From the NCBI GenBank assembly GCA_025738555.1, contig JAOVFP010000001.1, positions 5,270,001 through 5,334,000 of the forward strand: DNA of 64,000 nucleotides, read 5' to 3'. The stretch comes from Cyathus striatus (taxonomy: Eukaryota; Basidiomycota; Agaricomycetes; Agaricales; Nidulariaceae). Each line of letters begins with the position of its first letter. The first letter of the stretch is position 1. Below are positions 1 to 64,000 of this stretch, in pieces. The translations under genes were made by a program, and so were the position numbers. Under the pieces are notes generated by a model. It made no database searches and was not told the origin of the DNA. It saw only the letters and a program-made list of their open reading frames with translations.

Positions 1-328
1 GAATATCTTAAATGTGCGAATATTGGTTAATTGAGATTGTAGTTGGGACAGCTCAGCTTCGAGTGTCTGAATGATTGTTTCGCTGGAAGACACAAGGTTT
101 TGTATTATAGAGCGGTCTGAAGGATTTGGGACATAGCGCGAACAAGCGAGGGATGCGGAAGCTGACATAGAAGGGATTTTGCTGAGTATTCCTGTCAAAG
201 TGCTACATTTCGTGCATGCAGGCGGAAAGCTTCCATATGACAGTACGAGTAAATGCAAGTACACTTTCGATACGATGTCGAATTTAAACTCACTTGAAGC
301 TAGAAATCTCGTTGGTAGGTGTTTCCAT
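1..328 (-). CDS. F-box protein, 5' part (runs off left edge)
   Basis: This is the start of a minus-strand F-box/LRR gene cut by the window edge. Exon 1 (294-328) encodes METPTNEISSF plus a split codon, followed by a 54-nt GTGAGT...AG intron (240-293). Exon 2 (239 down to 1) is open and gives the family N-terminus: a short Cys-containing stretch (PACTKC), then a coiled-coil-like segment ending in SQLQSQLTNIRTFKIF. The F-box itself would lie beyond the edge. Bases 1 to about 470 closely match 56410-56900, the 5' end and upstream region of the F-box gene at 54977-56738, so this is a recent paralogue with a partly shared promoter. The start codon is supported by the same METPTNE start in that copy. 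Function by family: probably a substrate adaptor of SCF ubiquitin ligase. Confidence 0.7.
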
Positions 329-479
329 AGTGTGAAAAGTGAAGATAGTTTCAATTTCAATTTCAAGGAAGTTTTAGGAGCACCGTGCGAGTTTGATTCA
401 GATCAAAGCGCCGTGGCGTTTTTATTTTCAACACTAATGAAATGGTCATGTGATCGAGTCACTGCCAGCTAAGTACTTA

Positions 480-900
480 GTAGGTTCAGCTGAATCCAGA
501 TTGATACCGAATTGATAGCACAGTGATACTTATGCACATACTACCATGGGCCAATAGATACTTACTAGATGTCAACAGATACCTAGTACCAAATACTAAA
601 TTTAAATTCAATTACTTACTTGTCACATACGTAGCGGAATTTGAACTTGATTCGAAACGAAACAGGATCAGTGTTAAAAGCCCACTGGTACTTATGCGTA
701 ATACTAGTGCCACAGTTCAATAACTTATCAATATAAGTATATTCGAGGTGGTTGCACACATTTGGCATGACATATGCTGAATTCAAGTTCAAAATGTATT
801 TCAGTTGCAGTTAACAATGTGTAAAATTGAAGAAATCGATGGATAATTATGACATTGCGTACACTCAGGGATTACAACCCAAGATCATTATTAAAAAGTG
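480..900. other. Intergenic, no gene seen
   Basis: This is AT-rich sequence upstream of the left-edge F-box gene. Similarity to the region upstream of 56738 fades after about base 470. Short open frames have no recognisable protein character. Confidence 0.5.
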
Positions 901-3900
901 TTCGCTAGTCCCTATAAATTAAGCTATATGCCGTCAAGATGCGAAGCTTGTAGAAAACCTAGATAACGTCACTAGGTAACAGTAAGTAAAAGTACAAAGT
1001 ATAGAAATATATGAGAACTCACCTCAGCGTTGGAACAACGGCTGGGGTGTACACATTACAGTACATGGTTTATATACACATTGAGTCCTTTACTTCGCAA
1101 TAACGGAGTAAACTACATAAAGGGGAAAGCGTATGGCTAAGAGCGTGCTGTACAGTACAGTAGCAGTATAACACAAGTAAGTATTAGTACAGAACAAGAG
1201 CGGCATAGTGAAACTGAAATGATACAATATATACAATATATTACCTTGCTGCGTATGACCATGGTGGCTGCTGAGTGAATTGAAGTGAGCGCGATCCAAG
1301 AGAATAACGGAGCGGACACGAAATCAAGGGTGTTTGCATAATTCAACAAAGCTGTCTGTAGCTATTCCTACTAACTTGTGGGCGCACAGTGCGAAGAAAT
1401 GAATGTGTTTTTCACTGCAAAGCATAAGTATACAAGTTTCGAACCACATGCCACCTTAGCCTTCCCAGTTATATGCTTGCTATTGAGGTAAAGCGAGGCC
1501 AGGCCTACAGAGGAGGTGAGATAGTAGTGGACGTTTGGTAAAAATATTTTGCTTTTAACCAAAAACTTCTAGGAAGTATTACTCAACTTCCAAAAATGAA
1601 TATGCTACACTCTAATAATCAATGACAAGGTGTATGATAAGTTTTGAATCCAAGTGCCACTCCAGCAAAGCAATAAAATCGGAAACCAACCGCTCTGAAC
1701 TCTGAACACACTATGGTGCACGGTTTCGAACCCAAGGACCACCTTAGCTGGCATCGGATCTTGGGATATCCAGGGAATGGGTAACGTTGACCACGATCAA
1801 GGTCACACGTGTTTAAGAAAAACAAGAGTAAAAAACAACACTTCGGAAAATGAATTATAGCAGATCCTTGCCACGGCGCATACCAGGTTATGAACTAAAG
1901 TACCACCCTTAAAAGACATCGATCAGCCCTTTATGTTAGAATATATACATCGAGTCAAGCTTCAAGAGCGACATTAGAAGTTTATATACGTGAAGAACTA
2001 AACAGTAAGTAAATGAGAAGCAACAAATTGGAAAAAAAAAACACGCTGGTTATCATCAAATCGGACGGAGTATCATGACGTACAGTGCTACTAAATTATT
2101 AGCCAGCAATATGTATCGACATGTTAGACTATACGCCTGTTGAATTTGAAGCTGCAAGCTTGAATTTATTCCGTTCGAACCAGATACTCTAGTAGTTTTT
2201 TACCGGGTGCATATGTTAATGAATAGTCACTTGTAAAAAATATCATTGACCAAATTCGACATTTTGTGTGTTGTAGAGCAGGCAAAATGCCTGCGATGCG
2301 ATTCAGGAATTATTCGACATATCAAGACGTTCCAAATCGGATTACGTAATCACGCATCACGCATCATTGACGCGTTCGTACGCATTCCGCTCGCGCTTTC
2401 TGTTCAATCACCATCCCCGCTCGCTCGTTTCAATCTTTCCTCCAAATATACTTCTTCGTACACCGTCCAGACCATACCTATCCCCTGCGACACTCCGAGT
2501 TCTCAAAATAGCTCTGACATCGGCACCGACACCAGACCCTGATGTTTGGAAAACTTGTCCCCTCGCAAACTCCTCAACTCATTGGACTTTCTTACTGAGT
2601 TTTTCTATTTATTTCTAATGTTTCACACTTTTCCTTTTACATTATTCATTCCTTCATCCGATTTAACTGCTCTTACTTATTTTAGATTTATTAGTTTTCT
2701 AGTATTTAAACACCTGTAGTTATTCTACAGAAATCTAATCAATTTTCCTTCACCTTAGAACACCCCAGATCGGACGGACGTCTCGATCGACTCGCATTAT
2801 TTATTCTTTGTTTAGGTACACCCAACCAACTAACCACCTCTTCAGTGTAAACATCAGGTTTCGAACCCAAGTGTCGCTTTATAAGGTATCGGCCCCCCTA
2901 GTACATGCTAGGTCATACGTCTATTATCGACAACCAAGCTGAAAACTTGACTATGCTGTTGGGTGCTCCGTTTGTGCCAGTTATTTAACTGGAGTATCTA
3001 CATGCGATAGTAAGTGCAAGGAGTATTAAAGGGGTATAAACACGGGCCTACTGTACATAAGCTTTCTAGACTTCGAACCTAAATGTTGCCTAAATGATTC
3101 GAGACACCCAGGAAGACCAGCGACAGCCAGCCGCCACAGAATTACTATCTACAGTGAGTGTGAAGCAAAAATAAAACTTATCATCCTCAAATTACCACGA
3201 ACAAGCTACCCAGTACACGCTAGGCTATAACTCGTCGAGAGCAAAGCCGGAGGGTTGATTTTGACTAGGAATACTTATTGTCGTTCCAGTGAGCTACGGA
3301 CTCATAATTTAACTACAAGAAGGGTGCATTGAGCGCATTGCACTGCAAAGAAAAATTATTCGCGCCATTATTGAAGCGTATAGTAAATATCAAAACCCGA
3401 TAGTTGCATTCAGAGAGGTATACCCGTACCCCCTATGCTATACACGTGTCATATGCGAAGTTGGACCCTTTGCTTTAAATAGGAATATCACTGTTCTAGT
3501 CTGGTACTCCTAGTAACTGTGAGCAAGGCGTATTGAGTATGAGGCAAAAAAAAGTAAATTATGAATTCTATTACTAATACAGTATGTATGGCGTTACAAG
3601 TGCTAAGTACTAGGGCCCAGGGCTTTATCTTGGTATAAACCCAAATACTAATACTTCAGTGGGTATCGGCCAGTCCATACGTGCTATACTATGTGCCTGT
3701 TGAAAGAGAAGCTCGAGGATTATCGATTATCCATGACACTAATTAGCATTATAGGATACTTGGAGAATCCGCTAGTGAGCAGTATGAAGCAAAAAGCAAA
3801 AAGTGGGTACGGAATCAATGGAAACGCAAGACCACGGCCTATCTACACGCTAGGCGATACACCTGTCGAGAACGAACTTCGAAGCTGCAAGCTTGACTAT

Positions 3901-5090
3901 GATATGAAATCTCCATTCATGTTAGCTAGTCTCAATATCTACATATAATCAAGAAATATTAAAAATATAGCTAGAATGACTCGAGGTTTCAACAACTGCG
4001 AGCACTAGGCTTCGAACCCAAAGGCCACCTTGAAAGGGAAGTACCAGCGATGTCACTTATAGGCTAAACGCCTGTCAAATGCAAACTTGTTAGCTTGGTT
4101 ATAATTAGCACATACATCAGAGTCCACTATGTTCAACTCAGTGCTAGATTTGTGATGAGAGTGTCAAGGAGGCAGAGAGTCAACATCTTAGTCAGCCACC
4201 TCGGAATTGATACGAGCAAGATATAATGAGTATGAAGCAAAAAATAGGCTAATTTCGACCACTATGATGATCAGGTTACCAGTACATGCTAAGCTAAACA
4301 CCTGACGAGAATAAAGTTGCAAGACTGGCCTTGACGAAATTCCAGTCGGGTACGAGTTCATGTAACCAAGAGAAACGTGCTTGGGTACAGTGTTGATACG
4401 GTGCACTGTAAAGCAAAAATGTTTCGGATATACTGACACAGGAAAGGTGTATGTACCTAAGAGCTGAATGCACCTGCTAGGCCATATACTTCTAGAGTGC
4501 GAAGATGGAATACTTGACTTTGATTAAGATTCATGTTGCCGTTTCAGTCAGGTAATTTGTGCGACAGGCGCATTGTGCATATAGTCAAAAAAATGCTCCC
4601 GAAAAATGCTATGAAGTGTGCGAAAATCGTTGCTAGAATACCATATTAGTGGGTATCGGCCTGCCCACACGTGCTACACTATGCACCCGTTGATTGTGAA
4701 GCGGGAAGTTTGGATATGGTAGTACTCTGTGTTAAAGAATTCACCAAGAAAGATGAAGCAAAACTCGGAGACCGGGCATGACGACATTGAGTTTTGAACC
4801 AAGTGCCACCTTAGGAAGTATCAGTCTGCCTACAGCTAGGCGATATGCCGTCGGGGATGATGCTTGGAACGTGACTTAGGACTATGTCAGTCGCGTTTCC
4901 TTCGTTTCTGCATATAAGCAAGAAGTATTTTAAAAAATTGCAGTACAGCTCATTGCTCATTCTTTACGGCGACAGACTTCGATCCAAAAGTTACCCTGAG
5001 ATACTGTTGAAGACGGGCGACTCGACATTCTAGAATATACGCCTGTCGAAAGTACAAGTTGATAGCTTAGCTGTAACTGTACGCATAGTA
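900..5090. repeat. Degenerate tandem array of ~200-bp repeats
   Basis: A diverged unit recurs head to tail. Recognisable parts, in order, are a TTCGAACCCAAGTGCCACCTTA-like block (near 1440, 1727, 2862, 3069, 4014, 4790, 4980), a block ending TACGCCTGTCGA-like followed by GAAGCTTG (near 2122, 2905, 3223, 3684, 3850, 4060, 4290, 4475, 4668, 4830, 5025), and a GAGTATGAAGCAAAAA-like block (near 3150, 3535, 3775, 4210, 4395). Spacing between successive blocks is about 160-320 bp. The stretch 2250-2830 does not fit the unit and looks like a C/T-rich insertion. No gene is seen inside. The unit is unidentified; it could be a minisatellite or a decayed tandem of a mobile element. Confidence 0.65.
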
Positions 5091-6499
5091 AGCTATTCGA
5101 ACGTCCAACGGTCATTCGCGATGGGAGAACCTAGGGGGGGAGGGTGGAGATCGAAGGTGTTGAATGATAGCTGTCGTAGCCAGATGAAATGCAGAAAGTA
5201 TGTGGTATTGGGAGAATGGAGGGTACATTCGTGGCGTGACCAGTAGGCAGCGGCGTGCAGCAGGCATTCAGGTATCTAGAATTGTGCGGTAAGTTATCGG
5301 GGGGTTGGGGTGGCGCGCCGACGGGAGTGAGTGTATGGGACCGAAGTGCATCGGAAGAGAGTTGGCCAGGACTCATCATAGGTGACATTGAAATCCCAAA
5401 GAGGGTATATAAGAAACATGGTTTTAGAGAACGAGCGGACGTCGGCGTCACAAGCTGAGGCACCCAAGCACTGCGCACAAAACGAAAAGTTTCGCCGACC
5501 CAATTACCCGCTCGTCGCACCGACCTCCCGACGCGAAACCAACGCCGAAGCGCCGACCCGGTCGTTGTCCCGACTTCCGAGCGTAGGAAACACACGATCA
5601 TCGCCTTCAGTTACGATCCGCGAAAGGCTGTCCCCGAGGGCTCGAATCCAAACGAAATCATTTCATTGATCTATCCAGATATCGTCATAGGTGTTCTATT
5701 CCTGCACATGTTGAAGAGGGGAGGTGGACATCAGATACAGATACATAATTGTACTAGTTCGGATCCGAAGTAGACGCTTGCTGCTGCCTGCAGGCGTCAG
5801 GCATTGGATCAGAATGATAATAATTTGTGGAAATGCGCGAGAACAAAGCAAGCGGTGGAGCATGCAGAAGGGTGGAAAAGAGCGAGCGGTTGAATGAGGC
5901 CAGAGGCGAGCCTCGAGGTGTGATTGCATGATGCCTGATGCCAGTGAGACGTGTCACATAAATACGGTCTTCTTGGCAGGTCTGGCGGGTGTAGCAGTGA
6001 TGTAGCAGTAACAACTTAGATGGGCAGCTCGCTCAGACAGGCGGGGGAATCGTTCTCGCTTGCAGTGGGAGTAGAACTGGAGACTGGTTCTTTGCACATA
6101 GCGTATTTACGATGGGGGATTCGCTGGTTGCGGGGAAGGAAACGAACTTGTGCCTGGATATAAAATCCAATTGTGTAATAAATTTATTTGTCGCGGGTAA
6201 AAATGGGTTCTGAATCACGCCTCTCATCTACTCTAAGCTAAACCTATCCAGAACGAACCCCTTTCCATCCTCCATCTCTTCCTTCGACTCCCACCCATAG
6301 GAAGAAAAAGCAGAAGACTGGGCCCAGCTTAACCCACAGACCAGGTTTAGCCAAGAAAAGATAGGGATTAGGGCACCCCGCACCTCTATAGCTGCTAAAA
6401 CGCATATCCTGAATGCTCGTCTCGTCAACAATATCCCATTAGTTTCTTCAAGCTCTTTCTCTATCTTAAATCAGCCATATTATCGCGGGGAACAGGAAC
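5091..6499. other. Intergenic, no convincing gene
   Basis: GC rises locally at 5440-5640. Open frames on both strands here (the longest is 5131-5601 minus) lack recognisable domains and overlap each other, so none is called. The last few hundred bases are the 5' flank of the gene starting at 6500, with C/T-rich tracts near 6230-6480. Confidence 0.45.
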
Positions 6500-9400
6500 A
6501 TGATGGCAGCAACACCCCCACCCACATCACCCAGCGCCTCCTCCTCAGCAGTGACGATCCCTATACCCGGCAAATCCATTCTCAAGAAGCCTCCACCTCC
6601 ACCGACTTCCCTTCTCTCAAGGATAACACGCTTCCTACCGTCGCAGCCTCTCTCTCCATCCGCCGGCTCGTTCGGTCATGGCAAGGACACAGGCGAAGAC
6701 GCCACGAAACCACTCAAACGCGCACACTTCATTCTTCCCGAAATCGCGATTGTCTATCCGATTTCGTCTCTGAACCCGCCGAGCACACCTACGCTGAAAG
6801 AGGAGAAGAAGGCGGTGGAGGAGAGGGAGTTTGAAAGGCGCCGGAAGGTATTGCGGGGAAATGGAAGGGCGGGGAGTATGAGGAGTGTTGGGAGTAGTGG
6901 GGTTAGTGTGAATACCGGGGCTGATACCGAGGAAGAGTGGTGGAATATGGATAAAGTGGAGAGCTTTTATAGGGAGTGTTGTGCAAGCTATGATGAGCCT
7001 CCCGATGGGGCTGTTAGCATTGCTTTCAAGGTACTCTTTCTTCTTCCTTGATCCGTTAATGAAAGTTGGGCTGACAACGAGGTACCTTTTGCAGCATGCA
7101 TCTCCTAGTCCACCGCGCACTGTGGATCTGTCAGGCGTGCAGATAACGTCTACCGCTGCGTCTATCCTGTCCGATGTGTTCACCATTGAATGGGGTCTTC
7201 GAAGGCTCGTGTGCAAGGAATGTGATTTGGATGAACATGTATGTTTCCTTCTCTAGTACGATACTCCTTCTTCTGATGCTCTTTTACCAGTCCATCAAAC
7301 CTCTCCTGCACGCTCTGCTCATACCCAACTCGCTCACGTACCTCTCACTGTCCAGTAACAAGCGTCTAAAGGCATCCGCGTTCAGACTTGTCGCAGCGTT
7401 CGTTAAGAAGGTGTGTTGTTTTTCGTTTCACCCCGGTTACTCCCCATTTTTTCTCTCTCTCTTTTGGTTTTGCGTTTCCGTTCCGTGTCTATTTGCGTCT
7501 ATTTCATCATCTTTCTATTTCCTCCGGTGGGCCTGTGGGATAACTGCTTTATCGTCCTGCAGTCCTCCATCCACCCTTGGAAGTTCAGTTTCACCTCCTA
7601 CACAAGGTGGACTATCCTTTCTTTCTGAGAATTTTCTATTATATTTTCTCTATGGATGAGGAAGAGCACTTTTCCCCAGCTCTCAAGCCGCGCTTGCGGC
7701 ACACTTCCCGTCTTCTGGACATCGTCAGATTGGAGCTCTGCTCCTCTTCCTTATTTTACGTTCCTTACTTCCGTTGAACCGCTGGCCCGTGCCGTCGGAC
7801 TATTTTTGGACCGATGTTGGTCCGCTGGGATTTGCAGGGGATCAATTCAGGGCAGGAAGTGGGTGCATCTACCATCCATCGAATTCGTCGGCATGGCACC
7901 ACTGACGAGTTTATGCCGCTTCCTCGCGTTTGTGGGGGTTCTGGTCTTGCGGTGGGCGCGAAGTGAGACCGTTCTTGTTCAACTTCACTGGAATTGCAGT
8001 ATGGTTGGATTAAGCCTTGGGTCTGTCGTTCTGTGCAGTGGGCGCGTGGTCTAACAGGAGCACCTCGCTGACATGATATTACCGATGACCTCCATCTTTT
8101 TACAACTTCTTGTTTGCACTCATCTGCCTTTCGATTATGTCGTTGTATGCGGAAGGTAGATCTTACTTCTATCTGAAAGATGTAATGCTCGCACTTAGTA
8201 TGTGTGGTTGAGCAGGACTACTGATTCCGTACCCCAGAATCGTTCAGAACATTGTTGTTCAGTGGTATACTGAACTTCAACGTGTTCTGGGTGTTCTCCT
8301 TTTTTGTTTGTTTACTCAAACATTTCATTTGGCATTTGTCTACCTTTCTACTCTGGAGGTGTATACGTCGTCGTTAACCAATGGACATGTGTGCCGCTGT
8401 GACGACATTAGGTTTGCGTTATGTGCACATTCTCTTTTTTACAGTCGCACCTTTCACTTTGAGGCTTGCGATTGCAATTTTGACCCCCCATGGCCAGGGG
8501 CTCCACTTTTGAACAGCACTTGCTCGCCTCTGAACTACTTTTCGATTCCGGGGTTGTACATGGCGTTGTTGACAAGTGGCCTGCATGCCTCTGTCAATAC
8601 CCATGGTGATTTTCTTGACTCTTTACTTCTTTTACAATGCATTTCCCGATCTACGCTCTTTAGCGTTGCGGCTCTGCAGTTTCATATGGCGATATTGGGT
8701 AGTGGCTGTCTTACTCTTAGGCAGCTCTTCCAATTTGAATTTTTAGGCTTGTCCCTCGCACCTTTTTTACTATCTCTTCACAGTCTGCATCTATCTCTCC
8801 TTCAATTCTCCTACCTTATAGAGTATCTTGGAGTAGTGGAGATCTATACCCACGAGCCCCCACCACACTCATACCAATCTCGTAGAAGCTTCTTTTTTCT
8901 AAACTTACACCTATTCTTTCTACATTTTATTCAGTTTCTCCCTTACCTGCCTTAAACAATTACTAACATCACCCTCCGCAGTCAAATACTCTCCGCTTCC
9001 TCGACCTTTCACAAAACGCGCTTGACAAGAAGTCCGTGGAGTATCTCGTTAGTGCGCTCACGAAGGCGGGTGAACCGGGGCTGGAGTCTCTGAGGCTGGA
9101 TGATTGTCAGCTTCGGCTGGGTAGCTTGGAGGTGCTTTGTGAGTGTGTTTTTCCTTTTGGTGGGTTGATCATGGATGGCGTAGTGTTGGGCATACTCAAG
9201 TTGGCTTGGATATTTTGCGAGCGGGAGATCTGGCATGACTTCTGTGCTTCGCTGTGAAAACCTTCGACCTTTTCTTTTTGTCATTCATTTCAATGACGCT
9301 AAAACTGACCTTTTCCGTCTTCAGGTCGCGCAGTCCGCGACTCATCTCTCCGCAACATCTCCTTACGCTACAACCGCATCTCCGCCGCCTCTGGCGTAGC

Positions 9401-11945
9401 ACTTGCCCTTATGATTCGCGACTACCCCGACGTTGTTCCCGCATCTCCAGCTCCGTACACCCCTTCTTATCCCTCTTCACCCGCTGAGTCAGCACCACCG
9501 TCCCCATCTACACCACATATGCCTCTCCCACCGCCAAGCGCCAAGATCGGCCCTCTTCCACCTCCGCCTCGACATCCGACTGCTGCTCCGCAGATGCAGA
9601 CGACATATACACCATATATCCCAAGGGCGAAGCGGAAGGTTGCGGCGGCGCAGGTTACGCCGCTGTCGCCTGTTCCTGTGATGATCAGTTCGAGCCAGGG
9701 TGGAGTTACGGCGAGACATGAGCCTGCTGGAAAGCATGATATGGGACCCAGTGCCGCGTTGCTGGATAAAGTGCGGGCATTGGATTCCTTACCGCGTATT
9801 GGAAGCTTGAGAACGTTGGATTTGAGGGGAAATGATCTCAAGGTACGTTATTTCTATAACCTGGGATATGCGATTTTTGACTGGGTTGGGTTCAGAATGG
9901 CATCACGTATCTTACACAAGTTCTGAAGAGGAACCGAACACTCAAGGTGTTGAACTTGAGTGAGAATAAGCTTGATGTGCAGTGTTTGGTTTCGCTAGCT
10001 GAGGCACTGGTGGGTATTTTGTGATTTCTTTTCTGCAAGGAGAGGTTGCTCACTGGGTGAACGCAGAAATACAACTCTTGCCTTGAGACATTGGATCTTA
10101 GCAAAAACCCATGTTCGGGTCCTGGACTGGAAGGAGTGAGTTTCGCACTCGTCAGCTGTTTCTTCATTTGGGCATTCTCCAACATGATATTTTTTTTCAT
10201 CTTGTTTTCTGCCTTGCTTCGACCACATTCTGACAACTGCACCTAGATTCAATCCCTGCGGACTGCATTCACCCTTAACATTGCACTCAAACGGCTCTTC
10301 CTTTCTTCAACATCACTCTCCTCCGCCGGCGCAATTGCTCTTGCTGAGTTTTTGCCCGAATCGACTTCCCTTCTTCATTTGGACTTAACTAACAACAATA
10401 TTGATCTCGCTGGCGTCATGGCTCTCAGTTCCGGGCTTAAGGCTAACCATGTCATGCGCTGCTTGGATTTGAACATCCCACCTGATGACGAGGAATTCGC
10501 TAGGTTAGTTTTGCTACTTCACTAACGAATTGAGCTGATTGGTGGTATGCGTAGAATGTGCAGGGAGATCTTGAACTCATGTGTCAGGAACACGGAGGAA
10601 GCTGAGAGGAGCACGAAAGGTGGAGGAGATGGGGTCAGTGTTGCTAGTGGGCGTGGAATGGGTAGGGGCGTGTGGGGTCTCATTGAGGAAAGCGAACTTG
10701 CCAAGACGATTAAGGCTGACGAGGAGAAGAAGGCGAGTCCCTTCAGTTTACCATTTTCATTGGTGCTGACGATTGCGTTAGGTTGAAAATGACGTTGCCA
10801 AGCGGGCACGTACAGCTCTCACCGCTCTGAACGACCTTATTGCTTCTTCATCGCCGTCTGCCCCAGTTAAGGACCATGAGTCCTCGGATGAGACAGTGCA
10901 AAAGGCTAAAGACGTCATGAGCGAGATTTCTAATGTCATTCAGGAAACTGAAGACCCTATGCGTCTGGAAGAGCTCCTAGGGATTAACGACCAGCTGCTC
11001 GCTCTTATCAAGAAAGTACCCACCAGCAAGCCATCTCTCACTCTTTCTGGGCTCGGATTATCTTTCCATACTGATCGCTATGCGAATACAACTGCCGTAA
11101 ATGGGCATGTAAATGGAGATAGCCTCGCTGTTCCTTCAGAGGGTGATACCGAGGACGAAGACGGTACTCCCACTACGCCTAGGATTGATAAGGGTAAGGG
11201 AAGAGCGGCGCCGGAGCCTGAAGAGCCAGAGAAAGTGCTGAGCCCTACCACATACCTTATTGGCGAAGAGAATTCAGAAGACGAGGAAGACGATCCTTCG
11301 AGGTATATTTTAGCGCACGAAGATATAGGAGGGGTGTCGCCTACTATTGACCGGTAAGTTCCTTGTCACACGTTGCTACTTGATACAAGAAGACTGACGG
11401 ATACGTTTGGTAGATCGAGAAGCTGGGTCGAGGAGGAAGGCGAGGTATTTAGGAAGGGAAATGTCCTACTTGGCCCGGAGGAAATGGAAGGAGAGTATGA
11501 TGGTGAAGAATTAAGGAAAGAAGTGAGTGTTTCTTCTTGGGTTGCATTGGGAACGAAAACTAATTACCGATCGCAGCTCCTTGAAGCTATGGTTGAGCGT
11601 CCTCCACCTCGGCCTTTGACAGATGAATTTGGAATGGAAATTATCCCTGGTGCAGGAGACTACGAAAGCGAACATAATCCGCCTTCGAATCCGACATCTC
11701 CCACCGAGGCGGTCTCTAAGCCCATTCCACGGCCTTACACCTCTCGTACCCGATCCTCCTCGTCCATTCTGAGTGTTATCTCTCCTGCTGCGTCAACTTC
11801 CCCGTCCCCAGAGCTTCCGTTTGCTCAGAGCCCTACGGTATCTGCAGCCCCTAAGAGCCCACTGAGCCCTGGAGCTTCGCCTACGATACTTGCTGCTTCC
11901 CCCAGGTCTTACATTTCCAGGAAGCGCTCAGTCGAGTCTACGTAA
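6500..11945 (+). CDS. Leucine-rich-repeat protein resembling PP1 regulatory subunit 37
   Basis: The gene has twelve exons: 6500-7030, 7095-7238, 7291-7410, 8982-9138, 9325-9842, 9896-10009, 10067-10135, 10247-10503, 10555-10732, 10782-11353, 11414-11522 and 11577-11945, encoding about 1045 aa. The Pro/Ser-rich N-terminus holds a KRAHF motif (about residue 74) that resembles an RVxF-type PP1-docking site. The middle is a ribonuclease-inhibitor-type LRR domain with repeats such as LTYLSLSSN, LDLSQNALD, ISLRYNRIS, LDLRGNDL, LNLSENKLD, LDLSKN and LDLTNNNID, broken by a Pro-rich insert around 9430-9700. The C-terminal third is acidic and disordered. Two exon junctions are odd. Intron 3 is 1571 nt, far above its neighbours, and intron 9 appears to be GC-AG. 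The start is the first ATG of a tandem ATGATG. PPP1R37 resemblance rests on LRR layout and the motif; the general LRR assignment is firm. Confidence 0.85.
8246..8292. repeat. Imperfect inverted repeat (hairpin) inside long intron
   Basis: The arms CAGAACATTGTTGTTCAGT and ATACTGAACTTCAACGTGTTCTG pair with small bulges around a short loop. It lies inside the 1571-nt intron 3 of the LRR gene. It may be a relic of an inserted element or a fold that brings distant splice sites closer; this is inference. Confidence 0.5.
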
Positions 11946-12462
11946 TAGCGTATATATTGCATGGCGTATTATCTGCGTAAGCTACGATTTCCTGGTTCCT
12001 GTGAAAACGCTGAACTTAAACAGTGTCGTAATCTTAATGCAGGCAGACGGAAACTTGGATAGCAGATTCTATCTTGGATACCGTTCCCTTCTACTACTTA
12101 AATTTAAACCATTCTACTTCACTGGAGATGCTACATCTTCATCCACTCCTTTCTTACTGACTCACATTACTTACTGTTTCTCCGCTCGTTTGTAGCGGTA
12201 GTTTATGGACGTGCCTCAGGGAGGAGGACGCTCTTATCCCCTAACACTATCTATTACTGTTCATCCGTCTTTTATATAGTTCCGATATATTGTTATACCC
12301 CGGAAACATAGTGTGTATAGCACCATAGTAGAGTGAAATTATGTTATTGCGTTTCATCAAATTTGCTAGCATGTTTGCGCATTGTTCCAGACGACGGGCT
12401 CAACAGTTTCTCCTTAATAAGCGCTTATTGGAAATTCTCCCACTCAACATCCATCCACCACC
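11946..12462. other. Intergenic between LRR gene and peroxiredoxin
   Basis: This is the 3' flank of the LRR gene and the promoter of the co-oriented peroxiredoxin gene. No further coding region is recognised. Confidence 0.5.
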
Positions 12463-13404
12463 ATGCCACCCCGTAAAGCCTCTGATTCTGCATCGTCCGA
12501 GCCTGCCAGGCGTTCTACTAGAATTGCCTCGCTGCCCAAGGTAGAAACTGTCGAAAAACCTGCACGCACTCCCAGCTCGAAAAAACGCCCCGCAGCAGAA
12601 GAAGCAAAAGAGGGCAAATCCAGCGCATCGAAAAAGGTGCACAAACCTCATCTTAACCTGTAGCCCGCCTCGTGGGGTGTCTATCAGCATATCCTGACGT
12701 TATATAGGCAAAGCCTGATGAGGCTGAGGAAGGTGGTGCAACCGCTGATGAAGCGGAGAGCAGCGATCCCACACTGGCCCCGATCAATATCGGCGACTCC
12801 TTACCTACTCTGACGCTCAAAAACGAGAAGGGTGAAGACATTCAAGTCGCGGAATTGGCTGCTGAGAAAGGCGTTGTTATTTTCCTTGTGCCCAAGGCCG
12901 ATACTCGTACGTTGGTTTCCGCATCCCCTGCACCACGCGCTGATCTCCGTGTACGACTTCCATAGCTGGCTGCACCACTCAAGCTTGTGGCTTCAGGGAT
13001 ATATATCCTGATTTCTCCGCTGTGAACTATACTGTTTACTGCCTCAGTGCCGATTCCCCCACGGCCCAGGGCAAGTGGCAGACCAAGGTGCGTCGGTTAT
13101 TTTTCAACATTTTCATCCTCCTCCTAAACCATATTTTTTCCGCAGAAAAATCTTCCTTACCCTCTCATCTCGGATCCCAAACGATCGCTTATTACAGCGC
13201 TCGGTGCTAGCGAAGGCGGAAAGACGAAGAGGAGTCATTTTATTTTCGAGAAGGGCGGCAAGCTCATCGAAAAGCAACTCCCTGTTAAGCCTGCCAATAG
13301 GTATGAACAAGTTCCACCGCCCCTATAGACTAACGCTAACGCATCTACTCTCTCTCAACAGCCCCACGCTCGCTCTAGAATTCATCAAGGATCTCTCTTC
13401 GTAA
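12463..13404 (+). CDS. Nuclear-type thioredoxin peroxidase (Dot5/BCP-like peroxiredoxin)
   Basis: Five exons (12463-12636, 12708-12906, 12966-13087, 13146-13300, 13362-13404) encode about 230 aa. It would reduce peroxides using thioredoxin. Residues 1-75 are basic, Ser/Ala/Lys-rich and disordered (MPPRKASDSASSEPARRSTR...), with KKRP-type nuclear-signal character. The rest is an AhpC/TSA fold with the BCP-type active site PGCTTQACGFRD, giving a peroxidatic Cys and a resolving Cys five residues later. DFSAVNYTVYCLSADSP, KWQTK, LPYPLISD and HFIFEKGGKL follow as in the family. The proline of the active-site motif is split by the second intron (C|CT), which confirms the splice. An ACCATGCC context supports the start. 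The yeast counterpart is DOT5; the symbol is not transferred because only the family is certain. Confidence 0.9.
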
Positions 13405-14737
13405 CTTTGTTTGTTATCATCTTTGTTTCTCACTACTGGAGTTGCGTTTCCTGCTGTTGAACTGAAGTATGTACGTACTTATTTAAATGTTCCTGGATAC
13501 GCGGAATAGTCCTCTTTCAACGTCGTGATATACTGAATGATGCGCGACATGCATGCGAAGTCCGGGTACAGTTTCTAGTTTCTGCAGATTCTCAGGCTCC
13601 AGCTTGTCGACGCCGCTTAGGCCCTAATAGTGACACCTACAACGAATTTAAGAAAGTCCCTGGAATACATTGCTTAGGTTCTAACTCACAAGCGAGAAGA
13701 CATTTGCTGCCTGCTCTCACCGGATATTACACAAACTCAGGCCGCTTAACATGCCCCAGCTGGGGCAGAGCTAGTTTTTCACTCCGCCGTTTGGTAGTCA
13801 CTTTCTGGTAACTTACATAGGAAGACAGAAGCTTTAGGACCAGAAGTGGTCCTCATAGTTTCATCGGACCAAGCCCTAGGTCTTTTCCGTGACATCTTCC
13901 GCGCACCTTGATCAGAGTGCCTGGTATCAGATGGCTCTTAATATCGTCCGACACAATGATGCACCTCACTAGGTCTTCCGTGTGGTATGCGGAAACAAGG
14001 AAACTCCCATTTGCAGGCATAAGTTGTCCGCCGTCGGGATGAAGTGTAACATAGACTTTCGGGAATTAAAAGACGAGCGTGTTAAATATGTGTTCAAGGC
14101 GAGTTCAAGGTTATATCTGGCTTTGTCCTTACCGCAAGCCAGCTGTGACACGTTTTTGCATTAGGTGGATCTGCGGGTAGGACACTGCCTAGACCTTTGA
14201 CCAGACCCACGTTGGGTGATTGAGCTACTGGAAACTGCACAAAGAGAGCTTCGAGTCTGCAGTCACTTATTTTTATTGCCACTTCATAAGTGGCCTGCAC
14301 TAGCACCAGACTTCAGCCACACGAGCAAATGATTATTGGGGTTATATTGAAGGTAGTTGAACGATCCAAGTATGTATATATGATCCGTATTAATTCACTG
14401 TCAGACATTCATTCGTACGCGTCATTCCTTATTCATTCGTTTGGCTAGCCTCACTACAACAAACACCGGAGCTTCAAGGTTCTTTTGAATTGCCGATTTA
14501 TTCACTGGCAGATCATCTTGCAAGTTGCCAGCCACTGCCAGTCTTCCCATCGAGGAGCATCTTCAGAAACCCCGTTCATCTCGAAGCTCGTTCTGGGCTT
14601 AACTGCCAGTTGTGGGTGGTCCTTGAGTTGGCTTGGGTTTACGTGAAAGAAGATCTTCCATCTGCCAATTATCACCACGTGCACAGTGCACAGCAACTTC
14701 GAAGCCGCAGGGCAGGGTCCACTGACTGAGTTGGCGG
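13405..14737. other. Intergenic, no gene seen
   Basis: No frame shows domain character or plausible splicing. Several copies of an ACTGCCAGT-like word occur at 14500-14620, upstream of the secreted-protein gene. Confidence 0.45.
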
Positions 14738-14746
14738 TATATAAAG
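14738..14746 (+). promoter_or_regulatory. TATA box of secreted-protein gene
   Basis: TATATAAAG lies 65 bp upstream of the ATG at 14811, a usual distance for a fungal core promoter with a short leader. Confidence 0.6.
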
Positions 14747-14810
14747 ACCGACCCGGACGTGATGGATTTCATTCAGTCCCTCGCTAAGGATTGGACAGAC
14801 CCCTTATGCC

Positions 14811-15517
14811 ATGATCCTCGCCACTTTCTTCACGCTATTCTTTGGATTGTTCTCGCTGCCCCTTTGCCTTGCACAAGATGCCGTCCCGCTTAGGGAGCTT
14901 CCAAGTAACTTTACACTTGCAGCTGTGAATACCACCCTTCCGAATTCAAATGCTACTGGTGTTCCCCTAGTCCTTGGTCAAGACGGTAAAGCTTATTCTA
15001 CATGTTATCCACTATAGCCCTCTCTTACCGATACGATTATAGGCTCAACGTCAGGCATTACGTTCCATGTCACATCGGTATATCATCTGTTTCAAGTTCT
15101 ATACGGCGAACTGATCATCATGATACATGTGTTTACCAGACTTACGCATCTTATCCTTACAACGATTACCCTACACTAGCTCTCATCGATGGTGCCTTAA
15201 GAGCGTATCGAGCTAATGGAGAGTGGTCGACGAATGCCACATCGGTTAAGAGTGGAGGTACCATGGGGTGGATGACAACATATCGCTACGCATCGCCTGC
15301 GGCACAGGATTACACAGTTCTGAAGTCACCCGCCTATGAGCACCCGATACTGGCTGCCCATGGGAAGGCCGACCTTTGGTCGCTTTGTCCATTCCCAGCG
15401 TACCGCTATCAAACCACCATCGTCTATAACGTTTCAGCTAACATTCCAACACCCCCGTATCTCCCTTACGACCCTTCTACGTGCTACCCAGTGACGATTA
15501 ACGTGATTTCTGTCTAA
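14811..15517 (+). CDS. Small secreted protein, unknown function
   Basis: Three exons (14811-14985, 15043-15077, 15140-15517) encode about 195 aa. Residues 1-21 form a clear signal peptide (MILATFFTLFFGLFSLPLCLA, cut before QDA). The mature part has several N-glycosylation sites (NFT, NTT, NAT, NVS, NVT-like) and is rich in Tyr and Pro, with little Cys, so it is not a hydrophobin or a cysteine-knot type. The middle exon is only 35 nt; both flanking introns (57 and 62 nt) keep frame. A TATA box is 65 bp upstream. I do not recognise the family; an extracellular or cell-wall location is inferred from the signal peptide alone. Confidence 0.75.
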
Positions 15518-16622
15518 TGGGTGTCGTATTCATCTTGCCAGAACATTGCGGTTGTTATCTTGATGTCCATGGATAATGAATGAGTTCATTGCGATCAGAT
15601 TATAAATGAACTCTCAAAATGCTTTGACATACGAACTTTAACCGAACTTTACGGACTGCGCTAGAGACGCTAAATCCTACACACTTTCTTGTATTTACTA
15701 GTATACTGTTATATAACTTAACACTTATCGCGTATTAATCTAGGCGCTATTTGCACTGAGACAGGCTAGAGAGATTAGTTCGGACTCGAGTTCCATGGAA
15801 GAAGTCATTCATTTGGGTGACATCCCTCTTGAACATCTCAGTGTTCGTAGGTCCTTCCATAAGTTGGCACAGAGTAACTGGACGAACACACCTTGAGCAT
15901 AAGTAACTGGAACATCATACAATCCCCGCTCGTACCGATAGGCGGTCGATATGGGCGCTTAAATATTTCATTCCCTCTAGATTAGAACAAGGATACATAA
16001 GATATAATCACAAACTTGAATTCATTTTTCGTGCCCGCCGAGGCACAATTCATTGAAGTAAACGTTTTCAATTCGGTGTCTAAATGAATATGTTCATCAA
16101 AAATATCAAAACTCGGAAATGTCAAGGGATGATTTTTATATGTTTCATATAAGAATGCGCCCGTCACTAATATACAGTACCACAAGTATCGGTCTTCAAG
16201 CTGCCGCTCGTTACGAACGGGATTGACATCCGCTTGATACCGCTTTCTGAGAAGTCACTGAAAATAACCAAAGAAGCCTGGTTATCATTCCTGGGAGAAT
16301 GCTAGTATGAACCTGCAGTAGCAATGTACTTAAATAGTAGTAGATTGTTTTTTGGTAGAACGTGTTTGACGCATGGATTGAACGAGGGTAACATACCTGT
16401 CCGTACTCTAACTAAGTTAATTATAAGATGCTGGTTAGATGTTGGGCTACTTTTAGATACTTACCGCCGGCACTACGCGCAACTCCGCCCGAACTCCGAG
16501 AAAGCCCGCTACTCGGGCTTTCCATAAATTTCGGTGCCTTTCCACTGCAAAACATCCGGTAAGAACATGTGCAAAGTACTATTACTCATTGTTGTCTCTC
16601 CCTGGTCTTCCAGTGATAAAAA
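15518..16622. other. Intergenic, no gene seen
   Basis: This is the 3' flank of the secreted-protein gene followed by AT-rich sequence. Short frames here look random. Confidence 0.45.
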
Positions 16623-17399
16623 ATGTTTAGTGTAAGCAGTCCGGAACCAGTGGTATGGAGAGGTAGGGCTTTGTCTAATTATATAACGATTTTCGGAATT
16701 TCCGGCAGAATCGAATCTATGGAGGGCCCTGAGCGCGGAGTTCGTGATCCACCTTACCAATGGAGACGGCGAATTCGCAAAATCTCGAGTCAGAACCCGA
16801 AGTTGCCTAGATGCTCGTTAACGGAAAACAACACCCTTACTTACCTTTTCAGGGCTATTCATGGCGTGATACGACGACCAGGCAAGAACAGATTCCCGAA
16901 CCTGCGTATGATAAATAATGCATCAACAGTCGTACGACCCCCCCAAATGCTTCATGTGCTTGCAGATTCGCTTCGCTCCGCTCTCTTGAGCTGCTTCCCC
17001 ACACTACTCATGACTCTGAAGAACGCTACGACAATAATGCTTTCCTCTGTGCAGCAAGCGGGATTAATGGAGTACTTAATTCTCTTAATTATCGCTATTG
17101 GATGCCTGCTCTGTCTGTGGTCTGGACATTTGCTTAGGAGGGCCATGAGAGAAGATGAAGAGATGGGTTTGCTAGAGGAAATGGGTTTGGATAATGCCAG
17201 GTTCCTCGACAAGTGCGAGTTAGGACGCAGTAGGATACCTGTTGCTGTTGTTTTCTCCGCATCTTCATCTTCTAAACGTATGTTTGGTCATTGTATACAT
17301 GCTACGGCAACAACTCACTGCATTTATTTCAAAGCCAATAATTCATACCGACCAGTAAAGCTCCTGGGATTTGACGAAGGCGAAGCTTCGAAGAGATAA
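16623..17399 (+). CDS. Uncertain coding region: 258-aa open frame or a spliced ~88-aa protein
   Basis: Two readings compete. One is an uninterrupted 258-aa frame with one likely membrane helix (about residues 149-170, YLILLIIAIGCLLCLW) followed by acidic residues. The other uses a different frame: exons 16760-16801, 16853-16905 and 16966-17137 with 51- and 60-nt GT-AG introns, giving METANSQNLESEPE, then GYSWRDTTTRQEQ, then LNYRYWMPALSVVWTF and a stop. The second has good composition and intact splicing, but neither matches a family I know. At most one is right. Neighbours give no hint. Confidence 0.3.
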   Translation: MFSVSSPEPVVWRGRALSNYITIFGISGRIESMEGPERGVRDPPYQWRRRIRKISSQNPKLPRCSLTENNTLTYLFRAIHGVIRRPGKNRFPNLRMINNASTVVRPPQMLHVLADSLRSALLSCFPTLLMTLKNATTIMLSSVQQAGLMEYLILLIIAIGCLLCLWSGHLLRRAMREDEEMGLLEEMGLDNARFLDKCELGRSRIPVAVVFSASSSSKRMFGHCIHATATTHCIYFKANNSYRPVKLLGFDEGEASKR

Positions 17400-18197
17400 A
17401 CACGATGGGAACATCCGTAGGTTTTCCGATACAATAGGTCCGTGAACGTTGCTCACACTGCATACAGTGAAATGGATGTAACACCGATAACGTATATGCG
17501 ACGATATTTGTATTATGGGGATTATACCTGCAATTCTGTGTACTATTAGCAATTTACGAGACTCGATACCTATCGGATTTCTTAAAGCGATAGGTTTGAC
17601 ACGACTCCGAGCCAGAACTACCAAAAATAACAGCATAATACTTCCTTGTTCATGCGAGCGTTCGATCGACGATTATGAACCCACTTAAGCGCCATATGCA
17701 TTAAACATATCTTGAAGCCTAAAATGGATTATCACAACCAATTGTATGCTGTAAATTCCCTCGACATAAGAATGGGGGGTTTGAGCGAACTCATCCACTT
17801 ATCGTCTGCGTCGAGCATTTTCGAACTACACAGGCTGAAGTTTAATTTAGCTTTGCAAGATTGTTGCAAGATTTCTGAAAGGTTGCTAGACAGCCTCAGG
17901 AGTCATGACAATATTATCATCGCGGCAATAGTAAGAAAGGCCCAGAATAAGTACTAAAGAGGATGTGCTTAGGGGAAAATGAAATTGTACTAGGAGGAAA
18001 GGAATTGGAATGTCATAGGAAGGTAATAGTAATTGGAATGTCATGTCATGTCGCATGAGAATTGCAGGCACGAGAGTGCTCGGCATGCGTCGGTGGCGTG
18101 TTGCCAGGCGTTTCGGAACTCAACTATTTCGTGCATGGTGAGACTGAAGTTACACCAGACTAATTCTGGGTTGATAATATTAATAGTAAATTCCAAG
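17400..18197. other. Intergenic, no gene seen
   Basis: No supported gene lies between the uncertain coding region and the pogo-like element. A 20-bp word (GGAATTGGAATGTCATAGGA and variants) is partly repeated at 18000-18045. Confidence 0.4.
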
Positions 18198-18199
18198 TA

Positions 18200-19069
18200 C
18201 AGTCAAACTTGTAGTAACCCATAGGGGTCGGTGGACGTCTAAAACTATGGGTTATAAATGGCTATGGAGTGCTGCGACAAGCGCCGATGATTACATAATG
18301 CATTTCGCGACGTTACATAGATGGTTACATAATAATATTATCTGCCGAAGTACTGCGTAATCGTTGTAGGCACTGGCATACTTTGACTCTTCGGTGCATA
18401 TTGATGTGCAAAACTCGCAAGGTCCTGCTTGAGCCAGCCTTCGAGTTTTTCACCAACAATTTCTGCTGTGAGATGAGATGCGACAGCTCCCGTTTCATAG
18501 TCCGATGCGTTCTCTGGCACTGGTTGTCTTTGGATTGTCTATCGGTGTCATTTCGTGTTGCTTCCATCGTGGTCAAGCCATGCTTTGTCCTCTTCTGAGA
18601 TCTTTCGATATGACTAAGACACATGTGCTTCTGTGCCACTTATTCTCCACCATTCCAGCCTTCAAATTTATGTCTAGAGGTCAATGGTAAATTAATGGTG
18701 CACTGTAATTTATAGGACACTAAGATGCGGTGAATAATAAATATCGGGATAGAAACCACCTATGCCTATCCAATGTCAAATAAAATAAGAATGAGAAAAG
18801 GAGAAAAGTTTAAACTATTGCTGTCACGGTAACCTGTAGGCTGTTAGAGTTTGCTTGACCCTGCAGGAGTGCACTGAGCGCACAATATTTCCTTTTCAGG
18901 GTAGCAAGTATGGGTTACGAACTCTGGAAAACTCTATGGGTTATAGAGCATTGGTGACAGTATGGGTTACGAGCCATTTCTCCCGCCTACCGATTTGGTG
19001 GATGAAAAAACCTATGGACTATAGCCGATTATGGCTTCATACAGGTATAAACTATTACAAGTTTGACTG
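18200..19069 (-). mobile_element. Pogo/Fot1-like Tc1-mariner DNA transposon, internally deleted
   Basis: The element is 870 bp, bounded by inverted ends that match at 16 of 17 bases (CAGTCAAACTTGTAGTA on the left; CAGTCAAACTTGTAATA read inward from the right) and flanked by TA on both sides (18198-18199 and 19070-19071), the expected target duplication. The end sequence, AGTCAA followed by GTAACC and a G-rich run, resembles Fot1/Pot2 ends. On the minus strand, 18338-18520 keeps a transposase-like C-terminus (EGWLKQDLASFAHQ... ending TTITQYFGR); upstream frames are broken. Inside both ends a TAACCCATA word recurs in both orientations (near 18213, 18244, 18908, 18933, 18959), possibly transposase-binding sites. 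It is non-autonomous. Family placement is inferred from ends and target site; the element boundaries are directly seen. Confidence 0.75.
18338..18520 (-). pseudogene. Transposase C-terminal remnant
   Basis: This is an open frame inside the 870-bp element with the composition of a pogo/CENP-B-type transposase tail, ending in ITQYFGR close to the left terminal repeat. The catalytic DDE region and helix-turn-helix are missing, and an overlapping frame at 18325-18639 indicates a frameshift. It is not functional. Confidence 0.45.
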
Positions 19070-19071
19070 TA

Positions 19072-19429
19072 GTAAATTCATTTTTATATAGCTTGAAGCT
19101 TGTTAGGTCACATGACAAAACAAACGTCAACGTCCGAAAGATCAACTTGATAAGTCAGCTTCAAATTGAACTTCAATTGAAACCTGCTCCGAGTCCAAGC
19201 CTCCAACGTTGGCGTTCAAAAGTTCAAAGTTAACCTCCACTTGACGTCCACGCTTTCGCACTCACAAGCAACAGAACCTCCGAGTCTCAAGTCTTAAGTT
19301 GAAGTTACCCAAGTCTTTTATGCAATTCTCTGGAATTTTATCACTCGTAGTATGGAAAGTCGGAAACGCCCATGGGAAAGGCTTTAAGCCTCACTTCATC
19401 CCAATTTTTTTTGGAATGAAGTGAGTTTG
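19072..19429. other. Intergenic, no gene seen
   Basis: This lies between the DNA transposon and the F-box pseudogene. It contains short CAAGT/AAGTTGAA-type repeats (19140-19320). Confidence 0.4.
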
Positions 19430-20690
19430 GATATTTTTAAAAGTTCGTTCTATTATGTGCTATCATAATACTTATATTAATGAACCAGACCTAGCTTTCC
19501 TAACCCATGTGCGCAATGCGACTCGTTGGCTGGAAAACTAAGCGCGATTCCCAACGCATCCGCCCTTTTGCCAATTGCTCGTTCTCAGTACCTTCCAAGC
19601 CCATCTGATCGCTCTATAATAGGCCTTGTTTCTTCCAGCGAGGCCGCTATTCGTGCTCTTAGATATTTACAGTGAGAGTGTGTTATGATAGCTCAGAAGG
19701 CACCTTTATTTCCATGTTGCGCACAATGCACCTCCTAGAAGAACTGACGATATGTGTTAAGTCTAAACCCAAACCAGAAAACCAGGTGGCATCACTTTCA
19801 TCCCTACACACACTTACCATCGACTATAAGGATCTGTCCGAAATATGGTCTATTATAGATACCCAAAACTTGTCAATATATAAATGAAGGGATATACCCT
19901 GAAGATGTAAGCGACTTTTCTCGGTTTATTGAAAGATCTGGAACAAATATTAAGCGATTCCAGCTATCGAAAAGCGACTCCTCCGTCTTGCGCGAGGTAC
20001 TCAAACAACTTCCCAATGTCAAAGAGCTTTGTCACTTCGAGTTGCAATCTATCGGGTCTGAGACAATCGTCTAGATGCTGACATGGGATCCAGACTACGA
20101 ATGCCAAAACCTACTACTACTGCAAATTATACAGTTGTCCCTCTGCAACGTTACATGACGGATTACTCCGATCGATAGAGGATGTTATTGTGCTCCAGAT
20201 CACCCCGGCCTTTGTGGAGGAAGATACTAGCTTGGGGGTATCTTCTCGACAAAGAATATGCGAGTGGAACGACGTCCGTCGATCCTCCAGTTCTAGTGAG
20301 GCACGATACGAGTTGAAACGGGGGGTAACGAATACCTGGATTCAATGAGTGTACGTACGACAGTTTAAGTAGCTAACAGATGCGGTATGTATGAGTAAGC
20401 GACAGAATGAATGAAATGTGGTACGGTAATGAAAAACACGAGATTCGCATCGCAGGCAAACTGCATGCTCTACACCTTCTATGGAGAAAAGTATCCCCAT
20501 TTCCACTCCGCTCCCTTTATTGTTTGTTAAATTTACTGCTGAAACCGTCCCTCCGATGAATGGAGAGTATTGTTCCGCCTTTACTCGACTAAATGGTCTT
20601 GGAAAGAGGCTGGAAGTAGAGGTAGAGGTAGATATATACCAGTTGAGAGCAGACGACGACGCAGGAGAACCATCGGAAGACCCAGCCTAA
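19430..20690 (+). pseudogene. F-box/LRR pseudogene with internal deletion and LTR-like insertion
   Basis: From 19495 the frame reads FPNPCAQCDSLAGKL, then SPSDRSIIGLVSSSEAAIRAL, which is the N-terminus of the family seen at 46764 and 54977. It then jumps directly at about 19670 to the LRR part (SMLRTMHLLEELTICV, SLHTLTIDYKDLSEI), so the F-box and the first LRRs (about 200 codons) are gone. Stops occur at 19887 and 20074-20160. The C-terminal part resumes at 20490 (PLPLLFVKFTAETV, then KRLEVEVEVDI) after the 262-bp insertion at 20213-20474. The order of the pieces matches the intact gene at 54977-56738, so this is a dead copy, not a chance resemblance. Confidence 0.8.
20213..20474. mobile_element. 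262-bp LTR-like element (solo LTR), copy 1
   Basis: The element begins TGTGGAGG and ends GCTCTACA, so it has TG...CA termini with an imperfect inverted TGTRGAG end. It is flanked by CCTT on both sides (20209-20212 and 20475-20478), a 4-bp target duplication. A second copy of equal length lies at 54543-54804 with a different duplication (ATAT). It carries no gene; a short frame through it is shared by both copies only because the DNA is shared. A solo LTR of a retrotransposon is the best fit; a MITE is the alternative. It sits inside the F-box pseudogene. Confidence 0.75.
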
Positions 20691-20893
20691 CTTGACATGA
20701 TGATACCGAGTGATTTTTTGTACTAAGTATATACTACTTATTTTGGCGACTCAAAGTATATCTTTTGTGTATTGCTTTATCATAGGATTCTTTTTCTTCT
20801 ATGCATCTAAGCGTTACGGAGATAACATATTGAAGACGGCTTTTCAAGAAATATCTTATTCTATCATACACAACTACAAGTAATTTGACATGC

Positions 20894-22399
20894 TCACGAC
20901 CATGACATGAACATCTCTCGTCGAGTAAGCATTCTATCTTCGTCTTCTCTACTGATACCGTGTATTCGATATAATCTTACTTCTTCAAGGCGAAGATGCA
21001 TGCGCCCATTGATAGCCATGGATATTGAAAGAACAGTTCTGCGAAGGAATATAAAGTTCTATGCTTTTATACTCTGTGAAATACCGTCAGAAGGACTTAC
21101 GATGCCATGATGAGACAGTATGCTGGCTATTTAACGTACAGTAAGAGAGTTAGCCAGTAGTTAGAATCATATGGTAACTTACGTCTGCCGCTAGTGAGTA
21201 CACAAAATTAATCAAGCGCAAAACTGAATTCAAGTTTCGTGTTAGGAAAATAAAATGTGGCATAACGCCATGAAAGAGACATACCAAATAGCACCTACAT
21301 GGAGATAGTTAGCTTCAATGGCAAAATGTACAGAGATATTCCTACCAGGAATGCCTTGAAGCCGTCCTTCTGGAGACGATGGATAACGTCAATGTTATTT
21401 CTGTGCGGGGCTTCCACAGCATTATAAACGATTAGAACAAGAAACAGGAAGTCGATTAACAACTAAGGTATAGAATCCATGAGATATATAAAATTATATT
21501 GTCGCATTTGTTACTCACTAAACATCCAAAGGCAACTGGAACTAAATGAGGAAGCCTTTTAATAATACACACTCCTCTCGAAATATTGACTTGAGCTACG
21601 TGCGCGGTTTAGTGTTTTTCACAGTAGAGTCTAAGTAAGCTGGGAATTTCACCTTCCGCCTGGTGGGCGACAACGAATAAAAGTACAGTGAATAGGGGCA
21701 TAACGACAGCGAAAGAGATCATTAAAACATAGGCGACAGATTTTCGACGATCCCATGAAACATAGACTTGCAAAAGGATAATAACTACCAAATAAACTCC
21801 TTTTAGAATGAGTATCAAATAAATGATAAGAGATTAATTACAATGTGTTATTGACGCGAAGCTTGTTGCTGCACCAACTAATACCCATAGATAACTTCGA
21901 CAGCTTTCCAAACATTTAACACGATGATGTGGTATATAACAATATAAAAATGGCTTACATCTAAAAAATGGGTTAGCCTATCAAGATTAGCTTAAGTATG
22001 GAAGGAGCTGCCTTACTGCAAGATCGAATTTAGGTGATATTCCAGAGAAAGCTCCATAAACCATTCGTTAGCTTAGAAACAGTGAGTTCCATGAATCGTG
22101 TAAATACCATAAGCGCCATAGATCATAGCCAGCTCGCATCCATAGCGACTAAATGCAAACACAGTTTTCGAAGCGTAACCAAAGAATCCTACTCGTTCAT
22201 TTTGCCAGATGAAGCTAAGCTCGTCGTCGATGGTTATCAAGTGATCCCATAGTAGCGCTGTAACACCAGCAGCTAGTAACCAAGATATTAGAGTTCTAAA
22301 GGACAGAGTAAATGAAGCTACGAGTGCTGTCCTACCTGAAATGTATCTAGCCGCTTGTACAACCTGATCCTGGGTTGTGAGTACTGCGCCTGGAGGCAT
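20894..22399 (-). CDS. DUF6533 seven-helix membrane protein (multi-exon)
   Basis: The start MPPGAVLTTQDQ at 22399 is followed by exon 1 (22336-22399), a 78-nt intron and exon 2 from 22257. Together they give the DUF6533 signature ALLWDHLITIDDELSFIW, then KTVFAFSRYG. Downstream, 21609-21818 encodes two hydrophobic helices (YLVVIILLQVYVSW and MISFAVVMPLFTVLLFV), and the last exon near 20894-21045 gives a hydrophilic tail ending in MFMSWS. The middle exon borders were not all resolved. Such proteins are abundant in Agaricomycetes; their role is unknown. An in-frame upstream ATG at 22525 would add 42 residues, but the other two family members here start close to the domain, so 22399 is preferred. 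It may be partly decayed. Confidence 0.65.
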
Positions 22400-22525
22400 A
22401 GATGGTGAGTAAGGAAGGACTGGGTGAGCATCATGATCTCTTTCGAGTATATTAGAGCACGGAACATTGTATTTGTTAGGCTTATGGGCTACAAGGGCAT
22501 GACTGATTGTAGAGGTTTTGATCAT

Positions 22526-23299
22526 TGATGAAAAGAGATCTTCGGAATATAGATTCGACCCTTTATTCCCATGAAAAAATACATTTGTCTGTAACCGTGT
22601 AACGCGGAAACGCTGCAGTAGGTTTTCGTGGTACCTTTTCCCTTCTAAATCCCGTCTATCAAATCCTTAATGATCAATAACGTTGACTTTGCAGGCTTTC
22701 ACTTCAGGGGAAGGCTCTATGTCAGCCAAGCTTTGGAGTGCGCATGGGGAACGTTGTAATGTATCACTGTCAAGTGGCTATACATACAAACTCATCATGA
22801 TGGGTCCGCCCTACGCCACTTGTCTCCAGAGTGAAAGAACCATCCCTGACAGCGTGCGTAACGAATACACATGGTGTATATAAGGAAGATATCTCGCGAG
22901 TTTGCTCTATTTTTGTACAAGTAGTAAGTGATACTATTATGATAGACATCCCATCATGATTCAAAAACTATCACTTACAGATGTTTCTCGAGAATTCAAA
23001 AGACTTATATCAGTGTCATTCAGTGATGCAACGTTTGAAGTGCGGCCGACGTTCAGAACTTTAGAAGCGTGAACTGTTCTATATTTTAACTTGTATGCCC
23101 CGTGGCCCGTGGGGAATTATACTTAAGTTCAACGCGTGACGGATACTTTTCTTCGGCAGTCACGGAAGTCGGAGCTCGGATCGCACAACGGCCGTCTAAC
23201 CCCCTCCGCTGGCGAACGGAAATGCCAACGGGGGATTCTCAGCCCCTAATAAGTAGCTCCTTACGTGGCCGATAGCCTTCTTACCAACATTCAACCATA
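22526..23299. other. Divergent intergenic region, no gene seen
   Basis: This lies between the minus-strand DUF6533 gene and the plus-strand methyltransferase. It holds both promoters; no TATA box is obvious. Confidence 0.4.
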
Positions 23300-24536
23300 A
23301 TGTCCACGTTTGCCAAATCTACATTCAATACATCTCTATATTCATTATGGAGGCCTACATACCCATCTAAACTATTTGACTTTATCTTTGATTATCACAG
23401 GCGTTCAGCGGTTGCCCATTGGGACCGTGCTGTAGATATAGGATGTGGCACTGGTGAGGACGATCCTGTTTCTTCCGATGGGAGTTGTAGTTCATATGAA
23501 TGTACTACAGGTCAGGCAACTATCCATCTGTTAGATGGATTTCGGAAAGTTATTGGCGTTGATCCATCTGAGTCAATGGTTCAGAAAGCGCGACAAAATT
23601 TCGATTCGCAGTTCAATTCGGAGTCTCCGAATGGTTCAGCGTACCGTTTTTCGCAAGGTCAAGCGGAAGATCTACGACACGTCATCAAGGAAGACAGTGT
23701 AGATCTTGTAATTTCTGGTAGGTTGTGACATTCTGTTATCTCTGAAGCACTAACCTTTATTGTACAGCCCAGGCGGCCCACTGGTTTGACTACAGTAAAG
23801 TGTGGCCTGAAACGCGGAGAGTGCTCAAGAAGGAGGGCACTGTAGCATTTTGGGTATGATCTCCTGTGTTATGCTCATGCACGACTTCTTATCCATTGAT
23901 CATTAAATGCCTTGCTAAGGTTTACTCCGAGATGCGCTTTCCAGCACACCCTTCACTAACTCCGCTCATTACCGAGTATGCCCAAGGGAAAGACCCAAAG
24001 ACGAGTCTCGGACCTCACTTTCAAAGGCCTGGGCGTACAATCCTAGAGAACCATTTGCTAGATGTACCTAACCCTGCTGAATTTGGCTACAAAGATGTGG
24101 AACGAGTATTCTTTACCGGTAGGCCCGATAATCATTGAAGTCAATTAAAGTCGAGTCAATAACTTGTCGCTTAGGTAATTACTACCCTTCCCTTCCAGCA
24201 GAGAAGACTCTGCCTGTGCTCATGAAAAGGGAGATGCGCTGGCGTGATTACTTATCATACTTACGTACCTGGAGTGCGTTGCATACCTATCACGAACTTT
24301 ACCCGGAGGATGCCACACGTGAAGCAGACCCTCGATTCCCAGAAGACTTGACTCTAGAGGATTCTAAAGATCCAATGGACACGGATGTACGCGGGGGTGA
24401 TATCGCTGTTCGATTCTGGAAGGATTTGCGCGAGAATGCACAAAAGGATGGTGCGCTTGTTGGACTTGATGATAAGGTCCAAGTGGAATGGCCCGTAGCG
24501 CTTATTTTAGCTAGGAAAGGTGACGATGTACTATAA
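23300..24536 (+). CDS. SAM-dependent methyltransferase (class I, Methyltransf_11 / TMT1-like)
   Basis: Five exons (23300-23453, 23511-23717, 23768-23853, 23920-24118, 24175-24536) encode about 335 aa. It would transfer a methyl group from S-adenosylmethionine to a small acid or similar substrate in the cytosol. Motif I is DIGCGTGQ, the post-I acidic loop is GVDPSESM, and AQAAHWFD matches the trans-aconitate/UbiE-type group. The N-terminus (FNTSLYSLWRPTYPSKLF) is also typical of fungal members. Intron 1 (23454-23510, 57 nt) interrupts the glycine codon of motif I, has no stop and is a multiple of three, so retention would insert 19 residues into the cofactor loop. All other junctions restore conserved sequence. 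The substrate cannot be told from sequence. Confidence 0.9.
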
Positions 24537-24824
24537 CTATTTATATCGCACCGTATGATACATGTGTTGTGTACTATTTATAAATTTGTACTATGGAATT
24601 TACATAAAGCTTTGCAAGGAGGAAATGGAAGCCAATAGAAGATGGAACAACGCTGAATATCACATTAAAAAACACATGGTTTGATAAGTAGTCATACAAA
24701 GTTAATCACTCATCATTCTACGAATAGAGTCCTCTCCCATAGTAATTGTAATAGTCATAATGTCATTGGAAGCCCATTGGATATTGAAACTTGAAACTGA
24801 AGCGTCCCCGGGCTACTGCGTACC

Positions 24825-25859
24825 CTAGTAGACACCATGCATCAACTTTGAAGCTTGTGCATTCTTGGGGCTAAACCCGCTAACTTGAAGTGATCGAATA
24901 GTGCAGTTAGACCTCTGCAGCATCGCTTCCACCGGCTCCAAACTAAGTGAATCATCGACTCCTGCTAATTTATACTCCTTTAAGGTGATGCTTCGCAGCG
25001 AAGGAACGACCAAAGGACCGAGAATTTTTCTTAGGCTGTGAAAGTCTGCTTCTATCTCCAACGACTCGAGACGGTGCATCTGGATTTGCATATTTGAGAG
25101 CTTGACGACACAGCACGTGGAGACTTTAAGATGCTCGAGGTGAGGCATCTTTTTCAAGACTTCATTGTAGGAGTTTAAAGGTAATGGGTAACCTTTCCAT
25201 TCGAACGTCGTTAATTGCGACCAAGGAAAGTGCCAGTCGAAAACATCAGAATCTCCCCCCTTTATATCGAGAATTCTGAGGACTGAAAGGTGCGATAAGC
25301 TGGATGCGAAGTTGTGCATTTGGTCGGTATCAACTGGCTGCCACCCACTGAGGGTTAACGATTTAATGGCAGTCAATCCTCGTCCTCGTTTGAGCTCGTC
25401 ATCTAATGAAGAAAGAAGGAAACTGAAATTAATTTGAATATTTAAGCTGGATACTCTCTGGCGATTTCTATGGAGTATAGGAAGGATAGCGGCGTGGATG
25501 AAGGGGATGGCGTTATTATTATCTGCTGTTTGATCTTTGTGTAGAGATACTGAAACTCCGCGTGTTGAAGAGCGAACGAAACAGACATTGAGTAAGGAAA
25601 CGATTCGTTGCGCTAACGACGTATTCCATTTGAATGTATTGGATAGCCTATCCGTGTAGATGTGAATATCTGACCAGAGTTCAGGGAAGGAGAGGGTAAC
25701 GGCACGCCAGCGAGAGCAAACGCCGTTAAGGTTCCATATGTTTAACGATGCTTCACGCGAGGAGGTGAGTCTGGTTATGTCCACACCGACATGAGGATAC
25801 GCTCGAATAAACACTTCTTCTAGGAGTTCCGGTGGAAGACTGTGGATAGGAGGTTCCAT
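24825..25859 (-). CDS. F-box/LRR protein
   Basis: This is a single-exon gene of 344 aa. The N-terminal F-box is SLPPELLEEVFIRAYP (about residues 7-22), followed by VCSRWRAVTLSFPELWSDI, the usual end of the fungal F-box-like domain. The remainder has weak leucine-rich repeats (SLTLSGW, VLRILDIKG, LEHLKVSTC, RLESLEIEA, SLRSITLKEY). It probably recruits a substrate to an SCF ubiquitin ligase. It ends 288 bp after the convergent methyltransferase. A TATATATATA run at about 26003-26012 lies upstream on this strand and may be its TATA element. Confidence 0.85.
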   Translation of the reverse strand: MEPPIHSLPPELLEEVFIRAYPHVGVDITRLTSSREASLNIWNLNGVCSRWRAVTLSFPELWSDIHIYTDRLSNTFKWNTSLAQRIVSLLNVCFVRSSTRGVSVSLHKDQTADNNNAIPFIHAAILPILHRNRQRVSSLNIQINFSFLLSSLDDELKRGRGLTAIKSLTLSGWQPVDTDQMHNFASSLSHLSVLRILDIKGGDSDVFDWHFPWSQLTTFEWKGYPLPLNSYNEVLKKMPHLEHLKVSTCCVVKLSNMQIQMHRLESLEIEADFHSLRKILGPLVVPSLRSITLKEYKLAGVDDSLSLEPVEAMLQRSNCTIRSLQVSGFSPKNAQASKLMHGVY

Positions 25860-26314
25860 TTTTGTCAGTGGTCCTATCCAGTGGTTACCTGGTAGAGGAT
25901 ACTAGTCCATTATCATGTATTGCTATTAGAATAAAGACAGGACTTACATGCCATGGTGCAAGAGAGAGACGAGTTGCATGCTGGAGTGTTGAAGAAGAAG
26001 TATATATATAGAGCCACTCGGTTATGACGCGGGCAAGACGCGGGTCTTCTTATCGCAGCGGCCTCAGATCATCTGACGCGCACCTGCATTATGAAGTCAT
26101 ACCTGAGAAGATAGTACGGATACTAGCTGCTACAGAACACATAATTATAGGCAAGAAGAACGAAAAGAAGGGCGAGAGGAGACTCCTGGGATTGTCATTT
26201 CGGAGTCTGAGAAGATTGGGCGCTTTGCAAAGCCCGCCGTTGCCCGTCTGCGTCATGTTCGATCGAATAGGTCGCAAATAGATAGTGTACCTTTATTATC
26301 AGCTTAAAATTAAT
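25860..26314. other. Intergenic between F-box gene and tRNA
   Basis: This is the upstream region of the minus-strand F-box gene, including a TATATATATA run at about 26003-26012. No gene is seen. Confidence 0.45.
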
Positions 26315-26417
26315 GGCGAGATGGCCGAGCGGTCTAAGGCGCCAGACTAAGGATCAGGACAGCAGCTGTCCGCTAAATCTGGTCTTTCGGGGCGTGGGTT
26401 CGAATCCCACTCTCGTC
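26315..26417 (+). tRNA. tRNA-Leu (AAG) with intron, copy 1
   Basis: The acceptor stem is GGCGAGA paired with TCTCGTC (one G-U). The D-arm is TGGCCGAGCGGTCTAAGGC (A box), the anticodon stem is CCAGA/TCTGG with loop CTAAG, the variable arm is long as in leucine tRNAs, and the T-arm is GTGGGTTCGAATCCCAC (B box). An intron of about 24 nt sits one base after the anticodon and contains the palindrome GGACAGCAGCTGTCC. A run of five T at about 26421-26425 terminates Pol III. An almost identical gene is at 63889-63991. Confidence 0.95.
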
Positions 26418-26550
26418 ATACTTTTTCTTTGCGGAAATTCAGCGTTCCGTTATTTTTGTACTTCGTCAGCATGTGAGTTTCCAAAATAGACTAATCCCTT
26501 AAACCTATAAAAGAGTTCAATGTCTCAACGATAGGTATTGAACATTCTAG

Positions 26551-27849
26551 ATGTACACCCCCGGAACTGCTGAACTGCCAGGGGGTGATGCCCTCTTTTA
26601 CACTGACAGCGGCGCACCCAAAGATAGTAAGGACTATACAACCATTCTAATGTTTCATGGAACAGCGTTCCACGCGTGTGAGCATCTATAATGTTCATCT
26701 TACAAATAGCATTTGTACTGACTGCAAAACCCGTTTACCCACACGGCTCAGATACGTTTTGGAAACTTCATGATTACGCTCATGAGCTTGGAATACGGAT
26801 CATAGTAGCTAATCGAAAAGGATACCCAGGATCGTCTCCATTTACAGTAATAGAGTCCGATGAAATGGAGAACGGGAAAGAGGGATTCCTTGGTCGAATT
26901 GCAACCCTTGTTGCAAATATGATTATCTATCTCGTCGAACACCACGATATTCCCAAACTCAGTTCTGATCGTTCTACTGGGGGAATCTCAGTATTGGGAT
27001 GGTCAATGGGAACGCTTACTGCGTTGTCACTGTTTTCGCAGAGAGGCATGATCGACAAGAATGCATATAACGTTCTAAATGGATATATAAAAGACCTCAT
27101 CATGTATGGTAAGTCAAGTTTTGCGTTCTTGCACTGCTAATATTCGAGAATTTAACAAGTAAATTAATTTAGACCCACCTTACCTGGCTTTCGGATACGA
27201 CCCCCCTACAGGATTTGAGGCACTCTATAATCCACTTGCCGATCCAGAATCCAAAACACTCGAGGAATCAATGAGCAATTTTATGTACTGGGTCAGCGGA
27301 TACTTCAAACATCCCGATTCATGGTCCGGAGATATTTTCGAACTTGATTTACGCAAGCGCACAGAGAAATGTTCAGTTGAAAGCTGGTCAGCTGAAGAGA
27401 TGCGAAACGGTATTGATACCAATGCTGCAATTAAGAGCGAGATACCTATGTCAGTATATGTCCTTCGATTTTTTATTCAAAGGATACTGACCGCGAGGCA
27501 GGTATAAAGCTCCGATGCAAGCGCAGTTGAGGAAAATGGCGGAAGAAGCCCTATTTGATGAAAACTGTGCGCAGAGTAGGTTCCCGGAGTCCCGCATTTT
27601 ATTCCTGACTTGCAAAAATACTTTCTGGCGTCCAATTTGGGGAACTTACGAAACGAAACGAAGATACGAGGATAATATTCAAAAAGGAACGACACAGCTG
27701 CGATATATAAAATTCGTGACGATCGAAAATGCAAACCATTTTGTAAGTTCATTTTTTGGAACCAAACCAAGAGTATGGACAATACTGAGATATTCAACTA
27801 GGTGCACTATGACGACCCTGAATTATTTCTTAAAAGTATTAAGTTTTAG
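26551..27849 (+). CDS. Alpha/beta hydrolase
   Basis: Five exons (26551-26677, 26752-27108, 27173-27449, 27502-27742, 27802-27849) encode about 349 aa. An alpha/beta-hydrolase fold is indicated by the oxyanion-loop LMFHGTAFHA, NRKGYPGSSPF, the nucleophile elbow GWSMG with the catalytic Ser, and the C-terminal catalytic His in ENANHFVHYDDPE. There is no signal peptide, so it is probably cytosolic. Such enzymes cleave esters, epoxides or lipids; the substrate is unknown. The splice at 27449/27502 splits an ATG codon and is the least certain junction; the others restore family-like sequence. It lies 133 bp after the tRNA, on the same strand. Confidence 0.85.
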
Positions 27850-28364
27850 GTAGTTGCCCGGAAATCCCTACACAAATTTATGAGGATGTTAGCTGTCATT
27901 CAGTTGTTCGCTAGCTCAAACCACCCATCCATAGTCTCGCAAAACATGAATATTTAACATATATATTACTATTCATTCAATAGCCAGTGTACTGACATAT
28001 TGTACCTGAAGTTTTCTGCCACTTTTCATCTTAAGGATCTCATCTCCTTGTAAGTTAAACGATCCGATAAGATTTTCTCTAAAACCATCGAGAATGACAC
28101 GTTCTTGGCGACCCCACTAAAGAATTGAATGTCCGTAAATATTTGCTACTTTAAACCAAGCGGAATGTTGAAACTTGAAACGCACTATCGCAAGTAGTGC
28201 TGATGAGGGCAAAGACAAGTATTGGGCAAATACTTCAGTAGCCGCCAGCGGTCTTTGAAATATAGCGGATACGCGCGAGCACGTGTGATGTGTTTTATCA
28301 TTGTTCTGAATCTCAGAGTTTAAGTTACGCGTTCTTGGACCCACAATAACCAATAACCATCACC
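27850..28364. other. Intergenic, no gene seen
   Basis: This lies between the hydrolase and the next co-oriented gene. No supported frame is present. Confidence 0.45.
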
Positions 28365-29550
28365 ATGTCCCCAACCCACGCAACCAAGCCAACTCTACCG
28401 CCTTATCCGAGTAAACTCATAGACTATACGACACTGACCAACTCTCAATTTTATGAGAGGGCTGGAAGGGTAATGAACCTAAGTAACACCAGAGAAATAA
28501 AGATAGCAATCCAGTCTTTAGAACAGGATCCCATTGCCGCAAGAAACTTAATTCAGCAGATGGAACATGAAGATGCAGAAACCATACAGCCCACGCTCTT
28601 GCCCGAGCAACCTTCTCAGGCAAGACGATCACCTGCGTACATGATGCTGGACGTGTCTCGATCTCACCAGAGGACAAGAAGTGTACAAAATGCTGAGTCA
28701 AGCAGCGTGAGTTTGCATTCACGGGGACGTGAACTATACTTTAAAATGTTCCTAATAATATATTGCATGACAGATACCTTCCCACTCGCAGCAATCACAA
28801 GATTTTGGCACCTTCCCTCCCTATCCAAGCACAACGGTAAATTATATGGACATGACCGAAGAGCAGTTTTACCAAAGGATGGGCATGGCACTAAATTACC
28901 AAGACAGGAACCGTGTGATAGGACTTTTGAAATATGCAGGAGATCTTGACACTATGAAGGTTAACTTTCAAAGAGAGGAGCATCTGTTGGCGGAAAGACG
29001 TGCGCGATCGGGCGTAGTAGAATTTGGGGTAAGTTTGTTGGGCTCCTTTCAAAGGTGGCATATTGATAATCGACTATTTCCTTCTCTTTAGGGAAAACCA
29101 GTTCGAGATGATTTGGCACACTATGTTAACATTGGGAATAATACTACGATTCGGTTTTGGAAGGCAGATCAGCGGGGTATCTATTCCCTCGACTTCGTTT
29201 ACAGTGACGACCGTTCTCGTCACCGACGGAAATCACCCAGGATCAAGTTGTTGGAACGACCTTCCGGGGCTGAGCTATTTTCTATGGAGTATGCTATTGA
29301 TAAAGCAAGGGACTCCCAAGGATGTCGTGTTTGCCCTCCAATCGCCTCGCTGGGTGACCCCTGCTATGACCCGGAGCGGGAGACTTTCTTAGTCCAGGAA
29401 AGAGCTGTCATCGATGTAGTACGGCCAAAACTTGATACTATTACATTCATGATACCGGGTCCATCAGGAAATACCGATCCGGCTACCAAAGTAAGCGCCA
29501 AGCTTGGTAGCCGATGTCGATCATCCGCCAAGCCACACAGCTCTGTATAG
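28365..29550 (+). CDS. Unknown protein with an internal ~45-residue duplication
   Basis: Three exons (28365-28706, 28774-29028, 29092-29550), all introns phase 0, encode about 351 aa. Near the N-terminus is PPYPSKLIDYTTLTNSQFYE (residues 12-31), and after the first intron comes PPYPSTTVNYMDMTEEQFYQ, each followed by RxGxxxN and a similar helical stretch. This is an internal duplication with an intron between the copies. The rest is hydrophilic with basic patches and no membrane segment, signal peptide or catalytic motif I recognise. The stop at 29550 is read through an in-frame GTAAGC (29490) that could be a splice donor, so the last 20 residues are less certain. The family is unknown; coding status is well supported by splicing. 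Confidence 0.65.
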
Positions 29551-31320
29551 GTGGCATAGCACTGCATAACAGCAGTTTATGATGCGTAGCGCAATATACT
29601 GGCACTGAACTGCTTCGTAGAACATTATAGGCTACAGATGAAAGAGTGAAGGAGGTATAGATTCATATACATTAGACAACCAACTACATATACCTTTGTA
29701 CATGATATGTGGTATAATGTAAACTATATAAGTTCCTCAAATTCTTTTTTTCTAATGCCATATATCATGTTTGTAATGATGCAGAAGTACTATTATTTGA
29801 TGATTTCAATATGAACAGGCCTAATTTACATATTACATCTTTGAATCCCTTGATGATTACCTATTCTAACTTATAATATATACCGCACTGAGTAATGTAA
29901 CACAAAATGGAGAATTTTGTGACTAAAATCAACATGATTAATGTGACTACGATGAGCGGGAGGAGGAAATGAAGAGGGGGCCGGGTGGGCGTGCAGCGGT
30001 GTGCTCGGCTGCGCATGCGCTTGCCGGTTGATGTTTCCAGCCAATCGCTTACATATTACTCACGTGATACAATGAATCTCCGCTCCAGGTTTGCTTGAAG
30101 ATTTTTTCGTGCATGTTCCTTTCTTCCTTACTCTTACTTCCTCTTACCTCCCACCAACAGTGGTGAAATCTGCTTGTGCTTGTGGGCTGGGGGTCACTCG
30201 GGTTTATGGTGTGTCCGTTGTGTTGTTGTGCTCAGTTGTGACTAACGTTTTTTGCCTAGTGTAGTTGTGTGGTCTTGGGATATGTGTCTTGCGTGCTTGG
30301 AGGGTGTCGGTGTTGTGTCGGCTGGAGGTTGCTTGGGGGTTTGTGGTCTCAGGATGCATGTCTTGTATGCTTGGAGTGTGTTGGTGATATGTGGGCTGGG
30401 GGTTTGTGGTGAGTACCTTGCGCTGTTGTGCTTGATTGTGTGACTAATATTTGCTACCTGGTATAGTTGTAGAATGTTCCGGAGATGGATATCTCACATG
30501 ATTTGATGAGACCACGCTGTGCTTTTTGCAGTACATAGGGAGCAGAAGGATCTGAGGGCTGTCTGGGATTGAAGGTTAGGTATTGAGTGCATGATAGTGT
30601 AAGTCATGTATTAAGTTGGGAACTCAGGAGTGTCGTTTTGTCATTTTGTTGTAGGCATTACTAGTTTGTCATAGTCTAATATATTATATATGCTTTTATT
30701 CTATGTATATTTGTGATAATTGGTTCAATCAAAGCAAAAGAAGTGGATGCATATGGGGAATAGTAATTGTTGTAATGGTCTTTTAAGTATAAAGCCTATA
30801 TACACTATGTAATTCAGATAGATTGGTTGCTTTCATTGTGTATATTGCATTCACTTACTGCTACATTGAGCTATCACAGGCTACCACAAGCGAAGTGTGA
30901 GTTATACAGTGCTATCAAACAGGGACTTTCCCATGGCAGTTATGGCTGCTATATAGACTACATACTACTATATTCCATTGTCTTTTCTTCCTGATGTCGC
31001 CAAGGCGGGAAGTTAGCTGTAGTAGAAACATTCAGAGTACAGTGATACATATTAAAGCTTTGATTCCGTAGTTTTGTCTAATACAACTTAAATGTGCCCG
31101 AAATTTTATGTTCTAAGTTCAGATACTTCATGATCTTCCGCGCCAAATGGTTTTTGGAAGCTCCAAGTTTGAATTCTGTCCATGATAGTAAATATGTATT
31201 CATAGCAAAGGTTTACATTAAGCGATAGACAAGCTAAGAACTAAAGTCATATTGCAAAACATCAAGTGTCGGGCCGTCAATCAGTACTTAGGATTAATAA
31301 TTTATAGTAGTATTTACACA
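29551..31320. other. Gene-poor stretch with a G/T-rich repeat
   Basis: No gene is recognised. 30170-30470 is a G/T-rich degenerate repeat (listed separately). The rest is AT-rich, with short tracts such as TATATTATATATG near 30680. Confidence 0.45.
30170..30470. repeat. G/T-rich degenerate direct repeat
   Basis: A block GGGCTGGGGGT...GTGACTAAC...TAGTTGT occurs at about 30185-30266 and again at about 30391-30470, about 208 bp apart. Between them an inner unit (GTCTTGGGATATGTGTCTTG / GTCTCAGGATGCATGTCTTG) repeats with a period of about 75 bp. The whole stretch is strongly purine/T skewed on this strand. Confidence 0.55.
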
Positions 31321-32587
31321 CTAAACTAACTTACAGGAGGGTATTTTCCATCTTACCGAGAACTTGTCAACTGTAAGTCTGTCCTTGATCACTGGGTGGA
31401 TATCTGCTCTCGAAAGAAGTTCCCGTTTAATCGACTCGGGTACATCATAAGAGCCAAAAGTGACCTCGGGTATACGGACGAGCCAGGACTGCGTAAGGTA
31501 TCCAATGACAGATTCTTTGTAGTGGCTTTTATCCAAGTATAAATCCAATATCCGAAGAGGACAATTAGATTGCGTATAAAAACGCGACAAGGCATAGTAG
31601 TTGTACGGTCCATGAGTGTGGTTAATGAAAAGCTCTGTGAGTTGTGGAAATGAAAAGAACTGTAAGATTGCCCCAGTATCCGCATGTAAGGCTATGGTTA
31701 GCCTGAAGAGTCTTGGAAGCGATACTACGCGATGGTAGTTACTTGGCGTGGTCAGAATATCTCGTTCGGAGCTCGTAAATGTGATGTCTGTCGCAGATGT
31801 GCACAAGGACAAGCATTTTACACAGTCATCCGGAGATACGTTGTATAAACCGCCCAAAAAGATTTCCGTTAAACGGGACCATGTATTAGCATCCATGAAA
31901 GAGGGAAGGCACAAGCCCGACCATTGTAGATGGCGCATATTCGGAGAGGTCGATAAGAATGTGAAAATAGCATCCGTGAAGGAAAGCTTTCGCTCAAGAG
32001 GAATATTGATTCCATCTATGTTAAGCAGTCTAAAATATACTGATGATTTCCGCTGAAGGTTTTCCAAACCCTCTAAAACATGGCGATAAAGTACAACGGC
32101 TGCTAAAGCTTTCCAGCGAGACACGTGTTTGATTGCAAGGGAGAAGGAGTCAACGTCTTGACCACGTTCGGAAACGATGTCAAGATAAAGAGGAGAAGAC
32201 CCTGATCGCTCCAGCCATAGTTGAACCAGGCTCGGATTTTTCAGGATAATATACGACCACAATCGAGGCATAGAAAGCGTCACGTAACGCCATCTCCGGC
32301 AAATTTGCGATAAAGTGATTGTCTTCTGTCGTCCACATCTCACGACAGCGTCAATGACACAGTAACGATGATTTATCCAGTCAAAGCAACAGTTGAAGAT
32401 TTCTTGCAATATTTCGGTCGGTAAGTTATCGAAGTGGCATTCCTTCTGCTAAATCAATACTGCCTTTCAGCTAACTAATAAAACTTTTGGTGAAGGCATC
32501 ATGACTTACGGAGATTTCAACGCGAGCAAAGACAGACGACCTTGTTGATTTTAGTTTGTGTGCACTTGGGGGGTGGTAAAGCGGCAT
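31321..32587 (-). CDS. F-box/LRR protein (paralogue of 48962-50203)
   Basis: Two exons (32510-32587 and 31321-32448) with a 61-nt GTAAGT...AG intron encode about 401 aa. Exon 2 opens with the F-box HFDNLPTEILQEIFNCCF, followed by LSQICRRWRYVTLSMPRLWSYI, then divergent leucine-rich repeats. The motif LWLERSGSSPLYLDI is shared with LWLQRSSNHPLYLTA in the gene at 48962, which marks them as one subfamily. Exon 1 adds 26 residues (MPLYHPPSAHKLKSTRSSVF...). Starting at the first ATG of exon 2 (32409) would lose the first half of the F-box, so the spliced start is preferred. Probable SCF adaptor. Confidence 0.8.
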
Positions 32588-32837
32588 AGTTGTTTTGATA
32601 CAATGATAACTTCCTAAGTTTCCTGGATTTTAACGTAGGAATTCTAATTGTCATACTTGTTTAGGATATATACGTATCAGCAACGTGCACAATAACAGTC
32701 TGGAAACGAAAACTTTGCAAAGAACAATATCATTATTGTTATACAACAATATTTAATAGCTCTAAATATAACTATCCGTGATGCCCTAATAGTTCGTGGA
32801 TCGAACGCGAGTGCCTTGGCTAACAATACGTCACGTA

Positions 32838-35800
32838 CTATGTTAGGATACTCTTTGTTTGTTCATTTGCCAACGTTCCGAGTTCCCCAGAAACGATACC
32901 ACCTTTCCACTCTACACGGGCTTGTGGAGGTAGTTCATTCAGAAGTTCCACGAAACGGGAAGCTTCAATTTTACAGTATAAAATGAGGTTGGTTACGTTC
33001 TTCCAGCAAAGACCCAGATCGGGGAAAATTTGTTCCTGGATATTCAATTGCACGTTCGTTAGATGTCCTGTACGTGCCAATCGAAGACGACTTAAGGGCG
33101 TTGAGCTCCTTATTTTTAATGATGTGACACATGGCAAAGGAATCGGTTCATTATGTGTGTCCTCGGCACATCGCTCATCGGCAAGGGCGACGTCGATGAT
33201 TTCCAGCGTATCGCCATGCTGACAAAGCAGTTGCTTGAACCGCTGCATTGTTATTTCGCATTCCTTTAGTTCTCTTTTTGGGCTAATGTTAGGGTCTGAA
33301 AATAGATAGTTAAGACCGCAACGTTAAAATGTGCCCTTCAAAGCTCACCGTCCACGACACATATATCCTCTTCTTCGATGCCAGATCTTTGCGAGGGAAT
33401 TGTAGCAGGTGAGTTGTCTATGGATATGAGGATATGAGAAAGCTAGCACTTCTTTTGTGTATCCATCAAAACACACCCTGGGGTCCGGGCAATTGTGATA
33501 CAGGAGAAGTTTCAGCCTCAGCTGATCATCAATGGTTAGTACCCAGTATTCTTTCACGCACGAACATATATGACATAGCATCCTGCTTACTTATTGTTAC
33601 TAGCTCCAACTCGCTTATAGGGCGCTGTTCAGAGATAGGGAGCAGATTACGGGGCCCAGTATTGACTGGAACATAACAAAGTTTAGTATATGATTGCAAG
33701 TTAACAGCGGGAAGTGCCACCATCTTCAGATAAGTTCGAGATTCCCATTGCCATTCCTAGAGAAGTCATCGGCCCAGAGGAAATCATCCGGTCTATGGAA
33801 AAGGCGTGGCTAGACCCAAGACAAACCCAGCAAACATGAGGTTTAAACTGAACTTACTCTCCATTTTGAAACCTTCTCGCTCGTATGGAGGTGGAGGTGT
33901 GACCACAGGGGTTCCACTGGCATCTTGGCGGGGTACATCTAAGACTACCATACATTAAGTGGTTAGTATTCCATCTCTGAATGTAAAGCAGTCGATGCTA
34001 TAAACCCACTGTTGGTTAGGCCTAAAATGTCAATTGAAGCCAGCGGCGATAAATTCGAGCTAACAGCGCTGGACCCAGCAGAAAGGTCTAAAACAAAAGG
34101 TAAACTAGATCCTTTTGTAAATTTGATTCATCATCTCACCGTTGTCAGAACCATTAAATTCTGAATGTGTTTGGTCAGATATGTCCTCGGAAGATCTAGC
34201 ATTTTCTATTAACAAAATGGTTAGCATGATGCTGTATGTAGCTTATACAGGATCTTACCCCCCGTAGGATTTGTCTCCGAATGTAAACTTTCTGATCCAT
34301 TAAAAGGGGAGATAACTGATGTCGTATCTTCGTCTAATGAAATTGTTACAATTTGGTACTATGGATATACGTATAAGCAGCGGAACTCACCTGGCAGCGG
34401 CAGTGTAGTCTTGCCAATGTGCACTTTCGGAGAGTAGACTGCTAAATATGGCATTCAATCTTTCATTGTGGCGTTGCAGGCTTCATCACTCACCTCCTGA
34501 CATCAGTAAATCTCCTGGTGGTGGTAGCCTTGAAAAAATGTCAGGAGATGATGACACGTAGAATGCTAAAACAAGTTAACACTGAGTTACAGTGCTCCAT
34601 TCGAGCAATCGGCAGGAGAAATTCACCCTCCGGTATAATTCGTGGAACTTCAGTATAAGATACGTTGGATGGTCCAGCACCATCTGCTATTAAAACTGTT
34701 AGTATAGGACTGAATTATGCAGTGGAACATACCCGTCGGTGTATACACATGTGGGTCGTCGCAGTAAGATAAGGCTGGGGAATATTCAACGGAAGCATCT
34801 ATTAATTAACTTGTTATTACATCACATTCTATATCTAACACAAGTTGTACTTACTCAGCTGCGGGCCTGTCTCTTGCTGTTGTAAAGCATTTGGTATATG
34901 CCGAGAGAAGTTATTGACAAGTATGTCATCTAATCATGAACAGTATTAATACAATGCTATAAGTCTAAAATTTAAACTCACCATCCAGTGACGGTAACAA
35001 TATATACTGCAGTCTTGGGGTATTAGGAATATTATGATTACTAGATATCTCAGTGAAAGCATCCATAGTTCCTGCGTTGTCTGTAGAACATCTTCAACCT
35101 CGTATTCTATTAGTACACGTATCAAGCAACTCACTCTCGGAAGGCAGTTCATTACTATGTGGTTGCGGCAAACTTGAGACCTCGCCAACCTGTGAATGGC
35201 CTGCTTTGAGAACGTAAGTCAGCATTTTTCTATAAAAGCACTTAGTAGAAACAATACTCACCCACTGGTTGGAGTCCTCCGCGCATTATTTGTAGCACTT
35301 CGCGTATAAAGGACTGAAATGCTGACTCAAGCTGCTGTTCTAGCATGTCAGAGTTGAGGGCTTGACTCGGAGGGGGTGGAATATGTGGTAAAGCGGTGGA
35401 GGCCCCTTCCGCACCGGAAGAATCATTGTTTTGAGCTTCGGAAGGTAGCGATGAATCAGGTAGTGGTCCATATGAATTGGCTTAGAAACATTTCAGCATC
35501 GTTGTTCCTGGCATTAGTTCAAAATTATTCACCATTGTGTTCCAGTTCATCAGCTATCCTTCCGACTAAAACCCATTTAGTTATAACTTCAAGCACTTTC
35601 AATGATGTCGCGACGCACATCCATGTATAACCTCCCGAAATGCTGATACAATCTCGTCATTTTCGCACGGGAAGCTCGGCGACAGCCCGAAAATATCATT
35701 GCGCCGTGTTCTCAAGGATGATTTTATCCTTTTCCATATTTTTGTGATAGGTTCATTCATTTCTGCAGCATATTATTAGAGACGTCATTGAAAGATAAAA

Positions 35801-35925
35801 ATATATTCACCCGAGTTCGTATAGCTATGTTTGTATTTTTTTGAGTCGCGTTTAACGCCCTCCGGGGCTTGCTCTATGTTTTTATTTTCTATGTAACAAG
35901 TGAGTGTGCACTTTATTGACAACAT
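32838..35925 (-). CDS. 20-exon mini-exon gene, all introns phase 1; LRR-like C-terminus
   Basis: Exons, 5' to 3': 35811-35925, 35619-35762, 35533-35565, 35262-35480, 35135-35200, 34982-35080, 34855-34929, 34733-34798, 34627-34686, 34494-34565, 34391-34441, 34259-34333, 34140-34205, 34010-34087, 33858-33944, 33721-33792, 33591-33665, 33477-33521, 33349-33417 and 32838-33295. The total is 2025 nt, 674 aa. Every internal exon is a multiple of three (33-219 nt), every one of the 19 introns (46-69 nt) falls after the first codon base, and the frame stays open throughout. The mini-exon part is Ser/Pro/Asp/Glu-rich and disordered (for example SSSPDIFSRLPPPGD, SPFNGSESLHSE). The 152-codon last exon has leucine-rich-repeat-like periodicity (GDTLEIIDVALAD, VTSLKIRS, VTNLILYC). 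No signal peptide is seen. The start (MLSIKCTLTCYIE) is the first in-frame ATG; upstream exons cannot be excluded. Function unknown. Confidence 0.75.
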
Positions 35926-38900
35926 GCAGGGAGAAGTCGTACCTTTGTCAAACAGTCGGCGTAGTATATGTCGTTAGTAGAAACAGAGTTGTTTAATATA
36001 AAGTCGAGTACGATCATATTCGTTCCGCTACTTAATGGCAAAGAACTTATATCCTACTCCGAACATGAATACAATGCATAAGGCTGCTAGGTGACTACGG
36101 CGTCCTTATAACGAATGAACGTAAACTGTTGTAGGAGATGATGGTCGTCAAATGGTCGTCGTGCACCGGCAAATGTCAAATATATATTGATTTCATCATC
36201 AGCAGTAGCGGTAAGCATTATGCATGGGCGCTTATCCTTGAAAACAACAATAACTCACAGCTAACTCAGTAACATTTGGCGTCGGTAAATCATCGGTAAC
36301 CATGTTGGAGTGGCAATTAGTAGTAATGGTAGTCGTCCCTGTAGAGTGTCTTGAACGCATGTCACTGAAAATGAGGCGAAACACATATACTTCATTCTGA
36401 AGCGTTGTGGTAGTGTGGTTGGGCAAACAAGAGTCATATGCAACAAAATGAACAACAAAGAGGTCTTTTTATGACCAAATGGTAAGTAACTAGGAATAGG
36501 ACACTATAATGGTCGCCGGAACCTGGATTGATGAGCGACGAGTCGAGTAGTCGACCAGAGAGGCTAGGACATTCGAGGGGATGTGGGAGGTTGTAGACAG
36601 CCACAGTTCCATTTGTAATCTGTTCTTTCGACTTGTCCGCCTCCACAGTCGTGAAGATCTGAGGCAGAAAGCCAGGGAGTTCAAGATGTTTTCGGGAGTC
36701 GTTGCTATATCACCAATGCATTCTGAGAGCCTGAGCTAGGTCGGGAACATGGAGTAACCAATGGCTAACCTTGCGCTATAATTGACCTACTTTTCTCTTG
36801 AGTGTAAAAACTTCCCATCGTAATAACGATCCCTGATCTCTGAACCATTGAATGTGCTGCAGTTGACCATTACGTATAGCACCCGAACACCAGCAACCAA
36901 TAAAGTACAAGGATGGACTTCAGTGAACTTGCCTTGCATACATCTTCAGCTTTGGAACATGTAGAACTGAAATATCTAAAGTCTGCTCCATTCTTTGAAT
37001 AGTCAGTTGGCTTTGCGTCGCCTCAGCCGCGGTCAAAATCCGAGAGAGGTTGTCAGATGGCGCACGACTTGGTGTCTTGTCCCGCCCACACCCACACATA
37101 CCCTCGACATCATTCCGTACGATCCAATACGCGAGGAAAAATCCCCGTAGTGCTACTAAGAACCATCACCACCACACCCTCTGTGCTCCCAATCTGCTAC
37201 CAACAATCTGTTTAGTTGCAGATCGACTACCATCAACTGTTGAGGTGTTCGGCGATCACATCAACTCGTCTATGGTAATTGGTAAAAGAGAGAGGTGGAT
37301 TATATACCGATGTAGATGGAATTGTCGAAGTTCGTGGCGGGATCATAGCCAAGTGTTGTTCTTTGAGACGCGTTGAATCGAGTTCTATTCCCCAGTGTTA
37401 ACAACAGCCTTGCGCACACTTTCGACCTTTGCACCTTCTGAATGTTGACCGCTGATACGCGTATCCACCAGTTGAAGCTATTTTGACTCGTAATTCATAA
37501 ACAACTCCTTCCTTCGCTCGAATGATCGCCATGGGATGATCATGCCACATCTGTGGAATACCGCGTGCTTTGATGCGTGACCAGCTATGTCTCAGGCCAA
37601 TCTCTTGACCAAAAAGCCACCAACGACTCTACACCTTCATCAGTACTAGGCGTCAACGGCTGTCTGCGTCCGCAAGTAAGGCTAAGATCGGAACTTCAGA
37701 CGTTGTACCTCCCGAATCTGCATGTTCCAGGTGAAACTACCTTGGCACGTGCATGTCCTATAGACAACGCCTTCAGTTGTTCAGATGGCCAGCTGATGCC
37801 AACATAGAATGTATCGTGTCACATTCCATTGCACACCGCGAGGATTAGGCTGCGAGGTGGGGTGCTTGTGCACCCGAATCTTCGGCGATCCTTCGACGAC
37901 TACGCCTTCAGCTGTCGCTATCGCATCATCACGAGAATATACTGTGCGAGGGCTGTTATTAGCACTGCGGAGGGGGTATGGTCCTGGAGTGAAGTGGGGA
38001 GTGCAAAGTGCAGGTGACGAGTTTCATTGTTTCATTCAATCACTGCGAGATCGCAGTCGGATTGGAATGGACTGAGCTGCGCTGGAGCCAAGTTCTTTCT
38101 GCTTCAGTTTCTGTTCAACGCGCAAAGGGCGGGGCCCGTGATCCTTTGACACTTGTGTACTCAACTGTATCCCTCCCATTCTCTTCGACTCGCCTGTCTC
38201 CCGCAAGTGGCATAAGCAACTAACTGTCGTCCCATTGGCCTATTACTGTCCATCACAGATGATCGCATCGTTAGAGCGGGATGTTGGCTGATGTTCTCTG
38301 ATGTTGGTGTTTCATTTCGGTCACCAGATCGCAGTTGGTTGCCGGCAAAAAACAAAAGTTTACTTTGCACGATTCTGTTGAACGGTATATCCATTGTATG
38401 TTAATATGTTAATTGGGGTCAGATAGAACAAGGGCCAAGGCAAGAGCCTCTTCTTGAAGTCTCTGATCGTGAATGAAGGATGATCATGTACCGCCATCAT
38501 GTGTGGCGCAGTAATCAAAGCCGTGCCCCCTTTCTCTATCCCTTTCAGCATATACTATCTAAACCAATACCCACTTCACCGTTCACCGAATCTTAATATC
38601 CATCGAGAGTATCACTTGTTGGATCTGCTCAGCGGCATCGACCGAGAAAGCAGTGGTTACTGGACGAGACATATTTTTATCCTTAAGGCCTACTGGAAGT
38701 GGAGTAGATGGGATTGTATCACAGCGCGCGCATCTCGGCGCATCTATCCCAAATCATAGTGTAGTTGCAACTTGCACCATGACTTGATAACCCATCGCTA
38801 GTCCTTTATTGAGCGCTGGATGGCCACGTCGAACCGTAGTTTCGGTCCCATTTGTTTTTAGTTGATGGTCAGGTATACAAGTATAGGCCTTTTAGTGAGT

Positions 38901-39540
38901 TCAATGATACATCTTCAACCCATGGAAGGCAGTAATTGTAGCAATCTCGTTCGCCATCAGTCATTGTATAATGTGCGAGATGATACATATTCATCGACAA
39001 CGTTGGAACGTGTTGGATATGAAAGGAAAAAGCGCGATGGGAGGTTCATATCCGAGCGAGTCAGTGCCAGTGTGGATAGCTAAATAGCATTGTACTTGGT
39101 TTGATGTCGATGTTGCGCCTGGTAAGCATCGTCTCGTGCCCATGGGCCCCGTCGGTCGTGCTTGCGTGTCTGTTGTTTTCGATGCATCGTCAATGGCGCT
39201 CCTTCACTCCGTCGCGCGATATCGCCTTTTCATATACACCCAACACATTCTGACTTTGTCGAGGTTCATTTCCGAGCAAGACAGTGCCACTAGTCCAACC
39301 ATCTCTCATCTGCGATCCACAGAGCACCTGGTTAGTGCATCATACTGCACATAGCTGATCTTGCTCAGCGCCAGCTATATCGTATACTATGCGACGTACG
39401 GCCAAGGGCAACGTTCTTCGTCCCCCCACCCCACCGGCGCCTTCAATTTCTCATCGACAAATTTCACACTCCGAGCTCCCTGGGCCCTGGGCTACGCGGA
39501 CCTTCGAAACTAACCAGCGCAGGATGGTCCATCTCGAATC
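35926..39540. other. Gene-poor stretch with decayed frames
   Basis: No gene can be supported. On the minus strand 36490-36700 a protein-like tract (LPGFLPQIFTTVEADK, then LPHPLECPSLSG) overlaps other frames and could be a gene relic. A 31-bp direct repeat (GAGGTTCATATCCGAGCGAG... and GAGGTTCATTTCCGAGCAAG...) lies at 39041-39071 and 39261-39291. The rest is a mixture of short frames on both strands without domain character. Confidence 0.4.
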
Positions 39541-41215
39541 ATTGCACAGATACGTCGTTAGTCCTAACTTTGCTGCTACCCATCGTCCTAAGGCAAAGAT
39601 CCTATCCAACGTTAACAACCCCTCGCGGCATCAGATGGAGCGGGATAGGTGGGTCAGTACAAGCAGTCACAGCACAACTTGACTATCCATCCAATGCATT
39701 ATTTATCATCGCAGGATAGTCGCGCCAGTTACGTCGTGTACTACCCGACGTATGGTCAAGGTCACCGTTCTTCGTCCCCCCACCGGCACCTTCAACCACT
39801 CGTACGTACCCAAGCCGGGCATGGTTCATGTAGCTACCAACACCACCCATATCGTCACGATAGTCAGCGAACTTGTCTCGCGCAAAGCAGTCCTTCGAAG
39901 TGTCGGGGGGTGTCGTTGAGACGTCAGGCAACGTGTGGAGGTACTCGCACTCCCAACCATAGGGACAGCACCCGCGGGCAAAAAAGATGCAGCAGTACTT
40001 CATGCCTTTCATATTGGCTCTTGTGAGCCCCGAGTCGCGCCTTATGTTGCATCGAGTTTGGGTTTTGGTTTTGGTGCAATGGTTCCGCAATCAGCACATA
40101 TTCCTCTAGTCAGAACATAAGTTCATCGTCCTGGGGCAAAGATCCTATCCAACGTTAACAACCCCTTGCGGCATTAGATGGAGCGGGGTGGGGCTGGCCA
40201 GTACAAACCCACTCGCGCACAACTTGGCTACTCATCCGATTCATTGTTTATCGCAGGATAGTCGAGCTCGATCCATCGCTAGTCCTAGTTTTGCTGCTAC
40301 CTGCCGTCCTGGGGCAAAGATCCTATCCAACGTTGGATGGAGCGGGGTGGGGTGGACCAGTATAAACCCAGTCGCATCCATTATTTATCATCGCAGGACA
40401 ATTAGTCCAAACTTTGCTGCTACCCATCGTCCTAGGGCAAAGATCCTATCCAACCTCGCGATTTTGGACGGAGTGGGGTAGGAAGGTGGAGAAGTATATA
40501 CCCAGTCGCAACTTGCGATGGAGCGGGGTAGGTGAGACAAGTATAGGCCCAATCGTAACTTGCGGTGCCCTCTGGTCCTCGCAGAATGGTCGACCTCGAA
40601 CCATCCCATCGAGCCGTAACTTCACCCGTCGCTCGAGGCAAAGATCCTATCCAACGTCAACAACCCCTTTCGCGGCATTAGATAAAACGGGGCAGGTGGG
40701 CCAGTATATACCCAATCGCAGCACAACGTCAATTGGCTATCCATCCCATCCATTGCTTATCATCGCAGAATAGTCGAGCTCGACCCATCGCCAGTTCCAA
40801 CTTTGCTGCTATCCATCGTCCTGCGGTGAACATTCTATCCAACCACCCCCTTCGCGATTTTAGACGGAGAGGGGTAGGTAAGTCGCAGCTTGCGATGGAG
40901 CGGGGTAGGCCCAACCGTAGTGTAGATGTAACTTGCGGTGCCTTCTAGTCTTCGCAGAATAGTCGACCTCGAACCATCGCATCGAGCCCCCCTTCTATTC
41001 TCCCCACCGCTCAGGGCAAGGATACAATCCGTGACTTCAGTTGGCGCGGTATGAGTAAGTAGTTGCAACTTGCAATGCTCATCTAGTCCATCGTGTCTTC
41101 GTTTATGTTATGTACTCCCACTGTTTCCGCATTTACCCTAGCTCGCATGTCAGAAGATGCCGCGGTACGACGGTGCGATGCTTTTAGATGGAGCGGGGTA
41201 GGGTACGTGCAAGTA
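39540..41215. repeat. Second degenerate tandem array (~120-200 bp units)
   Basis: A unit with the order TTTGCTGCTACCCATCGTCCT, GGCAAAGATCCTATCCAACG, ATGGAGCGGGGTAGG and CATCGCAGGATAGTCGAGCTC recurs. The CAAAGATCCTATCCAACG anchor lies near 39594, 40138, 40315, 40438 and 40639, with degenerate copies near 40830 and 41020. The interval 39740-40080 does not fit the unit. Frames that cross the array are repetitive translations, not genes. Confidence 0.65.
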
Positions 41216-42451
41216 TAGATTTCGTTGGAGTATTGAACGCCGGGATGTTTATAGACGTTGTGGTTGAAGGCCGGTTGTCTAGTTTCATGTTGAGTGGTAG
41301 TATACGGCCGGCGGGAGGCGTATGTCATGTTAGGGTAATGCTTGAATCGTGTTATAGTTCTTCAAAGTAGGAGAGGTATTAGAATTAGTTGTAGTTGTCA
41401 ATAGTATGAAATGGTCGACGGTACCTTTTTAAACTAACCCAAGCTTTCATATACCTTTCCTACGAAACACTAGACGGAAACCAGCTGTGGTAGCTGTAGT
41501 AGTGCAAGCTGTGATAGCTCCTCGATAAAGACGATGCATCTACATGCATCTTACATCGCATGATCGTCTTGCGGCTGTTACGATAAGCTATTTCAGCAAT
41601 TGTCACCAAGCGTCTATTAAAGACAGACAGGGGCGACATATCCCTCCCAAGTCACGCTCGCTGCGCCCTTTCTTCAAACTTGAACGTATGAACCGCAGCG
41701 CGTACGACTTTGGTATGATACCGGCCGTGTGCGAGTAGCATTGAATGTGATTGTGTGTCGTGGTATTGTGTGGCGGGTTGGACGGCGCCTCTGTCTTGTT
41801 ACATTGTATAGTTGAATCGCGCGAGGCTTGAGGCAATGCAAGGTGGTCGTCGATCAAGTTGTCCAAGTACATAATTACTCGGAACCTTATGGAGTATCAA
41901 TGTTATGAAGTGTCAATTAAACATGTAATAAACCATACTTACTGTGTTTCGGCTTTGATAGACGTTGATCCTTAACATAGGGTGATGGTGGACTTGTCGA
42001 GTTTCGTAGGAGTAGATGGTTAACAATGGCATCGTTTGGCAAGTATCCTGCCTAGTATAGGCTGTACACATTGCGCACGTACGAGTCTCCTCGCCAACGG
42101 CTACTCAATCAAGGCAACCAAAATAAAGAGACGGCGCCCACAAGCCCTGTCATACAGTTTTAGCGACCAATCAGACTAAGCTGAGAATGACAGGTTGCTG
42201 ATACATGGATTATCGATTTTGGCAAGCTCCGACGTAGAGTGTGCAGGGGAAGTAGAGAGGAGCATAGGTTTATGATCCATCCGAAGTTGGCGGCGGGGAG
42301 GGAAAAGGACGGAGGGAAAGAACGGAGAAGAGAAAAGGGATCAAGCCGAGTCCAGGCAGTGTCTGGTCTAATCACCCCCATCAAAAAAGAGAGTCTCTCA
42401 TTCATACTCATCTCATCTCTACCTCTCTCATTCATTATCCCTCCCTCTCAA
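41216..42451. other. Intergenic, no gene seen
   Basis: This is the 5' flank of the FHA-RING gene. A C/T-rich leader (CTCTCATTC repeats, 42390-42450) precedes its ATG, as is common for fungal transcription starts. Purine-rich runs lie at 42280-42345. Confidence 0.45.
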
Positions 42452-44712
42452 ATGGACAATCAAAGCGAGTCTCCTCCATCGCGAACCACTATTCTTAGTT
42501 CCTTCCTCCGCGGCAGACCACGAAACGCATCAACAAGCCAACCACACGTTCCCACTCTCAACATCGACCAGTCTCACCCTTTCTTCCCTCAACGAGATCT
42601 CTCACCTGTCCCTACACCCGTCTCACCGCGCCACCAGCACAGAAGGAGCATTGTCCTCCCCATCCCTGTCGCTTCATCCACCAGTACCGCCAATAACCCC
42701 CTAGTGCCAACACATCGCCCTACCCCCCCTCGTCCGTGCCCAACACCCAAGGACTGGGATTCACCAACATGCTACGAAGACGCAGATCAGCAGGGACAGT
42801 GGCTCCTCCCCCAACAGCACCCACACAACCCACACCAAACACAGACATCCCACCCAGCCTCCGACAAACCCACAGAATCCGCATCGTGCCACACATCGAC
42901 TCACGGCGCTCCCTGCGCTTCGACCCCATCACCCGCGACCTCTCTCCCCTCGACTCGCCTCTCCGCATCGGACGCTTCACAGACCGCTCAGGACTGGGCA
43001 TCTCATCCGCCCTCCTTGCATCCTCCAACAAAGTCGCTTTTCGATCTAAAGTCGTCTCACGCTCTCATGCCGAAATAAGCGTCTCCCCAGAGGGCAAATT
43101 TTATCTTAAAGACACTAAATCCTCCTCTGGCACTTTTCTTAATCATGTCCGACTGAGCGCGGCGAATCAGGAGAGCAAGAATACTCAGATTAAGGATGGC
43201 GATGTTGTTCAGTTTGGTGTCGATTATCAGGGCGGCGCTGAGGAGATCTATAAGAGTGTCAAGGTGCGCATTGAGATTGGCCGTGAGTGGCAGAGTGGTG
43301 TTAATAAATTCAAGTGAGTTTTTCGTTATTGGCGAGGACTGGACTAATGACTTTTTAACAGCTCGAATGCAATTAAACAACTTAGAGCTATATCAGCTCT
43401 TGCGCCCCCAGGCGAAGGGGGAAAGAAGAAAAAGCAGAAATCGAGTATACCCGATTGCTGTATCTGTACGTGTCTCTCTTTCCTCTCTTTCTTTTTTCTC
43501 TGTCGCTCTCGCGACATGACGACGCACAGCAACTCAAAGCGCCCAATCACCCCCGTGCGCTTCCGAACTGTGGCGCCCTGCCCCTGCCTTCATTCTCCAC
43601 GTCCGAGTTTCACATCGTGCAGTGCTCGGACATTGAGCGTCTTCTCCGGGGCGTGGGATGCATGCCGTGGGTTGATTTTCAACTCTTTTGGTGCACGGTG
43701 GCTTGGGGAAGTGGAGCCCTCTGCCGTGACCGATAATCCAATACGCTGCTACGGCGGGGTTATGGATTCGTTTGCTGTCTTCTATCCCTTCGATGAGAAG
43801 AGAAGAAGAGAAGGAAGGTTATCGCCGAGCACGCTTAGCTATCCTCATGCAGAGGCTGGGAGAAGGGGAAAGGGGGAGACCGACCCCGATATGCCGCCTC
43901 GAGCTGTGTAATTTGCACCGGCGAGAGAAAACGGCGAGCGGGGCCTGTGCTCGCCTTTGCATCTACTTCCTATTCTGCGATCAAAGTGCACGGATATAAC
44001 CGCGAGCTCTCCGTCTCTTCTATGGGGGTGCGAAGGGAGAGCGGAGAGAGTGGTGGATGCTTCCATTACTTTCGTGTGGAAGTTCGTTCGTTGTTTGGCG
44101 GCCTTTTCTCACTCGTCATTCTACCTTCACCTCATTTCCTATTATTTTACTCTACATACTAACACAACCCCAACAGGCCTATTCAGCGTAACAATCCAAC
44201 AAGCACTCTTCGTCGCGCCCTGCAGCCACGCCTTCCACTTCAAATGCATCCGGCCCCTCCTCGAACAACACCACCCAGCATTCAACTGCCCCCTCTGCAG
44301 GACCTACGCCGACCTCAACGCAGACGTTGAGATCGACCAAGAGCTCGAAGATGAGACCTCCGAAGAAGAGTGCGAAGAGGAAAATGGTAAAGGGGGAGAA
44401 ACGGAAGTTGAGGGTGATGGTGTGAGACGGACTGTCCTTCCTGCACGAACTAGTCCCTCCGTGGAGGAGGTTGAAGAGGTGCTTGGGGAGGATGATTTAC
44501 TTTTGGATGTGGATGAGGGGGAGGCGGATGCTGAGTTGGTGCATATTCCTATGCCGGTGCCGATGCGCGTTGAGGAGGAGGATGTGTTGATGTTTGATTC
44601 GGATGAGGGGATGGGGCATCTTGTTCCTCCTGCTTCTGCCATCGTTAGTGAGATGGGTGAAGGGGTGTTGGTCGATGCGGATGCTACTGTTGGTGAGAAG
44701 CGTAAGCGGTGA
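42452..44712 (+). CDS. FHA-RING E3 ubiquitin ligase (Dma1/CHFR-like)
   Basis: Four exons (42452-42735, 42786-43313, 43362-43465, 44177-44712) encode about 483 aa. A Pro/Ser-rich N-terminus precedes an FHA domain: PLRIGRFTDRSG, RSKVVSRSHAEI, FYLKDTKSSSGTFLNHVRLS, IKDGDVVQFG carry the conserved G-R, S-R-x-H and S-S-G-T-F/N phosphothreonine-binding motifs. A RING finger follows: CCIC...CSHAFHFKCI...CPLC, a C3HC4-type pattern. The C-terminal tail is very acidic and ends GEKRKR. Yeast Dma1/2 with this order act in the mitotic checkpoint and septin regulation; a similar role is inferred. The last intron is 711 nt and splits a Cys codon (T|GC) of the first CxxC of the RING; the other introns are about 50 nt. 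The long open frame starting at 42239 fuses exon 1 to the wrong frame. Confidence 0.92.
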
Positions 44713-46763
44713 ACTCACGCTGGAATCCGTTTTTTTTTCTTCTCTCTTTTCTGTTTCTGTGACCTGTGATATAGCATACTTACCCTTTATGTTAATTTCT
44801 CTCTCTCCTTTTCTCAATTCTGACTGTTCGCGACTAGCTACTATTGTGATATTTGGATATGACGACCTAACGATTTTACATACATACATACGTCTACATG
44901 TTTTACCATTACTTCCTCCCTTCTCTCCGGTTTTTGTTTTTTCATGACCGTAATTGTATTATTGCGTGTGGTTGGATGATGGCTTGTTGAGGGGCAGAAG
45001 TGGAGACAGGACCAGGATCGGACGCCGAGCCACTTGCAACCCGGATTTCAAATTCTCAAATTCCAATTTGCTTGTCGTTAAGGCACTTTAATGCGGGGCA
45101 ATCAGCTGCGTTACAGCGCATCCAGACCTGCCTCACCTCCCCCACTTCTAAATTATCTCTTCCCGTCTAGAATGTTCAGGAACAGACAGCGATAAGATCC
45201 ACCCTATCACAATCCATCTTTATCAACGCCACCGTCATTTCCACTTGACTTCCACCGCAACCCTAACTTCTTCAGGCTTCTTCTGCTCTTTCTCCGTCCT
45301 CATTTTTACCACGGGATGCGTGTAGGGGTCCTGAAAGGCATCACGATCGACAGAATTTGACATAAGACATGGATGTGCTGTTGGGCCGGGTTTCCGCCGG
45401 GTTTTATTCACAGATGCGAGGATAGCAAGGGAAAAGTGTGTCTTGTTATAGATACCAATATTGCACGATATGTCGGAAGATGTACTTGTTCGAACGGTTA
45501 ATACCCGGTTGTCGCTCACGGGTTCAAACTTAAAACTTCAAGGGAGATACCAAAGATAGTTACGTTGGTTACTTGACTTGGACTCTTGTAATTGATAAAG
45601 ACTTGGTGGAGAGACGTTTAATGGCCGGTCGAGCTCACGGTTCATGGGCACAGGGACGTAATTTATCTTGCTGTCATATCGGAGGAGAACATTTTGGGGA
45701 TATCAAAGAGTATAGATTGCAAAATGCAATATCTAATCTATCCTGTATATGGATGTTGTTATCAGAGGCATGTAGACCGCTATTCAACAACGCCATTTAC
45801 AATTCATTTACAGAAGCGTTGAAAGGAGATTAGGAGCTTTAATAATTGATTGATAGTTGACAAAAAAAAAAGGGAGATCCAAAGTGAAGACGCTGAGGTC
45901 CAGGATACCGCGACCACTGGGCAATAACACCTTGAATTATTCTAGGGTACAAGAGTCCATGACCTGTTCAATTGTTTTTTGAGCAGAGAAAGAACAGCAA
46001 CAAAGAAAAGGAATGCACTACGTACCTCGAAGTTTAAAAGCTGAGTGAAATTCCTATGATGGCTATCGACAGAGGTACAAGACCACTGCTCAACAACGTC
46101 CTGTACGAGCCCAAAACAAAAAGAATATAAAACATATAAAAACAATGCTCCATAATAACGATGGTAGAAAAAGCTAACGTGGCGTAGAATTCATTCGTCA
46201 TGGGACATTGAGGCCAATGTATACCACTGAACCATAACGCCCTGAACAGCTCTCGGATGAAAGAGTACAAATCCGGTTGGGTTCACTTGGACAAAGTGTG
46301 GCAATTAATTTTTATAAGCACAATCATTGAAACAGATCCCCAACTAGACTGTAACAATATATTGGGCGCTTGTACGTTGGCTACATAAATGATTTACCTA
46401 CCTGAAACGTGCCACGCTACCCTTTTACACAGGTAGGACACCTTGTGGCGTAATAATCAAGCGATTGTACGTTGATTTCTATACATATTTGAAGTATTTC
46501 CAATTATTCTTCGAGGAAAGGTGCTCCATGTCTAAGGCTCTTCACTTGTCTTGAATGCAACAGGATACACGTACATTTCATTTCCGAAATTTCAGTTAAA
46601 CTCAAAATATTTTACGTTTTTATTAGCCACTACTAACTTCCTGGGGAAGGCAACATTACCGCGCGGCATCAAGGGAACATCGACAACGAGGCGGGGTGAC
46701 ATCGTGTTTATCAACTACAATCATCTTCCACGCACGCAGTCACCCCTCTGCTACAACACTACG
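44713..46763. other. Gene-poor stretch
   Basis: No gene is called. Hydrophobic minus-strand frames at 45942-46270 could be remains of a membrane protein but show no recognisable signature. A Lys/Glu-rich minus-strand frame at 45235-45519 lacks splicing or domain support. T-rich runs at 44725-44830 are the 3' flank of the FHA-RING gene. Confidence 0.4.
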
Positions 46764-48436
46764 ATGGATTCCTCTGAGTTTTCCGCCACAGATTTCTTGT
46801 AAGATCATATTTTATTTCTTTCCTTACCTATATGCTTACTTTAGCTTGCGGTAGCAACATCCCATCTGCGTGTACACAATGCAGCTCCTTGTCCGGAATT
46901 CTTAGCAAATTTTCCTTGCCAGAATTTCCATTCCCTTTCCTCCGTTCAGGATATATTCCGAGTCGTTCTGAACGCTCCGTCATTCGGGGTCGTATCTCTA
47001 CCAGCGAGGCGGCTACCCGTGCCCTCGAAGCCGAACTTTCCAACTTGCAATCGCAGCTCTCATACATTCGTGAATTCACGAAATTTCAAAAATCACTACT
47101 CTCCCCGATTCGTCAGCTTCCCGACGATATTCTAGGCGAGATATTTAGCTGCATATGTGAGTATGGGATTTCCATAGGCGATAAACGGGACAGGATATGG
47201 GATCTGATGCAAGTTTGCTCACGTTGGCGAAACGTGGTGCAGGGTACTCTATCGTTATGGGTCAAGTTCTACACCGATTCGGTGGATAAACCGGGCATCA
47301 CTTCAGCCGCCATTGCTCTGCGTATCAAGTCGTGTCTCGAATTCTCAGGATCGCTGCCACTGTCTGTTTCTCTTCCTTTTTGGAGCCCAAGTGCATTCCC
47401 CTTTCAGGCTGTAGAAGATCTTGCGAACCATTCGGATCGTTGGAGGTCACTTACAATCAGTGCAGGCATTCTCAGAGATTCAAAGATGAGAGAGACCACC
47501 AGTGTAGATGCTTCGATTCAACGACAGGGACTCGGACAGTTGCGAAGGCTTTCCCTTCAAGGAGACGAGTGGTTTTGTAGTCGCTGTCCGTTTGATTACT
47601 TCCGAAATGCTTCTGTGCTCGACGAGGTCGCATTATATTATATCATTCTCACTGAAACTTTGGAATTCCCTCGTTGGAATTACGTGAGGAAACTCACCAT
47701 GTGGTCTTGCAAACTGGGCACCGGAGACGGAATTAGCTGCGCTTTGCGCGCCATGCCGCTCTTGGAAGAGCTGGAGTGGAGAAGAAATATAATGCATCAA
47801 GGTCAGGCTGCACCTCAGCTCGCAACCCTTCCTTCGTTACATACCATCAGCTGGTCATATAATTCAGAGCCCTGGCCTTTGCTCATCGCCCCAGGTCTTA
47901 CCAAAATTCAGATTTGGGATGAAGCTGACCCTCAATCTCTGTTATCCATGGTTGAAAGATCGGGGAGCATTGTTAAAGAGCTAGATTTATCTTCCAACAG
48001 CAATCGAACTGTTCTTCAGATTATGAACCAGCTTTCCCATGTTGAGACTCTTTCTCTAGGTGTAAAGAAAGGGACCGAGCTTCTCCCAAAATTGGCCTGG
48101 AGCTCTAAGAGAATTCAAAGGGGCAGGTCTGAAAGAGAGAAGTTGCTTCCTTCACTGCAGAGTCTGAGCCTATACATTGGTTCGAAGGTCGAAGGTAATA
48201 TTCTTCCACTACTGATGGGTATTGTACGTTCTAGATCAGCATCTTCCAAAGGCGCAAATAAAAATGCCCCAGCTCGTCTATTATCTTTCAGATACGTTGC
48301 ACATGTACATACTGATGGAGACGAAGGATATGAATCGGCTCTCAAAAACCTTGGAGGGGAGTTAGGCGTCGAGATAGATGTATCTGTGACACCAAAGTCA
48401 CCAACGCCCTCCGAAATATTAGGATTATCATCGTAG
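46764..48436 (+). CDS. F-box/LRR protein
   Basis: Two exons (46764-46798, 46855-48436) encode about 538 aa. Exon 1 gives MDSSEFSATDF and a split codon. Exon 2 continues NIPSACTQCSSLSGIL, then SERSVIRGRISTSEAATRALEAELSNL (coiled coil), the F-box SPIRQLPDDILGEIFSCI, CSRWRNVVQGTLSLWVKF, and leucine-rich repeats to the end. The spliced start is chosen because the paralogues at 294-328 and 56704-56738 have the same 35-nt first exon ending in phase 2. A start at the ATG at 46832 would lie inside the intron. Probable SCF substrate adaptor. Same subfamily as the genes at the left edge and 54977 and the pseudogene at 19430. Confidence 0.85.
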
Positions 48437-48961
48437 GCTACATAGTAGAGTTACTACACTTGCGTACCCTGATCAAACCCTGATGAAATAAGTTCGATTT
48501 TGAATTAATTTTGAAAGAGTTTTAACTTTTGACTCTTCAATAACATAAAAGCAATTATGCAAGGCCAAATAGCGACAGGTCAATCGGTCACGGTAATCAG
48601 TTCTTCTTTTATTATTTACCAAGGGCGTCATTAGTAAACAATTACGTAGACACCGCCACGCTGGGCCCACATCACCAACACAATCACCTCGAGTCGTGGC
48701 TTTTATCTCGCTACGCAGATACTCAGTCTTCTCGTGGAAGGTACTTCTATTGTTATCAAGGAGGTCATTAAACAATTGCATAGGCGCTCATAATCAAACA
48801 ATAATGGTAAGTACATCCATAAACATTTTCAATCTTACACCATGGCATCTCATTTACGTTACCGCTGTCACTTTCTACTCCAACAATCCTCAGTATTATG
48901 GTAGGCGGAGATTTCATTGACCAATTGTGAATTCATTGTATTAACTACATATTTTTTACAG
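48437..48961. other. Intergenic / possible upstream exon of next gene
   Basis: The last bases (TATTTTTTACAG, 48950-48961) look like a splice acceptor directly before the ATG at 48962, so a 5' exon of the next gene may lie here. No clear candidate was found. Confidence 0.4.
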
Positions 48962-50203
48962 ATGCAACCAACCAAGCCTATCAATGAATTACCGATGGAA
49001 CTCTTACAGAAGATCTTTGATTCATGTTTCGACGTCAAGGGATCGCAGAATCTTTACAGTGTGATACTGCCTCGACAAAATGTTACTCTTACACTATCGC
49101 AAGTCTGCAAATTTTGGCGCTCTATTTCGCATGCCACACCTCGTTTGTGGACGGATATCCACATCAACAATCCTAGTCATGTTAAACTTTGGCTACAAAG
49201 ATCCAGCAATCACCCGTTGTACCTCACGGCCCTGGACCCACAGGGTCGTTGTCATGATTTTAACAGTCGCTCTTTCTCCTATGCACTTGAACATATTTTA
49301 CGGTGGAGAGCTATGGAAATTGATCTTAAGTATTGCCCCGGAGACCAAGTTGTCAGACTCGAAGCAAAAGTTGCTCCTCAACTGGCATTGATGATCATCC
49401 ACCACCACCAAGACCTCAATGGATCACGACAAATTACGGACACCATGTTTTCTTTCTTATCGACTTCTTCTGGGCTGCGTAATATGCGTTTATCACGTGC
49501 CATTGTGCTTTCAACTTCCATGGACATTAATATATGGTCTCGTTTGGCCATAGTTGTGTTATATGAAATTAGGATGGAGAATCCCATAGCAGTCATGTGT
49601 ATTAAGTTTTTATCTATGTGTACTTCCGCTACACATATCGAGTTTACCAGCACCGATATCCTTCCCATACCATTCCAGCTCACGCAAAGTTCAGTATTCA
49701 TACTTCCAAGACTAAAGAATTTGACGCTGGGCCTTGATATGGATGCAATGTCAATCCTTCAGCACTTCTCTCTACCACAGCTCAAAAAATTATACATCAT
49801 TCGAAGTCGTGCGCCGTATGACTATGATGCATTTTCTCTTTTCTTTTCCAGGTCAAACTGTGCACTAAGTATGATTCGCTGGCATTTTGGGAGGTTTGAC
49901 AATGGTATCATCAGTCACCTTAATTGTTCGAAGCTAGATCACATTCCCTGTTTTTGGTTCACCTTCAACGAGCCCGATCGTCAAATAGCTGCTGTCACAA
50001 TAGGAATCCGCTTCAGACTATTATGGCACACCATTAATCCTCATCTACCTGGAAAAATTCTATTCCTCCCAGAGGCTACCATAGGAAGCTGTGGAATCGG
50101 TTGGTGTTTTGATATCAGTACGGGTCCGATTCAGAATTTCGGCAGTGCCTGGACTGGACAAGAAGTGAAACGCAAAACTCTTCGCACTTACTTTACATTG
50201 TAG
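48962..50203 (+). CDS. F-box/LRR protein (paralogue of 31321-32587)
   Basis: The single resolved exon encodes 413 aa from MQPTKPINELPMELLQKIFDSCF, an F-box at the very N-terminus. LSQVCKFWRSISHATPRLWTDI and LWLQRSSNHPLYLTA follow, shared with the gene at 31321-32587, then leucine-rich repeats. The ATG directly follows an acceptor-like TTTTTTACAG. In the paralogue the F-box exon is also preceded by a small exon, so the true start may be upstream. The last 60 residues are less repeat-like. Probable SCF adaptor. Confidence 0.8.
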   Translation: MQPTKPINELPMELLQKIFDSCFDVKGSQNLYSVILPRQNVTLTLSQVCKFWRSISHATPRLWTDIHINNPSHVKLWLQRSSNHPLYLTALDPQGRCHDFNSRSFSYALEHILRWRAMEIDLKYCPGDQVVRLEAKVAPQLALMIIHHHQDLNGSRQITDTMFSFLSTSSGLRNMRLSRAIVLSTSMDINIWSRLAIVVLYEIRMENPIAVMCIKFLSMCTSATHIEFTSTDILPIPFQLTQSSVFILPRLKNLTLGLDMDAMSILQHFSLPQLKKLYIIRSRAPYDYDAFSLFFSRSNCALSMIRWHFGRFDNGIISHLNCSKLDHIPCFWFTFNEPDRQIAAVTIGIRFRLLWHTINPHLPGKILFLPEATIGSCGIGWCFDISTGPIQNFGSAWTGQEVKRKTLRTYFTL

Positions 50204-50342
50204 AAGCATCTCAGTCTCTGTTGAAAATCCAAATACTTATATAATCGCTACATAAAAGTTACTCAGGCCTATTATCCACGGGGTAAATTCCAACTATGCG
50301 CTCCCTCTTTTTTTAAAGTAGATTGAACATGAAGTCATCCTA

Positions 50343-51455
50343 TTACATTTTAATTCTATCCAGTACACTGACTTTTTCCAATGTTTGAATAGCTTTTATT
50401 GTCTTAGAGATTTGTTCATAGGGCAATCCACCTGTCTTTTGTCTCTCTATCGCTTCCTTAAGGGAGCGCCTCAGTTGCTTCCCTGCAGAAGTTTCCGGAA
50501 TAAGCTTAGAATTGTCCACAAGTTCCTTTTGAAGGCAAAGATCGTCAAAATTTTCTTCCTTACGCCTGTCCACAGCATAGTTGATCAGATCTTGAGCAGA
50601 ATTTTGCGTTCCTTCGAACCGCATTAGTTTAGCTCCTGTATCTATCATCTGTTTGAAATATTTATCCTTCAACTGGACCTCTCTCTGTTCCTCAGACAGA
50701 TTCCATGGTTGGGACCACTTAGTAGTGACGCACACCACGCATTTTAGATTGTCTCGGCCACAGAGTTCCTTCATCATTTCAATATTTTCACGAGTAGACC
50801 CGTGCATACGCGATTGAGTTATATCAACAAGATATAGCACTCCGGCCAATTTCATACGTTTTACATACCTAATATTTAACTACCAGAATGATCAGAAAGA
50901 TAATAAGGGGGCTAACTTACGACTTTGCAAGCCAGACTGATATTCGCCTTAAGATTTCTGCATCATCGATATATGTGTCATCAAATCCTGGAGTATCCAG
51001 AATAACTAGGCGTGGACGATCTTGCAGTGGGACGATGACATGTTGTAAGTGTTCTGTGCACGATATTAGGCCGTGTCCTATCTGCATTATGCCATCATCC
51101 AGGAGTGTGTTTATGAACTATCATCATAGGTTGTTAAGATTAAGATCTTATTCTGCATACTATATCGGTACCGTGCTCTTTCCTACACCTGTTGGTCCCA
51201 TGATGCTAAAGTAAGATGCTCTTAATAAGAGGTGAATCTTGATCTAACACACACGTACGCGATAACTAGGTCACCAAGGTTTCCATCTTCTACGATATTG
51301 TCCCTGCTCTTGATATATTTCCTCTCGAATTTCCATTTCCTAGAGTCTGCTGGAGAACAATAGATTTGAACACGAAAGTCGTCGAGCATGTTGTAGAGAA
51401 GTGAACTGGGAGATCGATGAGCCGTATCATTATTTATATGCCAATTCACAGGCAT
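50343..51455 (-). CDS. AIG1/GIMAP-like P-loop GTPase, copy 1
   Basis: Four exons (51259-51455, 51172-51205, 50921-51117, 50343-50868) encode about 317 aa. The G domain shows G1 IMGPTGVGKST (encoded mostly by a 34-nt exon), G3 LVILDTPGFDDTY, the helix AEILRRISVWLAKS, LYLVDITQSRM, and VVCVTTKWSQ at the G4 position. The C-terminal part is helical and charged (KQLRRSLKEAIERQ). It binds GTP; the role is unknown. Agaricomycetes have many such genes. Exon sizes and phases equal those of the neighbour at 51721-52885 except at the ends, showing tandem duplication. Confidence 0.85.
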
Positions 51456-51720
51456 GCATAGAACTCGTGGGGGATCTTCAGGTTTGCACCCCAGGATGGT
51501 ATCGGATCTCCACCGGGCTGGTCAAAATCACAGGTTGCTATATATCACAACGATCGTGGTGAGAGTACGTTGCTTACCAAAGAGCATCTCTTTAACAGAA
51601 GAATCACATAAAAACATATAATAACGATCTAATATAGTATTACACTACGAGAGGTTGAAGGATGACTATAAATACATATCGCATTGATTGACCATTCGGG
51701 GATAGTAGCATATGTACCTC

Positions 51721-52885
51721 TTAAACGAGAATGAGCGGGGTGTGATATAAGTCTTGGATAAATTTACCACTATTCCAAGTTCGAAATGGCATTAGTAATA
51801 CATTGCGAGGGAAAGCAAAACACGAGAAGCTTACAAGCTTCAAAAAGTCTTTAAATTTGTCCGTCATGCTTCTCTTATCCAGTGTTTGAATGGCTTTCTG
51901 AGTCTTTACGATTTGATCCTCAGGTAACTTTCTTTCCCTTTGTTTTTGCAGGAACTCTGCAAGGGTGGTTCTAAGCCGCTTTCCAGCAGAGGTTTCCGGA
52001 ATGTACTTTGATTGGTCCACAAGTTCCACTTGAAGGCGTACTTTGTTCTGTTGGTCCTCTCGCAGGACATACTCTACAATATTACGAGCGGATTCATAAG
52101 TCCCATTGAACCTCTCCAAACTAGCTCCGGAATTCAACATGTCCACAAGGTATTTGGTTCTTAATTGTTGCTCTCGTTCTTGTTCAGACGGATCGTTGGA
52201 CCATTTGGTTGTTACACAAACAACGGATTTCAACTGATCTCGTCCACAAAGGTCCTTCATCACTTCGATGTTTTCGCGCACAGACCCATTCATACGGGGC
52301 TGGGTTATATCAGCCAGATAAAGGATGCCTGTCAGACCCATATGTTTGACATATCTGAGATTTGTATTTTTATATAAATAGAACAATGCAAAAATCACTA
52401 AAAGCTTACGAAGTAGCTAGCCAAACGGATATTCGTCTTAGTATCTCCGCATCATCGATATAGGTATCGTCAAACCCCGGGGTATCCAAGATAATTACTC
52501 GGTTACGCTTTTTTTCACGGGGGATTTCAACGATAGCATGTTGGATTTTTGCCGTGCAAGATGTCAGATCATGTCCTACTGCCATGGTTTCTTTTTTCAG
52601 AAGAGTGTTTATGAACTGTTAACATCGTTCAGGTTATAGGATTACAGTGACTGCAGTTCCAAATACCGTGCTCTTTCCAACGCCGGTCGGCCCCATAACA
52701 CTATCAGGAACAGTACAGTTAATGTTCTGTTAAGTACACAGCCAGAAAAGGAAAGGTGCGTACGCAATAACTTGGTCAGTAGGATTCCCCTCGAGTGGAA
52801 AAACGGCATCATCTTTTCTGACGTATTTCTTCTCTTTCTTCCATTTTCTTATATCTTGTCCACTGTTGTCTGATGGAGGGGGCAT
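51721..52885 (-). CDS. AIG1/GIMAP-like P-loop GTPase, copy 2
   Basis: Four exons (52764-52885, 52667-52700, 52410-52615, 51721-52354) encode about 331 aa. It starts MPPPSDNSGQDIRKWKKEKK, followed by G1 VMGPTGVGKST, G3 VIILDTPGFDDTY and the G4-like CVTTKWSND. Compared with the neighbour copy it has about 20 extra C-terminal residues (PRNVLLMPFRTWNSGKF). The 34-nt G1 exon is the same length in both. It lies 265 bp upstream of copy 1 on the same strand. Predicted to be a cytosolic or membrane-associated GTP-binding protein; the substrate or partner is unknown. Confidence 0.85.
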
Positions 52886-53485
52886 TGTAAGTGTAGTAAG
52901 TGTAGAAGTGTTATAAGTGAAGAGTGGGTCTTAATGCCATATATAATGCGAAACATGCGTATAACTCATGGAGAGCATTGCATGATCATTAACGCCAATT
53001 ATGCCCTTTAGCGCTTAATCGATAAAATGGGTAGTAGCTGAAGGCAACGCACTGCACACATCGTTTTGTATCAACTCGTGCCTAGCTCGTGGAATAAACG
53101 AGTTTCGAAAGAGGCTTGTCCGTTTACCATCATTTCGGAAGAGAGACGGCGCCACTGAAGTAGTTTGAAGCGGAAGGCAATTCCCACACGCAATAAATCG
53201 TATGAAACCGCCAACGGATCCGTACCCGGAATTGAAGCGGAAGGCAAGGTCGTTGCATTGTGCAGACAATAAGTAAAGGTAAGGTTTGCAATACCTATTG
53301 ATGATATACATTTTCAACAGACGAGATGCAGAGAAGAAGCTTTCGAATACTAATAGCGCAATAGGCACGCCAGCACGTGAGACTATAGAGAGCACTTATA
53401 AGCAGCATGAAACCGTACTTCTTTCAAACAAGAACCAAAAGAACACACCAGGGCATTCCTAGAAGCCTTAGTCATAACAACTATA
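52886..53485. other. Divergent intergenic region, no gene seen
   Basis: A minus-strand open frame (53015-53395) has no domain character. GAAGCGGAAGGCAA occurs twice (about 53168 and 53235). The region holds promoters for the GTPase and the DUF1989 gene. Confidence 0.4.
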
Positions 53486-54364
53486 ATGACCAATCCTCGC
53501 CCAACTCCCACTCCAGCGTACAACACTCCACCCATAGATCAGCCGCTCTACGAGCGTATAGCGGCCTGCGAAAGAATCTCGACCTACACCCATGTCATCC
53601 CACCGCTTTCATCGCACGCATGGCGCGTCCCAGCAGGTCACGTACTCCGTCTATCGACGCCAGACGGACCACAAGTGGGCGATCTGAACCTCTGGGCACT
53701 ACATAACCCACGAGAGCGTTTCTGGGCTTCACGAACCCGTCAGCTCCATCGTGCCCATCTGACGACGTTTGACAGGCTATGGAGTAATCTGCCCTATCTC
53801 AGGCCGATGGCTACCATCGTAGCGGATTCGCTAGGTGACAGAGGCGTGAAGCGCGTCCACGACCTACTCGGAACACGGTGCGACCCATATGTGAATAAAC
53901 TGCTTACGGGGCTGGACTATGATTATCACTGTCATAGTAATCTCGTTCGCGCAGTTTTGCCGTATGGTTTGAACGAACAGGATGTCCATGATGTTATCAA
54001 TGTGTTCCAGGTGACGGGGCTTGATGAAGAGGAGCGATACTATATGGAGCCTTCCCCCGCTATACCAGGAGATTATCTCGATTTTTTCGCGGAGCAAGAC
54101 CTTCTATGTGCGCTGAGCACATGTCCTGGTGGAGACTTGAGCACCTGGGGTTGGGCAGGAGAAGGAGAAGCCGGAGAGAAAGTGAACAGCAGTGATTGTT
54201 GTCGACCGATAAAAGTTGAAGTGTTCAAGATGAATGATGAGGTTGATATCCTAAAGGATTGGAAAGGTGCTGGAGAACCGGGGCATGGATATCGAGGCTT
54301 TCATGGGATTCGGACGAAGGAGCTCGACGTCGCGCGCAACGTTGTGCATCGTAATACTAGTTGA
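53486..54364 (+). CDS. DUF1989 (urea carboxylase-associated type) protein
   Basis: This is a single-exon gene of 292 aa. Recognisable family features are VIPPLSSHAWRVPAGHVLRL, GPQVGDLNLWALHNPRERFW, the His/Cys-rich CDPY...DYDYHCHSNLVRAV, and INVFQVTGLDEEERYYMEPSPAIPGDYLDFFAEQDLLCALSTCPGGD near the C-terminus, which match the DUF1989 domain found in proteins linked to urea/allophanate metabolism. A direct enzymatic role is not established for the family. GC content and codon use look higher in G/C than neighbouring F-box genes, consistent with a conserved gene. No intron is needed. Confidence 0.88.
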   Translation: MTNPRPTPTPAYNTPPIDQPLYERIAACERISTYTHVIPPLSSHAWRVPAGHVLRLSTPDGPQVGDLNLWALHNPRERFWASRTRQLHRAHLTTFDRLWSNLPYLRPMATIVADSLGDRGVKRVHDLLGTRCDPYVNKLLTGLDYDYHCHSNLVRAVLPYGLNEQDVHDVINVFQVTGLDEEERYYMEPSPAIPGDYLDFFAEQDLLCALSTCPGGDLSTWGWAGEGEAGEKVNSSDCCRPIKVEVFKMNDEVDILKDWKGAGEPGHGYRGFHGIRTKELDVARNVVHRNTS

Positions 54365-54542
54365 AAACTTTGCCAGTGTAAGTTCCCACGCGCACGCGTC
54401 GCGCCCCTCCACGGCGCTTACAACCGAAGTTGAACGCAATTGAACGTTCTGAAGAATCTGAACTAACATCCACTGGCTTTTAAGTTACAGACTCATCTCC
54501 CGGAGACACAATTTCCATAGTTTGTACACGTTGTACTTATAT

Positions 54543-54804
54543 TGTGGAGGAAGATACTAGCTTGGGGGTATCTTCTTGACAAAGAATATGCGAGTGGAAC
54601 GACATCCGTCGATCCTCCAGTTCTAGTGAGGTACGATTCGAGCTGAAATGGGGGGAAACGAAAACCTGGATTCAATGAGTATACGTACGACAGTTTAAGT
54701 AGCTAACGAATGCGGTATCTATGAGTAAGCGACAGAAAGAATGAAATGAGGTACGGTAATGAAAAACACGAGATTCGCATTGCAGGCAAACTGCATGCTC
54801 TACA
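54543..54804. mobile_element. 262-bp LTR-like element (solo LTR), copy 2
   Basis: It has the same length and ends (TGTGGAGG...GCTCTACA) as 20213-20474, with scattered point differences. It is flanked by ATAT on both sides (54539-54542, 54805-54808). It lies about 170 bp beyond the 3' end of the F-box gene at 54977, and copy 1 lies inside an F-box pseudogene. Confidence 0.75.
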
Positions 54805-54830
54805 ATATCTGAATTGATTTTCTCTTAAGG

Positions 54831-54881
54831 ATTCCATCATTGACGATAGCACTACATAGGCATTTCCAACAAGTCTCCAAG
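54831..54881. repeat. Direct repeat flanking F-box gene, left copy
   Basis: GATTCCATCATTGACGATAG and the following 30 bases recur with few changes at 57003-57058, beyond the 5' end of the F-box gene, about 2.2 kb away. Confidence 0.6.
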
Positions 54882-54976
54882 GATTTAATTCAGAGGAGTG
54901 CCAATCACACCTGAGAATGAAGTCTGGGTAATTCATATGAATTTACTCGAGAATTACTAAGTATAATGCAGTTCTG

Positions 54977-56738
54977 TCAGTAGTCGTAAGAATCTGAGTC
55001 CTCCTCCTGCTCCGATGAATAGTACTCTGAACACTCTGATTCATCCGAATCACCGTCCGTCCACGTCAACACCTTCGCCTTTAACGTTAACTCGACCTCG
55101 ACCTTTATTCCCAATTCTTTTCTAAGATCCTTCAGGCGAGTAAATACTAAAGCAAGTTTCACGTGCACTGACTGAACAACATCAACAGCTGTCAATTTGA
55201 CAAATAGTAAAGGCAGTGGCACGGAAGTGTGGCTACCATTCTTCATATGAATTTTGGAGGATCTGGAGCGCAAGAACTCCTCTGCGGACTGTAAATTTCG
55301 AGCATCTACCACATGAGATGGATGAAGTATGAGCTGGAAGTTCTGCAACGAGGGAAGCAATTGTGCACTTTCTAACTCCGGATTCCATATAAGCCCCTTC
55401 AAGGTGTCCGTTCCCGAATCAGAGCCCATGTCCAAGAGAACAAGCTCTTTGGCATCACGTACTTGTTCTATTACATCGAGCACGAAGTAGTCCCGGTCTT
55501 CGCTTATCATCTGGAGTGTCAACTGGTTCATAACGGTTCCAGCATCGGATTGCTCAATCATACGAGAGATATCTTCTAAATTCCTGCGACTTTCCATCAT
55601 TTGGATATTGGCAAGTTTAGGGACACAAAGAATAGAGAAGATTTCGGACCTGTCGTCGTAGTCACAAGTTCCCAGGGTATGTAAGGATGGAAGCGTTATA
55701 ACCTTGGCTGTATGCGGTGCCAATCTTCCACTATTGCATATATATAATTCTTCTAGAAGGGACATTGAGCGCAATGCCGAAATAAAGGTCGTTTCAATGC
55801 CCTGAAATGATAGGTGCATTGTAAGTTTCTTTAGGGTGGCCCAAGGGAATTCCTGAATATCGGTGACATGGCTGCATTTCACATTTAGCTCTTGAAGCTC
55901 TGTTGCACCTCGGAAGCGTTGTAAAGAGCATACCCGATGTGACTCATCAAGTAAAGCGAGTGTACGAAGTCGTGGAAGCCCATATCGGACTGCGGTCTCC
56001 ATAGAAGTCTCCTTTGCTGTCTTCTCTTTTATGAAGCGTATGTCAATTGTAAGAGATGTCCAGCGATCTGTATGTTGTCCAATATCATAAATTGCCGAAA
56101 TAGGAAATTTTCGGTATTGGGCAGTAGGCAGGATAGAGATTGAAAGCGGGCTCCTCCCTGAGAGTCTGAGACATGTCTGAATACGAAGCGTGACAGCAGC
56201 CGGCTTTATCTGAATCACTTCCACATAAAAAGTACTCCATAACGATGATGTGCCCTTAATAATGTCGCGCCATCTAGCACAGACACACCATAGATCCCAA
56301 ATGCCACGTCGAAAGCCGATATTGATGCCATCTCCACCAATAACATATGCAAATATTTCAACAAGAAGCTCATCTGGTAGCCTCCGTATAGGGGATAATA
56401 AGGCATGTTGGAATATCTTGAATGTACGAATATTGGTTAATTGCGATTGCAGTTGGGATAGTTCATCTTCGAGTGTTTGAATGATTGTTTCGCTGGACGA
56501 TACAAAGTTTTGTATTATAGAGCGGTCTGATGGATTCGGGACATAACGCGAACGAGAGAGGGACGCAGGAGCTGACAGAGCGGGGATTGTACTGAGTATT
56601 CCTGTCAAAGTGCTGCATTTCGTGCATGCAGACGGAAAGCTTCCATATGGCAGTAAGAGTAAATACAAGTGCACTCTCGATATGATGTCGAATTTAAACT
56701 TACTTAAAGCTAGAAACCTCGTTGGTAGGGGTTTCCAT
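54977..56738 (-). CDS. F-box/LRR protein
   Basis: Two exons (56704-56738, 54977-56639) with a 64-nt GTAAGT...AG intron encode about 565 aa. Exon 1 is METPTNEVSSF plus a split codon. Exon 2 gives FPSACTKCSTLTGIL, SDRSIIQNFVSSSETIIQTLEDELSQL (coiled coil), the F-box LSPIRRLPDELLVEIFAYV, VCARWRDIIKGTSSLWSTF, about ten leucine-rich repeats and an acidic tail ending EEDSDSYDY. Reading upstream of exon 2 without splicing would add an atypical 80 residues and is rejected, because the paralogues share the short first exon. Its first exon, coiled-coil segment and upstream DNA match the left-edge gene. Probable SCF adaptor. Confidence 0.88.
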
Positions 56739-57225
56739 GGTGAAAAATTAAGGGTGGTAGTTTCAATTTCAAGGAAGTTTTGTAAGAGCGCGATGCGATA
56801 TGTAACATAGGATGGAAGCAACAACGAAGCAAGGTGACAAAAGCCTTGCAAAAGCCGTGACCAAACTTGCGCCTTGGCGTTTTTCAACATTCATGTCATG
56901 TGATCGAGTGCCGTTATGAACTAGAGATTCAGTCAGATAAGAACCGAATTGATTACTATGGTTCAAGTTGCACTAAGCCAATGGCGAAAACGATTCTTTG
57001 TGATTCCGTCATTGACGATAGCGCTACATAAGTAGGTATCTCCAACAAACCTCCAACTCGAAGGTTTTTTGACTGAGTTGGGTTCTACCCACCGCTCCCA
57101 CCACTCAAAGTTTACACTAGAAGTTATGTATGCCGTAAAATCAGGGTATTTAATAGACGCAAGTAAGTACCCGAAGACACTCGTTTAATCTTCGCAACGA
57201 TGGAACCGAACATTAAGCTCTGGTA
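56739..57225. other. Divergent intergenic region
   Basis: 56739-56900 is shared with bases 329-470 at the left edge (duplicated F-box promoter). 57003-57058 is the second copy of the direct repeat at 54831-54881. No gene is seen. Confidence 0.5.
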
Positions 57226-57235
57226 GTATATAAAA
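57226..57235 (+). promoter_or_regulatory. TATA box of GH16-like gene
   Basis: TATATAAAAG lies 88 bp upstream of the ATG at 57323. Confidence 0.6.
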
Positions 57236-57322
57236 GTTGCTCGCCAGCGATGCTAATTTTCTCCCTCCCCTCAGAGTGTTTCTTTTGCCTCTCTTAGCTT
57301 GTTACCAACTTCACCTTCAGAC

Positions 57323-58889
57323 ATGAAAGGCGTTATAGTCGTTCTTTTTTCAGCGTTCGTTACCACCTATGCATCTCCGTACTGGTTATCTGAAAACGTT
57401 GTGGGAGATGAATTTTATCGCTTTTTCGAATTTGAAAGCATTCCTGATCCCACTCATGGACGCGTGTACGTAGAGTCAACTTCTAATATAGTACATCATT
57501 TTTCATTAATGTACTACAGGAACTACGTGGATGAGCACACAGCACGCACATCTAACCTTACCTACGCAAAAGATGATACTTTTGTACTACGCGCTGACGA
57601 CACGACGGTGCTTAACCCAGATGGTCCTGGCAGGAATTCTGTTAGGATCCGCTCTAGGAAAACGTACACTAATCACGTAGCTGTGTATGTTCATTTGTTT
57701 AATTAGGATTTAACACCTCAGTACTAAATGGTATTTTGTAGATTCAATATTCGTCATATGCCCCAAGGATGCGGGTATGCTTCTCCCTTTCAAGTTCTCA
57801 GGGTATGCAAAATTGTTCAATTTTAGGACGTGGGCAGCGGTTCGTGAAACACTAGAAGCAAATCAGCCGTATGGGGTATTACAGTTCAGGTCGCAGAACT
57901 TTTGTCACCTTTTCTAATCGGAACCAATTCAATGCAGGGCGTAGTTGACATCATTGAGGGAGTAAATGATCAAGCTCCTAATTTGATAACTCTTCATACC
58001 ACTAGCGGTGTGTATGTCTAGTAAAATATTTCGACTCTATATTAACATTGTTTAAATTAGGTTGTACAATGCCATCTAATCGAGAACAGACTGGGTAATA
58101 AACACCACCGTCTTGCACAGTTAATATTCTCTTCTGATTCTCCTACTAGAACGACAACCCAATTAGATTGCGATGTATCCGTTAACCACAACGCAGGCTG
58201 TGGTGTTAAGGCGCAAGCTACTGATAGTTATGGTCCCTCCTTCAATAACATAGGTGGCGGGTGGTTCGTGATGATTTATTGATGCCTCCCAACTGTCACG
58301 GTCATAATGTTCACAATATGTACAGGTATGCTATGGAGCGACAATCGGATGGGATTAAAATGTGGTTCTGGCCCCGCAACCATCCATCAGTTCCGCAGGA
58401 TATCAAGTATGGCGAGTTTGAGGCCAATCCTGAACAATGGGTACGAGCTCATTTACCTGCAACGATAGCATCTGCGTTTACTTACATCTTAAATAATAGG
58501 GTGTTCCTGTTGCAAATTTTCCGAATACTTCTTGTGATTTCAACGAGCATTTCAGCGAGCATAATATTATTATAAATTTGACGTTATGTACAAAATCCCC
58601 TTTTTCTTTGCACAAGGAGCACTCACGTCAAATCAACAGGCGGGGACTGGGCCGGTAATGCATATTCACAGTCAGGATGCCCCTCAACGTGTATTGGTGT
58701 GTGGCAGTTTCAAATAGAAGGCGCTCTTCTCATTGACTCCTGCCAGACTTCGTGAACAACAATCCTGGAGCATTTAAGGAAGCATATTTCGACTTTGAAT
58801 CCGTGAACATGTATTTGCATCCAGACGAATACGTGACAGAGCTTGTGGATATGAAGCATCTCAAATCGAATTACCAGAGTCGCGTCTAA
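57323..58889 (+). CDS. GH16 glucanase-like secreted protein lacking the nucleophile Glu
   Basis: Eleven exons (57323-57465, 57520-57684, 57742-57774, 57827-57875, 57938-58007, 58061-58094, 58150-58263, 58326-58440, 58500-58587, 58640-58696, 58747-58889) encode about 336 aa. The signal peptide is MKGVIVVLFSAFVTTYASP. The fold is that of mixed-linkage glucanases of family 16: FFEFESIPDPTHGRVNYVDE, NIRHMPQGCGTW, DIIEGVNDQ, LHTTSGCTMP, NAGCGVKA, WYAMER, IKMWFWPRN, GVPVANFP, CGDWAG and AYFDFESVNMYL. The active-site motif, normally ExDxxE, reads GVVDIIEG: the first Glu (nucleophile) is Val (codon GTA), whereas the second Glu is kept. TWPAVWET-like has become TWAAVRET. All ten introns splice cleanly, so the frame is maintained. 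It is probably not a hydrolase now; a glucan-binding role or early decay is possible. Confidence 0.88.
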
Positions 58890-58928
58890 TCTTCAAAGAA
58901 TCATACAACTACGTTCATTCCTCTAGTG

Positions 58929-60793
58929 TCAATCATTTACAGGTGTCCGAAGGACAGTCAAATTATAGCTCTCTCCCTCCCCGTCAGTCTCTTGGCTGTC
59001 CCATAATGTACCCCCGAATATATGTAAAGTTGCTTCTTGGGAAATATCATTATTAGATCGAGCAGATTTACGGAGGTTGAGTATTAAGCGCGATCCCTAA
59101 AATGTTGTAAATCAGGCGAGTCAAGAGTTGGAAATATGAAATCATACACAGAAAGAATAAAGTGCTAGAACCCATCTATATGTATATATAATGATGAATG
59201 GCTGATAAGTGTAAAGAGCTCGGAGTTTAGACAACGCACGGATAGAGGATACCGGCCGTCCCACCTGGCGGGCCTCTAAATGCTGTCAAACAGTATATCA
59301 GAAGAACCACTGCAGACGATGAGATCAGGTATTTCTGTAGCGAAAATGTAAGAAGCTGATATTAATACCAAACATTCTATATATGAGGTCGTGTTAACCT
59401 TGGCAATTTAACCTAGAAGAGCGAGTTACTGACATTAATGGAAACATTACACCATCTCGTGCATACGTAACCATCAGTCTGCTTGAGCGCGATAAGCGTA
59501 CATAATCTCTGATGTTGGTATATTGAAAGAATTTTCTTGCTGTTAACGCAAAGAATAAAGCTAGGTATATATTGCGGTTAGTTTGTCCGTCCGTTAAAAT
59601 AATATTGTAACATCGTGATCCTAACTCACCCCCGGAGCATACAGTTGGTATCCTTTGTCGGTGTGAGGCCGAGACCAAGGTAAGAAAGAATGATTATCAC
59701 ATACCCAGAAATAAGTTGTAACCTATGCAAACGGGGCTGATCTATATCCGACCAGCAGAGGGAAATATCAGGCAACGGAACACCAGTCTCTTCCAATGTG
59801 ATAGCTTGCAAAATACCCGAAACCAGTTGAAGCTATACACGACATTTTAGCTGTGCGTTTCAGAATCATGATCAAATTAGAATAAAGAACATACACCAAA
59901 GAAAGCTCGAAATAAATTTGATAAGTAACTATGGCTGCTGATATTTTATGATAACTTACAAGTTTCTAGGATTACCAAGAGCCAAATGACTGATACGTGT
60001 TTCAGCATTGCGAAATGGATATAGTAATAGCGCGACCGTACCCGATGTGTTATGACCATACAGTGCACTTGTTCTTATTGCAAAAATAATATGTGTGGCA
60101 ACTGAAACTGGAAGAATACCTCCTCTTCAAAAGTAAATGCATGTAAGATTAATGCCTCACTAATCTTAAGTACGTACAGTTGACCGAACCAAAACGAAAA
60201 TCGACAGCTCCTATTATTTTTGATATGTGGCTCGATTTTAGTTATAACAGGAAGGACTGGACTTCTTACAGCTGTGAGCGTAACGTATTTATCAGCAGAC
60301 AATTGTAATATAGTAAGACAGTCTTACACGAGCAAGGCCATAAGGGACTAGATTTGTTAATTTGGGAGTGCTTACTCACAGATAATTGTAGCGGACTTAC
60401 AGGTTAATTGAATGCTAAAATTCAGTCAATTTCAATTCCAGGATACTAAAAATTAACGTACAAAAGGAAGAGAAGGGGATAGTATCGGCACACAAGATAA
60501 AGCACTTTCGGAGCTGACCAACGCAATCTATTTCCACATTAATAAAGGTTTACCAAAATATCTAAGAGTGAAAAGATTCAACAATCAATACACACCTCCA
60601 TATCAACCTAATTTCTTCGAAAAGCTTCAAACCGACATCATATAGCAGAAAAGCGATAGCAGATACTGAAATGCGATATTAGCGGTGCAAGCCTCTAACA
60701 ATATCTAAGTATACACATACTGCAAGAGCGGTTCATATCCTGAATTCCTCCAAGATAAAGCAACTCCGCTTGCATAGTACTTGAATTTGGCAT
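58929..60793 (-). CDS. DUF6533 seven-helix membrane protein, tandem copy A
   Basis: Resolved exons are 60721-60793 (MPNSSTMQAELLYLGG...), 60596-60665 (ISAIAFLLYDVGLKLFEEIRLIW), 60462-60527 (LRWSAPKVLYLVCRYYP) and the last exon 58929-59096 (GSRLILNLRKSARSN...). Between them 59394-59600 encodes YLALFFALTARKFFQYTN, then RLMVTYARDGVMFPLM, and an exon near 59200-59320 gives SSSAVVLLIYCLTAF; the rest of the middle was not fully resolved. Signature, RDGV motif and RLILNLR tail all fit DUF6533 proteins, which resemble receptors in helix number but have no known ligand. It is convergent with the GH16 gene; stop codons are only 39 bp apart. Exon sizes 70 and 66 equal those of copy B. Confidence 0.75.
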
Positions 60794-61437
60794 AAGCAAT
60801 GTCAAAAGGAAGAGAAAGAGTGATAGTTGGCGATTATCTCAGGCAACCTTAAATATAAGTCAGGTTACGACATATTCCATTGATGTCGGGTCCCGAGAAC
60901 TAGAGACAATCACACAGCTAAGTCGGGCGTCTATTTCAAAAATCATTGTTGTAGATTCCCGTATGTTACCGTGGCGCATGCTGCGCTTGGTAAAGTGCGT
61001 TCCAAATCAATAGAGCTTGCTTAGTTGTATTATTGCATATGTCCCCCTATTTCGAATACTTCTACAGGAAAATAAATGAGAATAAGAAAATTCACGATGC
61101 AACGTGTACTTGACTTGTCTCCCGCAAGGCATCGTATATGACCATCGGCACTTTCTTTTGCGGTGCGTTAACGATGCGCAAGGACTATATAGTTACAACC
61201 GGATTAAGAATAGTTTCGGCTTGGTAGAACCGTTCGGATAAAAGTGAAACCGCAGAGATCTTCAAATGACGTTACGTTTGGGTAGAAATAAGGCGCGCTG
61301 TAACAAATGCATCTAACTCTAGAATTCTACAATTACTTCTTAAAATCTAAAATATCGTTTGTCTAAGTTGGGTCTAGTTTCATTCTTCTGCCCCATTGAC
61401 GTGACTTGAAGTTCTTCAGAAGGTAGTTATAGCATGG
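60794..61437. other. Intergenic between tandem DUF6533 copies
   Basis: This is the upstream region of copy A and the 3' flank of copy B. No gene is seen. Confidence 0.45.
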
Positions 61438-63273
61438 CTATCTTCCTCCATCCGCCTCCTCTCTGTTCGATAATGTACCCCCCATAAAATGTAAAGATGA
61501 TGGTGTTGGTGAATGCTCGTTAGATATAGCAGATTTGCGGAGGTTGAGTATTAAACGCGATCCCTGAATGACATAAATTTGGGTGAATAATGAGTTAGAG
61601 CTCTGAATGCATACACAGAAAGAATAAAGTGCGGATATCCATCTAGATATATAAATAATGAGCGACGAGGACAAATCCAAACCTGGATGACTCACGGATA
61701 AAGAATACCAGGAGCCTTATCCAATGGGCCTCTAAAGGGGGTTATATAATAAAACAATAGAATGACTACAAGTGACAGTTACTTGTCAAGCAAAATGATG
61801 ATGAAGAGCTAAGAACAATACCAAAAATACTGTGTATAGACATATTCCATTAACAACCTTTGCAATTTAGTATATTAGAAACCGAATCACTGACATCATT
61901 GGAAACATAACGCCATCTCGCGCATATGTAACCAGCAACGGGCTCAAGCGCGTTAAGCGTGCGCAGTCCCTAATTCCCATTATGTTTGTATACTGAATGA
62001 ATTTTCTTGCCGTCAACGCAAAAAATAATGCTAGGTCGAATAGTAAACAATATATTTATCTGGTACAATACGACACGCACCGCCAGAGCATACAGCTGGT
62101 GTCCTTATAATAAACTGTAAGGATAAGACTTCTGACAAATAGAATAACCATCACATACCCACAAATAAGCTGGAGCCTATACAAACGAGAATAATCAATA
62201 TGTGACCAGCACACCGAAATATCAGGTAATGGAACTGCTGTTTCAATCATAGTAATAGCTTGAAAAATCCCAGAGACTAATTGAAGCTGGTTTATGATGG
62301 TTTAGCTATACGACCTATTAAATATGGTAATTGCATACCCCGAACAAGACTGATATTTGGATAAATTTGCATAAGTAACGAATCGAGGTAAAGTTAGATT
62401 ACAGCATACTGGTCTGAAGTATTACGAGGAGCCATATTACTAATTGATATTTCAGCTAGGAAACAGTGGTTATGATTCTTGCAGAAGAACTTGCCTAATT
62501 TCGTATGACCATACAAGGCACTTGTTCGTATCGAAAAGATGATATTTGTGGCGACAGACACAGGAAGGATACCTCCACTTCAAAGAGTGAATACATATCA
62601 TCGGATGTCGATGTGTGAACTGTTAATTAGTGATACAACCAGAGTAGTAGTAAGGACGCACAATTGAGTGAACCAGAATAAAAATTTGCAGTTCCTATAA
62701 GTTTTATTTTGAGCATCACACCTAGAATAGCTTGAGTCTTACAACTGTGAAAATATGTATATATCAGCACATAACCTCTAGATGTATTAATAGTAGCCTC
62801 AGGCTTACTCGTTCTAGGCCATAAGGGGCTTGGAAATTCGGTTATGCAGACATAAGCTAGGATCTGAGAGTGAACTTACAGGCTAATTGAATGCTGCAAT
62901 TTAATAAGCCACGATTCCATTTTAAAATCAAAAGAAAACATACGAAAGGAAGAAAAAGGGATAGTATCGGCATGCGAGATAAAGGACCTTCGGGGCTGAA
63001 CATGGCAATCTATGAATTCCACATCAAATGGTACCAAATCTTCTAACCAAAAGAAATTTACTACATACACCCATACTAGCTTGATTTCCTCATAAAGATT
63101 CAAGCTAACATCGTAGAGCAAAAACGTTACGGTGGATACTAAAATATACTGTTAGCGTCACGAGCCAAGCTTTGTGCAGTTAATCTCCACCTACTGCATG
63201 AGGAACTCATACCCTGAACAATTTGGATATAAGGCAATTCTGTTTGAGTGGTAGTACTCGCATTTGAAGTCAT
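61438..63273 (-). CDS. DUF6533 seven-helix membrane protein, tandem copy B
   Basis: Resolved exons are 63195-63273 (MTSNASTTTQTELPYIQIVQ...), 63069-63138 (ISTVTFLLYDVSLNLYEEIKLVW), 62944-63009 (LPCSAPKVLYLACRYYP) and the last exon 61438-61563 (GSRLILNLRKSAISNEHSP...NREEADGGR). A donor at TATCC|GTGAGT near 61700 matches TATCC|GTGCGT of copy A. The middle exons were not fully resolved, and some may be damaged: frames near 62640-62870 are hard to join. Gene order, exon sizes and intergenic similarity to copy A show a tandem duplication of a unit of about 2.4 kb. Confidence 0.7.
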
Positions 63274-63888
63274 GCCAATTATCTATAAAAGAGAGATGAG
63301 ACGATAGTGGTCGAAATGTGTTAGGTAGCCTTAAGTATATGTTGGATTCCATAATTCCATCCGTTGACCTACACTGACAGGAATCTATGTTAAAATATCG
63401 TGCCTCGAACATTTGGCCAAACCTTGGTGGGGTGCCTTCAAAATTAATTATGTTTTATTCAGACCGACATGTAGTACCAATTGGCTACCGTTTTCCCGCA
63501 CATCACAGGCCTAAAGTACGACTTGAACACGACGGGGACGGGAGGAGGCTGGAGTCGGTGGGAATATCAAGAAAATAACCATCTTTTCTTAATGATGACA
63601 ATGAAGTTGCATTCCTTTTTCTTTGAAGACTATCGAATACGGGATTTCGTCGCCGCCCCCTACGCTGCGCAAAGAAAGATCTATGTCTGTGTTACGAATA
63701 TTTTAAGCTTTGGAATGAAGGGCACTTAAACTGAAAAAATGAATTGATCGTACCCGCAATTGCAGCCGCCAGCCACGCGAACAGTGAGATTACTTCCTAA
63801 TTGTTGGTACAGTTCTCCCTGCGGTGCCGAAGGCACCCGGCCACGCATGGCTCGTGAATTTCATCATCGGTTACTAAAATTGATATAT
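63274..63888. other. Intergenic, no gene seen
   Basis: A plus-strand tract at 63481-63729 (for example TGLKYDLNTTGTGGGW) looks protein-like but has no start, domain or partner exon that I can support. Confidence 0.35.
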
Positions 63889-63991
63889 GGCGAGATGGCC
63901 GAGCGGTCTAAGGCGCCAGACTAAGGATCAGGACAGCAGCTGTCCATTAAATCTGGTCTTTCGGGGCGTGGGTTCGAATCCCACTCTCGTC
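63889..63991 (+). tRNA. tRNA-Leu (AAG) with intron, copy 2
   Basis: It has the same 103-bp length as copy 1 at 26315-26417 and the same mature sequence (GGCGAGATGGCCGAGCGGTC..., loop CTAAG, TTCGAATCC T-arm). The only changes seen are in the intron, where CCGCTAA becomes CCATTAA. The window ends just after the gene, with TTTTC starting at 63996, the beginning of a probable Pol III terminator. Confidence 0.95.
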
Positions 63992-64000
63992 ATTGTTTTC

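Follow-up and report, generated by a model that had tools for sequence, protein, structure and literature searches.

A Cyathus gene with a serial array of phase-1 mini-exons before a leucine-rich-repeat-like exon, and its possible origin by old exon duplication

Gene structure and intron phases

The window, the whole stretch of 64,000 nt analysed here, is part of contig C1 of a Cyathus genome that was searched across its 24 contigs (107.5 Mb). It carries a gene for which a sequence-only reading had proposed 20 exons (Table 1). In that model all 19 introns are phase 1 and 48–69 nt long, one of them being 46 nt with an alternative acceptor at 34687, and all 18 internal exons are multiples of three (33–219 nt), just as had been claimed. 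The frame is intact across all exons, and GC content is 0.46 in exons versus 0.36 in introns.

Table 1. Positions of the query gene, its parts and its relatives in the genome (window coordinates unless a contig is named)
Feature	Coordinates	Strand	Basis or remark
Query gene, last to first reported exon	32838..35925	-	20-exon model
5' exon (MLRRLFD..)	35943..35967	-	seen via the C. striatus protein only
Added phase-1 intron, 54 nt	35889..35942	-	P0001 spliced alignment; contains ATG 35925
Exon, 78 nt, phase-1 symmetric	35811..35888	-	P0001 comparison and alignment
N-terminal part, three exons (144, 33, 219 nt)	35262..35762	-	helices in low-confidence model
Tandem acceptor AAGCAG	35201..35206	-	upstream AG fits P0001
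15 phase-1 mini-exons, 45–99 nt, mean 70	33349..35200	-	gene model, anchored repeat test
In-frame tandem acceptors, 9 nt apart	35072..35083	-	downstream one fits P0001
Tandem acceptor TAGCAG	34684..34689	-	upstream AG fits P0001
Tandem acceptor TAGCAG	34439..34444	-	upstream AG fits P0001
Terminal exon (LRR-like domain, stop codon)	32838..33295	-	family match, structure model
L008, two phase-1 introns, one mini-exon	C1:5479066-5480242		confirmed by P0003/P0004
L007, two phase-1 introns, one mini-exon	C1:5492109-5493272		confirmed by P0003/P0004
L009, isolated LRR-exon fragment	C1:8558265-8558747		in-frame TAG in longer match; AT-rich surroundings
L010, six phase-1 introns, five internal mini-exons (36, 57, 72, 72, 84 nt)	C4

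Gene finding by dynamic programming, with no intron phase favoured, yielded 12 introns, all phase 1, before an early stop. Under looser limits, three parameter sets placed phase 1 at 19/21, 21/22 and 19/20 introns, continuing beyond the stop at 32838, and a further phase-free run did so at 18 of 21. Disagreement among the looser runs was confined to the 5' end and to intron 33590-33522, which was chosen by one of the three sets, the other two preferring a phase-0 alternative (33561-33517). With the most permissive donors, the free-phase chain read 1111111111111021011 (score 144.6), barely above the 143.0 of a 19-intron chain confined to phase 1; under the same scoring, phase-0-only and phase-2-only chains reached 39.5 and 44.3. 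The top single-phase chain scored 45.4 in 30 dinucleotide shuffles and 95.5 in 38 tiles from the rest of the window, the latter from an open frame of 1.9 kb that carries two introns. No single-phase chain in those tiles had more than 11 introns (score 87.4), versus 19 in the query gene, and the longest same-phase run among free-phase chains was 7 in the shuffles and 5 in the tiles. Two phase-1 chains elsewhere, at 25281 (+; 71.5, nine introns) and 41081 (-; 65.2, ten introns), had poor introns and exons of 3–6 nt and were taken as noise.

Control introns in the window are without phase bias (10:9:10 and 14:14:13), and we reject a chance run of phases on the strength of the shuffles, the tiles and the orthologue alignment described below. 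The odds of about 1 in 10^9 first given for 19 independent, equally likely phases agree with the arithmetic ((1/3)^19); with the phase-1 share of 28/64 that an excerpt of PMC3584928 gives for one basidiomycete gene family, they become about 1.5e-7.

The orthologue and the 5' end

A search of 5.77 billion proteins with the 672-residue query protein (7996 candidates scored) returned a single homologue, P0001, the hypothetical protein BDQ17DRAFT_1356976 of Cyathus striatus (84% identity, 98% query coverage). Its spliced alignment to the window, in which any intron phase was allowed, placed 21 of 21 introns in phase 1. We count 20 of these as credible, having discounted intron 35414-35361, which merely bridges a 17-residue gap; 17 residues of the 219-nt exon are absent from P0001. 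Donors are identical to those of the 20-exon model at all 19 introns, while three acceptors moved by 3 nt and one by 9 nt. The 19 consecutive phase-1 introns are thus recovered by the phase-free gene finder and, more strongly, by this alignment, so that the phase-1 mini-exon observation is confirmed and stands on firmer ground than when it was first made. Exon structure and phases are established directly.

The proposed start fared less well: ATG 35925 lies inside an intron added by the alignment, and the exon in question really begins at 35888. All 26 residues of this 78-nt exon are identical in P0001, compared with 84% for the whole protein, making it unusually conserved. The C. striatus protein begins MLRRLFD; its start codon corresponds in the window to ATA (35965-35967, minus strand), and an in-frame stop lies three codons before that. 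ATG 35760 may serve as the start of the query gene instead. That ATA is a point in favour of a gene-finding artefact or a decaying gene, a reading that the annotated orthologue, the 20 credible phase-1 introns, the difference in GC between exons and introns, and the intact frame largely refute at the level of sequence, leaving it very improbable. The query is a real protein gene of Cyathus.

Protein architecture

The protein would be tripartite, with a long disordered arm joining a short N-terminus, in which helices are likely, to an LRR-like domain at the C-terminus. The mini-exon array is rich in Ser (14.3%) and Pro (11.1%) and acidic, in agreement with the earlier description of a disordered, Ser/Pro/acidic-rich modular part, and probably encodes a disordered region. 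Residues 144-532 of P0001 have pLDDT below 50 throughout, which is consistent with disorder in a two-sequence model that is poor nearly everywhere. The LRR-like end is likewise supported, the last exon being modelled as a putative leucine-rich-repeat solenoid. Pfam searches drew no family for the 672-residue protein at E<=1 and none for P0001 at E<=10, and the five LRR exons of the family were without a Pfam match or a PDB sequence match. A genome search with LRR_6 found no match anywhere, its controls included, and is therefore uninformative.

Best ten-residue hydropathy means in the first 40 residues of P0001 and the three C. striatus proteins introduced below (P0002-P0004) ranged from -0.43 to 1.15, against 2.12 for a leader sequence used as yardstick, hydropathy alone being considered. 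The product is probably intracellular.

A family of paralogues

A genome search turned up four relatives of the last exon. Three of them (L007, L008 and L010) are paralogues of like design, as directly observed, and support the wider class of such genes that had been anticipated; the fourth, L009, looks like a decayed copy. Internal phase-1 exons number 19 in the query gene, five in L010 and one each in L007 and L008. All 30 credible introns over these four genes are phase 1, although the 30 are not independent events, L007 and L008 being a close tandem pair.

P0002, P0003 and P0004 are the C. striatus counterparts of the three paralogues, and searches with the family proteins found homologues in C. 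striatus only (about 8000, about 8000 and 877 candidates scored). P0002 (87% identity) bears out the L010 mini-exons; its first 40 residues found no placement on L010, the alignment giving implausible introns of mixed phase. L007 and L008 lie about 13 kb apart on C1, some 174-187 kb from the query gene. This linkage may be kept in C. striatus, since for P0001, P0003 and P0004 the longest contig is given alike as 532,030 bases.

Among the best candidates scored, we found no second copy of the array in the genome, either by DNA or by protein at E<=1; like searches with the N-terminal parts found none for L010 and, apart from L008, none for L007. Directly upstream of the paralogue on C4, at L010 3301-3510, are dense short AAAAAGTTGCG repeats.

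A degenerate repeat in register with the exons

The earlier suggestion that the mini-exons be aligned for duplication had a divided outcome. Ordinary comparisons were negative: pairwise tests detected no likeness among mini-exons in peptide (p 0.095 for the mean, 0.54 for the maximum) or in DNA (p at least 0.3), nor any between mini-exons of the query and of L010 (p 0.18-0.66), while pairwise intron comparison gave p 0.025 for the mean but 0.7 for the maximum. These results led us to reject recent exon duplication. Introner-like copying of introns was also rejected: their 5' parts carry no signal (p 0.40 for introns 1-19, 0.12 for introns 5-19), and their 3' parts share a composition weakly (z 3.1). 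Exon DNA z-scores were set aside as confounded by codon periodicity.

A junction-anchored comparison, in which mini-exons 5-19 were aligned ungapped at the exon start over their first ten residues, did reveal a repeat. For the query, z was 4.7 against shuffles, 4.7 against rotations and 4.3 against order shuffles, and with L010 added it was 5.1, 5.3 and 5.0; leaving out the split codon (residues 2-10) gave 4.0, 4.0 and 3.5. When the anchor was shifted through offsets of -25 to +25, the signal peaked at the junction. The repeat is about 24 residues long and very degenerate, with an acidic or Asn start, a Ser-rich stretch, then Leu/Val/Pro and an acidic residue at the end. Exon ends gave a weak signal in the query alone (p 0.11-0.63), and with L010 only the last one and last three residues were conspicuous (p 0.001 and 0.004, in a series of 24 anchored tests). 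For the full set of 41 control junctions in the window, unverified models included, z was 1.9 over residues 1-10 and 2.2 over residues 2-10; random control sets of 15 junctions had a mean z of 0.96 and a maximum of 3.80. This degenerate in-register repeat is a direct observation; we read the pattern as a worn repeat, which by itself does not prove duplication.

It might instead be that introns were inserted serially, with a phase-1 bias, into a pre-existing long disordered region, the register then reflecting splice-linked codon use. The lack of clear exon-exon similarity in ordinary tests would fit such a history, as would the share of the repeat signal that sits in the junction codon, the weak signal at other junctions of the window (z 1.9-2.2) and the common composition of intron 3' parts; fast intron gain in basidiomycetes is also reported in PMC3584928. 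However, with control introns in the window unbiased, 30 phase-1 introns out of 30 demand a special cause, the pattern extends over residues 2-10 (z about 4), and the paralogues differ in exon number. On balance we consider serial intron gain unlikely, at roughly one chance in a handful.

We favour, by a modest degree over even chances, an old serial duplication of symmetric exons that lengthened a disordered arm before the LRR domain. In this view the array would have grown as a single symmetric exon of about 72 nt was copied repeatedly along with its intron, some copies being lost again. Internal exons are kept between the two Cyathus proteins (18/18 in the query gene, 5/5 in L010); with no exon gained or lost between them, the expansion is not recent. 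Since all boundaries are phase 1 and are nearly always preceded by G or A, exons can be joined in almost any pairing, in frame and without a junction stop, which leaves exon number free to change. Exon number would thereby set the length of the arm between N-terminus and LRR domain. We infer that duplication built the array, that arm length is what selection acts on and that the LRR domain serves in binding.

Exon skipping and alternative acceptors

Free joining of exons could also serve alternative splicing, with combinations of skipped exons yielding many isoforms from one gene, as the sequence-only reading had supposed. In the model each of the 18 internal exons is divisible by three, a junction stop arises in only 1 of 171 possible skip joins, and a retained intron brings an in-frame stop in 17 of 19 cases and a frame shift in the other two; fungal precedents for regulated microexons, Tuber nank and Trichoderma Xlr2, appear in excerpts of PMC4986451 and PMC11121469. 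Stop-free joins, however, simply follow from the G or A preceding each intron, the annotated P0001 and P0002 contain every mini-exon, and the splicing of a single-exon skip would need an intron of 138-332 nt in a gene whose introns measure 48-69 nt. Splicing in C. cinerea, moreover, consists mostly of retention and alternative sites according to part of PMC10532568. The claim of many variants by skipping finds no support here, and we consider it improbable, more so than serial intron gain, that the array serves this end.

Variety may arise chiefly, and compatibly with old exon duplication, as one to three residues at exon starts through tandem acceptors. Four introns in the window have in-frame doubled acceptors at which the C. 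striatus protein fits a site other than the model's, and five of six length differences in exons 5-19 fall at exon starts, four of them at doubled acceptors; in C. cinerea, alternative 5' and 3' sites figure among the main classes (PMC10532568). As these differences could be just an annotator's pick between adjoining AGs, we hold this to be possible but doubtful.

Comparison with known systems

The best-known genes with many mini-exons of the same phase come from schistosomes and aphids, where they are associated with proteins that are secreted or injected, a signal peptide and secretion being features of the bicycle genes. Short introns make exon skipping unlikely. Aphid bicycle genes, as outlined in sections of PMC9168663, have many small internal exons, about 17 exons on average and nearly all phase 2. 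The query gene resembles them in its many small, one-phase internal exons and fast-diverging protein but differs in being phase 1 throughout, so that this defining feature fails, and in its 48-69 nt introns, LRR-like terminal exon, lack of an evident signal peptide, four paralogues and fungal host. Schistosome micro-exon genes (MEGs), from an excerpt of PMC10526429, encode secreted proteins with a signal peptide and have short exons of 6-81 bp, mostly multiples of three, between introns of 0.1-5 kb. Here too the internal exons are short and all 18 are multiples of three, but they span 33-219 nt, several exceeding 81 nt, the introns are short where long ones are typical, and no leader is evident. 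The likeness previously drawn to both systems consequently stands for the layout and not for membership, one defining feature of each being absent.

The statement that no fungal gene class of such form had been described was too strong. The NACHT-ankyrin (nank) family of Tuber melanosporum, which has codon-sized microexons and is said to owe its diversification to their alternative splicing (Iotti et al. 2012, as cited in PMC4986451), is likewise a fungal family with many small exons, though the query has no NACHT, ankyrin or Pfam domain and its exons are not codon-sized as in nank. Among the matches listed from the open-licence literature, titles and abstract beginnings held no account of this family or of serial one-phase mini-exon genes in basidiomycetes.

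More tentatively, the phase-locked, serially duplicated array may work like a dial by which evolution adjusts the length of a disordered arm preceding an LRR recognition domain, and the family may be the first such structure-defined one in basidiomycetes, independent of bicycle genes and MEGs and possibly with isoforms; we would put this whole reading at well below even. A fungal family whose members have 1, 5 and 19 mini-exons of this kind, with tiny introns and no evident leader would show independent origins of phase-locked arrays, which could then be studied where short introns disfavour skipping. Two questions become testable with it: how such arrays begin, and whether symmetric ones persist because they vary splicing or because they let length change easily.

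Other genes in the window

Agaricomycete F-box/LRR proteins share with the query the LRR-like C-terminal fold, and F-box-like genes lie nearby in the window, but the query is without an F-box (zero Pfam families at E<=1). An F-box origin of the LRR exon was rejected for want of sequence support, profile comparison with two neighbouring F-box proteins giving 0.8% probability. The window holds five F-box-like open frames (24825-25859, 31321-32409, 46832-48436, 48917-50203 and 54977-56890), three of them matching above Pfam's cut-off and two below; those at 31321-32409 and 48917-50203 are 38% identical. On the minus strand at 50343-52398 are two similar open frames of 170 and 225 aa with common stretches such as ENIEMMKELCGRDNLKCVVCVTTKWS and ENIEVMKDLCGRDQLKSVVCVTTKWS, likely tandem duplicate genes.
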